From Pseudothauera rhizosphaerae (GTDB taxonomy: Bacteria; Pseudomonadota; Gammaproteobacteria; Burkholderiales; Rhodocyclaceae), in contig NZ_SSOD01000022.1 in the NCBI RefSeq assembly GCF_004801305.1, positions 1 to 64,000 on the forward strand: a DNA stretch of 64,000 nucleotides, read 5' to 3'. Position numbers and translations under genes: made by a program. Each line of letters begins with the position of its first letter. Positions within the stretch are counted from its first letter, which is position 1. Positions 1 through 64,000 of this stretch are shown in pieces. The notes below the pieces were generated by a model. That model had not been told where the DNA came from. It saw nothing but the letters and a program-made list of their open reading frames with translations, and searched no databases.

Positions 1-73
1 CAGCGCCGGCGTACGCGTGGCCGACGTGGCGCAACTCATCGACAAACTCAAGAACGAAGCGAAGGTGATCTGA
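1..73 (+). CDS. etfB: Electron transfer flavoprotein beta subunit, C-terminal end (partial)
   Basis: Only the last 23 codons are inside the window (frame begins at base 2, TGA at 71-73). The visible tail ends in [12 protein letters not shown], a typical EtfB C-terminus. The start codon of the next gene, an ETF alpha subunit, follows after a single base, which is the usual etfBA operon order. EtfB binds AMP and pairs with EtfA to carry electrons from acyl-CoA dehydrogenases to ETF-ubiquinone oxidoreductase. The identity rests on this short tail plus the neighbour. Confidence 0.85.
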
Positions 74-74
74 G

Positions 75-1004
75 ATGGCGATCCTGGTCATTGCTGAACA
101 CGACAACGCCAGCCTGAAGGCGGCCACCCTCAACACCGTATCCGCGGCCGCCAGGCTCGGCGGCGAGCTCCACGTCCTGGTGGCCGGCAACGGCGCCGCG
201 GGCGCTGCGGCTGCCGCCGCGAAGCTTGCCGGCGTCGCCCAGGTCCTGCTGGCCGAAGCCCCGCACTACGAAGCCCAACTGGCCGAGAACGTCGCTGCGC
301 TGGTGGTGGCTAACGCCGGCGGCTACAGCCACATCCTGGCCCCGGCCACCTCCTTCGGCAAGAACGTCGCCCCGCGCGTGGCGGCCCTGCTCGACGTCGC
401 GCAGATCAGCGACATCGTCGCCGTGGACAGCGCGGACACCTTCGTACGCCCCATCTACGCCGGCAACGCCCTGGCCACGGTCAAGAGCGCCGACCCCGTC
501 AAAGTGATCACCGTGCGTACCACCGCCTTCGAGGCGGCAGGCGAGGGCGGAAGTGCCGCGATCGAGAACATCGCCGCGGGCGCCGACCTGGGCCTGTCGA
601 AGCTGGTCGGCCGCGAACTCACCAAGTCCGAACGTCCCGAACTGGGCGCGGCCAGGATCATCGTCTCCGGCGGCCGGGGCCTGGGCAGCGGCGAGAACTA
701 CCACACCCTGCTCGAACCGCTGGCCGACAAGCTGGGTGCTGCGTTGGGCGCCTCCCGGGCCGCGGTCGATGCGGGCTACGTGCCCAACGACTACCAGGTG
801 GGCCAGACGGGCAAGATCGTCGCGCCGCAGCTCTACGTCGCCATCGGTATCTCGGGAGCCATCCAGCACCTGGCGGGGATGAAGGAGTCCAAGGTGATCG
901 TGGCGATCAACAAGGACCCGGAGGCGCCCATCTTCCAGGTGGCCGACTACGGCCTGGTGGGCGATCTGTTCGAGGTCGTGCCGGAACTGACCAAGACCCT
1001 GTGA
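75..1004 (+). CDS. etfA: Electron transfer flavoprotein alpha subunit
   Basis: This 309-residue protein has the usual EtfA length. It has an N-terminal Rossmann-like half and a C-terminal FAD domain with the family motifs [11 protein letters not shown] (about residue 196), [19 protein letters not shown] and [20 protein letters not shown]. It would bind FAD and, with EtfB, accept electrons from acyl-CoA dehydrogenases. The start lies one base after the etfB stop, so the two are co-transcribed and probably coupled. A long acyl-CoA dehydrogenase gene two positions downstream is a plausible electron donor. The FAD-domain motifs leave little doubt. Confidence 0.97.
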
Positions 1005-1008
1005 GGAG

Positions 1009-1028
1009 CCCGGCGGGGCACCGCCGGG
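1009..1028. other. GC hairpin between etfA and the membrane protein gene
   Basis: A perfect 8-bp stem (CCCGGCGG / CCGCCGGG) with a GGCA loop lies 5 bases after the etfA stop and 8 bases before the next start. There is no T-run, so it is not a clear intrinsic terminator. It could attenuate or stabilise mRNA 3' ends. Confidence 0.35.
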
Positions 1029-1035
1029 ACGTGCG

Positions 1036-1701
1036 ATGAATCTGTCGGCCGAGCTGTTTTCCGCGGGATGGCACTGGTTTGCGCTGGTGCTCTCCGCTGC
1101 GGTCGGCTGGCTGGTATGGCGCACCGCCCCGTGGAAGCGGCTGGGGTCCGGCACGCAGTCGAACCTGCTGCTGGGCTTCGCCGTGGGCCTGATGCTGATG
1201 TGGAGCCTGAAGGCCGGGGTCAAGCCCGGCCTCAACCTGCACCTGATGGGAGCGATGGCGGCCACGCTGGCCCTGGGCCCGCAACTGGCCATCGTCACCC
1301 TGGGGCTGGCGCTCACTGGCATCGCGTTCAACGGTGCCATCGAATGGCAGGCGTGGCCGATCAACTTCCTGCTGATGGTGGTGGTGCCGGTGGTGCTGGC
1401 GCACCGCATCCACAGGCTGATCGAACGCTTCCTGCCGGCGCACTTCTTCGTCTTCGTCTTCGTCGCCGGTTTCTTCGGCGCGGCGCTCACGGTGATGCTG
1501 CAGGGGCTGGTGGCCTCCGGCGTCATGGTGATGGCCGGCGCCTACGAGGCGGCGTTTCTGGCCAGTGATTACCTGCCGTACTTCCTGCTGCTCGGGTTCT
1601 CCGAAGGCTGGATCAGCGGTGGAGTGATCACGCTGATGGTGGTTTATCGGCCCGAATGGGTGGCGGCCTTCGACGACCGCCGCTATCTGGCCGGCAAGTG
1701 A
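1036..1701 (+). CDS. Predicted energy-coupling-factor-type integral membrane protein (COG3235-like)
   Basis: The 221-residue protein is very hydrophobic with about six membrane segments and few charged loops. Features seen include NLHLMGAMAATLALGP near residue 70 and a late GFSEGWISGG segment. I recognise it as the CbiM-related ECF transporter permease-like family (COG3235), which is common in beta- and gammaproteobacteria and of unknown substrate. No ATPase or S-component gene is adjacent. It sits between etfA and an acyl-CoA dehydrogenase gene, with short gaps on both sides, and may simply be co-transcribed. Family assignment is fairly firm; substrate is unknown. Confidence 0.75.
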   Translation: MNLSAELFSAGWHWFALVLSAAVGWLVWRTAPWKRLGSGTQSNLLLGFAVGLMLMWSLKAGVKPGLNLHLMGAMAATLALGPQLAIVTLGLALTGIAFNGAIEWQAWPINFLLMVVVPVVLAHRIHRLIERFLPAHFFVFVFVAGFFGAALTVMLQGLVASGVMVMAGAYEAAFLASDYLPYFLLLGFSEGWISGGVITLMVVYRPEWVAAFDDRRYLAGK

Positions 1702-1726
1702 CAACCCAAGTGGAGCAAACACACAA

Positions 1727-3523
1727 ATGAGTGACTACACCGCACCGATCCGTGACATGCAGTTCGTCATGCGCGAACTGGCCGACCTGGATGCCGTGGC
1801 CGGCCTGCCGGGGTGTGAGGAAGTGTCCGCCGACCTGGTGGATGCCATCCTGGAAGAAGCCGGCAAGTTCGCCAACGGGGTACTGGCTCCGCTCAACAAG
1901 ATCGGCGACCAGGAAGGCGCGAAGTGGAAGGACGGCGAAGTGACCACCGCGCCGGGCTGGATCGACGCCTACCGCCAGTTCACCGAAGCGGGCTGGACCG
2001 CGCTCGCCAGCGACCCGCAATACGGCGGACAGGGCCTGCCCAAGCTGGTGTCCACCGCGGTGATGGAAATGTGGAAGTCGGCCAACATGGCCTTCTCCCT
2101 GTGCCCGATGCTGACCAACGGCGCCATCGAGGCGCTGCTGCTGCGCGGCACCGACGTGCAGAAGGACATGTACCTGCCGAAGATGGTGAGCGGCGAATGG
2201 ACCGGCACCATGAACCTGACCGAGCCCCAGGCCGGCTCCGACCTGGCCGCGGTGCGCACCCGCGCCGAACCCCAGGGCGACGGCACCTACAAGATCTTCG
2301 GCCAGAAGATATTCATCACCTACGGCGAGCACGACCTCACCGACAACATCATCCATCTGGTGCTGGCCCGCCTGCCGGACGCGCCGGAAGGGGTGAAGGG
2401 CATTTCGCTGTTCGTCGTACCCAAGTTCCTGGTCAGTGCCGACGGCAGCCTGGGCGCGCGCAACGACGTGCATTGCGTGTCCATCGAACACAAGCTGGGC
2501 ATCCACGCCAGCCCGACCTGCGTGCTCGCCTTCGGCGACAAGGGCGGCGCCATCGGCACCCTGGTGGGCGAGGCCAACCGCGGCCTGGAATACATGTTCA
2601 TCATGATGAACGAGGCCCGCTTCGCGGTCGGCATGGAAGGCCTGGCGCTGTCCGAACGCGCCTACCAGCACGCCCTGCAGTACGCCAAGGACCGCGTGCA
2701 GGGCACCGAAGTGGGCGTGCGCGGCGGCCCCAAGGTCAATATCCTGCACCACCCGGACGTGCGCCGCATGCTCATGTCCATGAAGAGCCAGACCGAAGCC
2801 ATGCGCGCCCTGGCCTACATGGTGGGCGCGGCCACCGATCTGGCCCACCTGCACCCGGACGACGCGGTGCGGGCGCAGAACCAGGCCTTCGTGGACCTGA
2901 TGATCCCGGTGGTGAAAGGCTGGTTCACCGAGAACTCGGTGGACATCGCCTCCACCGGCGTGCAAGTGCATGGCGGCATGGGCTTCATCGAGGAAACCGG
3001 CGCCGCCCAGCACCTGCGCGACGCGCGCATCACGCCGATCTACGAAGGCACTACCGCCATCCAGGCCAACGACCTGATCGGCCGCAAGATCGCCCGGGAA
3101 GGCGGCGAGACCATCAAGGGAGTGATCGCCGGGATGCGCAAGGTGGAAGCCGAACTGGGCGGTGTGCAGGACGAGTCCTTCGCCGCCATCCGCCGCACGC
3201 TGGGGGCGGGCATCGAGGCGCTGGAGAAGGCGGCCGGCTACATCGTCGCCACCTACGGTTCGGACATCAAGGCGGCCCATGTGGGCTCCGTGCCGTTCCT
3301 GAAGCTGTTCGGCATCGTCGCCGGCGGCTGGCAGATGGCCCGCGCCGCCCTGGTGGCCCGGCGCCGTCTGGACGAGGGCAGCGGCGACGCGGATTTCTAC
3401 CGTAGCAAGATCGTCACCGCACGCTTCTACGCCGACCACGTGCTGCCCCAGGCCCACGGCCTGTCCTACACGGTGGTCAACGGCGCCGCCGGGGCGTTGG
3501 CGCTGAGCGAAGAGGCGTTCTGA
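1727..3523 (+). CDS. Acyl-CoA dehydrogenase, long form with extra C-terminal domain (DmdC/AcdB-type)
   Basis: At 598 residues this is longer than classical acyl-CoA dehydrogenases (about 380), matching the subgroup with an added N-terminal helix and C-terminal domain. Family signatures are visible: [19 protein letters not shown] (about residues 160-180), [17 protein letters not shown], and [21 protein letters not shown] with the YEGTT motif (residues about 405-445). It would oxidise an acyl-CoA to the enoyl-CoA and pass electrons to ETF, whose genes lie just upstream. Substrate cannot be read from sequence: medium/long-chain fatty acyl-CoA or 3-methylmercaptopropionyl-CoA are candidates. A strong terminator follows. 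Confidence 0.93.
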
Positions 3524-3549
3524 TCCCACGCCACGCCTGCAAGGGCGAC

Positions 3550-3577
3550 AAAAAGCCGACCCGCGGGTCGGCTTTTT
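3550..3577. terminator. Bidirectional intrinsic terminator between convergent genes
   Basis: A 13-bp perfect stem (AAAAAGCCGACCC / GGGTCGGCTTTTT) has a 2-base turn, with an A-run on one side and a T-run on the other. It lies between the stop of the acyl-CoA dehydrogenase gene (+) and that of the peptidyl-prolyl isomerase gene (-), so it can end transcription from both sides. Confidence 0.92.
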
Positions 3578-3592
3578 GTTGGGCGCCGGCGC

Positions 3593-4375
3593 TTACTTCA
3601 CGTCGGCCTTGCCGCGCAGGTCGACCACGTGCTTTTCCACCTTCTGCTGCTGCAGGCGCTGCTGCAGTTGGGGCTTCACCTCGTCGAAGGCCGGGGCCTT
3701 GAGCGGGCGGATGTCCACCATCTGGATGACGTGGTAGCCGAAGTCGCTCTTGACCGGCAGGGCGGTGTACTCACCCTTTTCGAGCTTGACCATGGCCTCG
3801 GAGAAGGGCTGGACGAACATGCCGGGGTTGCTCCAGCCCAGGTCGCCGCCACGCTCCTTGGAGCCCGGGTCGATGGATTGCGCGGCCAGGTCCTCGAACT
3901 TGGCGCCGGAGCGCAGCTTGGCGATGATGTCCTTGGCGGCCTGCTCGGTTTCCACCAGGATGTGGCGCGGGTTGTATTCCTTGGTGCCGAGGCGGGCGAC
4001 GATCTGGTCATATTCCTTGCGCAGGTCGGCGTCGGTCACCGGATTGGCCTTCACCCAGTCCTGCAGGTAGGCGCGCACCAGGATGGCCTGGCGGGCCAGG
4101 TCCATCTGCGCCTGCACGTCGGCCTTCTTGTCGAGACCGCGCTTGGCGGCTTCCTGGGCCAGGACTTCGCGGCGGACCAGTTCCTCGCGCACCGCTTCGC
4201 GCAGTTGCGGGCTGTCCGGCGCACCCTGGGCGCGCTGCTCGGACAGCATGACCTCCAGGCGCGAGGCCGGGATGGCCTTGCCGTTGACGGTCGCCGTCGA
4301 ATCGGCGGCGTTGGCCGCCAGGGCGGTCAGGCCGGTCATCAGGCACAGGGCAAGACGGCTGGGCAGTGCTTTCAT
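3593..4375 (-). CDS. Periplasmic parvulin-type peptidyl-prolyl cis-trans isomerase
   Basis: This 260-residue protein starts with a Sec signal peptide (hydrophobic core after MKALPSR, Ala-rich cleavage region near residue 23). A SurA/PrsA-like N-terminal helical region follows, and then one parvulin domain (about residues 130-230) with the signatures RHILVETEQAAKDI, GGDLGWSNPGMFVQPFSEA and KSDFGYHVIQMVD. It would help fold exported proteins in the periplasm. Its start overlaps the stop of bolA by 4 bases, so it is the last gene of the yciB-yciI-bolA set. It resembles the PpiC/PpiD-like proteins common in betaproteobacteria. Confidence 0.92.
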   Translation of the reverse strand: MKALPSRLALCLMTGLTALAANAADSTATVNGKAIPASRLEVMLSEQRAQGAPDSPQLREAVREELVRREVLAQEAAKRGLDKKADVQAQMDLARQAILVRAYLQDWVKANPVTDADLRKEYDQIVARLGTKEYNPRHILVETEQAAKDIIAKLRSGAKFEDLAAQSIDPGSKERGGDLGWSNPGMFVQPFSEAMVKLEKGEYTALPVKSDFGYHVIQMVDIRPLKAPAFDEVKPQLQQRLQQQKVEKHVVDLRGKADVK

Positions 4376-4668
4376 CGGGTTTCCTTCTCGGTGGGTTGAT
4401 TGGCGGCCTCGGCGGCCGTGCGGGCACGAATGGCGAGGGCGTGGATGTCGCCCCCCATCATCTCGCCCAGTGCTGCGTAAATCATGCGGTGGCGGGCCAC
4501 CGTGTTCTTGCCGGCGAAAGCCTCGGCGACGATTTCCAGCCGGTAGTGGCCGCCGCCGGAGCGCGCTCCGGCGTGGCCGGCGTGCAGGGCGCTGTCGTCG
4601 CCGACGTCGATGAAACTGGGCGCGAGCGTCTCCTGCAGACGCGAACGGATGCGCTCCACCACGCTCAA
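4372..4668 (-). CDS. bolA: BolA family protein
   Basis: A 98-residue BolA-fold protein with VVERIRSRLQETLAPSFIDVGDDS at the start and the conserved GGGHYRLEIVAEAFAGKNTVARHRMIYAALGEMM block containing the putative metal/Fe-S ligand histidines. The chosen start is TTG at 4668, overlapping the yciI stop as TTGA. The frame stays open upstream but that stretch belongs to yciI in another frame. BolA proteins work with monothiol glutaredoxins in iron-sulfur handling and stress morphology. The neighbours yciI and yciB and the 4-base overlaps point to one operon. Confidence 0.9.
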   Translation of the reverse strand: MSVVERIRSRLQETLAPSFIDVGDDSALHAGHAGARSGGGHYRLEIVAEAFAGKNTVARHRMIYAALGEMMGGDIHALAIRARTAAEAANQPTEKETR

Positions 4669-4967
4669 GGCAATACCTTCCGGAACGGGCGAACGGTGGT
4701 GCGGGCGAACACGCCCTGCTTCACGTAAGGGTCTTCCGCCAGCCACTGTTCGGCCTCGGCCTGGGAAGCGAATTCGGCCACCACCAGGCTGCCGGCGAAG
4801 CCGGCCGGGCCGGGGTCGGGCGAGTCGATGGCCGGCATGGGCCCGGCGATCAGCAATCGGCCTTCGTCGCGCAGAGCCTCCAGGCGCGCCAAGTGAGCCG
4901 GCCGCGCGGCCATGCGGGCCGCGAGCGTATCCGGCGCATCCTCGCCGATCATGGCGTAAAACATCAT
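4665..4967 (-). CDS. yciI: YciI family protein
   Basis: A 100-residue protein of the YciI/DUF dimeric alpha-beta barrel family. It starts [13 protein letters not shown], has the conserved [19 protein letters not shown] segment with the family histidine, and ends with the [22 protein letters not shown] block. The biochemical role of the family is not settled. It overlaps yciB upstream (ATGA) and bolA downstream (TTGA), the gene order seen in many betaproteobacteria. An alternative start is the second ATG, 3 bases later. Confidence 0.92.
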
Positions 4968-5575
4968 TGCTGGGGGTCCTCTTCGAGATAGCGGGACAGG
5001 AAGAAGCCTTGCGCGAGCACGAAGGCGAACATCAGCCCCATGCCGCCGAAGAGCTTGAAATTGACCCAGGCTTCCTCGGAGAAACTGTAGGCCACGTAGA
5101 GATTGAGCGCGCCCATGACGAGGAAGAAGCTCGCCCAGGCGAGGTTGAGGCGCTCCCACACCGCATCGGGCAGGCGGATTTGCGCTTCCAGCATGCGGCG
5201 GATGATGTTGCGCCGGAACGCCAGCGCAGAGACCGCCAGCACGCCGCCGAACAGCCAGTACAGCGCGGTGGGCTTCCACTTGATGAAGGTCGGGTTGTGG
5301 AACAGCAGCGTGGCGCCGCCGAACACGACGATGATGGCCAGGCTCACCCACAGCATGGTGTCCACCTTGCGGTGGCGCGTCCATACCCAGGCGATCTGGC
5401 CGAAGGTGGCGAGGATGGCGATCGCGGTGGCGAGCAGGATGGGTGCCTGGCGGGCACCGATGCCGTCGCCCAGCCATAGCGCGGCAAGCTGGAAGGCGGC
5501 GTCTTCGTTGGCGCCGGCAAGCTTGTAGACCGCGAAGAAGAGGATGACGGGGAGGAGGTCGAAGAGGAATTTCAT
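4964..5575 (-). CDS. yciB: Inner-membrane septation/intracellular growth protein YciB (IspZ family)
   Basis: The 203-residue membrane protein starts [21 protein letters not shown], a hallmark of the IspZ/YciB family, followed by about five membrane spans. Conserved internal motifs include [23 protein letters not shown] and [34 protein letters not shown]. In E. coli YciB links envelope synthesis and division machinery. Length matches the family (about 180-205). It follows the truncated hemoglobin gene by 9 bases and overlaps yciI by 4 bases. Confidence 0.95.
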
Positions 5576-5584
5576 GCGTGGGGA

Positions 5585-6061
5585 TTATAGCGGCTGCTGG
5601 ATGCGGACCGGCGCGGCGTGTTCGATGCGGTTGCGCATGTGGTCGGCGAGGGCGGCGAAGGACTGCTGCAGCTTGGCGCGCAGTTCGGCGTCGGTCACCA
5701 CTTCGGCGAGCGCCTGGCTCATGCACAGCATCCACTGGTCGCGCTCGGCCGCGCCGATGGAGAAGGGCAGGTGGCGCGCACGCAGGAAGGGTGGGCCGAA
5801 ACGCTCCACGTACAGGTTGGGGCCGCCGAACCAGCCGGAGAGGAACAGGAAGAGCTTTTCCGCCGCGCCGGAAAGATCCTCGGCGTGCATCCTGCGCACA
5901 TCCCGGGTTTCGGGCAGGGCGTCCATCAGTTCGTAGAAACGCGTGACCAGCGCGCGCACGGCGGACTCGCCACCGATCTGCTCGTAGGGGGTGAGCACCG
6001 GCAGGGTGCGGGCGTCAGGCTGCATGGATGTCGACGGGTTCTGGAGGGTGATGTCGTTCAT
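5585..6061 (-). CDS. Group II truncated hemoglobin
   Basis: This is a 158-residue 2-on-2 globin. Visible signatures are YEQIGGESAVRALVTRFYELMD, the LFLFLSGWFGGPNLYVERFG block with the group II tryptophan/Tyr pattern, and LRARHLPFSIG holding the proximal heme histidine. The usual GHP before that motif reads GPP here. The chosen ATG (6061) lies one base after the sensor kinase stop; the frame is open further upstream but would run into the kinase gene. Group II globins bind O2 and NO or act in peroxidase-like chemistry. Placement directly behind ompR-envZ suggests shared control. Confidence 0.92.
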   Translation of the reverse strand: MNDITLQNPSTSMQPDARTLPVLTPYEQIGGESAVRALVTRFYELMDALPETRDVRRMHAEDLSGAAEKLFLFLSGWFGGPNLYVERFGPPFLRARHLPFSIGAAERDQWMLCMSQALAEVVTDAELRAKLQQSFAALADHMRNRIEHAAPVRIQQPL

Positions 6062-6062
6062 T

Positions 6063-7490
6063 CTAGCGCGTGCGCCCGACCGGCAAGCGCAGCACGGCGC
6101 GCAGCCCACCGCCCTCCCGCGGCAGCAGGTCCAGTTGGCCGCTGTGGGCGCGCATCACGCGCTCGACGATGGCGAGTCCCAACCCGGCGCCCTTGGTGTT
6201 GCTGCGCGCGTCTTCCAGCCGGGTGAAGGGCCGGCGCAGGCGTTCGACCTCCAGCGGTGGAATACCCGGACCGCGGTCGGCCACTTCGATGGCGACTTCG
6301 CCGTGGGACTGATGCACGCCGACCGTGATCGGCTTTTCGTTGCCCGCGTAGCGGATTGCGTTGTCGATCAGGTTGGCGACGGCGCGCCGCAGCGGCAGGG
6401 CGCGGGCTGGCACCGACAGGCTCTCCGGCAGATCCAGTTCCAGCGGGATGCCGCGCAGGCGGTAGGGTTCCAGCAGGCCGACCACCAGTTCGACGAGTTC
6501 CACGGGCTGCAGCGGCTCCTGCGGATCGCCGCGGCCGAAGTCGAGGAACTGGCCGATGATGCGGTCCATTTCCTCGATGTCGGCCACCATTGCGGCGACC
6601 TCGTCCTCGGGCGCGCCCGACATCTCCACGCCCAGGCGCAGGCGCGCGAGCGGGGTGCGCAGGTCGTGGGAGACGCCCGCCAGGATCAGGGCGCGGTCGG
6701 TATCGGCGCGCGCCAGGTCACCGGCCATCTGGTTGAAGGCGTGGGACACCACCGCCAGTTCGGCGGGGCCGTTTTCCTCCTGCCGCGGCGGGCTCTGCCC
6801 GCTGCCGACCATGCGCGCCGCGCGGGCAAGGCTGCGCAGCGGCGCGCTGATGCGCGAGACGATCAGGAAGGCGCCGAGCAGGGCGGCCACCAGCGCGGCA
6901 CTGCCCCACACCAGCCATTCCAGCGCGTAATGCCGCTGCAGGCGCTCGCGCGGAAGCATCACCCAGTATTCGTCCGGGTCCTCGGGATGCAGGCGGAAGC
7001 TGACCCAGAAGCCGTCCAGTGCCTTCCAGCGCATGGCGAAGCGGGTGTGGTCGCCGAGTTGGCGGCGAATCTCCCTGGTGAGCAGGCGCATCGGCCGGGT
7101 GTTCGGCAGGGGTTGCAGCACGTCGGTGGCTTCGGCCGGATAGATGCGAATGCCTTCGAGTGCCGCCAGGTCGATCAGCAGTTCGGTGCGCAGGCGCGGC
7201 TCGGCGTTGAGCAGGGCGGTACGCGTCAGGTTCACGACGCTCGCGACCATCTGGGCGAGGTCGCGGGCGCGGGTGGGTTCTTCGAAATAGCGGAAGATCT
7301 GCGACCAGATGGCCAGCGAGAAGCCGAGCAGCAGGGCGATGAGCAGAAAGGTCTGCCACAGCAGCGTACGCGGCAGCCAGCGGGCGAGCCGCTGGCCGCA
7401 GGCGCGCACGAGCGCGGGGACGCGCACACGATGGGGCACGTGGGCGTTATTCGCTGTCGGCTGACTTGGGTTCGTCGGGAACGAAGACAT
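6063..7490 (-). CDS. envZ: EnvZ-like membrane sensor histidine kinase
   Basis: The 475-residue protein has an N-terminal membrane segment (LLWQTFLLIALLLGFSLAIW), a periplasmic domain, a second span and HAMP region (about residues 190-265), a DHp domain with phospho-acceptor His275 in the SHDLRTPLARLR motif, and an ATPase domain with N-box (NLIDNAIRYAG), G1 (DRGPGIP) and G2 (GAGLGLAIV). It pairs with the response regulator gene upstream. ATG 7490 overlaps that gene by 44 bases and has a GGGGA ribosome site; a GTG at 7439, just past the regulator stop, is an alternative start. EnvZ is the nearest recognisable relative; the stimulus is unknown. Confidence 0.88.
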   Translation of the reverse strand: MSSFPTNPSQPTANNAHVPHRVRVPALVRACGQRLARWLPRTLLWQTFLLIALLLGFSLAIWSQIFRYFEEPTRARDLAQMVASVVNLTRTALLNAEPRLRTELLIDLAALEGIRIYPAEATDVLQPLPNTRPMRLLTREIRRQLGDHTRFAMRWKALDGFWVSFRLHPEDPDEYWVMLPRERLQRHYALEWLVWGSAALVAALLGAFLIVSRISAPLRSLARAARMVGSGQSPPRQEENGPAELAVVSHAFNQMAGDLARADTDRALILAGVSHDLRTPLARLRLGVEMSGAPEDEVAAMVADIEEMDRIIGQFLDFGRGDPQEPLQPVELVELVVGLLEPYRLRGIPLELDLPESLSVPARALPLRRAVANLIDNAIRYAGNEKPITVGVHQSHGEVAIEVADRGPGIPPLEVERLRRPFTRLEDARSNTKGAGLGLAIVERVMRAHSGQLDLLPREGGGLRAVLRLPVGRTR

Positions 7491-8184
7491 AGCCGAATCC
7501 CCACACCGTCTGGATGTAGCGGGGCTTGGCGGGGTCGTCCTCGACCAGCTTGCGCAGGCGCGAGACCTGGACGTCGATGGCCCGGTCGAACACGCCGTAC
7601 TCGCGACCGCGCGCCAGTTCCATCAGCTTGTCGCGCGACAGGGGCTGGCGGGGGTGCTGCAGCAATACCTTGAGCAGCGAGAACTCGCCGGTGGTGAGGG
7701 CGATTTCCTCGCCTTCGCGGGTCAGCGTGCGCGTGCCGAGATTCACCCGTACCCGGCCGAAGGTCACCACCTCGTCCTCGGGCGTCGGCGCACCCGGCAG
7801 GCTGGGCGGTTGGCGGCGCATGACGGCGTGGATGCGGGCCACCAGCTCGCGCGGATTGAAAGGCTTGGGCAGGTAATCGTCCGCCCCCATCTCCAGGCCG
7901 ACGATGCGGTCCACGTCGTCGCCCTTGGCCGTCAGCATGATGATGGGCAGCTTATTCTCGGCGGCGCGCAGGCGTCGACATATGGACAGGCCGTCCTCAC
8001 CGGGAAGCATCAGATCGAGCACCAGCAGGTCGAAGTGCTCACGGTGCAGTGCGCGGTCCATGGATGCGGAGTCGATCACCGCCTTGACGGTGAAGCCCTG
8101 TTCCTGCAGGTAGCGCGAGAGCAGATCGCGCAGGCGCGCGTCGTCGTCCACCAGCAGTACGCGATATCGAATTTTGGTATTCAT
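7447..8184 (-). CDS. ompR: OmpR-type two-component response regulator
   Basis: The 245-residue protein has an N-terminal receiver domain with the acidic patch DDD (13-15), phosphorylation site Asp57 in LLVLDLMLPG, Thr in MLTAKG and Lys in LPKPFNPREL. A winged-helix DNA-binding domain follows, with TTGEFSLLKVLLQHP and the C-terminal RYIQTVWGFGYVFVPDE hairpin. It is close to OmpR in organisation and lies directly before the EnvZ-like kinase. It heads the leftward run ompR-envZ-globin-yciB-yciI-bolA-ppiC. Which genes it controls cannot be told from this window. Confidence 0.92.
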   Translation of the reverse strand: MNTKIRYRVLLVDDDARLRDLLSRYLQEQGFTVKAVIDSASMDRALHREHFDLLVLDLMLPGEDGLSICRRLRAAENKLPIIMLTAKGDDVDRIVGLEMGADDYLPKPFNPRELVARIHAVMRRQPPSLPGAPTPEDEVVTFGRVRVNLGTRTLTREGEEIALTTGEFSLLKVLLQHPRQPLSRDKLMELARGREYGVFDRAIDVQVSRLRKLVEDDPAKPRYIQTVWGFGYVFVPDEPKSADSE

Positions 8185-8405
8185 AGGCCGAATCCTATCC
8201 CGAGCGATATTCGTGTGCCAGAGCCTTGCACAGGGCCCGTGGCGCCGCCAAGTAACCCTTCGTAAGGTAGCCCGTATCGGGCAATATCCCCTTACAAACC
8301 CGGCCGCTAGGGCGTGATGGATTCAACGCAACGTATGCAATTCGGACTATCTTGCGGTAGAGTCTGATCCCACTCGCTGCGTGGGGAAATATAATTCGTC
8401 CCGTG

Positions 8406-8879
8406 ATGCTTACCTTGCCTGCCACCTGTCCGTCCGTCCCGTGCCGCCGACTTGCCGGTGCACCATGGCGCGCCGCTCAAACTGCTCTGTTCCTCGTGCT
8501 GCTGGCCGGGGGGGCGGGTGCTTCGCACGCCGACGAGCCGGGATTGTCCGCGCCCACGACGGAGGCGGCCATGTCGATGGTGCCTGAAACGGCCCTGGCG
8601 GCCGAAATAGTCCTGGCACCCGAAACATCCCTGGTGCCGGAAGTGCCTCTGGCGCCCGCAGCGTCGCTGCTGCAGGAGGAGTTGGTGATCGTCTATCCCC
8701 CTGCCGTGCCCGCAGTGCCCCGCCATGTGGAAGTGCGGCGCGCCTTGTTGAGCGACGACGACATCGCCGTCGGCCCCCATGAGCGGCGGCGTCTGAGCGC
8801 GGAGGAACGCAACACACTGCGCCTCGAGTTGCGCCGCGCCATGAGCCGCGCCTACCGGGACGACGCTGCCCTGCGCTGA
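8406..8879 (+). CDS. Small exported protein of unknown function
   Basis: I do not recognise a named family. The product (157 residues from ATG 8406; GTG 8403 is an alternative) has an N-terminal hydrophobic stretch (TALFLVLLAGGAGASHA) that looks like a signal peptide. A Pro/Glu/Leu repeat of degenerate VPETxLA / APETSLV / VPEVPLA units follows, then a basic C-terminus with RRLSAEERNTLRLELRRAM. This last motif occurs in several small exported betaproteobacterial proteins I have seen. It is divergent from ompR with a 220-bp gap, so it has its own promoter region. Confidence 0.6.
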   Translation: MLTLPATCPSVPCRRLAGAPWRAAQTALFLVLLAGGAGASHADEPGLSAPTTEAAMSMVPETALAAEIVLAPETSLVPEVPLAPAASLLQEELVIVYPPAVPAVPRHVEVRRALLSDDDIAVGPHERRRLSAEERNTLRLELRRAMSRAYRDDAALR

Positions 8880-8968
8880 CTCCCGTTGCCGGCGATGCCG
8901 GGGGCTCCCCGGCGCACGCCGAACGCTTTCCTGCGCCTAGTCCCGCCAGCGGCTAAAATGGCGCGGCC

Positions 8969-9655
8969 ATGAAGATTCTCTCCATCGAAACCTCCTGCGA
9001 GCACGGCAGCATTGCGCTGCTCGCCGACGATGCCGTGCTTGAGCACGCCTTGCACGGGCATGCCAACCATTCCGCGCATCTGCTACCCGAAGTTCGTGCC
9101 CTGCTCGCCGAAGCAGGCATGGTGCTGGCCGACCTGGACGCGGTCGCCTTTGGCAGCGGACCGGGCGCCTTCACCGGCCTGCGCCTCGCCTGCGCGGCTG
9201 CGCAGGGCTTGGCGCTCGGCGCCGGGCTGGGTGTGGTGCCGGTCTGCAGTCTCGCGGCCTTGGCGCTGCAAGGCGAGGGCGAGCGGATTTTCGCTGCCAC
9301 GGACGCGCGCATGAACGAAATCTATTTCGCCGCCTTCCTGCGCACCGCCGACGGGCTCGAGACCGTGCTGGCGCCGCACTGCGCGTCGGCCGAAGTACTG
9401 AGACTGCCTGTCGGCGAATGGTTTGCGCTGGGCTCGGCATTTGCCGCCTACCCCGAACTGGGCGAGCGCTTTGCCGGGCGGCTGCACGGCCTGAAAGGCG
9501 ATGCGGTGCCGCGGGCGGGCGAAGTCGCGCGGCTGGCCGCGGTCGAGGTGCGCCGCGGCGCGCTGGTCGCACCCGAACTGGCGGCGCCGCTCTACGTGCG
9601 CGACAAGGTCGCGCTGACGACGGCGGAGCGCCTGGCGCGCGGGGGGCGGGCATGA
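8969..9655 (+). CDS. tsaB: tRNA threonylcarbamoyladenosine biosynthesis protein TsaB
   Basis: A 228-residue ASKHA-fold protein with MKILSIETSCEHGSIAL at the start, HANHSAHLLPEVRALLAEAG, and the family block AVAFGSGPGAFTGLRLACAAAQGLALG (about residues 55-82). TsaB is the non-catalytic partner of TsaD in forming t6A37 on ANN-decoding tRNAs. The product length matches the family. Its stop overlaps the start of rimI (ATGA), the common tsaB-rimI pairing. Confidence 0.96.
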   Translation: MKILSIETSCEHGSIALLADDAVLEHALHGHANHSAHLLPEVRALLAEAGMVLADLDAVAFGSGPGAFTGLRLACAAAQGLALGAGLGVVPVCSLAALALQGEGERIFAATDARMNEIYFAAFLRTADGLETVLAPHCASAEVLRLPVGEWFALGSAFAAYPELGERFAGRLHGLKGDAVPRAGEVARLAAVEVRRGALVAPELAAPLYVRDKVALTTAERLARGGRA

Positions 9656-10137
9656 CTGCGACTGCTTCCCTGCCCGTTTCCCGTGCCGCCGCCGGCGCGT
9701 TGAGCTACGTCCCCATGTCCGAGGCCGACCTGGAATGGGTGACCGCCAACGAGGCCGAACTGCACCCTTACCCATGGACGCGCGGCAACTTCGCGGACTC
9801 GCTTGGTGCCGGCTACAGCGCCTGGATACAGTCCGACGGCGGCCACCCCTGCGGCTATGCGGTGGTGCTGTCGGTGCTGGACGAGGCGCATCTGCTCAAC
9901 ATCAGCGTTGCGCGCGGGGCGCAGGGCAGGGGACTGGGCGGGGCGTTGCTCGACTTCCTGTGCGCGCGGGCGCGCGCGAGCGGGGCCACGCAGTTCTTCC
10001 TCGAAGTCCGGCCTTCCAACCAGCCGGCGCTCGCCCTGTATCGGCGCACCGGTTTCGAGCCGATCGGGCGGCGCAAGGGCTATTACCCGGCACCGGGCGG
10101 GCGCGAGGACGCCATCGTGATGAGGCTGCCGCTGTGA
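9652..10137 (+). CDS. rimI: Ribosomal protein S18-alanine N-acetyltransferase RimI
   Basis: A 161-residue GNAT protein. It shows the RimI features NEAELHPYPWTRGNFADSL, acetyl-CoA loop GAQGRGLGGALLDFLC (motif Q/RxxGxG/A) and the C-terminal FFLEVRPSNQPALALYRRTGFEPIGRRKGYYP signature. RimI acetylates the N-terminal alanine of ribosomal protein S18. The ATG overlaps the tsaB stop and its own stop overlaps the next start, so three genes are translationally chained. Confidence 0.95.
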   Translation: MTATASLPVSRAAAGALSYVPMSEADLEWVTANEAELHPYPWTRGNFADSLGAGYSAWIQSDGGHPCGYAVVLSVLDEAHLLNISVARGAQGRGLGGALLDFLCARARASGATQFFLEVRPSNQPALALYRRTGFEPIGRRKGYYPAPGGREDAIVMRLPL

Positions 10138-11006
10138 CGGCGTTCCCGCACCGCGAATCCGTGCTGCGCGAGCTCGGCCTCGGGCCGATCTGGAGGCTGC
10201 GCAGCCGGGACACCGCGGAAAGCGGAGCCGGGAAGGCGGCGGCACCGCAGACCGGGCACGCGATGCCGGCCGAAGCGCAGGTCGAAACGCCAGCGGAGCG
10301 CCCGCCCGTACCCGTTGCGAAGCCGCCCGCGCCACCGCTTGCACAACCTGCACTGCCCAGGCCGGCCGTGCCGCAAACGGCACGAACGGCCGCACCGGCA
10401 GCGGCCGATCCGGCCCGCAGTGCGCACATCGCCGGGCTGGACTGGGATGAACTGGAAGCGGAAATCCGCGCCTGCAAGGCCTGCCGGCTGTGCGAGAAGC
10501 GCCGCCAGGCCGTGCCGGGCGTGGGCGACCGCCAGGCGCGCTGGCTGTTCGTCGGCGAAGGCCCGGGGGCCGAAGAGGATCAGCGCGGCGAACCTTTCGT
10601 CGGCGCCGCCGGCCGCCTGCTGGACAACATGCTCGCAGCGTTGGGGCTCAAACGCGGGGAAGGCGTCTACATCGCCAACGCGGTGAAGTGCCGCCCGCCC
10701 CACAACCGCACCCCGGAAGCGGACGAGATCGCCACCTGCCTGCCGTTCCTGGAACGCCAGATCGCCCTGATCCAGCCGCAGCTCATCGTCGTGCTCGGCC
10801 GTCCGGCCGCGCAGGCGCTGCTCGGCACCGAAACGGGCATCGGCGCGGCGCGGGGCAAGCGCTTCGACTACCGCGGCATTCCGCTGGTGGTGACCTACCA
10901 CCCGGCCTATCTGCTGCGCAACCAGGCGGACAAGGCCAAGGCGTGGGAAGACCTGTGCTTCGCGCGGCGGCGGCTGGCGGAGAGCGGAAGCAGCGGGCAG
11001 GGCTGA
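10134..11006 (+). CDS. Uracil-DNA glycosylase, family 4 (Fe-S type)
   Basis: A 290-residue protein whose C-terminal 200 residues form a family 4 UDG: motif GEGPGAEEDQRGEPFVGAAG, later HPAYLLRN, and four cysteines in the expected pattern (CKACRLC near residue 115, then VKC...TC 16 residues apart) for a [4Fe-4S] cluster. It removes uracil from DNA. The N-terminal 100 residues are Ala/Pro-rich and low complexity. Start is GTG 10134, overlapping the rimI stop as GTGA; no better in-frame start fits the overlap pattern. Confidence 0.93.
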   Translation: MTAFPHRESVLRELGLGPIWRLRSRDTAESGAGKAAAPQTGHAMPAEAQVETPAERPPVPVAKPPAPPLAQPALPRPAVPQTARTAAPAAADPARSAHIAGLDWDELEAEIRACKACRLCEKRRQAVPGVGDRQARWLFVGEGPGAEEDQRGEPFVGAAGRLLDNMLAALGLKRGEGVYIANAVKCRPPHNRTPEADEIATCLPFLERQIALIQPQLIVVLGRPAAQALLGTETGIGAARGKRFDYRGIPLVVTYHPAYLLRNQADKAKAWEDLCFARRRLAESGSSGQG

Positions 11007-11021
11007 GGAGCACCCGGCCGG

Positions 11022-12272
11022 TCAGTGCACGCGGTCTTCCAGCAGCGCAACCGCATCGAATTCGCGCTGGTTCTGCTCGTGGCGCATCCACACCAGCCAC
11101 ATGGTGCCGGCCACGAACAGGCCGAACAGCACGATCACCACCTTGATCGACACCCCGGTCATGATCAGCAGGGCGTAGAGCCCGGTCATCACCAGGATGG
11201 ACAGGTTCTCGTTGAAGTTCTGCACCGCGATGGAGTGCCCGGCGCCCATCAGGATGTGGCCGCGATGCTGCAGCAGCGCATTCATCGGCACCACGAAGAA
11301 GCCCGCCAGCATGCCGACGATCACCATCAGCACCATTGCCACGGTCGCATGCGTGACCACGGTCATCAGGATGACCGCCAGGCCCATGGCGATGCCGAGC
11401 GGAATCACCTGTACCGAGCGGCGCAGCGTGATCATGCGCGCGGCGACGACGGAGCCCGCGGCGATGCCGATGGCCACCACGCCCTGCAGCAGCGAAGCCT
11501 GGGACAGATTGAAGCCCAGGTTGTGCTCGGCCCACTTGATGACGATGAACTGCAGCGTTGCGCCCGCGCCCCAGAACAACGTGGTGACCGCCAGTGAGAT
11601 CTGGCCCAGCCTGTCCCGCCACAGCAGTTTCAGGCAGTGGTTGAAGTCGTGCAGCAGGTAGATGGGGTTGCTCTTCAGCGGCTTGTGGTCCACCCCGGTA
11701 TCGGGGATGTAGACGTTGAACAGCGCAGCCAGCAGATAGAGCAGGCCGACGATGGGCACGGTGGCTTTCAGTGCCGTATCGATGCCGGGCAGGTCGAGCG
11801 CCACCAGCCAGGCGGCCACGCCGGGGTGGATCAGGGTGCCGCCGATGACCGTGCCGAGGATGATCGCGCCCACGGTGAGGCCTTCGATCCAGCCGTTGGC
11901 AACGACCAGCAGGCGGTGGGGGAGATATTCGGTGAGGATGCCGTACTTGGCCGGCGAGTAGGCTGCAGCCCCGAGGCCGACGACCGCGTAGGCGAACAGC
12001 GGGTGGGTGCCGAGAAAGAGCATCAGGCAGCCGCCGATCTTGATCGTGTTGCTGATCAGCATGACCCGCCACTTGGGCATGGAATCGGCGAAAGCGCCGA
12101 CGAAGGCGGCCAGGGCGACGTAGGAGACGGTGAAGAAGAGCTTCAGCAGCGGCTCGTACTCGGCCGGCGCGGCCATGTCCCGCAGCAGGGCAATCGCAAT
12201 GATGAGCAGGGCATTGTCGGCCAGCGCAGAGAAGAACTGCGCCGCCATGATGATGTAGAAGCCGAGCGGCAT
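11022..12272 (-). CDS. lplT: Lysophospholipid transporter LplT-like MFS protein
   Basis: The 416-residue protein has 12 predicted membrane segments. The opening MPLGFYIIMAAQFFSALADNALLI and the motifs VGLGAAAYSPAKYGILTEYLPH and LVVANGWIEGLTVGAIILGT are typical of LplT, which flips lysophospholipids across the inner membrane for re-acylation. E. coli lplT is next to aas; no acyltransferase gene is adjacent here. The gene is convergent with the UDG gene (15-bp gap) and divergent from a LysR gene. Confidence 0.9.
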   Translation of the reverse strand: MPLGFYIIMAAQFFSALADNALLIIAIALLRDMAAPAEYEPLLKLFFTVSYVALAAFVGAFADSMPKWRVMLISNTIKIGGCLMLFLGTHPLFAYAVVGLGAAAYSPAKYGILTEYLPHRLLVVANGWIEGLTVGAIILGTVIGGTLIHPGVAAWLVALDLPGIDTALKATVPIVGLLYLLAALFNVYIPDTGVDHKPLKSNPIYLLHDFNHCLKLLWRDRLGQISLAVTTLFWGAGATLQFIVIKWAEHNLGFNLSQASLLQGVVAIGIAAGSVVAARMITLRRSVQVIPLGIAMGLAVILMTVVTHATVAMVLMVIVGMLAGFFVVPMNALLQHRGHILMGAGHSIAVQNFNENLSILVMTGLYALLIMTGVSIKVVIVLFGLFVAGTMWLVWMRHEQNQREFDAVALLEDRVH

Positions 12273-12427
12273 CGATTGCTGTCGCTGTGGTGATCGTCCG
12301 AGGAAGGCCGGTTTATATCACGAAGCCGTAACGCGCGTTACGAGTTGGAACAACATTTGACCAAACGGGACTGGCGGGTTGTCGATACATGTTGTAATAG
12401 TGCTCATAAATCATCTTTATCCAAATC

Positions 12428-13348
12428 ATGGCAGATCGCAGACTCCAGGTGTTCCACGCGGTGGCCAAGCACGGCTCCTTCACCCGTGCGGCCGAGCACC
12501 TGTTCATGACCCAGCCCGCCGTTACCTTCCAGATCAAGCAATTGGAGGAGCACTTCAACACCCGCCTGCTCGACCGCGGCCACGGCCGGGTGGGCCTGAC
12601 GCCGGCCGGCGAGATCGTCTTCGCCTACGCCGAACGCATTCTGGGCCTGAGCGACGAGCTGGAGGCGAGGGTGTCGGAGCTCACCGACGAGCTGTCCGGC
12701 TACCTGAACATCGGCACCAGCACCACCATCGCGGCCTACTGGCTGCCGCACCTGCTCGAAGGCTTCAAGCGCCGCTACCCGCGGGTGATCCCGCGCGTGG
12801 TGGTGGGCAACTCGCAGCTTACCGAAGACCGCGTCGCGGCGCGCGACCTGGACGTGGGGCTGATCGAGATCGTCACCGACCAGCCGGGCGTGGAGCGCCG
12901 CAGCGCCGCGCGCGACGAACTGCTGGTAATCTGTCATCCGGGGCACCCGCTGGCGCGCGCCAAGAAGCTGACCGCGCAGGAACTGGTCGGCCACGCCTTC
13001 ATCACTCGCGACCCGGGCAACGCCATCCATGTGCTGGCCGAGCAGTTCTTCCAGGCCGCGGGCATCGGCATCGAGGAAATGAGCGTGTGCGCCGAACTCG
13101 GCAGCCTGGCCAGTGTGAAGCATCTGGCCGCCGAGGGCCTGGGCTTCGCCATCGCCTCCAGCGCCGCCATCCAGCGCGACATCCGCGAGGGCCGGCTGGC
13201 GGCGATTCCCCTCGATCCGCCGCTCTATACTCCGCTGGAAGTCATCCTGCCGCGGGACAAGTTCCGCTCGCGGCTGATCACCACCTTTGCCGACTACGCC
13301 ACCGCCGAATTCGCGCACATGGCCACCGCACTGCTCAAGGCTCTGTAA
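12428..13348 (+). CDS. LysR-family transcriptional regulator
   Basis: A 306-residue LTTR. The N-terminal winged HTH (residues about 4-65) contains FHAVAKHGSFTRAAEHLFMTQPAVTFQIKQLEEHF, and the effector-binding domain follows (about 90-295). It is divergent from the lplT-like gene (155-bp gap) and overlaps radA by one base at its 3' end. Ligand and targets are not evident; the opening RLQVFHAVAKHGSFTRAAE is shared by CbbR/CysB-like betaproteobacterial regulators, but I cannot place it more finely. Confidence 0.92.
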   Translation: MADRRLQVFHAVAKHGSFTRAAEHLFMTQPAVTFQIKQLEEHFNTRLLDRGHGRVGLTPAGEIVFAYAERILGLSDELEARVSELTDELSGYLNIGTSTTIAAYWLPHLLEGFKRRYPRVIPRVVVGNSQLTEDRVAARDLDVGLIEIVTDQPGVERRSAARDELLVICHPGHPLARAKKLTAQELVGHAFITRDPGNAIHVLAEQFFQAAGIGIEEMSVCAELGSLASVKHLAAEGLGFAIASSAAIQRDIREGRLAAIPLDPPLYTPLEVILPRDKFRSRLITTFADYATAEFAHMATALLKAL

Positions 13349-14721
13349 TGGCCAAGACGAAGACCGCCTACATCTGCACCGAATGCGGTGCGCAAAGCCT
13401 GCGCTGGCAGGGCCAATGCCCGCAATGCAGCGCCTGGAACACGCTGGTGGAATCGGTGGTGGAGCAGGGCGGGGCGGCTGGCGGGCGCTTCGCCGCGCTG
13501 GCCGGCACCACCAGCCGCCTGCAGCCCCTGGCCGAACTGGAAGCGCGCGAAACACCGCGCGTGCCCACCGGCATCGAGGAGTTCGACCGCGTGCTGGGCG
13601 GCGGGCTGGTGCCGGGCGGGGTGGTGCTGATCGGCGGCGACCCCGGCATCGGCAAGTCCACGCTGCTGCTGCAAGCCCTGTCGGGCCTGGCCCCGGTTCA
13701 GCCTGCCGTGTACGTCAGCGGCGAGGAATCGGACGAGCAGGTGGCCTTGCGTGCCCAGCGCCTGCAACTGGAATCCTCGCCACTGCAACTGCTCGCCGAG
13801 ATCAACCTGGAGCGCATCCTCGCCACGCTGCGCGAGGCCAAGCCGAGGATCGTGGTCATCGACTCGATCCAGACCGTGTATTCGGAAGCCCTGCAGTCGG
13901 CGCCCGGATCGGTGGCTCAGGTGCGCGAGTGTGCCGCCCAGCTCACGCGCTACGCCAAGCAAAGCGGCACCACGCTGATCGTGGTCGGCCACGTCACCAA
14001 GGACGGGACGCTGGCCGGCCCGCGCGTGCTGGAGCACATCGTCGACACCGTGCTGTACTTCGAAGGCGACACCCATTCCAGTTTCCGCCTCGTGCGTGCG
14101 TTCAAGAACCGCTTCGGCGCGGTGAACGAACTGGGGGTGTTCGCCATGACCGACCGGGGGCTGAAAGGGGTGAACAATCCGTCGGCCATTTTCCTGTCGC
14201 AGCACGCACAGCAAGTGTCCGGCAGTTGCGTGCTCGTCACTCAGGAAGGCACCCGGCCGTTGCTGGTGGAAGTACAGGCCCTGGTGGACAGCGCCCACAG
14301 CCCCAATCCACGGCGCCTGTCCGTGGGCCTGGAGCAGAATCGCCTGGCCATGCTGCTCGCCGTCGCCCACCGGCACGCCGGTGTGGCCTGTTTCGACCAG
14401 GACGTGTTCGTCAACGCGGTCGGCGGCGTGAAGATATCCGAACCCGCCGCCGACCTGGCGGTGCTGCTCGCCATCGTTTCCTCCCTGCGCAGCCGGCCGC
14501 TGCCGCGCGAACTGGCCGTGTTCGGCGAAGTAGGGCTCGCCGGCGAGATCCGCCCCGCGCCCCGCGGCCAGGAGCGCCTCAAGGAGGCCGCCAAGCTGGG
14601 CTTTTCGGTGGCCATCATCCCCAAGGCCAACGCGCCGAAGCAGACCGTTTCCGGCATGCGCGTCATCGCCGTGGACCGCATCGAGGAAGCCCTGGACCGG
14701 GTGCGCGAACTGGAAGGCTGA
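13348..14721 (+). CDS. radA: DNA repair protein RadA
   Basis: The 457-residue protein has an N-terminal zinc finger (CTECG...CPQC), RecA-like core with Walker A GGDPGIGKSTLLLQ (about residues 96-110), the RadA-specific KNRFGAVNELGVF motif, and a C-terminal Lon-protease-like domain (GGVKISEPAADLAVLLAIVSS, FGEVGLAGEIRP). RadA promotes branch migration in recombination. ATG 13348 shares one base with the LysR stop. Length matches E. coli RadA (460). Confidence 0.97.
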   Translation: MAKTKTAYICTECGAQSLRWQGQCPQCSAWNTLVESVVEQGGAAGGRFAALAGTTSRLQPLAELEARETPRVPTGIEEFDRVLGGGLVPGGVVLIGGDPGIGKSTLLLQALSGLAPVQPAVYVSGEESDEQVALRAQRLQLESSPLQLLAEINLERILATLREAKPRIVVIDSIQTVYSEALQSAPGSVAQVRECAAQLTRYAKQSGTTLIVVGHVTKDGTLAGPRVLEHIVDTVLYFEGDTHSSFRLVRAFKNRFGAVNELGVFAMTDRGLKGVNNPSAIFLSQHAQQVSGSCVLVTQEGTRPLLVEVQALVDSAHSPNPRRLSVGLEQNRLAMLLAVAHRHAGVACFDQDVFVNAVGGVKISEPAADLAVLLAIVSSLRSRPLPRELAVFGEVGLAGEIRPAPRGQERLKEAAKLGFSVAIIPKANAPKQTVSGMRVIAVDRIEEALDRVRELEG

Positions 14722-14806
14722 TCGATGGCCCCGGTTGGCGGGGCATTCCATGCTCCATGACGAACGCAACGGTGCTATCGTTGCCGAGTCCATGCCGGAG
14801 ACATGA

Positions 14807-15199
14807 ATGAAACGCCTGATCCCTCTGCTGACAGCAATCCTGGCGACCGCTGCCGATGCCCAGGTCTACAAGTGCAAGATCGAAGAGCGCACGGTTTACC
14901 AGGAGATGCCTTGCGAGCGCCCGGAGCAGTCGCATCGGATCGAGGAGCGCATGACGGTGGTCGAACCGTACCCTCAACGCGCCGCCCGTCCGCCATCTCG
15001 CACGGCAGCGGCCCCTCAGGCGGAAACGGCCGCGCCTGTTGCCGACAGCGAACATCCATCCTGCCAGCCATTGCGCGACCGCATCAGAAGCATCGATGTG
15101 AGCGCACGCCATCGTTCGACGCAGCGCCTCAAGGAGCAGCGCTGGGCAACCAAGCAGAAGCTTGCCGAACTGGGCTGCTCGGAGATGGGTCCGCGCTGA
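14807..15199 (+). CDS. Exported DUF4124-like protein
   Basis: A 130-residue protein with a signal peptide (MKRLIPLLTAILATAADA, cleavage about residue 18). It is followed by QVYKCKIEERTVYQEMPC, the pattern of DUF4124 domains (exported, K-C-x-D/E-x-x-G/R-x-T/V-x-Y-Q). The middle is Pro/Ala-rich, and the C-terminal helix RLKEQRWATKQKLAELGC carries a last cysteine. Function unknown. A reasonable AGxAG-type ribosome site precedes the ATG. Confidence 0.75.
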   Translation: MKRLIPLLTAILATAADAQVYKCKIEERTVYQEMPCERPEQSHRIEERMTVVEPYPQRAARPPSRTAAAPQAETAAPVADSEHPSCQPLRDRIRSIDVSARHRSTQRLKEQRWATKQKLAELGCSEMGPR

Positions 15200-15325
15200 A
15201 GGAGGATATCCATACCGTACAGTGCGGCTCAAAGTTTACATAATACAAATTATGGCGATTACGGAGATCGCCGCGGTGACGATCATCACCGGAAACCAGT
15301 CAGCGTTCGCTCGTTCTTCGCTGGC

Positions 15326-16063
15326 TCAAGCTTTGCACAGGTGCTCGAGCACACAGCGCACGCGGATCATCGCTTCCTGCAGCACCAGCTCGATGCTGTC
15401 GAACTGGATGGCGTGTTCGCTGGCTGAGCGCCCGGCCGCGTAGTTGGCAACGACGCTAAGGGCCGCGTACGGCAGTTCCAGTTCGCGCGCTAGCGCCGCT
15501 TCCGGCATGCCGGTCATGCCGACCAGGTCGGCGCCGTCGCGCTCCAGGCGGTTGATCTCGGCGGCGGTCTCCAGGCGCGGGCCCTGGGTGGCGGCATAGA
15601 CGCCGCCGTCGAAGACATGCTCCCCGGCCGCGGCCGCCGCGGCGAGCAGGCGCTGGCGCAGCTTGGCGTCGTAGGGTTCGGTGAAATCGATGTGGCGCAC
15701 GGATTCTTCGGCGCCTTCGAAGAAGGTGGACTTGCGGCCCCAGGTGTAGTCGATGATCTGGTGCGGGATGACCAGCGTTCCGGGGGCGAAATCCGTGCGG
15801 ATGCCGCCCACCGAGGCCACGGACACCACTGCGGATGCCTTGACCTGCTTGAGCGCCCACAGGTTGGCGCGGTAATTGACCTGGTGTGGCGGAATGGTGT
15901 GCCCGTAGCCGTGGCGCGCCAGGAAAACCACGGGCGTGCAGCTCAGTTCACCGAAGGTCAGCGCACCGGACGGCTCGCCATAAGGGGTGCGGACGACCTC
16001 CCGGTGGGTGATCTCCAGGGTGGACAACTGGGTGAGCCCGCTGCCGCCGATGATTGCCAGCAT
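15326..16063 (-). CDS. S-methyl-5'-thioinosine phosphorylase (MTAP/PNP family)
   Basis: A 245-residue nucleoside phosphorylase. It opens [18 protein letters not shown] and has [43 protein letters not shown] and [42 protein letters not shown]. The block around [12 protein letters not shown] plus GMTGMPEA matches the Pseudomonas methylthioinosine phosphorylase group more than classical MTAP, so it probably acts on deaminated methylthioadenosine in the methionine salvage route. ATG 16063 has a GGAGAAAGG ribosome site. Confidence 0.88.
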
Positions 16064-16224
16064 TTTCCGCCTTTCTCCGTTGCAAAGCCGCGCCGATTCT
16101 AGCACGCGGCCGAGCGCCTTCCCGGACGCCCACGGTGGCGGCCGCCCTGCTCCGCAGATTCCGATGCTGCGCCGCCGCAGGGCGTGTTAGAATCCGCGCC
16201 TTTTCAAAGACTTCCGCCCCATCC

Positions 16225-18042
<1,818 letters not shown>

Positions 18043-18061
18043 GCGCCCTGCTCCATCGCAG

Positions 18062-18092
18062 AAAAATGGCGTCCCGCGGGACGCCATTTTTT
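18062..18092. terminator. Bidirectional intrinsic terminator after typA
   Basis: A 14-bp stem (AAAAATGGCGTCCC / GGGACGCCATTTTT) with a 2-base turn, followed by T's. It lies between convergent typA (+) and galU (-). Confidence 0.92.
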
Positions 18093-18111
18093 CGCCACTA
18101 CCACTCGGAAT

Positions 18112-22504
<4,393 letters not shown>

Positions 22505-22574
22505 ATGTCTTCCTGTCCGGGAGGTCGCCCGGGCGGCGCCCTCCTTCTACCTCATTCGGCGTCGTTCGCCTGTT

Positions 22575-25500
22575 TCAGGCTGTGACGGTCTCCGCCAGCC
22601 GCAGCGCTTCCTCGATATCCACTTCCACCACCCGCGAAGCGCCCTGTTCCTGCATGGTCACGCCCACGAGCTGCTGCGCGATCTCCATCGTGATCTTGCT
22701 GTGGGTGATGAAGATGAACTGCGTCTGGGATGACATGCGTTTCACCATGCGGCCGTATCGCTCGGTGTTGGTATCGTCCAACGGGGCATCCACCTCGTCA
22801 AGCATGCAGAATGGCGCCGGATTGAGCTGGAACATGGAGAACACCAGCGCGATCGCGGTGAGCGCCTTCTCCCCGCCGGAAAGCAGGTGGATGGAGCTGT
22901 TCTTCTTGCCCGGCGGCTGGGCCACGATCTGGATGCCGGCATCGAGGATCTCCTCGCCGGTCAGATCCAGCCGCGCCTGGCCGCCGCCGAAAAGCTGCGG
23001 GAACAGCGTGCCGAAATGCCCGTTGACGGTGTCGTAGGTGGCCTGCAGTTGCTCGCGGGTTTCCCGGTCGATGCGGCGGATGGCGTCTTCCAGGGTTTCG
23101 ATGGCCTGGTTGAGGTCATCGGACTGGGCGTCGAGATACCCCTTGCGCTCTTCCGCGCTCTTGAGTTCGTCCAGCGCCGCGAGGTTGACCGCGCCCAGTT
23201 CCGCGATCTCCCGCGCCAACCGGCCCACTTCGCGCTGCAGCGAGGTTTCGCGCAGATCATCCGTGAGCAGGGGCGCGAGCGCCGCCTCGTCGGCATCGGC
23301 CTCCCGCAGGCGTTCGTCGAACTGGGCGGTGGCCAGTTCCGCGGCCTGCACCGCCAGGCGCAGCTCCGCAACCTTCTCGCGTATCGGCGCACTTTCCTGC
23401 TCGGTGCGTAGGCGCATCTCCTCGAGCTGCTTGAGCTGGGCCGCGGCCTGCTCCAGTGCGTCGCGGCGGGCGGCGAGCGCGGCCTCGCGGCTGGCGCGCA
23501 GGGCCAGCGCTTCCTGCAGCGCGTCGCGGCTGCGGGCGGTGTCGGTGGCTTCCAGTTCCTGGCGCCGGGCGTCGTGCTCGGCGCGGATGCGTTCGAGCTG
23601 TTCGGCGGCCAGTTGCAGGTTGCGCGCGATGTCCTCCAGCTTGCCGGCGCATTCCCGTTCGGAGAAGCGCGCTTCCTGCAGTTCGCGGGCGGTGGCCTGT
23701 TCCAGCGCGCGGGTGTTGCGCAGGGTCTGGTCGCGTTCTTCCAGCACTTCCGCGGCGGCGTCCAGGCGCTGGTGCTGCAGTTCGGCCAGTTCCGCGGCGC
23801 GGCCGTATTCCAGGTCGGCGCGGGCCAGATGCTCCCGTTCGGTTTCCTCCTGGCGGGCGAGGTCGGCCAGGTCGCGGTCGATCTGCTGACGGCGTTCCAG
23901 CGCGCGGCTGCGGGCCTGGGTGAGCTTGAGCAGTTCCACCTGCTCGCCGTGGGCCTGGTTCTGCAGCGCCTGGATGTCGCGCCGCAGGGCGTTGGCGCGT
24001 TCCTGCAGTTCGTGGGCGCGGGCTTCGGCCGCCAGCAGCGCGTCGTGGGCGGCGCGGCTCTCGTCTTCCAGCGCCTGCTGCTCGGCGGCCAGGGTGTCGA
24101 TCTCGCGCTGGCGCTCCATGACGCCATGGGTGCGATCGTCCGGCGTGTAATGGGCGAGGCTGTGGCGGGTGAGCAACTGGCCCGTTCGCGACACCAGGGA
24201 AACGCCCTCGCCCAGTTCGGCGTGGTGCGGCAGCCAGTCGTGCAGGCTGTCGACGGCGTAGACGCCGTGCAGCCAACTGTGCAGCGCATCCTTCAAGGCC
24301 GGATCGAGCACCTCGATGCGTTCGATGAGCGGCGCGCTGCCGGCCGGAGCGGCCGTTGCAGGCTGCGGAGTTGCGGCAACTGCGCCGAACACCAGCGCCA
24401 GCGAGGCCGGCGGCGGCTGGTCCAGCAGCGCGCGGGCGGCGTTGTCGGCGGCAAGGAGTGCGGCCAGGCGTTCGCGTAGCACCGCCTCCACCGCCGGCTC
24501 CCAGCCCTGGGCCACGCGCAGGCCGCGCCACAAGGGGGTGAGTTCCGTGAGGCCATGGCGGCGCAGCCAGTCGCCCAGTTCGCCCTGGGACTGCACGCGG
24601 GCCTGCAACTGCACCAGGGCGTCGCGTCGCGCGCGCAGTTCGGTGAGGCCGCGCTGGGTCTGGCGCTCGTGGTCCAGGGCGGCCTTGAGCGTGGCCTGGG
24701 CGTCGGGCTGGGCAGCCTGCAGGCCCTGCAGTTCCTGCTGTTGTGCCTCCAGCGCCTGCTGCAGGGTTTCGGCGCGGGCCTCCCGCTCGGCCAGCGCGGT
24801 TTCGTCCGGCCCCTGGATCGCCGCGCCCTCCTCCTCCAGGCGCACGCGGCGCTGGGTCAGCGCCTCCAGCGCCCGGCTGGCACCGGCACGGTTGGCCTCC
24901 TGCACGCGCAACTGCTGCTCGGTCTGGGCCAGTTCCCGGCGAGCGGACGACACGGTGGCGTCGGCGGCCTGGCGGGCGGATTCGGCTTCCGGCAGTCGCT
25001 CAGCAATCTCGGCATGGCGGGCTTCGGCCTGCTCGGCGCGGATGGCGGCGTTTTCCTGCAACTCGGCCCAACGCTCGCGCTCTTCGGCCAGCGTCCCGCG
25101 GCGGGCCTGCCAGTGCTGTTCGTCGGTTTCGAGCTGGGCGATGCGCGCTTCCAGGCGCTGGCGGGCGTCGCCCAGGTGTTGCAGTTCGGCTTCCAGCCGG
25201 CTGACTTCGGCGGAGGCCGAAAACAGGTCGCCCTGGGCCTGATGCACGATCTCGGAAGCTTCGAAATGCGCTTCCCGTGCGGCCTCCACGGCGGATTCCA
25301 GTTCCTGCAGGCGGGCACTGTCGGACTCGATGCGGCGCGTGGCGTCGGCAAGCGTTTCCCGCAGGCGGCCCTGCTCGGCGCGCGCCTCGTTGCGCTTCAG
25401 CAGCCACAGCAGTTGCTGGCGCTCCACGTGGGCGGCGTTGAGCGCGCGGTAGCGCTCGGCCACCTCGGCCTGGGTGCGCAGGCGCTCGATGCGCTCGCCC

Positions 25501-26102
25501 AGTTCCATGCGGATGTCTTCCAGGCGGATCAGGTTGTCGCGGGCGTCGGCCAGCCGCCCTTCGGTTTCCTTGCGCCGCTCCCGGTACTTGGTGACGCCCG
25601 CGGCCTCTTCGAGGAAGCCGCGCACTTCCTCGGGGCGGGCCTCGATGATGCGCGAGATCATGCCCTGCTCGATGATGGCGTAGGCGCGTGGCCCCAGGCC
25701 GGTGCCGAGGAAGAGGTCGATCACGTCCTTGCGGCGCACATGGACGTTGTTGATGTAGTAAGTGGATTCGCCGGTACGCTCCAGCACGCGCTTGACGGAA
25801 ATCTCCGCATAGCGCGACCACTGCCCCGCGGCCTTGCCCTCGTTGTTGTCGAACACCAGCTCCACGCTGGCGCGCGACACCGGCTTGCGGGTCGTAGAGC
25901 CGTTGAAGATCACGTCCTGCATCGACTCACCGCGCAGGGCCGAGGCGCGGGTCTCGCCCAGCACCCAGCGCACCGCGTCGATGATGTTGGACTTGCCGCA
26001 ACCGTTGGGACCGACCACGCCCACCAGGTTGCCGGGGGTGAGCACCGTGGTGGGGTCGACGAAGGTCTTGAAACCGGAGAGTTTGAGCTTGGAAAGACGC
26101 AC
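22575..26102 (-). CDS. smc: Chromosome segregation protein SMC
   Basis: The protein has 1175 residues from GTG 26102. It shows Walker A GPNGCGKSN (Lys37), two long coiled-coil arms (about 170-480 and 680-1000, rich in Glu/Arg/Ala/Leu/Gln heptads), a hinge in between (about 510-650), and the C-terminal ABC signature LSGGEKALTAIALVFSM (about residue 1072) with Walker B CMLDEVDAPLDD. The frame is open further upstream, but VRLSKLKLSGFKTFVDPT is the conserved N-terminus. It heads the smc-zipA-ligA-galU operon, divergent from dapC. Confidence 0.97.
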   Translation of the reverse strand: MRLSKLKLSGFKTFVDPTTVLTPGNLVGVVGPNGCGKSNIIDAVRWVLGETRASALRGESMQDVIFNGSTTRKPVSRASVELVFDNNEGKAAGQWSRYAEISVKRVLERTGESTYYINNVHVRRKDVIDLFLGTGLGPRAYAIIEQGMISRIIEARPEEVRGFLEEAAGVTKYRERRKETEGRLADARDNLIRLEDIRMELGERIERLRTQAEVAERYRALNAAHVERQQLLWLLKRNEARAEQGRLRETLADATRRIESDSARLQELESAVEAAREAHFEASEIVHQAQGDLFSASAEVSRLEAELQHLGDARQRLEARIAQLETDEQHWQARRGTLAEERERWAELQENAAIRAEQAEARHAEIAERLPEAESARQAADATVSSARRELAQTEQQLRVQEANRAGASRALEALTQRRVRLEEEGAAIQGPDETALAEREARAETLQQALEAQQQELQGLQAAQPDAQATLKAALDHERQTQRGLTELRARRDALVQLQARVQSQGELGDWLRRHGLTELTPLWRGLRVAQGWEPAVEAVLRERLAALLAADNAARALLDQPPPASLALVFGAVAATPQPATAAPAGSAPLIERIEVLDPALKDALHSWLHGVYAVDSLHDWLPHHAELGEGVSLVSRTGQLLTRHSLAHYTPDDRTHGVMERQREIDTLAAEQQALEDESRAAHDALLAAEARAHELQERANALRRDIQALQNQAHGEQVELLKLTQARSRALERRQQIDRDLADLARQEETEREHLARADLEYGRAAELAELQHQRLDAAAEVLEERDQTLRNTRALEQATARELQEARFSERECAGKLEDIARNLQLAAEQLERIRAEHDARRQELEATDTARSRDALQEALALRASREAALAARRDALEQAAAQLKQLEEMRLRTEQESAPIREKVAELRLAVQAAELATAQFDERLREADADEAALAPLLTDDLRETSLQREVGRLAREIAELGAVNLAALDELKSAEERKGYLDAQSDDLNQAIETLEDAIRRIDRETREQLQATYDTVNGHFGTLFPQLFGGGQARLDLTGEEILDAGIQIVAQPPGKKNSSIHLLSGGEKALTAIALVFSMFQLNPAPFCMLDEVDAPLDDTNTERYGRMVKRMSSQTQFIFITHSKITMEIAQQLVGVTMQEQGASRVVEVDIEEALRLAETVTA

Positions 26103-26259
26103 GTCGGGACGGTTCGGTTTCGGCCAGTCTGCGAGGGGCGCCGGGCTTCGGCGCGAAGCGCGCCATGATAACATCTTCGCCCTTCGAGCCCGCGTGGCTC
26201 CGTGTGTCGGCGCCGTGCCGTACCAGGCGTCCGGGCCGTTCTTCGAAGCGACGACCGCC

Positions 26260-27456
26260 GTGAATCCGAACCTCTCCCGCCTCCAGTCCTACCCTTTCGA
26301 GAAGTTGCGCGCCCTGTTCGAGGGGCTGACCGCCCCCGCCGGCCTGAAACCGATCCGGCTCTCCATCGGCGAGCCGCAGCACCCCACCCCGCCCTTCATC
26401 CGCCAGGCCCTGGCCGACAACCTGGACGGGCTCTCCACCTACCCCACCACTCAGGGTACGGAGGCATTGCGCGGGGCCATCGCCGGCTGGCTGATGCGCC
26501 GCTACAAGCTGCCGGCGGTCGATGCCGCCACCCACGTGCTGCCGGTCAACGGTTCCCGCGAAGCCCTGTTCGCCTTCGCCCAGTGCGTGGTGGACGGCAG
26601 CCGGCCGGGCGCGAAGGTGATCTCGCCCAATCCCTTCTACCAGATCTACGAAGGCGCGGCCCTGCTCGCCGGGGCGGAGCCGGTGTTCCTCAACAACACC
26701 GCGGCCGCGGACCACTTCGGCCCGAATTTCGACTCCCTGCCGGAATCCGTGTGGCGGGACGTGCAACTGGTGTACGTGTGCTCGCCGGGCAACCCCACCG
26801 GCCGCGTGCTGGGCCTGGACGAGTGGCGGGACCTGTTCGAGCGTTCCGACCGCCACGGCTTCGTCATCGCCGCCGACGAGTGCTATTCGGAGATCTACTT
26901 CGACGAGGCCGCCCCGCCCCTGGGTGCGCTGGAAGCCGCCCACCGCCTGGGTCGCGGCGATTTCCGCAACCTCGTCAGCTTCTCCAGCCTGTCCAAGCGT
27001 TCCAACGTGCCGGGCATGCGCTCCGGCTTCGTCGCCGGCGACGCGGCGGTGCTGAAGGCTTTCCTGAGCTACCGCACCTACCACGGCTGCGCCATGAGCC
27101 CGGCGGTGCAGGCGGCCTCCGTCGCGGCCTGGTCGGACGAGGCCCACGTGCAGGAAAACCGCCGCCTGTACCGGGAGAAGTTCGACCGCATCGAGCCCCT
27201 GCTCGCCCCCTGGCTGGGCATCCAGCGCCCGGATGCCGGCTTCTACTTCTGGGCATGCACACCGCTTCCCGACACCGAGTTCGCCCGCCGCCTGCAGGCT
27301 GAATATAATGTGACGGTCCTGCCGGGCAGCTTCCTCGCCCGCGAGGCGCACGGCATCAACCCCGGCGCCGATTACGTGCGCATCGCGCTGGTGGCCGAGC
27401 CGGGCGAATGCCTGGAAGCCGCCGAGCGCATCGCCGCCTTCTGTCAAAAACTCTGA
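26260..27456 (+). CDS. dapC: Succinyldiaminopimelate transaminase
   Basis: A 398-residue fold-type I PLP aminotransferase. It starts at GTG 26260 ([22 protein letters not shown]), with the substrate loop [40 protein letters not shown] and the PLP lysine in [17 protein letters not shown]. It converts N-succinyl-2-amino-6-ketopimelate to N-succinyl-L,L-diaminopimelate. It is followed directly by dapD and later dapE, the neighbouring steps of the succinylase lysine/DAP pathway. Confidence 0.95.
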
Positions 27457-27472
27457 AACACGGAAATCCCCC

Positions 27473-28294
27473 ATGCAAGCACTGCAAAAGATCATCGACG
27501 ACGCCTTCGAGAACCGCGCCAGCCTGTCGCCCGCCGCCGCCCCTGCCGAGGTGCGCGACGCGGTCACCCGAGTGATCGCCGGCCTGGACGCCGGCACGCT
27601 GCGCGTAGCGGAAAAGAAGGACGGCCAGTGGGTGGTCAACCAGTGGATCAAGAAGGCGGTGCTGATCTCCTTCCGCCTGCGGGACAACGAAGTCATCCCC
27701 GCCGGCGGCCTCAACTTCTTCGACAAGGTGCCGACCAAGTTCGGCGACTACACGCCGGAGCAGTTCCAGCAAGGCGGCTTCCGCGTGGTGCCGCCGGCCG
27801 TAGCGCGCAAGGGCAGCTACATCGCGAAGAACGTGGTGTTGATGCCCTCCTACGTGAACATCGGCGCCTACGTGGATGAAGGCACCATGGTGGACACCTG
27901 GGCCACGGTCGGTTCCTGCGCCCAGATCGGCAAGAACGTGCATCTGTCCGGCGGCGTGGGCATCGGCGGCGTGTTGGAGCCGGTGCAGGCCGGCCCGGTC
28001 ATCATCGAGGACAACGTTTTCGTGGGCGCCCGTTCCGAGATCGTCGAAGGTGTGGTCATCGAGGAAAACGCCGTGCTCTCGATGGGCGTATACATCGGCC
28101 AGAGCACCAAGATCTACGACCGCGAAACGGGTGCGATCACGTACGGCCGCGTGCCCGCCGGCGCCGTCGTGGTGCCGGGCAGCCTGCCTTCGGCCGACGG
28201 CAGGTACAGCCTGTACTGCGCGGTGATCGTGAAGAAGGTGGACGCCCAGACCCGCGCCAAGACCGGCATCAACGAACTGCTGCGCGGCGCCTGA
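27473..28294 (+). CDS. dapD: 2,3,4,5-tetrahydropyridine-2,6-dicarboxylate N-succinyltransferase
   Basis: A 273-residue left-handed beta-helix acyltransferase. Features are an N-terminal helical domain ([16 protein letters not shown]), the [67 protein letters not shown] hexapeptide region, and the ending [10 protein letters not shown]. It succinylates tetrahydrodipicolinate, one step before DapC. It starts 16 bases after dapC. Confidence 0.97.
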
Positions 28295-28355
28295 GCGCAC
28301 TGCCCACGTCCGCGCGAAGCTTCCCCCTGCCCGATTCCCCCTGGAGCGCACCCTG

Positions 28356-29540
28356 ATGATGTTCGACAAGCTCTTCCAGTTGATGGCCGACAAGAAGGCC
28401 TCCGACATCTTCATCTCGGCCGGCGCGCCGATCCACATCAAGATCCAGGGGCACACCATGCCGATCAACCAGCAGGTCATGGAACCGCCCATGATCAAGC
28501 GGATGATCTACGAGATGATGAGCCCCGAGCAGATCGAGCTCTTCGAGCACGACAAGGAGCTCAACCTCTCCTTCGGCCGGCGCGATCTGGGCAACTTCCG
28601 CGTCAACGTGTTCTGGCAGCGCAACAGCGTCGGCATCGTGGTGCGCTACATCCAGGGCGACATCCCGACCCTGGACGAACTGCAGTTGCCGACCTCGCTG
28701 GCCGACGTGGTGATGGAAAAGCGCGGGCTGATCCTGGTGGTGGGCGCCACCGGCTCGGGCAAGTCCACCACGCTGGCGTCCATGATCGACCACCGCAACC
28801 GCAATAAGTCCGGCCACATCCTCACCGTCGAAGACCCGATCGAGTACCTGTTCAAGCACCGCAAGTCGGTGGTGAACCAGCGCGAGGTCGGCATCGACAC
28901 CCATAGCTGGCACGAGGCCCTGCGCAACGCCATGCGCCAGGCGCCGGACTGCATCCTGATCGGCGAAATCCGCGACCGGGAGACCATGCAGGCCGCGCTG
29001 GCCTACTCCCAGACCGGCCATCTGTGCCTGGCCACGCTGCACGCCAACAACGCCTACCATGCTCTGAACCGCATCGTTAACTTCTTCCCGCTGGAAAACC
29101 GTCCGCTCCTCTACCTCGACCTGGCGGTGGCGCTCAAATGCATCATCTCCCAGCGCCTGGTGCGCAAGCCCGACGGCAACCGCCTGCCCGCGGTGGAGAT
29201 GCTGATGAACACCCGCCACGTGGCCGAGCTGATCGAACGGGGCGACCTCAACGAGGTGAAGGAAGCCATGGAACAGAGCCTGGCGCCGGGGTCGCAGACC
29301 TTCGAGCAGGACCTGTTCCGCCTCTTCCACAGCAAGATCATCACCCTGGACGAAGCGCTGGCGAACGCCGATTCACCCACTAACCTGCACTGGCTGATCA
29401 ACAACGGCCAACTGGTCGAGGCGCCCAAGGACCAAGGCGGCAGCAAGAACACGCCCATCATCGATTTCGAACGCACGCAGCCGGACGGCACCTCCTTCCG
29501 CGAATTCACGCTGCACATGGACGACGAGCCCGCCACCTGA
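28356..29540 (+). CDS. pilU: Type IV pilus twitching ATPase PilU
   Basis: A 394-residue PilT/PilU-type secretion ATPase with Walker A GATGSGKST (about residues 130-138), Asp box DPIEYLFKHRKS, Walker B CILIGEIRDRETM and His box TGHLCLATLHANNAYHALNRI. The length (PilT is about 345) and the divergent C-terminal tail rich in Asp/Thr favour PilU over PilT. PilU assists PilT-driven pilus retraction. It sits between dapD and dapE rather than next to pilT. An ATG one codon later is an alternative start. Confidence 0.9.
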   Translation: MMFDKLFQLMADKKASDIFISAGAPIHIKIQGHTMPINQQVMEPPMIKRMIYEMMSPEQIELFEHDKELNLSFGRRDLGNFRVNVFWQRNSVGIVVRYIQGDIPTLDELQLPTSLADVVMEKRGLILVVGATGSGKSTTLASMIDHRNRNKSGHILTVEDPIEYLFKHRKSVVNQREVGIDTHSWHEALRNAMRQAPDCILIGEIRDRETMQAALAYSQTGHLCLATLHANNAYHALNRIVNFFPLENRPLLYLDLAVALKCIISQRLVRKPDGNRLPAVEMLMNTRHVAELIERGDLNEVKEAMEQSLAPGSQTFEQDLFRLFHSKIITLDEALANADSPTNLHWLINNGQLVEAPKDQGGSKNTPIIDFERTQPDGTSFREFTLHMDDEPAT

Positions 29541-30731
<1,191 letters not shown>

Positions 30732-30738
30732 GCACGCG

Positions 30739-31683
30739 ATGAGCCACGAACACGAGCACGATCATGATCACGAACATGAACACGAATTCGGCCCGCTGGC
30801 CGAGCTGGTCACCGTGCGCGACTGGATCCGCTATGCGGTGACCCGCTTCAACCGCGGCAAGGTGTTCTTCGGCCATGGCTGCGTGGACGCCTACGACGAG
30901 GCGGTGTGGCTGGTGCTGGCCAGCCTCGATCTGCCCCTCGACCGCCTCGACCCCTTCCTCGATGCCTGCATTACTTCGGAGGAGCGTGAGGAAATCTTCA
31001 CCCGCATCGCACGCCGGGTGGACGAACGGGTGCCGACGGCCTATCTGGTGAATGAAGCGTGGCTGGGCGACTTCCGCTTCTACGTGGACGAACGCGTGAT
31101 CGTGCCGCGCTCCTTCTTCGCGGAACTGCTGGAAGACGGCCTGGCGCCGTGGGTGGAGGACCCGGAGGCGGTGGGCAGCGCGCTGGACCTGTGCACCGGC
31201 TCGGGCTGCCTGGCGATCCTGATGGCGCACGCCTATCCGCACGCCGACATCGTCGCGGCGGACCTGTCCGGCGACGCGCTGGAAGTGGCTGCGCGGAACG
31301 TGGCGGACTACGGGCTGGAGGGGCGCATCGAACTGGTGAAGAGCGACGTGTTCGACGGCCTGGGCGGACGGCGCTTCGACCTGATCGTGAGCAATCCGCC
31401 CTACGTCACCGCCGAAGCCGTCGCCGCCCTGCCGCCGGAATACCTGCACGAGCCGCGGATGGCGCTGGGCTCGGGTGATGACGGGCTGGACGTGGTGCGC
31501 CGGCTGCTGGCGGATGCGGGTAAACACCTCAACCCCGGCGGAATCCTTGCCGTAGAAGTGGGTCATAACCGCCACATCGTAGAACAAGCCTTCCCGGATC
31601 TGCCGCTGATCTGGTTATCGACACGGGGAAGCGACGATACGGTCTTCGTGCTGCGCCGCGAGGATCTGCCCCAGGAGAGCTGA
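30739..31683 (+). CDS. prmB: Ribosomal protein uL3 glutamine methyltransferase PrmB
   Basis: A 314-residue HemK-type N5-glutamine methyltransferase with SAM motif ALDLCTGSGCLAILMA and catalytic DLIVSNPPYVTAEAV (NPPY). The N-terminus carries an uninterrupted His/Glu/Asp run, residues 3-16 (HEHEHDHDHEHEHE), that is not part of the enzyme fold and looks like a metal-binding tail. The opening after it (LVTVRDWIRYAVTRFNRGKVFFGHG) is PrmB-specific. It overlaps no neighbour but is tightly packed (7 and 3 bp gaps). Confidence 0.94.
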   Translation: MSHEHEHDHDHEHEHEFGPLAELVTVRDWIRYAVTRFNRGKVFFGHGCVDAYDEAVWLVLASLDLPLDRLDPFLDACITSEEREEIFTRIARRVDERVPTAYLVNEAWLGDFRFYVDERVIVPRSFFAELLEDGLAPWVEDPEAVGSALDLCTGSGCLAILMAHAYPHADIVAADLSGDALEVAARNVADYGLEGRIELVKSDVFDGLGGRRFDLIVSNPPYVTAEAVAALPPEYLHEPRMALGSGDDGLDVVRRLLADAGKHLNPGGILAVEVGHNRHIVEQAFPDLPLIWLSTRGSDDTVFVLRREDLPQES

Positions 31684-31686
31684 TAA

Positions 31687-32145
31687 ATGGCCATCGAGCG
31701 CCCCATTCTGCTGGTCGAGGACAATCCCGACGACGAGGCGCTCACGCTGCGCGCATTCAGCAAGAACAGGATCGTCAATCCGGTAGTGGTGGCGCGCGAC
31801 GGGGTAGAGGCGATCGACTATCTGTTCGCCACCGGCAGCCATGCCGGGCGCGACGTTTCGGTGATGCCGGCGGTGATCCTGCTGGACCTGAAGCTGCCCC
31901 GCATCGACGGTCTGGAGGTGCTGCGCCGCATCCGCGCGGACGAGCGCACGGCGCTGCTGCCGGTGGTGGTGCTGACCACCTCGCGGGAAATCCAGGACAT
32001 CCGCGAGGCCTACCGGCTGGGAGCCAACAGCTACATCCGCAAGCCGGTGGATTTCGAGCGCTTCATCCAGACCGTGAGCCAGTTGGGCGTGTATTGGCTG
32101 TCCCTCAACGAGGCGGCCGACGCCCCGGGGAACAACCACTACTGA
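31687..32145 (+). CDS. Stand-alone response regulator receiver protein (Rcp1-like)
   Basis: The 152-residue protein is a single receiver domain with VEDNPDDEALTLRAF (acidic pair 11-12), phosphorylation site Asp67 in VILLDLKLPRIDG, Thr-Thr in VVLTTS and Lys in YIRKPVDFERF. The NPDDE opening and a longer alpha4-alpha5 region mark the Rcp1/phytochrome-partner subgroup. There is no output domain and no kinase nearby. It follows prmB by 3 bases and overlaps the 3' end of gpx tail to tail by 7 bases. Confidence 0.93.
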   Translation: MAIERPILLVEDNPDDEALTLRAFSKNRIVNPVVVARDGVEAIDYLFATGSHAGRDVSVMPAVILLDLKLPRIDGLEVLRRIRADERTALLPVVVLTTSREIQDIREAYRLGANSYIRKPVDFERFIQTVSQLGVYWLSLNEAADAPGNNHY

Positions 32146-32636
32146 GCGTCGCCGAGCAGCCGCTCGATGTCCGCAGCGATGTCCGCCGGCGGGGTGTTTG
32201 GCGCGTAGCGCTGTACCACCTTGCCGGCGCGGTCCGCCAGGAACTTGGTGAAATTCCACTTGATGGCCTGCGTACCCAGCACGCCCCGCGCGGCCTCGCG
32301 CAGATGGACGTACAGCGGATGGGCCTCGGGGCCGTTGACCTCGATCTTCTCGCTCAACGGAAAGCTCACCGCGTAGCGGCCGCGCGTGAAGTCGGCGATG
32401 GCGCAGGCGTCGCCCGGCTCCTGCCCGCCGAACTGGTTGCACGGGCAGCCGAGCACCGAGAATCCGCGCGCCCCGTAGCGTTCGTGCAGGGCCTGGAGCC
32501 CTTCGTACTGGGGGGTGAAGCCGCATTCGCTGGCGACGTTGACGATCAGCAGCACCTGGCCGCGAAAATCCGCGAGCGGCAGCGGTGCACCGTCCAGGCG
32601 GCGCAGTTCGAAATCGTAGACCGTGGCGGCGGACAT
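32139..32636 (-). CDS. Glutathione peroxidase family protein (Cys type)
   Basis: A 165-residue thiol peroxidase. The catalytic cysteine lies in NVASECGFTPQYEGL, followed by FSVLGCPCNQFGGQEPG (Gln) and IKWNFTKFLADRAGKVVQRY (Trp/Asn), completing the expected tetrad. It lacks selenocysteine. Bacterial members often use thioredoxin. The start is one base after the iscX stop on the same strand, so it is likely the last gene of the Fe-S assembly operon. Confidence 0.93.
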   Translation of the reverse strand: MSAATVYDFELRRLDGAPLPLADFRGQVLLIVNVASECGFTPQYEGLQALHERYGARGFSVLGCPCNQFGGQEPGDACAIADFTRGRYAVSFPLSEKIEVNGPEAHPLYVHLREAARGVLGTQAIKWNFTKFLADRAGKVVQRYAPNTPPADIAADIERLLGDAQ

Positions 32637-32637
32637 C

Positions 32638-32832
32638 TCAGTGCACCTCGTCGATCCACGCCTGCTGGATCGCCTCCAGGATGCGCTCGCCGCAATGCTT
32701 GGGGTCGTCGTCGAACTCGGGCAGGTCGATCACCCAGCGCATCAGGTCCACGAAGTTGATCTTCAGCGGGTCCACGTCCGGGTGGGCGTCGGCGAGCTGG
32801 AGCGCGATCTCTTCCACTTCGGTCCACTTCAT
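32638..32832 (-). CDS. iscX: Fe-S assembly protein IscX
   Basis: A 64-residue acidic protein, MKWTEVEEIALQLADAHPD opening, with NFVDLMRWVIDLPEFDDDPKHCGERILEAIQ. It matches IscX (YfhJ), which binds IscS and modulates iron loading. The ATG shares one base with the fdx stop (TGATG). Confidence 0.96.
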   Translation of the reverse strand: MKWTEVEEIALQLADAHPDVDPLKINFVDLMRWVIDLPEFDDDPKHCGERILEAIQQAWIDEVH

Positions 32833-33173
32833 CAGTGCTTGCCCTCCCGGGCCATGTTGATGGTGTAGCGCGGAATCTCGATCACCAGCGGCGTGTCGCC
32901 GACGATGGCCTGGCAGGACAGGCGCGACTGCGGCTCCAGGCCCCAGGCCTTGTCGAGCAGGTCTTCTTCCTCTTCCTCGGCCTCGCCGAGCGAATCGTAG
33001 CCTTCGCGCACGATCACGTGGCAGGTCGTGCATGCACAGGATTTCTCGCACGCGTGCTCGATCTCGATGCCGTTGGCGAGCAGGTTGTCGCAGATCGAGT
33101 CGCCCGGCTTGGCCTCGATCACCGCCCCGTCCGGGCACAGTTCCACGTGGGGCAGCACGATGATCCGGGTCAT
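32832..33173 (-). CDS. fdx: ISC [2Fe-2S] ferredoxin
   Basis: A 113-residue adrenodoxin-type ferredoxin from ATG 33173 (TRIIVLPHVELCPDG). The cluster ligands are in HACEKSCACTTCHVIV plus a later Cys in RLSCQAIVG. It provides electrons for cluster assembly on IscU. An upstream in-frame ATG (33203) would overlap hscA; the shorter start leaves a 13-bp gap and gives the conserved N-terminus. Confidence 0.96.
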   Translation of the reverse strand: MTRIIVLPHVELCPDGAVIEAKPGDSICDNLLANGIEIEHACEKSCACTTCHVIVREGYDSLGEAEEEEEDLLDKAWGLEPQSRLSCQAIVGDTPLVIEIPRYTINMAREGKH

Positions 33174-33186
33174 GGTTCGCTCTGGT

Positions 33187-35054
<1,868 letters not shown>

Positions 35055-35055
<1 letters not shown>

Positions 35056-35588
35056 CAGCTTTCCAGCGCCTCGAGGGCGTCGTCGATTTGGTGTTGAAGT
35101 TTTTCCAGGAACATCAAGCGGCGCACGGTCTCCGCGGCGGCTTCCAGGTCTTGGCGTTCGTCGAAGGCCTCGTGCAGCGTGGCGAGCATCTCGCGGCCGT
35201 GCTGGCGCAGGCGCTGGTGCAGGTGTTCGAGTTCTTCCACCTCGCCGGCCGTGCGCGCCTCATCCACCGCCTCGCGCCACTCCATCTGTTCCATCAGGAA
35301 CTCCGGCGACATGGCGGTGTTGGTCTCCAGCGCCGGGTCGATGCCGGCCAACTCCAGCAGATACATGGCGCGGCCGAGGGGCTTCCTGAGCGTGCGGAAG
35401 CCTTCATTCACGCGCGTTGCCCACTGCATGGCGCGGCGCTTGTCGGCATCCGGGAAATGGGCGTAGCGGTCCGGGTGAACCTCGCCCTGCAGGTCGTGGA
35501 AGGCCGTTTCCAGCGCCCCCTCGTCCAGTTCGAAGCGGCGCGGCAGGCCGAACAGCGCGAAGAAATCCTGCTGCAGGTCGATGCTCAT
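35055..35588 (-). CDS. hscB: Fe-S assembly J-domain co-chaperone HscB
   Basis: A 177-residue protein with an N-terminal J-like domain ([41 protein letters not shown] intact) and a C-terminal helical IscU-binding domain ([18 protein letters not shown]). It stimulates HscA ATPase and delivers IscU. It is positioned between iscA and hscA as in the canonical isc operon. Confidence 0.97.
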
Positions 35589-35616
35589 GGCGAGTCCGGT
35601 TCCCCCCGTAGCCGAC

Positions 35617-35940
35617 TCAGACGTTGAAGCTCTCGCCGCAGCCGCAGGAGTCCTTGACGTTCGGATTGTTGAACTTGAAGCCCTCGTTGAGCCCCTCGCG
35701 CACGAAGTCGAGCTCGGTGCCGTCGATGTAGGGCAGGCTCTTCGGGTCCACGATCACCTTGACGCCGTGGCTCTCGAACACCACATCCTCGTCCTCGGTG
35801 GCGTCCACGAACTCCAGCTTGTAGGCCATGCCCGAGCAGCCGGAGGTGCGCACCCCCAGGCGGATGCCGTAGCCCTTGCCGCGCCTGGCGATGAAGTTGG
35901 CAACGTGTTTGGCGGCGCTTTCGCTCAACGTGACGGCCAT
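35617..35940 (-). CDS. iscA: Iron-sulfur cluster assembly protein IscA
   Basis: A 107-residue A-type carrier. The three conserved cysteines are in [16 protein letters not shown] and the C-terminal DSCGCGESF. It opens [23 protein letters not shown]. It inserts or carries [2Fe-2S]/[4Fe-4S] clusters or iron for client proteins. It lies 16 bases after iscU. Confidence 0.97.
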
Positions 35941-35956
35941 GGGGGCTTTCCTCCGC

Positions 35957-36340
35957 TCAGAGTTCGTGCTTCTTCTTGTAGTCGGCCACTGCCGCCTTGA
36001 TGGCGTCCTCCGCGAGGATGGAGCAGTGGATCTTGACCGGCGGCAGCGCCAGTTCCTCGGCGATCTGGGTGTTCTTGATCTCCAGCGCCTGGTCGATGGT
36101 CTTGCCCTTCACCCATTCGGTGACCAGCGAGCTGGAGGCGATCGCCGAACCGCAGCCGTAGGTCTTGAATCTGGCGTCCTCGATGACGCCATCCCTGCCG
36201 ACCTTGATCTGCAGCTTCATCACGTCGCCACAGGCGGGCGCACCCACCATGCCGGTGGCCACGCCTTCCTCGTCCTTGGCGAACGAGCCGACGTTGCGCG
36301 GGTTTTCGTAGTGGTCCAGGACCTTTTCGCTATATGACAT
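35957..36340 (-). CDS. iscU: Fe-S cluster scaffold IscU
   Basis: A 127-residue scaffold with [20 protein letters not shown], cysteines in [35 protein letters not shown] and [11 protein letters not shown], and the HscA-binding LPPVK motif. It builds clusters from sulfur supplied by IscS. Full length. Confidence 0.98.
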
Positions 36341-36379
36341 TTTCCTTGCTCCTGTTTCCTTGCACCCAGTGCGCGGCCC

Positions 36380-37591
36380 TCAGTGGGCAGCCCACTGCAC
36401 GGTGTCCAGATCGACGCCTTCCTGCACCATTTCCCACAGCGGGGAGAGCTCGCGCAACTTGCCGATCTTCTGGTGCAGCAGGGCGACTGTGTAGTCGATT
36501 TCCTCTTCGGTGGTGAAGCGGCCGATGGTGAAGCGGATCGAGCTGTGCGCCAGTTCGTCGTTGCGTCCCAGCGCGCGCAGCACGTAGGACGGCTCCAGAC
36601 TGGCCGAGGTGCAGGCCGAGCCGCTGGAAACGGCCACTTCCTTGACCGCCATGATCAGCGACTCGCCCTCCACGTAGGCGAAGGAAATGTTCAGGTTGTG
36701 CGGCACGCGGTGTTCCAGGTCGCCATTGACGTAGGTGGCGTCGATGTCGGAAAGCCCCTTCAGCAGCTTGTCGCGCAGCCCGCGGATGCGGGTGTTCTCC
36801 TCGGCCATCTCCTCGCGGGCGATGCGGAAGGCTTCGCCCATGCCCACGATCTGGTGGGTGGGCAGCGTGCCGGAGCGCAGGCCGCGTTCGTGGCCGCCGC
36901 CGTGCATCTGCGCTTCCAGGCGCACGCGGGGCTTCCTGCGCACGTAAAGGGCGCCGATGCCCTTGGGGCCATACATCTTGTGGGCGGAGAAGGACATCAG
37001 GTCCACCTTGAGGGTGGCAAGGTCGATGTCCACCTTGCCGGTGGCCTGGGCCGCATCCACGTGGAAGACGATGCCCTTCTCGCGGCAGATCTCGCCGATC
37101 TCGGCGATGGGCTGGATCACGCCGATCTCGTTGTTCACGAACATTACCGACACCAGGATGGTGTCCGGGCGGATCGCGGCCTTGAAGGCTTCCAGGTCGA
37201 TCAGGCCGTCTTCCCGCACGTCCAGGTAGGTGGCCTCGAAACCCTGGCGCTCCAGCTCGCGCACCGTGTCGAGCACGGCCTTGTGCTCGGTCTTGACGGT
37301 GATGATGTGCTTGCCCTTGCCCTTGTAGAACTGGGCCGCGCCCTTGATCGCCAGGTTGTCCGATTCGGTGGCGCCGGAGGTCCAGATGATCTCCTTGGGG
37401 TCCGCGTTGACCAGCGCGGCGACCTGCTCGCGCGCCTCCTCCACGGCCTTTTCGGCGTCCCAGCCGTAGGCGTGCGAGCGGCTGGCGGGATTGCCGAAAT
37501 GCTCGGTGAGCCACGGAATCATCTTCGCGGCCACACGCGGGTCCACCGGCGTGGTTGCCGAATAGTCGAGGTAGATGGGGAACTTGAGCAT
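36380..37591 (-). CDS. iscS: Cysteine desulfurase IscS
   Basis: A 403-residue class I cysteine desulfurase from ATG 37591 ([19 protein letters not shown]). PLP lysine is in [23 protein letters not shown], catalytic Cys in [22 protein letters not shown], and the C-terminus ends [11 protein letters not shown], the IscU-binding tail of true IscS. It supplies persulfide sulfur. It is the second of two desulfurase genes in this operon. Confidence 0.98.
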
Positions 37592-37631
37592 CGCGTTTCT
37601 CCGCAGGTCTTGCTTGTGTCTGTGTATCAAT

Positions 37632-38780
37632 CTAGACCGCCATCGCGGTCAGGTTCTTCAGTTCGTCGGCCAGCCGGCCGAAGGTGGTGAGAAAGCGCGC
37701 CACGTCGTCCGTGCCGTTGTCGCGCCCGAGGCTGACGCGCACTGCGCCGCGCGCGGTCTGCGCGGGCACGCCCATCGCCAGCAGCGTGCGGGAAGGCTCC
37801 GGGTTGGCGCTGGAGCAGGCCGAGCCGCTGGCGCAGGCGAAACCCGCCCGGTCCAGCTTGGCCACCAGGGTTTCCCCGTCGATGCCGTCGGCGGCGAAGA
37901 ATACGGTGTTCGGCAACCGCGGGGCAGCCGCGGAAAATACGGTGGCGCCGAAAGCCGCGAGTCCCCGTTCGAGTTCCCCGCGCAGCGTGGTCAGGCGCTG
38001 CGCCTCGGCCTCGCGCCGGGCCGCTGCCCGTTCGCAGGCGATACCAAAGCCGACGATGGCGGCGACGTTCTCGGTGCCCGAGCGCAGGCCGCGCTCCTGG
38101 CCGCCGCCGGCGATCAGCGGGGCGAGTTCCACCCGCTTGTCCAGCACCAGCGCACCGGCCCCCAGCGGGCCGCCAATCTTGTGCGCCGACACGGTCAGCG
38201 CCTGCACGCCGAGGGCGCGAAAATCCATTTCCACCTTGCCCAGCGCCTGCACGGCATCCGTGTGCAGACAGGCGCCTGCGGCACGCGCCTCCCGCGCCAG
38301 CGCGGCCACGTCCTGCAGCACGCCGGTCTCGTTGTTGGCGAGCATCACCGAGATCAGCGCCGGCCGCTCCGCGAGGACCGCCTGCCAGTCGCCGGCATCG
38401 ATCCGTCCCTGGCCGTCCACCGCGATCTCGCGCCCGGTCCAGCCCTGGCGGCGCAGTTGCAATGCCGGTTCGCGCACACAGGGATGCTCAATGGCGCTCA
38501 CCGCCACCACGCCCGGCTTCATCGTCGCCGCGGCACCCTTGATGAAGAGGTTGTTCGCTTCCGAGCCGCCGCTGGTGAACACTACCTCGGTGTAGTCCGC
38601 ACCGACGGCCGCGGCTACGCGCGCACGGGCCTCGTCGATCGCCGCCCTCGCCTGCCGGCCGTATTCGTGGCGGCTGGAGGCATTGCCGAAACGCCCGTCC
38701 AGCCACGGCAGCATGGCCTCGCGCACCACCGGGTCGAGGGGTGTGGTGGCGTTCCAGTCGAGGTAGGTGGGGGCGAACAT
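37632..38780 (-). CDS. Second cysteine desulfurase, NifS/IscS-like
   Basis: A 382-residue PLP enzyme related to but clearly distinct from the neighbouring IscS. It opens [26 protein letters not shown], with the PLP lysine in [15 protein letters not shown], catalytic cysteine region [24 protein letters not shown], and it lacks the IscS C-terminal tail. It lies 11 bases after iscR and 40 bases before iscS. It may feed sulfur to a different acceptor, or be a NifS-like paralogue retained in this lineage. Confidence 0.92.
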
Positions 38781-38791
38781 GCGGGCGGACC

Positions 38792-39274
38792 TCAGGCGGA
38801 CACCGCCTCGCGCAGGGCAACCATGGCACGACGGCGCACGTCGACGATGACGTTGAGGTCCGGCTCCGGCGCCACCTCGCGGTGCACCAGCGCGGCCAGC
38901 GTCACCGATGCCAGGTACTGGTACATGCGCTTGTTGAGGTTGGTCCACAGGTCGTGGGTCAGACAGACGTGCTCGTCCTGACAGTTCTGCCGGCCGCCGC
39001 ACTGGGTGGCGTCGAGCGGTTCGTCGACGGCGACGATGATGTCGGCCACGGTGATGTCCTTCATGTCGCGCGCCAGACGATAACCGCCGCCGGGACCGCG
39101 CACGCTGCTGACCAGCTTGTAGCGGCGCAGCTTGCCGAACAACTGTTCGAGGTAGGAGAGCGAGATGCTCTGCCGCTCGGCAATGCCTGCCAGGGTTACC
39201 GGGCCGTCGGTCTGGCGCGAGGCCAGATCGATCATCGCCGTCACGGCAAATCGTCCCTTGGTGGTCAGTCTCAT
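38792..39274 (-). CDS. iscR: Rrf2-family Fe-S sensing regulator IscR
   Basis: A 160-residue Rrf2 protein. It opens MRLTTKGRFAVTAMIDLA, has the recognition helix region SISLSYLEQLFGKLRRYKLVSSVRGPGGGY, and the [2Fe-2S] ligands CGGRQNCQDEHVCLTHDLW (Cys-x5-Cys-x5-Cys, then His). Holo-IscR represses its own operon through type 1 sites; two matching sites overlap its promoter (see 39328-39381). The frame is open upstream, but ATG 39274 gives the conserved N-terminus and has a GAGGAG ribosome site. Confidence 0.97.
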   Translation of the reverse strand: MRLTTKGRFAVTAMIDLASRQTDGPVTLAGIAERQSISLSYLEQLFGKLRRYKLVSSVRGPGGGYRLARDMKDITVADIIVAVDEPLDATQCGGRQNCQDEHVCLTHDLWTNLNKRMYQYLASVTLAALVHREVAPEPDLNVIVDVRRRAMVALREAVSA

Positions 39275-39327
39275 GATGGCTCCTCGCAAAGTCGGCGAAA
39301 GCGTCCGGATCACGAGCTCTGCGGCCA

Positions 39328-39352
39328 ATACCCGAACGTTTCGCTCAACTAT
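39328..39352 (-). promoter_or_regulatory. IscR type-1-like operator C (at the iscR -10)
   Basis: Reading the minus strand, the site is ATA-GTTGA-N8-TTCGG-GTAT. It shares GTTGA, the 8-base spacing and TCGG with two other sites in this operon and overlaps the -10 of the iscR promoter. Confidence 0.55.
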
Positions 39353-39376
39353 ACGGTTTCCGACAAAAACGGTCAA
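39348..39376 (-). promoter_or_regulatory. Sigma70 promoter of the iscR operon
   Basis: On the minus strand TTGACC (39376-39371) is separated by exactly 17 bases from TATAGT (39353-39348). It begins immediately after the cysE stop codon and lies about 75 bases before the iscR ATG. Both IscR-like sites overlap it, as expected for autorepression. Confidence 0.7.
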
Positions 39377-39381
39377 CTAAT
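39357..39381 (-). promoter_or_regulatory. IscR type-1-like operator B (at the iscR -35)
   Basis: On the minus strand the site reads TTA-GTTGA-N8-GTCGG-AAAC. It covers the -35 element and the last bases of cysE. Confidence 0.6.
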
Positions 39382-40132
39382 CGACCATCTTCGACAGATG
39401 GTCGGGATCGAACTCGTCCGCCGCGGCAAGCTCCCCGTCGAGCGGGATGCCCGCCGCCTCCAGGCGTTCCACCAGCACCTGCAGGCGGCGGTCGGTCTCC
39501 ACCGCGTGGTCGAGCAGGCCGTGCAGCGCCTTGGACAGCGGGTCGTCCATGTCGCGGGTGACGCCGTAGGCCGAGAATCCCATCTGTTCCGCCTTCTGCG
39601 CACGCGCGCTCTCCCGCTCCGCATCGAGGATGCGCGCCGGATTGCCCACCACGGTGGCGCCCGCGGGCACCGGCTTGACGACCACGGCATTGGAGCCGAT
39701 TCTGGCGCCGTCACCCACCGTAAACCCGCCCAACACCTTGGCGCCAGCCCCGACCACCACGCCCTGGCCCAGGGTCGGATGGCGCTTGGTGCCGCGGTAC
39801 AGGGAGGTACCGCCCAGCGTGACACCCTGGTAGATGGTGCAGTCGTCACCGACCTCCGCGGTTTCGCCGATCACCACGCCCATGCCGTGGTCGATGAACA
39901 CGCGCCGGCCGATGACGGCCGCGGGGTGGATTTCGATGCCGGTGAAGAAGCGGCCGATGTGGCTGACGAAGCGTCCCAGCCAGTAGAAGCCGGCCTGCCA
40001 CGCTGCATGCGCGAAACGATGGAAGATCAGCGCGTGCACGCCCGGGTAACAGGTCAGCACCTCCCACGTGGAACGGGCTGCGGGATCGCGTTCGCGAACG
40101 CTGGCCAGGTCTTCACGCAGGCGGTCGAACAT
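39377..40132 (-). CDS. cysE: Serine O-acetyltransferase
   Basis: A 251-residue SAT. It opens [39 protein letters not shown], then has a left-handed beta-helix with [55 protein letters not shown]. It makes O-acetylserine for cysteine synthesis, the substrate of the desulfurases encoded next. It is the first gene before iscR and has an IscR-like site upstream, so it probably belongs to the Fe-S regulon. The size and C-terminus are those of the isc-linked CysE group. Confidence 0.95.
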
Positions 40133-40165
40133 GGAAGCTTTTCTCCTGATGTGGATCGGATCGTA

Positions 40166-40190
40166 AATTTCCGACTATTTTAATCAACTT
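40166..40190 (-). promoter_or_regulatory. IscR type-1-like operator A upstream of cysE
   Basis: On the minus strand the site reads AA-GTTGA-N8-GTCGG-AAATT, with the same spacing as the two iscR sites. It lies about 35 bases before the cysE ATG and overlaps the end of trmJ. A possible promoter (TTGATT, 16 bases, TACGAT) is embedded. Confidence 0.55.
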
Positions 40191-40920
40191 TGCGTTCGAA
40201 ACTAGTGAGCAGGCCGCGCAGGATGCTCACTTCTTCCTTTTCCAGCCGGGCACGGCCGAACAGGCGGCGCAGACGCGGCAGCAGGCGCTTCGGGTTGGCC
40301 GGATCGTGGAAGCCGCTCTGCGTGCCGGCCCGTTCCAGATGGGCAAGGAAGCCCTCCACCTCGTCGTGGGTGGCCAGCTCCGGGCGCGGGTCGGCGGGCG
40401 GCCGGGGCGCCAGCGCCGCCATGCGCAGTTCGTAGCACAGCAGTTGCACCGCGGCGCCGAGATTGAGGGAGGAGTATTCCGGGTTGGCCGGGATGCTCAC
40501 GGGCATGCCGCAGATCGCCACTTCCTCGTTGGTCAGGCCGCTGGTTTCGTTGCCGAACACCAGGGCGACCTCCCCGTCTGCAGTATGGGAGAGGAGTTCC
40601 GCCGCGGCCTCCCGCGCGTGCAGGCGCGGCAGAGCCAGTTCGCGCCGGCGCGCGGTGACCGCCGCCGCCAGCGCCGTGCCGGCCAGCGCCTCCTGCAGCG
40701 TGGACACCACGTGGGCCGCGTCGAGCACGTCGATGGCCCCGGAAGCACGCGCCCAGGCTTCCCGGCTGGGATGTTCCTGCGGCGCCACCAGCCACAGCCG
40801 CGACAGGCCCATGGTCTTCATGGCCCGCGCGGCGGCGCCGATGTTGCCCGGATGGGACGTGCGGGACAGCACGATGCGGACGCGGTCGAGCGCGAGGGCG
40901 CCGTTCATATTAAAATTCAA
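40180..40920 (-). CDS. trmJ: tRNA (Cm32/Um32) methyltransferase TrmJ
   Basis: A 246-residue SPOUT methyltransferase. It shows [33 protein letters not shown], knot motif [15 protein letters not shown] and [24 protein letters not shown]-terminal helical extension (TrmJ-specific, about 170-246) is present. It 2'-O-methylates position 32 of tRNAs. MNGAL four codons downstream is an alternative start. Divergent from suhB. Confidence 0.93.
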
Positions 40921-40986
40921 CGTTTTTCGTTTTCATTCCTGCGGAAGCCGCCCATGGGACGCTTCCCTCACGCGAGACCGACGCGC

Positions 40987-41793
40987 ATGCACCCCACCCT
41001 GAACATCGCCGTGAAGGCCGCCCGCAAGGCGGCCAGCATCATCAACCGCGCCTCCCTGGACGTGGACCTGCTCAAGGTTCAGTCCAAGTCGCCCAATGAC
41101 TTCGTCACCGAGGTCGACCGTGCGGCGGAAGCGGCCATCATCGAGGTGCTGCGCGAGGCCTACCCGGAACACGGCATTCTAGCAGAGGAGTCCGGCGAGG
41201 CCGGCGACACCGCCAACAGCGAATTCCAGTGGATCATCGACCCGCTGGACGGCACCACCAACTTCATCCACGGCTTTCCCCAGTACGCGGTCTCCATCGC
41301 CCTGGCGAAGAACGGCGTGCCCGAACACGCGGTCGTGTTCGACCCCAACCGCAACGAGCTCTTCACCGCCTCCAGGGGCCGCGGCGCCTTCCTCAACGAC
41401 CGCCGCATCCGCGTCTCCAAGCGCATCCGCCTCAACGAATCCCTGATCGGCACCGGCTTCCCCTTCCGCCAGCTCGACCACGTGGATGCCTACCTGGCCA
41501 TGTTCAAGGAACTCACCGGCAAGACCGCCGGCATCCGCCGCCCCGGCGCCGCCGCGCTGGACCTGGCCTGGGTGGCCTGCGGGCGCATCGACGGCTTCTG
41601 GGAACTGGGCCTGTCGCCCTGGGACATGGCCGCCGGCGTGCTGCTGATCCAGGAAGCGGGCGGTCTGGTGTCCGACCTGGCCGGCGAAGCCGACTACCTC
41701 GCCACCGGCAACGTGGTGGCCGGCACGCCCAAGATCTTCACCCAGCTCCTGCCCATCATCCAGGCCTGGCGCCCGGCCGGCGTACAGGCTTGA
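40987..41793 (+). CDS. suhB: Inositol monophosphatase family protein SuhB
   Basis: The 268-residue Mg-dependent phosphatase has EESGE (metal), [25 protein letters not shown], and [22 protein letters not shown]. SuhB also takes part in rRNA antitermination complexes. ATG 40987 gives the conserved [23 protein letters not shown] opening. mutS starts 10 bases after its stop. Confidence 0.95.
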
Positions 41794-41803
41794 GACCGCG
41801 CGG

Positions 41804-44395
41804 ATGAACGCCCCCGCCCCGGCACCGATGGACGACGCTCTGCTCCAGCACACGCCGATGATGCAGCAGTACCTGCGTCTCAAGGCGCAGTACCCGGACA
41901 CGCTGCTGTTCTACCGCATGGGCGACTTCTACGAGATGTTCTTCGAAGACGCGGAGAAGGCCGCGCGCCTGCTGGACATCACGCTGACCACGCGCGGCCA
42001 GTCGGCGGGCGAACCCATCAAGATGGCCGGCGTGCCCTTCCACGCGCTGGAGCAGTATCTGGCCCGCCTGGTGAAGCTGGGCGAATCGGTGGTGATCGCC
42101 GAGCAGGTAGGTGAGCCGGGTGCGACCAAGGGGCCCATGGAGCGGGCGGTGAGCCGCATCGTCACCCCCGGCACGCTGACCGACGCGGCCCTGCTGGACG
42201 AGCGCAGCGATTCGCTGCTGATGGCGGTGAATCTGCACCGGGGCACGCTGGGGCTGGCCTGGCTCAACCTCGCCAACGGCGACCTGCGCATCCTCGAATG
42301 CCCCAGCGACGCGCTGCAAGCCCAGTTCGAGCGCCTGCGCCCGGCCGAGGTGCTGAGCCCGGACGGTCTGTCGCTGCCCCTCCTGCAGCAGCTCGCCCCC
42401 GTGCTGCGCCGGCTGGCCGACTGGCAGTTCGACGCCGAGACCGGCACGCGCCTGCTGACCGGCCATTTCGGTACCCGCGACCTGGCCGGTTTCGGCGCCG
42501 AAGGCATGCCGGTGGCTCTGGGTGCCGCCGCGGCACTCTTCGACTACGCCAAGGCCACCCAGCGCCAGAGCCTGGAACACGTCACCGGCCTGCGCGTGGA
42601 GCGCGAGACCGAATACCTGCGCCTGGACGCCGCTACCCGGCGCAACCTGGAGATCACCGAGACCCTGCGCGGCGAACCCGCCCCCACCCTGCTCTCCCTG
42701 CTGGACCACTGCGCCACCAGCATGGGCTCGCGCTGGCTGCGCCACGCCCTGCACCACCCGCTGCGCGACCGTCTCGAAGCCGCCCGCCGCCACGGCGCCA
42801 TCACCGAACTGCTTGGCGAAGGGGAAGCCCGCGCGCTGACTGGCCTGCGCACCGCGCTGCGCGGCATCGCCGACGTGGACCGCATCACCGGCCGGGTGGC
42901 CCTGCGCTCCGCCCGCCCGCGTGATCTGGCCGCCCTGCGCGACAGCCTGGCGCGCCTGCCGGAACTCCACGCCGCCCTCGGTACGCCGGCCGACCCCCTG
43001 CTCGCCGAACTGCGCGCGAACCTCGACATCCCCACCGACACTCTGGATCTGCTGATCTGCGCCGTGGCCCAGGAACCCGCCGCGGTACTGCGCGACGGCG
43101 GCGTGATCGCCCCCGGTTTCGACGCCGAACTGGATGAGCTGCGCGGCATCCAGACCAACTGCGGCGAATTCCTGATGGCACTGGAAACCCGCGAGCGGGA
43201 ACGCACCGGCATCGCCAACCTCAAGGTGGAATTCAACAAGGTGCACGGCTTCTACATCGAGGTCAGCCGCGCCAACGCCGATAAGGTGCCGGACGACTAC
43301 CGCCGCCGCCAGACGCTGAAGAACGCCGAACGCTACATCACCCCGGAACTGAAGTCCTTCGAGGACAAGGCCCTGTCCGCCAACGAACGCGCGCTGGCGC
43401 GGGAAAAGCTGCTCTACGACGACCTCCTCGAAGCGCTCGCCGCGCGCATCCCGGCCCTGCAGCGCATCGCCCGGGCGCTCGCCCTGCTGGACGGCCTCGC
43501 CGCGCTGGCGGAAACCGCCGCGCGCTACGGCTACGTCCAGCCCCGGTTCTCCGACCAGCCCGGGCTGGAGATCGCCGCCGGACGTCATCCAGTGGTGGAG
43601 CGCCAGGTGGAGGACTTCATCGCCAACGACTGCGTGCTCGCCCCCACCCGCCGCATGCTGATGATCACCGGCCCCAACATGGGCGGCAAATCCACCTTCA
43701 TGCGCCAGGTGGCGCTGATCTGCCTGCTCGCCCACGTGGGCAGCTTCGTGCCCGCCACGGCCGCCCGCATCGGCCCCATCGACGGCATCTTCACCCGCAT
43801 CGGCGCCTCCGACGACCTGGCCTCCGGACGCTCCACCTTCATGGTGGAGATGACCGAGGCCTCCGCCATCCTGCACGGCGCCACCGAACACAGCCTGGTG
43901 CTGATGGACGAGATCGGCCGCGGCACCTCCACCTTCGACGGCCTCGCGCTGGCCTTCGCCATTGCCCGCCACCTGCTGGAAAAGAACCGCTGCCTGACCC
44001 TGTTCTCCACCCACTATTTCGAACTGACACGCCTGAACGCCGATTACCCGGAATGCGCCAACGTGCACCTGGACGCGGTGGAGCACGCCCATCGCATCGT
44101 CTTCCTGCACGCCCTGGAAGAAGGCCCGGCGAGCCAGAGCTACGGCATCGAGGTGGCGGCCCTGGCCGGCATCCCGGCCGCGGTGATCCGCGACGCCAAG
44201 CGCCGCCTGCGCGCGCTGGAGAACCGGGAAATCACCACCGGCCCGCAAGCCGACCTGTTCGCCGCCCTGCCGGATACCGAACCCGAACCGCCCTCCCATC
44301 CGGCACTCACCGAACTGGCCGCCACCGACCCGGACGCACTCAGCCCGCGCGAGGCCCTCGAACGCCTGTACCAGTTGAAAAGGCTGGCTTCTTGA
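41804..44395 (+). CDS. mutS: DNA mismatch repair ATPase MutS
   Basis: A 863-residue MutS. Mismatch-binding domain I has the [15 protein letters not shown] motif (Phe-x-Glu). Domains II-IV follow, then the ATPase domain with Walker [14 protein letters not shown] (about residues 623-635), Walker [21 protein letters not shown] and FSTHYFELT. Full length and intact. It is the second gene of suhB-mutS. Confidence 0.98.
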
Positions 44396-45147
44396 GCACA
44401 CCCATCGACATCAGCGAGGAAGCCGGGGTGCGCTACCTGCACTTCGGTTCCGAGTGGGTTCAGGGCGCCATGCGCATCCGCCGCCCCAATGCGCTGGAAC
44501 TGGCCTACACCCGAGAGATGATGGCCGGCCTGCTGCTGCGGGACGCCGACGCCTGGCCGCGCACCGCGCTGGTCATCGGCCTGGGGGCGGCTTCGGTGAC
44601 CAAGTTCCTCTACCACCACTGCCCGCAGGCGCGCATCCAGGTGGTGGAGATCGAACCCCGCGTGGTGGCCGCGGCCCACCAGTTCTTCCGCCTCCCGGAC
44701 GAGGACGCGCGCCTGGCCATCCACGTGGGCGACGGGGCCGAGTACGTGCTGAACACCCAGCGCCGCTTCGACTACATCCTGGTGGACGGCTACGACCGCA
44801 ACGCCCGCGCCGGCGTCCTGGACACCCTGCCCTTCTACCAGGCCGTGCGCGCCCGGCTCACCGACAGCGGCCTGATGGCGGTGAACCTGTTCGGCCGCTC
44901 CCGCGGCTATCGCGCCAGCCTGGAGCGCATCATCACCGCCTTCGACGACCGCGCCATCGCCTTCCCCTCCTGCGACAGCGGCAACGTGGTGGCCTTCGGC
45001 GCCGCGGGCGAAGCCGTCGAACTGCCGCTGGCCGAACTGCGGGAACGGGCGCAGGCGCTGAAGGACCGCACCGGCGTGGATCTGCTGCCCACGGTCACCC
45101 GGCTGGAACAGGCGGGCAGCCTGCCCGGCGGGCGGCTGGTGCTGTAG
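44392..45147 (+). CDS. Spermidine synthase-like methyltransferase-fold protein
   Basis: A 251-residue Rossmann protein of the polyamine aminopropyltransferase superfamily. It has [18 protein letters not shown] (nucleotide loop), [19 protein letters not shown] and [13 protein letters not shown]. It lacks the N-terminal beta domain and several substrate residues of true spermidine synthases, so its activity is uncertain. Start is TTG 44392, overlapping the mutS stop (TTGA). Confidence 0.82.
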
Positions 45148-45158
45148 GAAGCTGAGGC

Positions 45159-46298
45159 GTGGAGCGCATCGACTGCGCCGTCATCGGTGCCGGCGTGATC
45201 GGCCTGGCTTGCGCCCGCGCGCTCGCATCGGCCGGACGCGAAGTCCTCATCCTGGAAGCCGGCGACCGTTTCGGTGGCGGCAGCTCCAGCCGCAACAGCG
45301 AAGTCATCCACGCTGGCCTCTACTACCCGACCGGTTCGCTCAAGGCCGCCCTGTGCGTGCGCGGCCGGGAGCTGCTGTACCGCTATTGCGCCGCCCGCAA
45401 CCTACCCCATCGCCGCTGCGGCAAGCTGGTGGTCGCCACCGCATCCGCCCAGGAGGCCGGACTGGACCGCATCGCGCAACGCGCGGCGGCCAACGGCGTG
45501 GACGATCTCGTCCGGCTCACGGGCGCGGCGGCCTGCCGCCTGGAACCGGCGCTGCACTGCACGGCCGCCCTGCATTCGCCCTCCACCGGCATCGTCGATT
45601 CCCACGCGCTGATGCTCGCCCTGCTGGGCGACGCCGAGGCCCACGGCGCGCTGCTCGCCCTGCGCACGCCGGTGCTGGGCGGCGAATGCGGGCCGGAGGG
45701 GCTCGTGCTGCACACCGGCGGCGAGGCGCCGCTGCGGATTCACGCGAACATCGTGATCAACGCCGCTGGGCTCACCTCACCGGCGCTGGCCGCCCGCTTC
45801 GACGGCTTTCCCACCGCCCACCTGCCCCAGGCGCACTTCGCCAAGGGCAACTACTTTTCCCTGCAGGGACGCACGCCCTTCTCGCGGCTGGTCTATCCGG
45901 TGCCGGAAGCCGCCGGCCTCGGCGTGCACCTGACCCTGGACCTGCAGGGGCGTGCGCGCTTCGGCCCGGACGTGGAGTGGTTGGACCTGGCGGGGCGGGA
46001 CCTGCCGCCGGATGCGCAGGATTTCGACTACCGCGTCGACCCGCGCCGCGCCGATGCCTTCCATGCCGAAATCCGCCGCTACTGGCCGGCCCTGCCCGAC
46101 GACGCGCTGGCGCCGGACTATGCCGGCATCCGCCCGAAAATCTCCGGGCCGGGCGAAGCGGCGGCAGATTTCCGCATCGACGGCCCGCAAGTGCACGGTG
46201 TGCCGGGACTGGTGAATCTCTTCGGCATCGAGTCGCCCGGCCTCACCGCGTCCCTGGCCATCGCCGAACGGGTGGCTGCGCTGCTGCGCGAAGCCTGA
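45159..46298 (+). CDS. FAD-dependent oxidoreductase, L-2-hydroxyglutarate oxidase-like
   Basis: A 379-residue DAO-type flavoprotein from GTG 45159. It has the dinucleotide fold [32 protein letters not shown], then [26 protein letters not shown] and a C-terminal [17 protein letters not shown]. The [14 protein letters not shown] signature is shared by LhgO/L2HGDH-like enzymes. Substrate not established. It follows the spermidine synthase-like gene by 11 bases and ends 2 bases from dnaQ, which is on the other strand. Confidence 0.88.
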
Positions 46299-46300
46299 GA

Positions 46301-47020
46301 TCAGGCCGCCGTCGGTTCCTCCGCCGGCGGCAGCCACAGGCAGGCGCCCTTGCTGGCCTTGGCGATGTCCTGCAGCACCACCGCGTGGGCGGCGAGTTCC
46401 TCCTCGCTCGCCCGCAGCACGGCCAGCGCCGGGCGCTCACCCAGCGCGGCCTCGGCCTCCACGCTGCCCGGTGCGGGCTCTTCCAGGGCGATGATCAGAC
46501 TCTCCTGGCCGCGCGTCATGGCCAGGTAGACCTCGGCCAGGATCTCCGCGTCCAGCAGCGCGCCGTGCAGCGTGCGGTGGCCGTTGTCCACCTGGTAGCG
46601 TTCGCACAGGGCGTCGAGCGAGGCCTTCTTGCCCGGGTTCTGCTCCTTGGCCATCTTCAGCGTGTCGATGACGCCGCCGCACAGGCTGTTCAGCGTGGAG
46701 CGGCCGAGCAGGGACAGTTCGTGGTTCAGGAAGCCCACGTCGAAGCTGGCATTGTGGATCACCAGTTCCGCGTCGCGCACGAAGTCCTCGAACTCGGCTG
46801 CCACGTCGGCAAAGCGCGGCTTGTCGGCGAGGAACTCCTCGGTGATGCCGTGCACCGCCACCGCCTCGGCGTCGATGCCGCGCCCCGGATTGACGTACAC
46901 GTGGTAGTGCCGCCCGGTGAGGCTGCGGTTGACCATCTCCACGCAGCCGATTTCGATCACCCGGTCGCCGTTGCGCCAGTCCAGGCCGGTGGTTTCGGTA
47001 TCGAGGACGATTTGTCGCAT
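46301..47020 (-). CDS. dnaQ: DNA polymerase III epsilon subunit
   Basis: A 239-residue DEDDh exonuclease. Motifs: Exo I VLDTETTGLDW, Exo II IHNASFDVGFLNHEL, Exo III HGALLDAEILAEVYLAM with the general base His. A C-terminal tail follows that binds the alpha subunit. It provides 3'-5' proofreading. It lies 20 bases after rnhA, the order seen widely in proteobacteria. Confidence 0.97.
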   Translation of the reverse strand: MRQIVLDTETTGLDWRNGDRVIEIGCVEMVNRSLTGRHYHVYVNPGRGIDAEAVAVHGITEEFLADKPRFADVAAEFEDFVRDAELVIHNASFDVGFLNHELSLLGRSTLNSLCGGVIDTLKMAKEQNPGKKASLDALCERYQVDNGHRTLHGALLDAEILAEVYLAMTRGQESLIIALEEPAPGSVEAEAALGERPALAVLRASEEELAAHAVVLQDIAKASKGACLWLPPAEEPTAA

Positions 47021-47040
47021 CTTGGCAATTCCTGTTCGCT

Positions 47041-47499
47041 TCAGTTTTCCACCGCGGCGCCGGCCTTGCGCACGGCGTCCACACCGCGCCGCGCCAGGGC
47101 GTCGGCCCGCTCGTTCTCAGGATGGCCGGCGTGGCCGCGCACCCAGATCCAATCCACCTTGTGGCGCCGCGCCGCGTCGTCCAGCGCCTGCCACAGGTCG
47201 GCGTTCTTGACCGGTTCCTTCGCGGCGGTCTTCCAGCCGCGCGCCTTCCAATTGTGGATCCACTCCGAGATCCCTTTCTGCACGTACTGGCTGTCGGTAT
47301 GCACGCGCGCGTCCACCGGGCGCTTGAGGGCATTGAGCGCGCGGATCACCGCCAGCAGTTCCATGCGGTTGTTGGTGGTGTGCGGCTCGCCGCCCCACAG
47401 TTCCTTCTCGTGCGCGCCGGCGCGCAGAATGGCGCCCCATCCGCCGGGGCCCGGATTACCGCTGCAGGCCCCATCGGTAAAGATTTCCACGACTTCCAT
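47041..47499 (-). CDS. rnhA: Ribonuclease HI
   Basis: A 152-residue RNase H. Catalytic residues are in [18 protein letters not shown] (Asp), [13 protein letters not shown] (Glu), [12 protein letters not shown] (Asp) and the late ERADALAR (Asp), with the substrate-handle basic region [15 protein letters not shown]. It degrades RNA in RNA-DNA hybrids. Its ATG follows the methyltransferase stop with no gap. Confidence 0.97.
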
Positions 47500-48273
47500 C
47501 TACTGGCTTTTCCTCGTTCCTGTGACCGACCGCCCGCGCTGGGCGATCGGTGCCATGCGTTTTGCAGTGGCGCGCTTTTCGCGCCAGTTGGGGGTGATGA
47601 GCCGCATCCCCTGTACGCGCTTGATCCCGTGCAGCATGTAAGCCGCCCCGCACACCGGCCACCAGCGCGCCCCGGCCTGGTCCATGAAGCGCCAGTGGTC
47701 GAGCCATTTCTCGCTGCCGGCCGCCGGCGCGTAACAGCCGAAGGCGGCCCCCTGCATCTCCAGACCGAGCAGCGTCAGCCAGTCCTTGATGCGGAAGGGC
47801 GACAGATACTGCCCCCGCCACGGAAAGGCGCCGCGCCGGCGCGCCAGCAGGCGGCGCGCGCCCCACAGGCTGAACGGATTGAAGCCGGCGATGATCAGGC
47901 TGCCTTCCGGCATCAGCACCCGCTCGACCTCGCGCAGCACCTGGTGGGGCGTGGGCGAGAACTCCAGCACGTGCGGCAGCACCACCAGGTCCAGGCTGCC
48001 GCTGGCAAAGGGCAGTGCCTCGCAGCGCGTGACCACCGCCACGTCACCCAGCCGGGCGGCACGAAAACGGTAGGGCATGCGGTTGGCCCGCAGGAAATCC
48101 ACTTCCGGCAGGCCGAGCTGCATCGCGTTGTAGCCGAAGATGTCCGCGACCATGCGGTCGAATCCCGCCTGCTCCCATTCGAGCAGATAACGGCCTTGCG
48201 GCGTGTCCAGCCAGTCGGACAGGCTGAGGATTGACATGGGCGATTGGCGCTTCAGAATCTGCGGCATGGACAT
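47500..48273 (-). CDS. SAM-dependent methyltransferase (YafS-like)
   Basis: A 257-residue class I methyltransferase-like protein. It shows LSDWLDTPQGRYLLEWEQAGFDRMVADIFGYNAMQLGLPEVDFLRANRM, then EALPFASGSLDLVVLPHVLEFSPTPHQVLREVERVLMPEGSLIIAGFNPFSLWG. The GxGxG loop is degraded, as in E. coli YafS. Substrate is unknown. The gene set yafS-like/rnhA/dnaQ is standard; gloB, which usually sits upstream, is absent here because the phage region begins. ATG 48237 is an alternative start. Confidence 0.88.
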   Translation of the reverse strand: MSMPQILKRQSPMSILSLSDWLDTPQGRYLLEWEQAGFDRMVADIFGYNAMQLGLPEVDFLRANRMPYRFRAARLGDVAVVTRCEALPFASGSLDLVVLPHVLEFSPTPHQVLREVERVLMPEGSLIIAGFNPFSLWGARRLLARRRGAFPWRGQYLSPFRIKDWLTLLGLEMQGAAFGCYAPAAGSEKWLDHWRFMDQAGARWWPVCGAAYMLHGIKRVQGMRLITPNWREKRATAKRMAPIAQRGRSVTGTRKSQ

Positions 48274-48274
48274 T

Positions 48275-48308
48275 ATCCACGCGATTTCGCGCTGAAACCA
48301 GCGTGGAT
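48275..48308. repeat. 8-bp perfect inverted repeat just upstream of the methyltransferase gene
   Basis: ATCCACGC (48275-48282) and GCGTGGAT (48301-48308) are separated by 18 bases, immediately before the methyltransferase start. There is no T-run. It could be an operator or a transcript-leader hairpin. It also marks the last core-genome position before the phage-like region. Confidence 0.4.
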
Positions 48309-48432
48309 GCTTGATCGTAGAGGATATGCGTCTAATTCAAAGATAGAGATCTGAGACGCTACATCCCGCGTTCGTGCTGGGGCGATTCACGAGTATTAGA
48401 CAGCCTACCCCAGCTGGACGCAGATCGCTAAA

Positions 48433-48448
48433 CTGTATATCCGTACAG
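48433..48448. promoter_or_regulatory. LexA (SOS) box
   Basis: CTGTATATCCGTACAG fits the CTG-N10-CAG LexA consensus, with the AT-rich centre on the left half. It lies 13 bases before the ATG of the next small gene, where LexA would block initiation. Confidence 0.7.
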
Positions 48449-48461
48449 CCTCAGTGCCGCC

Positions 48462-48800
48462 ATGTTCGTCCGCGTCAAATGCCTCCGCCGCGGAGGACGC
48501 CGAATCCCTGATCACGAAGCCGATCACCAGGACAACCACTTCTGTGGCGATCTGCAGACCCGCGCCAGGGCATTCGAAGTCCATCCGCCACTATCCAGTC
48601 ACGGACCGCTGCGCGTGCTCTACGACGCCAGCGTCGTGGTTATCCTGTCCGGAGCTAGCGGTGGCATGCTGATCCGTGGCTACGAGGAGTGCCGCGGCGC
48701 GGCGGTACTTCAGGAGTGGGAGGTGCGCCCGCTTGCTGCGGCGATTAGTCAGGACGGGATCGCCCGGTGGGAATGGCCAGATATTCCGGCCAGCCGATAG
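48462..48800 (+). CDS. Small protein of unknown function under a LexA box
   Basis: A 112-residue product I do not recognise. The N-terminus (MFVRVKCLRRGGRR) looks like a small beta-barrel start; there is a hydrophobic middle (ASVVVILSGASGGMLIRGYE) and the C-terminus ends WEWPDIPASR. There is no signal peptide. The start is 13 bases after a good LexA box, so expression after DNA damage is likely. It is the first ORF inside the island. The ribosome site is weak. Confidence 0.5.
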   Translation: MFVRVKCLRRGGRRIPDHEADHQDNHFCGDLQTRARAFEVHPPLSSHGPLRVLYDASVVVILSGASGGMLIRGYEECRGAAVLQEWEVRPLAAAISQDGIARWEWPDIPASR

Positions 48801-48822
48801 CCGCGCGCACGCCGACGGCGCG

Positions 48823-48942
48823 CTAGACCCTGCATCGCGTCAGGCGCGGCCCGCCGTGGCAGATGACCACGACCAGCCCGAACAAGTCACGTTCGATCCA
48901 GAAGGTGTAGTGGCGGCCGTCGCCGCGGGTCCAGCGCTCCAT
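48823..48942 (-). pseudogene. Possible WGR-domain-like fragment
   Basis: A 39-codon stretch reads ERWTRGDGRHYTFWIERDLFG and then VVVICHGGPRLTRCR. The Tyr-x-x-x-Asp-Leu-Phe-Gly pattern resembles the start of a WGR domain (as in phage and plasmid WGR proteins), but the W-G-R triad reads HGG/PR. The frame can be extended upstream to 49047. It may be a short divergent gene or a remnant. Weak call. Confidence 0.3.
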
Positions 48943-49058
48943 GAGCTGGATCGTGGCACCGCAATACGGCTTGCCTCGCAACGCGTTCGCAACGAAACGC
49001 CTGATCGCACGCATGGGCGGCGCAACCGATGGACAATGGCACAACAAGGAGAGCTTCC

Positions 49059-49124
49059 ATGCAGACCACCATCATCATCCCCAGCCCGCAATGCGGCCAC
49101 CCCAGTCAAGCCATGGGGGCCTAG
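49059..49124 (+). CDS. Possible short peptide or 5' part of a frame-broken gene
   Basis: A 21-codon ORF (QTTIIIPSPQCGHPSQAMGA) with an excellent ribosome site (AGGAGA, 8 bases before ATG). It ends in TAG inside the sequence TGGGGGCCTAG. A hydrophobic ORF follows 4 bases later in the +1 frame, so the two may be one gene split by an indel or joined by frameshifting. Confidence 0.3.
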   Translation: MQTTIIIPSPQCGHPSQAMGA

Positions 49125-49128
49125 TGCG

Positions 49129-49281
49129 GTGGAAGTCGCGTTTTTCGGCCTGATCCTCGTGGCCTATCTCGTTGCAGTAGCGATCATCCCATGGCAGGGT
49201 CTGCAAGCCATCCTCGGTGTGACATGGGCGCTGATGGCCCTATCCGTCGTATGGTCGCTGATCTCCGGGCTCTTCCGGTAG
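49129..49281 (+). CDS. Possible small two-helix membrane protein
   Basis: From a GTG, 50 residues with two hydrophobic stretches (AFFGLILVAYLVAVAIIPW and AILGVTWALMALSVVWSLISG). No family is recognised. A ribosome site is lacking at the GTG, which supports the idea that translation comes from the ORF at 49059 by a frame change. Confidence 0.35.
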   Translation: MEVAFFGLILVAYLVAVAIIPWQGLQAILGVTWALMALSVVWSLISGLFR

Positions 49282-49341
49282 CGATGGCGCTGTACGCACA
49301 TCCAGTTATGCTGCACGGCCGCTTGCTTCTATACTTCGGAG

Positions 49342-49677
49342 ATGAAAGCGCCAAACTTGATTCTTCGCTGCTATGCCAAGCAAGAAGACAGGCAATGGGT
49401 CGCCGTGTGCATCGACCTGTGCCTTGCCGCCCAGGCCGACACCTTTCATGCTGCGCGCCAGAAGCTCGAAGCGCAGATTCTGGAGTACGTCGAGGACGCG
49501 CTGACCATCGACAAGGCGTTTGCCGACGACCTTCTCCGCCGCAAAGCGCCCTTGCGGCAACGCTTGGAATACCTCGCCATCGTCACAATGGCGCGGCTGC
49601 ATCTCCTGCGCCGCAAGCTCGGCCACGCATTCCGCACCACCCTCCCCGTCCACGTCGGTAAAGACTGCCACGCATGA
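49342..49677 (+). CDS. HicB-like antitoxin (DUF1902-type)
   Basis: A 111-residue protein whose first 60 residues have the HicB partial RNase-H fold pattern (LILRCYAKQEDRQWVAVCIDLCLAAQADTFHAARQKLEAQI). No obvious DNA-binding helix-turn-helix or ribbon-helix-helix follows; the C-terminus is a basic helix. Its stop overlaps the start of the HicA-like gene (ATGA). By analogy it would neutralise the HicA-like mRNA interferase. The order hicB-hicA is reversed from the most common arrangement. Confidence 0.65.
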   Translation: MKAPNLILRCYAKQEDRQWVAVCIDLCLAAQADTFHAARQKLEAQILEYVEDALTIDKAFADDLLRRKAPLRQRLEYLAIVTMARLHLLRRKLGHAFRTTLPVHVGKDCHA

Positions 49678-49919
49678 GTGGGGCGCATCCGCCCCTCACA
49701 TGCAAGGAAGTCAAGGCCGCGCTCAAGCGGCTTGGGTTTCATCCGCGCCCGCAGAAAGGCACTTCGCACGAGCAGTGGGTGAAGTACGACCGCGACCGCC
49801 TTGTGGGCAAAGTCACCGTCGATTGCCCAAAGCAACCGTTCTCGCACACGCTGGTCGCTTCAATGGCGAAGCAGGCCGGCGTCTCCAAGGCATCGTTCTA
49901 CAAGGCCGCGAAGTCATAA
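49674..49919 (+). CDS. HicA-like toxin (YcfA/dsRBD fold)
   Basis: An 81-residue protein with TCKEVKAALKRLGFHPRPQKGTSHEQWVKY, where the histidine after the Gly-x-Ser motif is the expected catalytic residue of HicA mRNA interferases, and FSHTLVASMAKQAGVSKASFYKA at the end. It is coupled to the HicB-like gene by a 4-base overlap. Such pairs in prophages can stabilise the element or abort infection by other phages. Confidence 0.7.
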   Translation: MSGAHPPLTCKEVKAALKRLGFHPRPQKGTSHEQWVKYDRDRLVGKVTVDCPKQPFSHTLVASMAKQAGVSKASFYKAAKS

Positions 49920-49960
49920 CCCACGCTTGACCTTGCCGCCGATCCGGGCGTAACCTGCGC

Positions 49961-50037
49961 GCATCCCGAGAGGGATGGAGGCGTCAGAACCTTCGAGATA
50001 GAGCGGCACCCGCACCCGAAAGCCATGCGGTTTTTTT
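49961..50037 (+). ncRNA. c4: C4-type antisense RNA (phage immunity RNA)
   Basis: A 77-base structured unit. It has a perfect hairpin CATCCC-GAGA-GGGATG (49962-49977), then a single-stranded stretch with TCAGAACCT (49984-49992) and GATAGAGC (49997-50004), then a short stem CCGCA/TGCGG followed by seven T's (50010-50037) as terminator. The two single-stranded segments are complementary to AGGTTCTGA (50123-50131) and GCTCTATC (50114-50121) downstream. This is the arrangement of phage P1/P7 C4 RNA, about 77 nt, which pairs with the icd/ant leader. The Rfam family match itself is from memory. Confidence 0.65.
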
Positions 50038-50131
50038 GCGCCCGCGCCATGTAGGTCAATGGCCGGGAGGGCGACGGCCATACAACACCCGCAAGGGGAA
50101 AACCGTCCGCCTGGCTCTATCCAGGTTCTGA
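49984..50131 (+). repeat. Paired complementary arms of the C4 RNA and its target
   Basis: Arm a' TCAGAACCT (49984-49992) pairs with AGGTTCTGA (50123-50131). Arm b' GATAGAGC (49997-50004) pairs with GCTCTATC (50114-50121). The order is antiparallel, with unpaired TCGA on one side and a single C on the other. GCGTCAGAAC also recurs as a direct repeat at 49981 and 50156. Confidence 0.75.
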
Positions 50132-50193
50132 ACCTCCCGGCCGCCCAGCCGGTGCGCGTCAGAACGCTCCGGCTGTGCTTCGAGCACTCATAG
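50059..50193 (+). CDS. Ash/Icd-like phage leader mini-ORF
   Basis: A 44-codon ORF starting MAGRATAIQHPQGENRPPG. The AIQHPQGENRP motif is one I associate with the Ash/Icd-like leader proteins that accompany C4 RNAs in enterobacterial P4-type and P1-like elements; the reading frame upstream of the ATG (GFFAPAP) also fits that family. It overlaps the C4 target arms and ends just before the radC ribosome site. It may act through its translation rather than as a stable protein. Icd of P1 inhibits cell division. Confidence 0.5.
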   Translation: MAGRATAIQHPQGENRPPGSIQVLNLPAAQPVRVRTLRLCFEHS

Positions 50194-50204
50194 AGGAGCG
50201 TTTC
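50161..50204 (+). promoter_or_regulatory. Hairpin that masks the radC ribosome-binding site
   Basis: AGAACGCTCC (50161-50170) pairs with GGAGCGTTTCT (50195-50205) with one bulge, and an inner GTGCT-TCG-AGCAC stem closes the loop. The 3' arm contains the GAGGAGC Shine-Dalgarno sequence of the next gene (ATG 50207) and the stop codon of the mini-ORF lies inside the loop. Ribosomes finishing the mini-ORF would open it. Confidence 0.55.
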
Positions 50205-50206
50205 TC

Positions 50207-50833
50207 ATGACCCGCACCGCCCTTGGCGCACCCGCGCCTGAATCACCTTCCGTTTTCACAACCCACGAAGCCCGCACCATCCGCCGGGCGCTCGACATCA
50301 TCGAGGAAAAGCGCCTGCGCAATGCGCCGGTGCTCTACTACTTCGAGGATTTCCAGCGCTACCTGACGCTGCGCTTCGCCGGGCTGGCCAACGAGCAGGG
50401 CCACGTCCTTTACCTGGACGTCGAACGCCGGCTGCTGGCAGCAGAAACGGAATTCTTCGGCGACCACAAACGCGTCCCGTGGGACATCCGCAGGGTGGCG
50501 CTGCGCGCCATCACCCTGGGCGCTGATAGCGTGGTATATGCCCACAACCACCCCAACGACAACCCGACCCCGTCGGAACCGGACGTGAGACACCTGACGT
50601 GGCAAGAGGGCGCGCTGAGTCCGCTCAACATCACCCTGCTCGACAGCTACGTCGTGACATCTCGCGGCATCACCAGCATCAAGGACTACCGCAAGCGGCA
50701 GCAGGAAGAAGACTTGCGCCTCCGCATGGAACAGGCGGATCGCTGGAGCGCCGAGCGCCGCGCCAAGATCGCCGCCACCAAGGCCCGCAAAGCCGCCGAA
50801 CGTGCAGCACAACGCCAAGGAGAAGCAGCATGA
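50207..50833 (+). CDS. Phage RadC-like JAB/MPN domain protein
   Basis: A 208-residue protein with the RadC/JAMM core. The metal motif appears in VVYAHNHPNDNPTPSEPDVRHLT (His-x-His, Ser, Asp); the rest includes GHVLYLDVERRLLAAETEFFGD upstream and LNITLLDSYVVTSRGITSIKDY downstream. It lacks the N-terminal HhH domain of chromosomal RadC, and the C-terminus is a basic helix (RRAKIAATKARKAAERAAQRQ). RadC proteins are common in mobile elements and their role is unsettled. Its stop overlaps the antirepressor start. Confidence 0.88.
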   Translation: MTRTALGAPAPESPSVFTTHEARTIRRALDIIEEKRLRNAPVLYYFEDFQRYLTLRFAGLANEQGHVLYLDVERRLLAAETEFFGDHKRVPWDIRRVALRAITLGADSVVYAHNHPNDNPTPSEPDVRHLTWQEGALSPLNITLLDSYVVTSRGITSIKDYRKRQQEEDLRLRMEQADRWSAERRAKIAATKARKAAERAAQRQGEAA

Positions 50834-51606
50834 ACGCCCTGATCCCCACGGCCGGCGACGGCCTGACCATGAGCAGCATAGACCTGCTGGAAATGGTCAA
50901 TGCAGCACGGAAGCAGTTTGGTGAAACCGAGGTGCGACGCAATGACTTCGTTGCTCGATGCAAAGACGAACTGGACGGGGAGTACTACGAAACTTTCGTA
51001 GTGAAGAATCCGAACGGGACGGAGTCCGAAGCTATCAAGATGACGCGGGATCAGTGCATGTACGTACTGATGCGCGAATCGAAGGCTGTGCGCCGTTCGG
51101 TGACGAATCGCTTGAAGGCTCTTGAGGCGCCCGCCATCCCGCAGACGCTCCCCGAGGCGCTGCGCCTGGCGGCCGAAGCCATCGAGCGAAACGAGCGGCT
51201 GGCGCTGGAGAACAAGGCGCAGGCCGAAGCGCTGGCCGAGGCGGCGCCGAAGGTCCAGGCGCTCGAACTCATCTCCGCCGGCAAGGACTCGCTGACGCTC
51301 ACCCAGGCCGCCAAGGTGTTGGGCGTGAAGATTTCTGAGCTGACCACCCGGATGCACGCGGAAGGCTGGATTTACCGCCAGAACGGCACATGGGTCGGGT
51401 ACGACTACCGCATCAAGAGCGGCGCCCTGTCCTACAAGGAAGCCAACTACACCGACGAGAAGACTGGACTGGCGTGCATCAAGCCGTACTGCCACGTCAC
51501 GCCGAAGGGGTTGGTGAAGCTCGCGGTAATGTTCGGTGTCGACCTGCCGAGCGGCGAGTTCGTGCCGCCGTCTCCGTCGCCGTCTGGCCCCAGGCCGCAC
51601 GCATGA
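50830..51606 (+). CDS. Phage antirepressor with C-terminal KilAC domain
   Basis: A 258-residue protein. The N-terminal part (SSIDLLEMVNAARKQFGETEVRRNDF, MYVLMRESKAVRRSVTNRLKALE) resembles Ant/Rha-type DNA-binding modules. A coiled stretch follows (ERNERLALENKAQAEALAEAAPKVQALE), then a KilAC/Ant C-terminal domain (LTLTQAAKVLGVKISELTTRMHAEGWIYRQNGTWVGYD...HVTPKGLVKLA). It would counteract the prophage repressor. It starts inside the radC stop codon (ATGA), downstream of C4 RNA, matching C4-controlled ant genes in P1/P7. Confidence 0.9.
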   Translation: MNALIPTAGDGLTMSSIDLLEMVNAARKQFGETEVRRNDFVARCKDELDGEYYETFVVKNPNGTESEAIKMTRDQCMYVLMRESKAVRRSVTNRLKALEAPAIPQTLPEALRLAAEAIERNERLALENKAQAEALAEAAPKVQALELISAGKDSLTLTQAAKVLGVKISELTTRMHAEGWIYRQNGTWVGYDYRIKSGALSYKEANYTDEKTGLACIKPYCHVTPKGLVKLAVMFGVDLPSGEFVPPSPSPSGPRPHA

Positions 51607-51689
51607 AAACCCTTTCCCTCTACCGCACCCTGCGCCGCGCCTTCGGGCCGGCGCGCTCCTACCGCCTCGCCCGCCTTCTGCGCGGGTGA
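51603..51689 (+). CDS. 28-residue basic peptide ORF
   Basis: ATG overlaps the antirepressor stop (ATGA) and the ORF reads MKTLSLYRTLRRAFGPARSY with a basic C-terminus. It is positioned as the last gene of the operon, before a GC hairpin. It is too short to recognise, but the coupling and composition favour translation. Confidence 0.35.
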   Translation: MKTLSLYRTLRRAFGPARSYRLARLLRG

Positions 51690-51694
51690 CGCCT

Positions 51695-51724
51695 GGCCCG
51701 CCGCGCATCCTGCCGCGGCGGGCC
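51695..51724. terminator. GC-rich hairpin between convergent operons
   Basis: A 10-bp perfect stem GGCCCGCCGC / GCGGCGGGCC with a 10-base loop lies between the antirepressor operon (+) and the stop codon of the 2409-residue gene (-). T-runs are short (TTCCTC), so termination may be partial. Confidence 0.55.
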
Positions 51725-51728
51725 TTCC

Positions 51729-54700
51729 TCACTGCGCCGTCGCCGCCGCCCTGAACCGCTTCGCCACCTCCTGCGCAAACTCCGGCCCCTCCATCACCCT
51801 CGCCTGCTGCACTGCCCTGCCCGCGGCCTGAGCGCCGATCACTAGTGGCGGCGGCGTCCCGCGCATCAGCGCCGCGGCGTTCGCCCGCGAAATCCCAGAC
51901 TGCTGCAGTACCTGCCGAATCTGGAACGGATTCATCCCGGCCGCCCTCGCCGCCTGCACCAGCCGGTGCATCTCGGTGAAAGCATCCTCCTGCCGGCGCT
52001 GGGCCGTCGTCCGCGCCTCCCGGATGTCCTCGGGCGACACCGCATTGACGCTGCGCAGCGTGCGCGTCAGCACCTGCCTGGCTTCCGTCATCGCGTCGTT
52101 GAACTCGAACGAGCGGTAGTAGAGCGCCGTCTTCGGGTCCATCGTGGAAGCCCGCCAGCCCAGCAGCGCCACCATCTCATCTTCCATGTCGTAGGGCTGC
52201 CCGCTGCCCTCCCGCCGCACGCCCTGTGCTGCGAGCGTCAGCCGCTCGACGTTCCCCACGAATCCAGGCTGCAGCGCCTTGCGCAGATGGTTGGCGATAT
52301 CGCCCGCCTGGTCGAACGCAGCGGCGTTCTCCTGATACACCTTCCCGCCCGTCTCCTTCTTGTTCGCCAGCACCTGGAAGATCGCACTCGTTGCGATGTC
52401 GGCGCCGAAGAACGGCGTCAGCATGTCCTTCACGGCGCTGGCTGCCGCATCCTCCCACGGCTGGTCGCGCAACATCGCTGTGATCGGCCGCTTCCAGTAT
52501 CCGTAAGGGTCGAGGAAGCTCAGATCGAAGTAGCGCAGGTTCCCCTTCTCGTCGCGGCCGGCAAAGAGGAAGGTGGAGTTCTTCTGCCACTCCGGCGCCA
52601 GATCGCGCAGCGCCTCTTCCTCGTCGTCATCCACGCCCGCCATCGCTTTGGTCAGCGCGGCCAGGCCGTAGAACATGCCCGACACCATCGCCATGCCCAC
52701 GGCCCGCTTCATTCCCATCGCACGGATTGCCGGGTTGTCGCTCTTCAGATCGGCGGCGGTGATGCGCAGCATGTTCGCCGTGGTGCGCACGATCTCGGCC
52801 GGGAAGGACACGAAGGTTCCCATCAGCGGGAAGCGCGAGAGCCACCGCACGCCAGCCCCCACCATCGAATAGGTCGGGTAGGTGTTGCGGATGCGCTGCG
52901 CCGCCTCACGCTCGGCCTCGGCCAGGCTCATGCCGGCCTTCATCAGGTTCGCCTTCTCGTTCTCGAAGCCGATGACTTTCCAGAAATCGTCGCCGAAACT
53001 ATAGAAGCCCTGGGCGATCTGGTTGACCTGCCTCATCCCGCGCAGACCCTTCGCAATCGCTCCCTCGCTCGCCCCGAAGAGGCGCATCACCGCGTCGACG
53101 CCGGTGTCGGCCTTGGCGTCCTCGATGTAGCGCATCATCTCGCCCGCGTAGGGCGTGTCGTAGACCACACCCAGCTTCTTCAGGTGGCGTAGGTAGGCCA
53201 GATCGTCGCCGCTGGCGTTCTGGCGCACCTGCTCGCGGAAGGCTGCGACGCTCTTCCTCATCTGGCTCAGGTCGAAATGCCCGTTCGCCAGCGCGAAGAA
53301 CATCGCCGACTGCCAGTTGCGCATCGCCGTGGTCGGGGAGAGCACCGTCTTGCCATACTTCACCAGCCCGTTCGCCCGCACGATGAAGCGGTAGAGGTCG
53401 CTCATCTTCTCCTTCGCCAGCGCGTCCTTGAATGCCTGGGCCACCTCCGGGAAGGTCCATAGGCCGTTGAGCGGCGCATACACCTCGGAGCCTTCCGCGG
53501 CAATCTGCGTCGTTGCGGCCGGCGGCCGGTCTCGGCCCTCGAACAGGAAGGTTCCGACGCCAATTTCCCTCACCCGATCCAGGAAGCGCTGGTTCCAGAT
53601 CAGCCGACCCATCTTCGTGGCCGACTTGGTGAAGTTCAAACGGGAGTCGGTGTATTCCCCGAGCAGCGCGCGAATCTCCGGCGGCACGTTCTTCCGGCGC
53701 GTCAGCACGCTCAAGTCCTTGGCACCCAGCTTGCCCTCGGCGATGAAGCTCTCCATCGAGTCGTAGGCCGTGCCGTTCTTCAGAATCTCGTTCAGCGCCA
53801 CATCGGCCAGCCGCAGGGCTTCGGCCTCGCTCGTCTTGCCGTCCTCCATGTAGCCGTCGCGCAGGTAGCGCCGCGCCGCGTTGAGTGTGGATGTCGGCAC
53901 CTTCCGGAACCACGTCGGATCGTCGAACGCCTGGTAGGACCGATGCACATAGGCACCGATGTTGCCCCTGATCTTCTCGTACAGCTCGATTTCATTGATC
54001 GCCGCCGCGGCATCATTGGCGCGACCTGACGACTGCGCCTGCAGCATCAGCGCGTCGATCCTGCTCTGGATGATCTGCAGGTATTCGCCGGACAGGCTGT
54101 CGATGTACTGGCGCATCGCCACCACCGCGGCGCGGGTCGCCTCCGGCAGCCCCGCCGGCACCTTTCCCGCCAGCGCCTCGGACAAGGCGCGCTGCTGCGC
54201 ATCGGTCAGCTTGTCGAACGGCACGCCGTAGTCTTGCTTCACCGCCCGTTCGAGTCCGCCGACCGCATGCCGGACATCAAACTCCACTGCCTGGAACTCG
54301 CTGTCGCGCTTGATCTTCTCCGCGAACACCGCATCGGGCAACAGACCGCCGGGCGAGAGCCAGCGGCGCAACTGCTGCTTGGCCTTGTTCCACAGCGTCC
54401 TGTCCTGTTCGCGCAGTCGGGTGTTTTCGGCCCTGAAGGGGTCGTTCTGGTTGGAACGCTGCTGGCCGGTGGCGCGCTCGTAGAGGAGCTGCGCCTGGTT
54501 GGAGATGGCAGAGGCGGTACGCCCGGCGCGCGAGAACCGGAACCGGTCATCGAACTCGTCGAACGTCCCGCGGTTGTCCGTGCTCTTGAACTGCCACGGC
54601 TCGAACACCACGAAAGCCCACGGCTTGCCGGCGTCGTCCAGCATGATGATGCCGTCGCGCCCCTGGCGCTTGAGCGCTTCCCGGCGCTTCGCCGCAGACT

Positions 54701-57700
54701 GCGGGTCTTCAATCGCCTGCGTCTCTGAGAGCTTCATCACGTAGGGGTTTTCCATCCGCAGCCAGCCGCGGTAGAGGTGTCCGCCATCGGCGTACTTCTC
54801 GGCCACGCCCTTGTCGCGGGTGAAGAAGTGACCCATCCCCGCGGTGGCGTGGTTGGACGACAGGCCCAGCCGGCCGTTGTCGAACGCCTCGAACTCGTTG
54901 GGCGAGCCGTGCATGAAGACGATGGGTTTGCCCTCCGTCGTCTTCATCTTCGAGTCGGCGAACCACATCTTGAAGTTTTCGGAGGCGGTCACGGCCGCCA
55001 GGTCCGGCCGGCTCGCCTGCCGCCCGTCGTCATCCTCTTTCGTCAGCACATCCCCGCGCGCAGCCTGCCGCACGCCAGCCCGTGCGAACGCCACCAGATC
55101 ATCCACCGTCAGGTCGCGCGGGTAGAAGCCGTGCCGCATGCCCCAGGCGCGGATCATTGCCACCCACACACGCACGATGTCGCCCACGGGCTTGCCCAGG
55201 CGCATGTCGATCCAGTTAAGCAGTTTGCCGTCTGCCGCGCTAAAACCCGCCTGCCGGCCTTCCAGTACAGCCTGCTCCACGATGTAGGCCGCCGCCTCGC
55301 TCTGGTTGTTGGCCTCGCCGGCATCCATCATCCGGCCGGCCACGCGCGAGAGGAAATCACGTAGCGGACGTGCGAGCTTGTCGCGCCGGCCGATCAGATC
55401 CATCGCCTTCGCGTCGATCCGCTCACGCTGCTGGCCGTGGGTCGTCTCGTGCAGCAGCACGGCCGGCACGGTCTCGGCGGTCAAGTTCGGACCAACCATG
55501 AAGGTCAGGCCAGACTTCGGATCGTAGAAGCCCTGCACAGTCTCCCCTTCCGAGAAGTACTGCACCGACTCCATGGCCGAGCGCCCCGTTGCGCGGGAAT
55601 ACGCCTGCGCGATGCGCAGCGGATTGGTGCTGTCGATCATCACCAGCCCGCCACGCTTGCCTTCATCGCCACGCTTGAGCATCGCATCCACGGCGCCGGC
55701 CAGCGACGGGAAGCGGGCCGCCATAGCCTCGCGCAGGGTGGCGCGGGTGATGGGCGACGCCTGGGTCGGCGCAGGACCAACCGAGCGGCGCAGGCCGGGT
55801 GCGGCATTGACAACGTCCGCCTCGGTGATTACGCTTGGGTTGAGCCTCTTGATGGTGTTCGCCTCGGGCAATTGGAGCCCGACTGCACGAAGCCATTGAG
55901 GGGCTTTTTGTGTTTGGTAGTAGCGCAGATCGCCACGCATCCAGTTCTCGATGTCGGCAACCCTGTCCTTGCCGTAGATGCTGGCGATCCGGTTGATGCG
56001 GTGAAAGCCGCCGCCCTTCGCATCCATGTGGATCGCCACGACAACCGGGCGGCTGCTCGCATCGCGCGCTTCCACCAGCGCAACCAACGCCCCTTGCTCG
56101 GTACGAGAGTTGAACACCATCACCGGGTCAGCCAGCAACGCCGGCAGATTGCGCAGCACTTCAACCGGCACGTCGTGCTCGCGCACCGCCGGCCGGCTGG
56201 CCTTGTGGATCACGCTCGACGGCATCTGAACCGGCAGCGCCTTCGCCCCCAGCGCGCGCAGCACGGCAGGCGTGTCTCCCACAGTCAGATCAGTACGCGG
56301 CGCGGTCTCTGCTGCTGCGATGCGATCCACCGCCTGCGCGAACTGCTGCGCGTCGTATGCGTCGGGAGTGAAAGCGGCTCGGCCGGCGCGCGAGAAGCGC
56401 AATCCTCCCGTCTCGCCCTCTTCGTACTCGATGGACTGCACCGGCGCCTGCTGCCCGGTCTGCGCATCGAGCCAGTCAAGGAACGGCGCACGCCGGGCCG
56501 CCAGGTTGCCGGCTGGAATCCCCGCAGCGTCGTACAGCAGGCGCTCCACCTGCGGCACGCTGGTGCGGAACTTGTAGTTCGGCGCGGCCTCGATCTCCGC
56601 CACGCGCTGCCCGGTGAGCGCCGCCACGATCTCGGCGCGCGCCTGCGCGTTCTCCGGTCCAGTCAGACCATCCGGAGAGCCGTTGCCGTCGGTGCGATCG
56701 AGCAGGATGCGCAGCGCCTGGCCGAGCGGAGAGCCGGCTTCCGGCGGCGCTACTGCCGCCCGCCCGCCGTCCGCTGCTCCAGCAGATTCAACCGCTGCGC
56801 CGCCGGCCACAGGTCCTGCGGAAGCGGATTCCACTCGGCCCACGGCGGGCACATCAGGCTGTTGTGGTGCAGCGCCTGTGCCTCGGTCCAGGTCAGCGCC
56901 TGCTTGCGCACCGCTCGGCGTAGCCACTGCGGCATCGGTTCGGTCGTCAGGGCTTGCGCCATCTTGGGATCCTTGGATTTGTGCGGCAGGAACCGCAGTG
57001 AAGCGGCCGGCCACCTTCGGGTGAGGAACGACGGTATAGGGCTCGCCGCGCTCGCGCGACCAGCGTTCGGCGGCGCGTGCAGCACCGGTTTCGGTGAGCG
57101 GCATCGCCCGCGTGGGCTGGGCCTGTTGCGCTGCTCCCTGATTGGATTCGGGCGCCACCAAGGCGGCCACGAACCGGCCCTCCCGCTGCGGATGGGGCAT
57201 CGCCACCCACTCGCCGCCGGAGCGCTCGCGGTTGCGCGCCGCCACACGCTGCGCCGCCTCCATCGTGCCGAGCGGGATGCTCATGCGCTCGATGCTTCGG
57301 GCGGGTTCGGGCGCGACTTCGGTCGATTGACCACCACCAGAATATCCAGCAATGGCGCGGGATTCCGCTTGGTCCACGGGGGTGTTCGCCGCCATCCGAT
57401 CAGCACCACCGGATGCCGCCGCATTCGGCTCCTGCGCGGCGACCTGCTGGGCAAGCTGCTGCGTCGCCCCGCCATCGACCGCCAGCGCCGCCGCGGCTGA
57501 GATCGGGCCGTCCGCAGGATTGATGCCCATCTGCTCGGAAGGCCTGCGCGCGGCCTGCAGACGCCGGCCCGCCTCGATGTTCCGCTGCTGCTTCGCCATG
57601 CGTTCATCAATCTCCGCATGGAACAGGTCGATCTCGTACCGGCTGGTCGTGCTCTTCGGGCGGCCGTTCTCGTCGAGGATGACTTGAGGTTCGACCTGTT

Positions 57701-58958
57701 CGCGGAGCGCAGCTTCGACGTCCCGCCGCCTGGTTGCAGGGCTCTGCACCATCTCTTCAGGGGCGGCTTGGCCTCGGCCAGCCTCGAACTCCGCGCGCTG
57801 ACGGTACAGCTCCGCAGCGCGCGCGTCAGCCGCAGCCACTTCGTTCTCGCGCTCGACCTCGGCCTGCAGGATCTGTTCGTTCGGCGTGCCGGTGCTCACC
57901 GGGGCGGGCAGCAGGCCGGCGGGCTCATCCACGAACTCCGGCTCAATGGTCAGCCCGGCGGGCTCCTGCTGGCCGGCATCCGAGCGGCGTGCCGGCAGCA
58001 CGTTCGCACCCGCCCCCATCGCGCCGCCGGCAATCGCCCCTTCCACCGCTGCACGCGGCACGCCTTCCATCAGGTCGCGCCCTTCGGCCCAGTTCTGCCA
58101 CATCTGCTCCTGCACGGACTGCGGCAGTTCCTCGAACGCGCCCTCGCTCAGCGCGCCGCCGAGCATCCGGCGGACCAGCCCCTGCGGCGGGCGATCCGCC
58201 GCCAGTCCGCCGGCAATCGCCGTTTCAGGATCGACCACGCCCAGCCGCTGCGCCAGCCGGCCACCGGCATATCCCAGTCCAGCAGTCAGCGCTCCGGTAC
58301 CAGCCGCCGCTGCAGCGGCCCGCCGGGGATCGACGCTCTCGTCGATATGGCTCATGGTCTGGCCGGCAGAGATGGCACCTTCACCGCCCGCGCCAGCAAT
58401 AACCGCCTGGCGGGCTGCCTGCGCAGCGCCCGCGGCGCCGGCAGCGGGGCGAGCGACGGCCCCCGCCATGCGCCCCACGGTCAGCGCGCCGCGCCCGATA
58501 AAGCCGCCGGCCGCCATCCCCGGCAGGGATTCCGCCACCAGCCCCGCCACGTTGCCGGGGTTGCGCAGGTAGGCGCCGGCCACGTCCGCCGCGCTGCCCT
58601 CGTCCCACGCCTGTTCGATCTCGGCAGTGCCTGCCTGGCGCTGCGGGCTGTACTCGGCGCGCGCCTCCTCGGCCCACTTGCCGGGCTGGAAGCCGGTCGC
58701 TTCGCCCAGGGCGTCAGCCGCCTCGCTCACGTAGCGCTCGCCGGTGATGGCCGCCACCGGGATGTCGGCGAGGCCCGTCAGCGCGCCGGGCAACTGCTGC
58801 GCACCGCGCTTCACGTCGGTGGCGAGGTCGCCGGCAAGGGAGGTGTTCTGCTTGGGCGAGGCAGTCCCAGCCAAGCCATCATCGAACTGATCAAAGAAGT
58901 TGCCAGCTGCTGGCGCGGCATCCTCTGCGTCGAATTGATCGAAGAAATTCGTCGCCAT
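51729..58958 (-). CDS. 2409-residue phage polyvalent / DNA-ejection-type protein
   Basis: One unbroken ORF with an AAGGAG ribosome site. Features in order: NFFDQFD at residues 4-10 and 20-26; a Gly/Ala-rich membrane-active-looking region (about 120-330); two copies of an about 45-residue PHP unit (VAMPHPQREGRF near 585, VVPHPKVAGRF near 640); a MuF-C/PBECR-like region (about 928-1060, PVMVFNSRTEQGALVALVEA, IASIYGKDR); a zincin motif HETTH (1170-1174); an ART-like region (about 1329-1430, FKMWFADSKMKTTEGKPIVF, GHFFTRDKGVAEKYA); and a long C-terminal LPD-like region (about 1750-2250). Such polyvalent proteins are thought to be injected with phage DNA. Individual domain calls are by eye. Confidence 0.85.
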   Translation of the reverse strand: MATNFFDQFDAEDAAPAAGNFFDQFDDGLAGTASPKQNTSLAGDLATDVKRGAQQLPGALTGLADIPVAAITGERYVSEAADALGEATGFQPGKWAEEARAEYSPQRQAGTAEIEQAWDEGSAADVAGAYLRNPGNVAGLVAESLPGMAAGGFIGRGALTVGRMAGAVARPAAGAAGAAQAARQAVIAGAGGEGAISAGQTMSHIDESVDPRRAAAAAAGTGALTAGLGYAGGRLAQRLGVVDPETAIAGGLAADRPPQGLVRRMLGGALSEGAFEELPQSVQEQMWQNWAEGRDLMEGVPRAAVEGAIAGGAMGAGANVLPARRSDAGQQEPAGLTIEPEFVDEPAGLLPAPVSTGTPNEQILQAEVERENEVAAADARAAELYRQRAEFEAGRGQAAPEEMVQSPATRRRDVEAALREQVEPQVILDENGRPKSTTSRYEIDLFHAEIDERMAKQQRNIEAGRRLQAARRPSEQMGINPADGPISAAAALAVDGGATQQLAQQVAAQEPNAAASGGADRMAANTPVDQAESRAIAGYSGGGQSTEVAPEPARSIERMSIPLGTMEAAQRVAARNRERSGGEWVAMPHPQREGRFVAALVAPESNQGAAQQAQPTRAMPLTETGAARAAERWSRERGEPYTVVPHPKVAGRFTAVPAAQIQGSQDGASPDDRTDAAVATPSGAQAGADLDRGTGAAPQQPDVPAVGRVESASAGPVAGGAAVESAGAADGGRAAVAPPEAGSPLGQALRILLDRTDGNGSPDGLTGPENAQARAEIVAALTGQRVAEIEAAPNYKFRTSVPQVERLLYDAAGIPAGNLAARRAPFLDWLDAQTGQQAPVQSIEYEEGETGGLRFSRAGRAAFTPDAYDAQQFAQAVDRIAAAETAPRTDLTVGDTPAVLRALGAKALPVQMPSSVIHKASRPAVREHDVPVEVLRNLPALLADPVMVFNSRTEQGALVALVEARDASSRPVVVAIHMDAKGGGFHRINRIASIYGKDRVADIENWMRGDLRYYQTQKAPQWLRAVGLQLPEANTIKRLNPSVITEADVVNAAPGLRRSVGPAPTQASPITRATLREAMAARFPSLAGAVDAMLKRGDEGKRGGLVMIDSTNPLRIAQAYSRATGRSAMESVQYFSEGETVQGFYDPKSGLTFMVGPNLTAETVPAVLLHETTHGQQRERIDAKAMDLIGRRDKLARPLRDFLSRVAGRMMDAGEANNQSEAAAYIVEQAVLEGRQAGFSAADGKLLNWIDMRLGKPVGDIVRVWVAMIRAWGMRHGFYPRDLTVDDLVAFARAGVRQAARGDVLTKEDDDGRQASRPDLAAVTASENFKMWFADSKMKTTEGKPIVFMHGSPNEFEAFDNGRLGLSSNHATAGMGHFFTRDKGVAEKYADGGHLYRGWLRMENPYVMKLSETQAIEDPQSAAKRREALKRQGRDGIIMLDDAGKPWAFVVFEPWQFKSTDNRGTFDEFDDRFRFSRAGRTASAISNQAQLLYERATGQQRSNQNDPFRAENTRLREQDRTLWNKAKQQLRRWLSPGGLLPDAVFAEKIKRDSEFQAVEFDVRHAVGGLERAVKQDYGVPFDKLTDAQQRALSEALAGKVPAGLPEATRAAVVAMRQYIDSLSGEYLQIIQSRIDALMLQAQSSGRANDAAAAINEIELYEKIRGNIGAYVHRSYQAFDDPTWFRKVPTSTLNAARRYLRDGYMEDGKTSEAEALRLADVALNEILKNGTAYDSMESFIAEGKLGAKDLSVLTRRKNVPPEIRALLGEYTDSRLNFTKSATKMGRLIWNQRFLDRVREIGVGTFLFEGRDRPPAATTQIAAEGSEVYAPLNGLWTFPEVAQAFKDALAKEKMSDLYRFIVRANGLVKYGKTVLSPTTAMRNWQSAMFFALANGHFDLSQMRKSVAAFREQVRQNASGDDLAYLRHLKKLGVVYDTPYAGEMMRYIEDAKADTGVDAVMRLFGASEGAIAKGLRGMRQVNQIAQGFYSFGDDFWKVIGFENEKANLMKAGMSLAEAEREAAQRIRNTYPTYSMVGAGVRWLSRFPLMGTFVSFPAEIVRTTANMLRITAADLKSDNPAIRAMGMKRAVGMAMVSGMFYGLAALTKAMAGVDDDEEEALRDLAPEWQKNSTFLFAGRDEKGNLRYFDLSFLDPYGYWKRPITAMLRDQPWEDAAASAVKDMLTPFFGADIATSAIFQVLANKKETGGKVYQENAAAFDQAGDIANHLRKALQPGFVGNVERLTLAAQGVRREGSGQPYDMEDEMVALLGWRASTMDPKTALYYRSFEFNDAMTEARQVLTRTLRSVNAVSPEDIREARTTAQRRQEDAFTEMHRLVQAARAAGMNPFQIRQVLQQSGISRANAAALMRGTPPPLVIGAQAAGRAVQQARVMEGPEFAQEVAKRFRAAATAQ

Positions 58959-59073
58959 TCCCTACTCCTTCCTGCTCAAACGTACAGCGCTGGCCGTCAA
59001 TCGCCACGATCACCGCACCCCACAGCAGCCGCAACAGGCGCGGCGACTTGTCGATCAGTTCCAGTGCGCTCAC
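58891..59073 (-). CDS. Possible 60-residue phage mini-gene overlapping the large gene
   Basis: The ORF starts at GTG 59073, overlapping the upstream mini-gene stop as GTGA, and reads VSALELIDKSPRLLRLLWGAVIVAIDGQ. It runs 68 bases into the start of the 2409-residue gene in another frame. The coupling supports it; the long overlap speaks against it. Function unknown. Confidence 0.35.
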   Translation of the reverse strand: MSALELIDKSPRLLRLLWGAVIVAIDGQRCTFEQEGVGNGDEFLRSIRRRGCRASSWQLL

Positions 59074-59198
59074 TTCGCCTTCCACGCCAAGAGCAGCCCA
59101 ACGATCCAGCCGAGCGGCGTCAAGGCCATGACCACAAGCCACACCCACAGCAGAACGAAGCGCCAGGGCGGCAGGTCTTTGATGGCCGCAATCACCAT
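59070..59198 (-). CDS. 42-residue phage membrane mini-protein
   Basis: It starts with ATG 59198, reads MVIAAIKDLPPWRFVLLWVW, then a second hydrophobic part (LTPLGWIVGLLLAWKAK). It begins within the last codons of the preceding mini-gene and its stop overlaps the next. It probably spans the membrane once or twice; a holin-like or superinfection role is possible, but nothing specific supports either. Confidence 0.5.
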   Translation of the reverse strand: MVIAAIKDLPPWRFVLLWVWLVVMALTPLGWIVGLLLAWKAK

Positions 59199-59311
59199 TC
59201 GCGCAGCACCCAAAGCAACGGCGTTGCCGCCAGCATGAGGATCGCCAGGCCGATGCAGAACCGAAGCCATGGCGACAAACCCGCCTCAAGCTGAAGTCCG
59301 TCCTTGTTCAT
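59192..59311 (-). CDS. 39-residue phage membrane mini-protein
   Basis: ATG 59311 follows a GGGGGAA ribosome site. The product reads MNKDGLQLEAGLSPWLRFCI and then GLAILMLAATPLLWVLREW, a single hydrophobic helix. It overlaps the next mini-gene by 7 bases. Too short to classify. Confidence 0.5.
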   Translation of the reverse strand: MNKDGLQLEAGLSPWLRFCIGLAILMLAATPLLWVLREW

Positions 59312-59342
59312 GTGGATTCCCCCTGTGAATGTGTTCGGTAGC

Positions 59343-59371
59343 AGCGGGAGGGCACCGTCCCCCTCCCCGCT
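59343..59371. other. GC hairpin upstream of the mini-gene cluster
   Basis: AGCGGGAGGG pairs with CCCTCCCCGCT with one bulge. It stands in the gap (59312-59466) between the leftward mini-genes and the rightward moron gene and has no T-run. The rest of this gap shows no gene. Confidence 0.4.
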
Positions 59372-59458
59372 GGTAAATCAAACTGGACGCGATGCCCCCG
59401 TCAGCAACACAGCAAGGCCGTTCCGATAGGCTTGCGCCGTCCGTCCAGCGGTGATATG

Positions 59459-59488
59459 AAGCGAGGATGCATAAAACCATCCTCGCTT
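59459..59488 (+). promoter_or_regulatory. Perfect 11-bp hairpin over the moron start codon
   Basis: AAGCGAGGATG (59459-59469) and CATCCTCGCTT (59478-59488) form a perfect stem with an 8-base loop, followed by TCTTTC. The 5' arm contains the GAGG ribosome site and the ATG of the moron gene. It could block translation of read-through transcripts, or act as a weak terminator for both strands. Confidence 0.65.
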
Positions 59489-59814
59489 TCTTTCTGGCCT
59501 TGCCTGTAGTCGTCCAGGCTGCGAACTACGGCACCTGCCTTCTCGACAAGCTACCCGGCACCGCCAACGACGTAGCCGCCAACGCCATCGTGCAGGTCTG
59601 CCTGGCGGAGAACCCCGGCGGTATCCAGGCAGTCGCACAGGGCTCCGGACGGGGATGGTTCAGTCACAAGTCTGGTGCCGAATGCACGGCCAAGCTCGCC
59701 GCCGACACCCGGAGCAACCGGGCGGCGGCGTTGATTCGGCAGGCGTGCGTGAAGCTGTACGATGAGCCGAACTTTTTCGACCAGTTCGACCCGCCTGCTC
59801 AACCTGCCAGATAG
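59467..59814 (+). CDS. Phage moron: secreted four-cysteine protein with NFFDQFD tail
   Basis: A 115-residue protein on the strand opposite to the virion genes around it. It has a signal peptide (HKTILAFFLALPVVVQA, cleavage about residue 18), then a mature domain with Cys24, 45, 73 and 94 (two possible disulfides). Family-like motifs are GTCLLDKLPGTANDVAANAI, GSGRGWFS and AECTAKLAADTRSNRAAALI. Similar small exported proteins occur in bacteria and phages, unnamed. The C-terminus reads PNFFDQFDPP (motif at residues 102-108), which repeats the N-terminal motif of the 2409-residue virion protein. The 3' end overlaps the neighbour tail to tail by 16 bases. Confidence 0.75.
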   Translation: MHKTILAFFLALPVVVQAANYGTCLLDKLPGTANDVAANAIVQVCLAENPGGIQAVAQGSGRGWFSHKSGAECTAKLAADTRSNRAAALIRQACVKLYDEPNFFDQFDPPAQPAR

Positions 59815-61472
59815 CGCGCGGCTGCCCCTGCCCCATACTTCCTATCGAACTCGGCCGCACGCTGCGGATTTGCTTTGAGGGCAGCCACTGCAGCCGTTGG
59901 AACTTGCGTGGAAGCCGCCGCCGGCTGCTCCACGAACTGCCCGGTCTGGTTGTTGAGCACCCTCGCCGGTACGTTCCGCATCGTGTTCGCGGCTTGGTCG
60001 AACTCCTGGCCGCCGGGGACGACGGTGAAGCGGTTCGGATTGGCCTGTCCAGACCACAAACGGATCTGCTCTGCGATGGCTGGACGATCCGCCGGGGCGG
60101 CCTGATCGTACTGCTGCTGGAGTGCTTCTACTCGCTGCGCAGCGTTATTCTGGAAGCCGCGTGCGATGGCTTCGCTCAGTGCGCGCTGCTGATCCATCCC
60201 GAGGCGCTCGCGGTCCAGGCCGAGCCGCGCAGTCGCCTGCGCATCCTCCTGCTGGCCGCGGATCAGCCCTGCGGCCACCTGCCGGCCGGAACGGCTCGGG
60301 CCGGTGAGCATGTCGCGGAACATCTCCGTGGCCGTCTTCTGCCGCGAGAGGGCGCCGCCCTGGTTGAAGGTGATCCCGTCTCGGATGGCCGTCATCTCGC
60401 CCCTGATCTGGTTCGCGCGGGCCATGCGCTGGTTGGCGAGGTTCAGGTCGATGCCGCCAGGAAGTCCACCACGCTCGGCAAAGGCGCGTGCAACCAGCCC
60501 GCCGCCGCTCGGCACGGTCGACACCCCAGGCCGCATGCCGCCCGCAACCCAGTCCGCCGTATCTTCCTGGTCGTTGGTGTAGATCGTGCGGCCGTCCGCC
60601 CCGGTCAGACGGGTGATGCCCGGCGCGCCGGAGACCGCGCGGGCGGCGAAGCCCTGGCCGGCCAGCCGGTCACCGGCCGTCAAGCCCTGGTTGGCGATGG
60701 TCGGACCGAAGGCTTCGCGCATGAAACTGCGCTGGGGACCGCCCGTCAGTCCGTATTCCTGGATGAGCGGAGTCATGTTCTTCAGCGCCCCGCTGTCCTG
60801 CAGGGCGCGCCGAACCAAGCCGCCACCTTGCGGTGCGTCGAAGCCGACATCGCGGTTCATGAAGCTCGTCGGCGGCTCGGCTGTTGGCTGCTGCCCGCCC
60901 AGGCGTACCGGCTCAGGGTTGCCGGTGAATGCGGTGCGCGCTGCAGTGGAGATGCCTTCAGCCACGGGCCGCGTGGCCTCGGTGAGCGCATTGGACGCCC
61001 CGGACGCAGCACGCCATGCATCACGCGCGGCACCCAGCGGCACGCCAGCCGCGCTGCGCAGGGTCTGCCCTGCCGCCGCACCAAGGCCGCCCGCCCGGTA
61101 GGCCCCGGAAATCTCACCCGGCGCACCCAGCACTGCCCGCTGCGTGTTCGGGATGGTGTTGCTCGCCCCCAGCGTGCTCATGAGCCCGCGCGCCACGTTG
61201 CCCAGTTCGCTGTTGGCGCTACCGTAGAGCCCGCCGGAGCGATTCGCGTTGACGCGGTTCATCGTCTCGCCGAAGGTCGGTGAGCGCTTCAGTGCCTGCG
61301 CGACGAGGCCGGTTCCGGCCGGCTGGCTCGTCCCGCCGGGCGGACGGGTAATACCGGAAGACGCCATCAGCGAACCACCGCCAGCTTGCGGCGGCCGAGA
61401 AAGCGCCTGCGCCACCAAGCCACGAGGCCGCAGCGGATCGGGTCTGAAGAGGTCGTCGTCGTTCGTTGCCAT
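59799..61472 (-). CDS. 557-residue phage virion-associated protein with GLVxxAL repeats
   Basis: From ATG 61472 (ribosome site AAGGAGAAGG). Low-complexity, Gly/Ala/Arg-rich. A short motif GLVxxA(L/F) occurs four times, at residues 18, 55, 218 and 325 (GLVAQALSR, GLVAQALKR, GLVRRALQD, GLVARAFAE), each after a Gly/Pro-rich spacer. The C-terminal third is a coiled region (EALQQQYDQAAPADRPAIAEQIRLW) ending with EFDRKYGAGAAARYL. Its position between virion genes and the ejection-type protein suggests an internal virion or ejection role. No family recognised. Confidence 0.75.
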   Translation of the reverse strand: MATNDDDLFRPDPLRPRGLVAQALSRPPQAGGGSLMASSGITRPPGGTSQPAGTGLVAQALKRSPTFGETMNRVNANRSGGLYGSANSELGNVARGLMSTLGASNTIPNTQRAVLGAPGEISGAYRAGGLGAAAGQTLRSAAGVPLGAARDAWRAASGASNALTEATRPVAEGISTAARTAFTGNPEPVRLGGQQPTAEPPTSFMNRDVGFDAPQGGGLVRRALQDSGALKNMTPLIQEYGLTGGPQRSFMREAFGPTIANQGLTAGDRLAGQGFAARAVSGAPGITRLTGADGRTIYTNDQEDTADWVAGGMRPGVSTVPSGGGLVARAFAERGGLPGGIDLNLANQRMARANQIRGEMTAIRDGITFNQGGALSRQKTATEMFRDMLTGPSRSGRQVAAGLIRGQQEDAQATARLGLDRERLGMDQQRALSEAIARGFQNNAAQRVEALQQQYDQAAPADRPAIAEQIRLWSGQANPNRFTVVPGGQEFDQAANTMRNVPARVLNNQTGQFVEQPAAASTQVPTAAVAALKANPQRAAEFDRKYGAGAAARYLAG

Positions 61473-61491
61473 GTTCCTTCTCCTTTGAAAA

Positions 61492-62466
61492 TCAGCTCGT
61501 CTCGCTCTGCACCGCCACTTGGGCGGAGGCGTGCACCGCGTTGAGGGCTGCCGCGGCTTGGTTGCCGGCCGCTTGCGCGGCATCCCCAAGTGTGCGCGTG
61601 CGTGCAGTGAGCCGGTTGCTGAACTCGTGCAAATCCGCCTTGGCAACATCCACCTTCTGGAGCGCGTTGAACTTGATCACGTCCCAGTCGATTTCCTGCA
61701 GCCGTACCCTGGTGTTGAAGAACCCATTCGCAGCAGAAATCAGCCGCGCTTGAGCGTCTGACGATGACGTAGCCAGCTTCTCTGCGATCTGCGGTCCTAG
61801 CGCGATGATGCGCACGTAGTCGCCGGCTGCGGCGATGCCATTGGTCATGTAGTCGATGGCCTGCGCTACGGCGAAGCGCACGTTCTCTACCTCCATCCGT
61901 GCCGCCTCGATGGCGCGCGCACGGCTGGATTCCGCGTTTTGCTGCAGGGCGTTCTGCTGGTTCAGGCTGATCTGGTGTTGCAGAGCGCCCGACGGAAGGG
62001 GGAAACCGCGAGCGGCAAAGATGCCGATGATTTCTTCGCCAGAACGGTTCGTCTCGCGCAGCGTTCGCGCACACTCACGGTCCCAAATCTGGTTTTCGAT
62101 TTCCGGCTTGATGCCGGTCCCGCCGTTCGTGATGGCATTCGTCAGCCAAGATTGCGCCGCTGCGAGCGACCCGCCAGTCGGGAAAAACTCGGAGAAGAAG
62201 TCCGAGAAGGCCGTCGTCAGGTCACTCACGATCTGGCTGCGCACCTCGTCGTACAGTTCCATGTCCAGCCCAGCGGCTTCCTCCGGGATCGTGACGTTGG
62301 GCTCCACGTCATCCGGTGTGAATGCGACGGGGGTGTAATTGATGCTCGCGGACCCACTGGACGCCGTGATGGCCTGTTCAGCGAAGTCCGTGAATTCTGC
62401 CGCCTTCTCTGCGGCCGTCGTCAGCGCCTGCTCGATGATGTCGGCGACGAAATCCTCTGCAGCCAT
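61492..62466 (-). CDS. Phage virion protein, 324 residues, unknown family
   Basis: From ATG 62466 (AAEDFVADIIEQALTTAAEKA). The N-terminal region is acidic. The second half is largely helical (RAIEAARMEVENVRFAVAQAIDYM, VAKADLHEFSNRLTARTRTLG) and may form coiled coils. It is placed 2 bases after the preceding virion gene and 19 bases before the next. It resembles tail-tip or ejection-linked helical proteins only by composition and place. Confidence 0.75.
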   Translation of the reverse strand: MAAEDFVADIIEQALTTAAEKAAEFTDFAEQAITASSGSASINYTPVAFTPDDVEPNVTIPEEAAGLDMELYDEVRSQIVSDLTTAFSDFFSEFFPTGGSLAAAQSWLTNAITNGGTGIKPEIENQIWDRECARTLRETNRSGEEIIGIFAARGFPLPSGALQHQISLNQQNALQQNAESSRARAIEAARMEVENVRFAVAQAIDYMTNGIAAAGDYVRIIALGPQIAEKLATSSSDAQARLISAANGFFNTRVRLQEIDWDVIKFNALQKVDVAKADLHEFSNRLTARTRTLGDAAQAAGNQAAAALNAVHASAQVAVQSETS

Positions 62467-62468
62467 GC

Positions 62469-62921
62469 TCAAATCCTCCTGCTGAGCGGGACGACGACCC
62501 ACTCGACGGTTGCCAACTCCGCGTCGTCGCCGTCCTCGCTGTAGATTTCAAAATCCATCCAGTTGGCCCGGATGCCACGACCAATATCCACGCGCTGCGC
62601 CTGCAGTTGCTCACTCCAGCCGCGCGCCGCGTAGGTATATTCCTGCTCGCCGACAATGACCTTGAGCATGATCTTGCCGGTCGATGTCGTGCCCAAGTAG
62701 GCGTTGGTCACGGACTTCATGGCCGTGGTGCCGAAGTCCTGTTTCCCCAGCCGGATCGACCACGCGATGGGATCCCCGTCATCCGTGTCGCCATCCAAGC
62801 GCCAGATGCCTTCATCGTCGGCGCCGTAGGCAACCCCGTCGATCACAGCGAAGCTGTTGAAGTCGAATCCGGTGTAGCGCGTGAGCCCTCCCGTATCGAC
62901 GTTGAGCACCCATGTATCCAT
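62469..62921 (-). CDS. Phage virion protein, 150 residues, unknown family
   Basis: It starts at ATG 62921 (DTWVLNVDTGGLTRYTGFDF), one base after the stop of the upstream virion gene; ATG 62936 is an alternative that overlaps it. The product is beta-rich with FAVIDGVAYGADDEGIWRLDG and ends VEWVVVPLSRRI. This pattern is like small tail proteins that carry a beta-propeller or jelly-roll-like fragment. No family recognised. Confidence 0.75.
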   Translation of the reverse strand: MDTWVLNVDTGGLTRYTGFDFNSFAVIDGVAYGADDEGIWRLDGDTDDGDPIAWSIRLGKQDFGTTAMKSVTNAYLGTTSTGKIMLKVIVGEQEYTYAARGWSEQLQAQRVDIGRGIRANWMDFEIYSEDGDDAELATVEWVVVPLSRRI

Positions 62922-62922
62922 G

Positions 62923-64000
62923 TCAGGCCCACCCAACGAAACGCGAGCCCACGACGGACTCAGGATTTTTCAGCGGACCGGTCCCGACGTAGCGTCCATC
63001 CACGCTGCCGGAGAATGAAATGCCGGCGTGGTAGTAGGGATCGGTCTTCATGATGTTGAACAACGCCGAGTAGGAAATTTCGGCCAGCGGCGCACCGCCT
63101 ATCGCATCCTCAGCCTGCGAGGTCCATACGTCAGTCAGAATATCCGGGTCCAGGTCGCGGGGCTCGGCGTCCAGCACCACCGTTGGGTCCGGCATGCCGG
63201 ACGGCTGCCAGCCCTGGACTTTCTCGCTGACCTGGCGCCAGGGCGTAATCGCACCGATGGGCTGGTCAACGCCGTGGTCGGACGAATAGGCACGGTAGGT
63301 GTGCTGGGTCACCCAGCCGTAGTACGTCTCGACGCGGTGCGACCAGTCCGTCATCTCGTCCAAGTATTCGCGCTCGGAGAGATACACGGCTTCCGCGTCG
63401 CCGGTCGGGATCGCCATCGTCCAGCCGGCGTAGCGCCAACCGGTCGCTGAGTGCGATATGAATGCACCGGTTCCGCGAGAGCCGCCGCTGATATTGATCG
63501 TGGGGGGGAACAGGCCGCCCGCCCCCGGCAACTGCGCGGCGGCATCAATCAGATCCTGATAGCCGGGGGCGGATGTGTGGTTCTCATAGGTAAAATCGAC
63601 ATATTGCGTGACGATCACAGCCGGGCCGTTCCACGTGTATCCAGACACATTCGACACGTCGAGCCGATGCCAGGCATGAACCCCGTAGCGGGACCGGCCT
63701 CCGAACACGGTATCCCGGTGCGCCAGCGTCATCGAATAGCCTTGATATTCCTCAGTGAGTTCCGCGGTCCATCCGGCATCGGCCAGGTAGTAGCCGTATG
63801 AATACCGTTGCCACAAATTCATGTCGAAGCCGCTGTTGTAGATCAGTCCGGTGTCCGACTGCTCGCGGATCGGGTTTCCAACCGTCGCCCCGCTGTCCGA
63901 CCGGCTGATCGTGACCAACTCGAATTCGTCATCCACGTAATACCCGTAGAGCGGCGCATCGCTGAAGTTCGGAATGCTGCGCAGTCCTGACTGTTCGGCC
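62923..64000 (-). CDS. Phage tail/virion protein, partial (5' end outside the window)
   Basis: The frame is open from 62923 to the window edge (at least 359 codons, reading through AEQSGLRSIPNFSDAPLYGY at the right end). The visible part is rich in aromatic, Gly, Ser and Thr residues (NLWQRYSYGYYLADAGWTAEL, GWRYAGWTMAIPTGDAEAVYLS), as in beta-rich tail or receptor-binding proteins. A GTG at 63936 is internal, not the start. Its tight linkage to the next genes places it in the virion operon. Confidence 0.7.
   Translation of the reverse strand, partial: AEQSGLRSIPNFSDAPLYGYYVDDEFELVTISRSDSGATVGNPIREQSDTGLIYNSGFDMNLWQRYSYGYYLADAGWTAELTEEYQGYSMTLAHRDTVFGGRSRYGVHAWHRLDVSNVSGYTWNGPAVIVTQYVDFTYENHTSAPGYQDLIDAAAQLPGAGGLFPPTINISGGSRGTGAFISHSATGWRYAGWTMAIPTGDAEAVYLSEREYLDEMTDWSHRVETYYGWVTQHTYRAYSSDHGVDQPIGAITPWRQVSEKVQGWQPSGMPDPTVVLDAEPRDLDPDILTDVWTSQAEDAIGGAPLAEISYSALFNIMKTDPYYHAGISFSGSVDGRYVGTGPLKNPESVVGSRFVGWA

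What the first reader, a model, noticed from the sequence alone, without database searches (positions are those of the whole stretch)
58881..59814. Same NFFDQFD motif at the tail of a secreted moron and twice at the head of the ejected giant protein
The 2409-residue protein has NFFDQFD at residues 4-10 and 20-26; the opposite-strand exported protein ends PNFFDQFDPP. The three codings differ at synonymous positions (for example AATTTCTTCGATCAATTCGA, AACTTCTTTGATCAGTTCGA and AACTTTTTCGACCAGTTCGA), so the identity is kept at protein level and is not a recent DNA copy. One protein is exported by the lysogen, the other would pass the periplasm during DNA ejection. A decoy that competes for the motif's partner would give superinfection exclusion. 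The mimicry idea is inference.
Basis: partly seen in the sequence, partly recalled or inferred. Interest (0 to 1): 0.8.

Follow-up and report, generated by a model that had tools for sequence, protein, structure and literature searches.

The report
Prophage protein mimics phage docking tag
Certain prophages make an exported protein whose tail copies the short docking tag at the head of the phage's own giant virion protein, and tag, copy and a matching tag-reader on a third protein change together from phage to phage, which suggests a decoy that keeps out like-tagged phages.

Summary
The window's exported 115-aa protein and 2409-aa giant share NFFDQFD, encoded nowhere else in the genome. Homologues do not keep NFFDQFD; they keep the match. 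Over a dozen tag classes occur, and the moron tail resembles the tandem tags at its own giant's N-terminus in 32 of 35 non-redundant discovery cases and 25 of 25 hold-out cases. In 30 tested triplets, 0 of 20,000 permutations reach the pairing score. Codons are not shared beyond usage. A scan for a third covarying element found the C-terminal ~30 residues of the late gene upstream of the giant: each tag class has its own module. Some Hollowayviruses without the moron swapped tag and module together, so these are probably a virion docking pair, and the moron an exported copy of the tag. Nine tails carry a foreign-class tag before their own. Best explanation: a periplasmic decoy that occupies the incoming phage's reader, giving tag-specific superinfection exclusion. 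Binding, export and exclusion are untested. Exceptions: L024, L076, L083.

The parts
59467..59814 (+). moron: exported four-cysteine protein, 115 aa, on the strand opposite to the late genes
   Evidence: C24, C45, C73 and C94 invariant in 43 aligned homologues; signal-peptide-like N-terminus read by eye, no predictor run; AF2 model with helical core mostly above pLDDT 90, tail blocks 70 and 63
59770..59790 (+). docking-tag copy NFFDQFD in the moron tail (residues 102-108)
51729..58958 (-). giant polyvalent protein, 2409 aa (MuF_C and ART-PolyVal domains; matches a virion structural PHROG and part of the virion RNA polymerase PHROG)
   Evidence: the H66 homologue is annotated as verified by mass spectrometry as part of the virion
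58929..58949 (-). docking tag copy 1 in the giant (residues 4-10)
58881..58901 (-). docking tag copy 2 in the giant (residues 20-26)
59799..61472 (-). reader gene: next large late gene upstream of the giant (557 aa from ATG 61472, AGGAG upstream); its 3' end overlaps the moron's 3' end by 16 nt; matches PHROG 11341 (unknown function) over residues 406-524 of the reading used there
59802..59894 (-). C-terminal reader module of the NFFD class (AAVAALKANPQRAAEFDRKYGAGAAARYLAG)
   Evidence: modelled as three short helices after a low-confidence linker, pLDDT 78-87, six sequences only

Best explanation
A three-part, tag-matched docking and decoy system in temperate phages with a giant ejected protein. 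(1) The giant bears two tandem copies of a short tag at its N-terminus. (2) The late gene just upstream ends in a small C-terminal reader module that binds that tag class and tethers the giant for ejection through the periplasm. (3) The moron exports a compact four-cysteine domain with the same tag on a flexible tail. Phages escape by swapping tag and reader; the moron tail follows, and some tails keep older or foreign tags, widening the set excluded. Shown here: the tag match, tag/reader covariation, its presence without the moron, multi-tag tails.
For: Tag match: 32 of 35 non-redundant discovery morons with the giant's start in view and 25 of 25 hold-out ones. 30 triplets: own-head score 41.0 vs 17.9, 0 of 20,000 permutations reach it; own head first for 12 and in the top 3 of 30 for 27; head~reader r=0.83 and tail~reader r=0.78, 0 of 5,000 permutations each. 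Hold-out tag class vs reader class: 25 of 28 agree, 0 of 100,000 permutations. The match holds where moron and reader are not adjacent: LKA5, L023/L029, L070/L085. Docking pair without moron: H66, F116, D14I and Epa33 keep KPWEEF and one reader; PA8, BR228a and Baskent_P6 have another tag and another reader, with giants 98% identical after the tag. Giants of related prophages are about 90-100% identical just after a swapped tag. Multi-tag tails: 9 with two different tags, the distal one being the own class in 9 of 9 by own head or own reader. Published precedents, passages seen: N4 gp50 is proposed to follow gp51 through a gp51/gp50-NTD interaction (PMC12633501); SieA escape mutations lie in ejection proteins (PMC10883804); Ltp acts on the tape measure protein (PMC3952083); lysogens of phiC725A, which has the moron, exclude phiC725A (PMC5217972).
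Against: No experiment. Exceptions: L024 (no tag in the tail; its candidate giant is known only by a tandem FVPL/FVPM head, not by body homology), L076 (head and reader of the FDPS class, tail VGTFGDLKKP) and L083 (head LKPFSG/LQPFTR, tail NPFDKY..NPFEKY). L022 has a moron but no giant was recognised on its 106-kb contig. No sigma-70-like promoter in 58900-60000. Tail-to-tail adjacency lets one recombination swap moron tail and reader, so much of that correlation could be linkage; three non-adjacent cases counter it, while L076, also non-adjacent, does not match. Reader and tag clusters are not one-to-one (10 vs 12). The 3 discordant hold-out cases carry a tag class with no training triplet. 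Multi-tag tails could be relics of switching. The phiC725A exclusion can be due to its repressor or to the reported restriction of pilus-using phages.
Confidence: 0.62

Rival explanations
1. Tag and reader are a virion docking pair, but the moron uses its copy in the phage's own cycle: it docks on the reader as a virion passenger, assembly regulator or conduit plug, not as an exclusion factor.
For: The distal tag usually matches the own reader, as self-docking would need.
Against: Signal-peptide-like N-terminus and four invariant cysteines point to the periplasm rather than cytoplasmic assembly; close Hollowayviruses do without it; proximal tags in multi-tag tails, and the tails of L076 and L083, match no reader or giant seen in their own locus.
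Confidence: 0.18
2. Homotypic recognition: the tags bind each other (tandem copies in the giant, one in the moron), and the C-terminal module covaries for another reason.
For: The giant heads listed have two copies; tag identity is shared, not complementary.
Against: The module covaries with the tag even in phages without the moron and predicts tag class in the hold-out.
Confidence: 0.07
3. No function of the match: moron 3' end, reader 3' end and giant 5' end lie close together and are replaced together by recombination, or copied by gene conversion.
For: In the window reader and moron overlap tail to tail by 16 nt, and the giant starts about 0.5 kb from the moron start.
Against: Joint replacement cannot make a moron peptide resemble a giant peptide; codons are not shared beyond usage; the match holds with giant and moron about 30 kb apart (L070/L085) and with reader and moron apart.
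Confidence: 0.04
4. The tag is bound by a host protein or a host defence sensor, and the moron saturates it to help the phage.
For: Morons occur in several host groups (Pseudomonas, Thauera, Comamonas, Paracidovorax and Burkholderia records).
Against: One host factor would not demand a different, matched tag in phages whose moron bodies are over 90% identical, nor a covarying phage module.
Confidence: 0.04

Closest known systems
P22 SieA superinfection exclusion (PMC10883804, passages seen)
   Same: Prophage-made envelope protein that blocks DNA injection; escape mutations lie in the ejection proteins.
   Different: SieA is an inner-membrane protein and the passages seen report no copied ejection-protein motif; two SieA types compared showed no difference in target specificity, whereas here tags are matched and diversified.
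Ltp of Streptococcus thermophilus phage TP-J34 (PMC3952083, passages seen)
   Same: Exported prophage protein that acts on an ejected structural protein (tape measure).
   Different: Ltp is thought to bind its target through repeat domains; here the exported protein imitates one partner of a docking pair.
Schitovirus ejectosome, N4 gp50/gp51/gp52 and DEV gp71/gp72/gp73 (PMC12633501, PMC10925440, passages seen)
   Same: A giant protein whose N-terminal domain is proposed to meet the tunnel protein encoded next to it.
   Different: No tag classes, swapped C-terminal modules or exported mimic in the passages seen.
Docking domains and short linear motifs of modular enzymes (recalled, no call)
   Same: C-terminal module of one protein and terminal motif of the next give matched, swappable specificity.
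   Different: Here in phage late proteins, with a third protein carrying a copy of the motif.
NCBIfam NF041602, VF_A0006 family four-cysteine protein
   Same: Weak match in 12 of 12 morons of alignment A1.
   Different: Window protein scores 43.6 bits against a cut-off of 65; no paper in the held library contains VF_A0006.

Membership tests
Superinfection exclusion protein | encoded by a temperate phage | tested here: met
   homologues in LKA5, phiC725A and E220 and beside late phage genes in IMG/VR records
Superinfection exclusion protein | expressed from the prophage in the lysogen | tested here: inconclusive
   opposite strand to the late genes, but no consensus promoter found in 58900-60000
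Superinfection exclusion protein | blocks DNA entry of a superinfecting phage | not testable with these tools
   phiC725A lysogens exclude phiC725A (PMC5217972), but the repressor could do this
NF041602 four-cysteine family | score at or above the curated cut-off of 65 bits | tested here: not met
   43.6 bits for P0001
NF041602 four-cysteine family | four conserved cysteines | tested here: met
   four cysteines invariant in 43 aligned members
N4-type virion RNA polymerase (the giant) | RNA polymerase domain | tested here: not met
   Pfam finds MuF_C and ART-PolyVal above cut-off and no polymerase domain; the match to PHROG 2206 covers only residues 123-527
Virion protein (the giant) | present in particles | tested here: inconclusive
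   the homologue H66_0060 is annotated as verified by mass spectrometry; not shown for the window protein
   PHROG 11341 has unknown function; no PDB sequence match for LKA5_058
Known anti-phage defence family | match to PADLOC-DB | tested here: not met
   0 families at E<=1 for P0001

The most novel reading that the evidence does not exclude
A phage barcode system. Temperate phages carry swappable triplets (docking tag, tag reader, exported decoy tag) that decide which phages may inject into which lysogens. Escape drives tag diversification, and lysogens collect past or competitor tags as arrays on the moron tail, usually with the own tag at the end.
Probability: 0.5. Interest if true: 0.93.

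Novelty: new variant of a known kind. Interest (0 to 1): 0.86.

Why it matters
It would give a sequence-readable rule for which prophage excludes which phage, name the contact that joins a giant ejected protein to the protein encoded before it, and show exclusion by imitation of a virion docking motif. The tags also offer a direct test of how the N-terminus of a giant ejected protein is held, which the passages read on N4 and DEV give only as a proposal.

Tried and rejected
Literal NFFDQFD conservation: rejected, the class changes while the match stays. A third copy of the tag elsewhere in LKA5: a regex over all frames of at least 40 aa gave only the moron, the giant's head and two PWSVY frames. 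Comparison of eight related prophage contigs for a gene that tracks tag class by overall identity gave nothing clear; the window scan did. That scan also printed high windows on few pairs in other families (n=15, AUC 0.88, 8 pairs; n=16, 0.82, 8 pairs; n=14, 0.82, 5 pairs; n=22, 0.78, 5 pairs; n=13, 0.75, 8 pairs; n=28, 0.74, 5 pairs; n=13, 0.72, 8 pairs; n=13, 0.71, 11 pairs); not followed. A variable stretch near giant residues 780-1000 does not follow the tag. PDB sequence and fold searches gave no usable match. Genome contigs with the single protein gave none. Without first finding the giant, the own tail beat all 200 shuffles in 27 of 60 loci, low partly because contigs or stretches end before the giant.

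Rows left out of the 35: near-duplicates (L004, L033, L051, L052, L064, L069, L071, L079, L081, L082), L007 (giant start broken in the record), JBD90 and F_ET605 (moron frame broken), and loci with no giant start in view. Hold-out: 33 distinct morons, 32 plus L186, which my tail pattern had missed; 8 have no giant start in view; L219's moron is truncated and was left out; near-duplicates remain (L134/L135, L176/L188/L190, L198/L204/L209), and L165 is LKA5-like. The 25 of 28 does not include L186. One search's 37 of 38 close body pairs with different tags is inflated because near-identical same-tag rows had been removed first.
Full report
Setting. The window is contig C22 of a 4.6-Mb genome in the same family as G171, whose contig has the same length and the same moron as a Thauera linaloolentis contig, so probably Rhodocyclaceae or kin (inference). 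In the window's prophage the late genes here are on the minus strand. The exported protein (59467-59814) is on the plus strand between a 557-aa late gene (59799-61472) and the giant (51729-58958).

Observation. NFFDQFD occurs twice at the giant's head and once in the moron's tail; FFDQF followed by D or E is encoded nowhere else in the genome. Codons differ between the copies.

The match, not the motif, is conserved. In LKA5 the moron ends KKPWEEYQ.. and the giant begins KPWEEF..KPWEEF; in L005 both are NFFD. Wider searches gave 67 loci with a moron by profile, duplicates and fragments included. The giant heads printed carry two tandem tags, and the class agrees with the moron tail: DWExG, DLFDELGI, LKPFxGxLDGE, IDxFL, GPWxxY, FSYEDAFGL, WWKxxSTP, FDPSTAxP, DQFGGxLV, SLAxEFGL, DWxQxELV, NPFxDPxLG. 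Discovery set: 32 of 35 non-redundant morons with the giant's start in view match; L024, L076 and L083 do not. For 30 triplets the mean own tail/head score is 41.0 vs 17.9 for others; 0 of 20,000 permutations reach it; the own head is first for 12 and in the top 3 of 30 for 27. Moron bodies do not follow the tag: mean identity 0.63 within a class and 0.62 between classes (37 bodies). Identical residues use the same codon in 95 of 215 cases, 0.44 against 0.48 expected.

The third element. Tag classes were used as labels to scan 47 gene families for windows whose identity tracks the class. The best window is the C-terminus of the gene next upstream of the giant (AUC 0.89, 68 same-class pairs); the moron tail (0.79) and the giant head (0.80, 19 pairs) were recovered too. 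Other families had high windows only on few pairs (listed under Tried and rejected). One search shows one C-terminal module per class, for example AEFDxKYGxGAAxxYL for NFFD, TAVWDGxKWV for DWExG, LSREQKVEALRKLGY for IDxFL, GGKPVYEDAxGxRF for LKPFxG, and GYRFKGGxPADxxxWE for PWxxY (LKA5's). The window's module is modelled as three short helices (pLDDT 78-87) after a low-confidence linker (six sequences only, pTM 0.31).

Linkage. Moron and reader often end tail to tail within about 15 nt, so one crossover could swap both. In all three tail, head and reader agree. L076 is also non-adjacent: there head and reader are of the FDPS class but the moron tail differs.

Moron-less phages. Among Hollowayviruses, H66, F116, D14I and Epa33 have KPWEEF and the GYRFKGG reader; PA8, BR228a and Baskent_P6 have a different tag (TWGENDKIV..DFGANDEVV) and a different reader end, with giants 98% identical after the tag. 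Ten phage records hold the moron at E<=0.01; these seven phages are not among them. 8P and USP_25 carry KPWESF and the same reader class. Shewanella phage Y11 shows no clear tag. So tag plus reader stands alone, and the moron is an addition.

Hold-out. Two further scans gave 33 new distinct morons (32, L186). With the giant start in view, 25 of 25 match; some are near-duplicates. Classifying the last 20 residues of the 32 by discovery heads and their readers by discovery readers, 25 of 28 evaluable agree and 0 of 100,000 permutations reach that; the 3 that differ have NPFxDPxYG, a class with no training triplet.

Multi-tag tails. Nine tails carry two different tags: L019, L043, L078, L198, L204, L209, L207, L211, L212. 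The distal one is the own class in 9 of 9 by own head or own reader; the proximal one matches a foreign class (0 to 26 of 1,000 shuffles reach the score, weakest for L019; seven segments tested; L204 and L209, near copies of L198, were not tested apart). L043's proximal segment shares DIPFDPSTARP with the L061/L062 tails but scored best against the L038 head, which contains FDPSTARP. L083 is different: its two tags are alike and neither matches its own giant. The foreign tags matched no reader or giant seen in their own locus, which fits exclusion of other phages or relics of a switch.

Mechanism. In N4, gp50 is proposed to follow gp51 through a gp51/gp50-NTD interaction, with the gp51 C-terminus and gp50-NTD at the inner membrane (PMC12633501, figure-legend passage). 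The covariation here is between the C-terminus of the upstream gene and the N-terminus of the giant, the same geometry. The moron model is a compact helical core with a lower-confidence tail, as a tethered motif would be. The giant's virion status rests on H66_0060's annotation. Binding, export and exclusion remain inference.

Literature. Ten searches of the held library listed no paper whose title or shown abstract describes tag-matched exclusion or this moron; only open-licence PMC papers are held, and the listings are capped. Papers cited were seen as passages only.

Noticed in passing
L006:10215-10300; L090 and L091 moron frames: LKA5 moron has a run of eight A just before the PWEE codons; JBD90 and F_ET605 records (marked UNVERIFIED) read a frameshifted tail there. 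Phase variation or draft-sequence error.
   Followed up: partly
KC900378 45458-45805; LT603684 45089-45436; MF490237 27713-28060: The moron is not annotated as a gene in the LKA5, phiC725A or E220 records; LKA5 has predicted promoters and a terminator there.
   Followed up: yes
window 59070-59311, minus: Two small overlapping frames with long hydrophobic stretches (66 and 39 aa) lie between moron and giant; possible small membrane proteins.
   Followed up: no
giants of G703/G704/G706/G708 and G701/G702, residues about 780-1000: A second swapped stretch in otherwise very similar giants, independent of the tag.
   Followed up: no
L194, L198, L201-L216: A moron sub-family with a long insert (begins TPSAGPTDMCERYPL) between the cysteine domain and the tag; the tag stays near the C-terminus.
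   Followed up: partly
L219:9851-11358, plus: Truncated moron followed by a 383-aa frame that holds NPFADPNYG, the tag of that locus's giant, and a stretch like the insert of the long moron sub-family.
   Followed up: no
L035, L037, L054:9144-9299, L068:7673-7828: Truncated moron-like fragments, some beside an intact copy.
   Followed up: no
G057:C66 (L022, L031, L087, L129-L131): A moron (tail GWKPYTGDVE) with no recognisable giant on its 106-kb contig.
   Followed up: partly
window 51729-58958, minus, residues 921-1020 and 1341-1466: The giant carries MuF_C and an ADP-ribosyltransferase (ART-PolyVal) domain.
   Followed up: no
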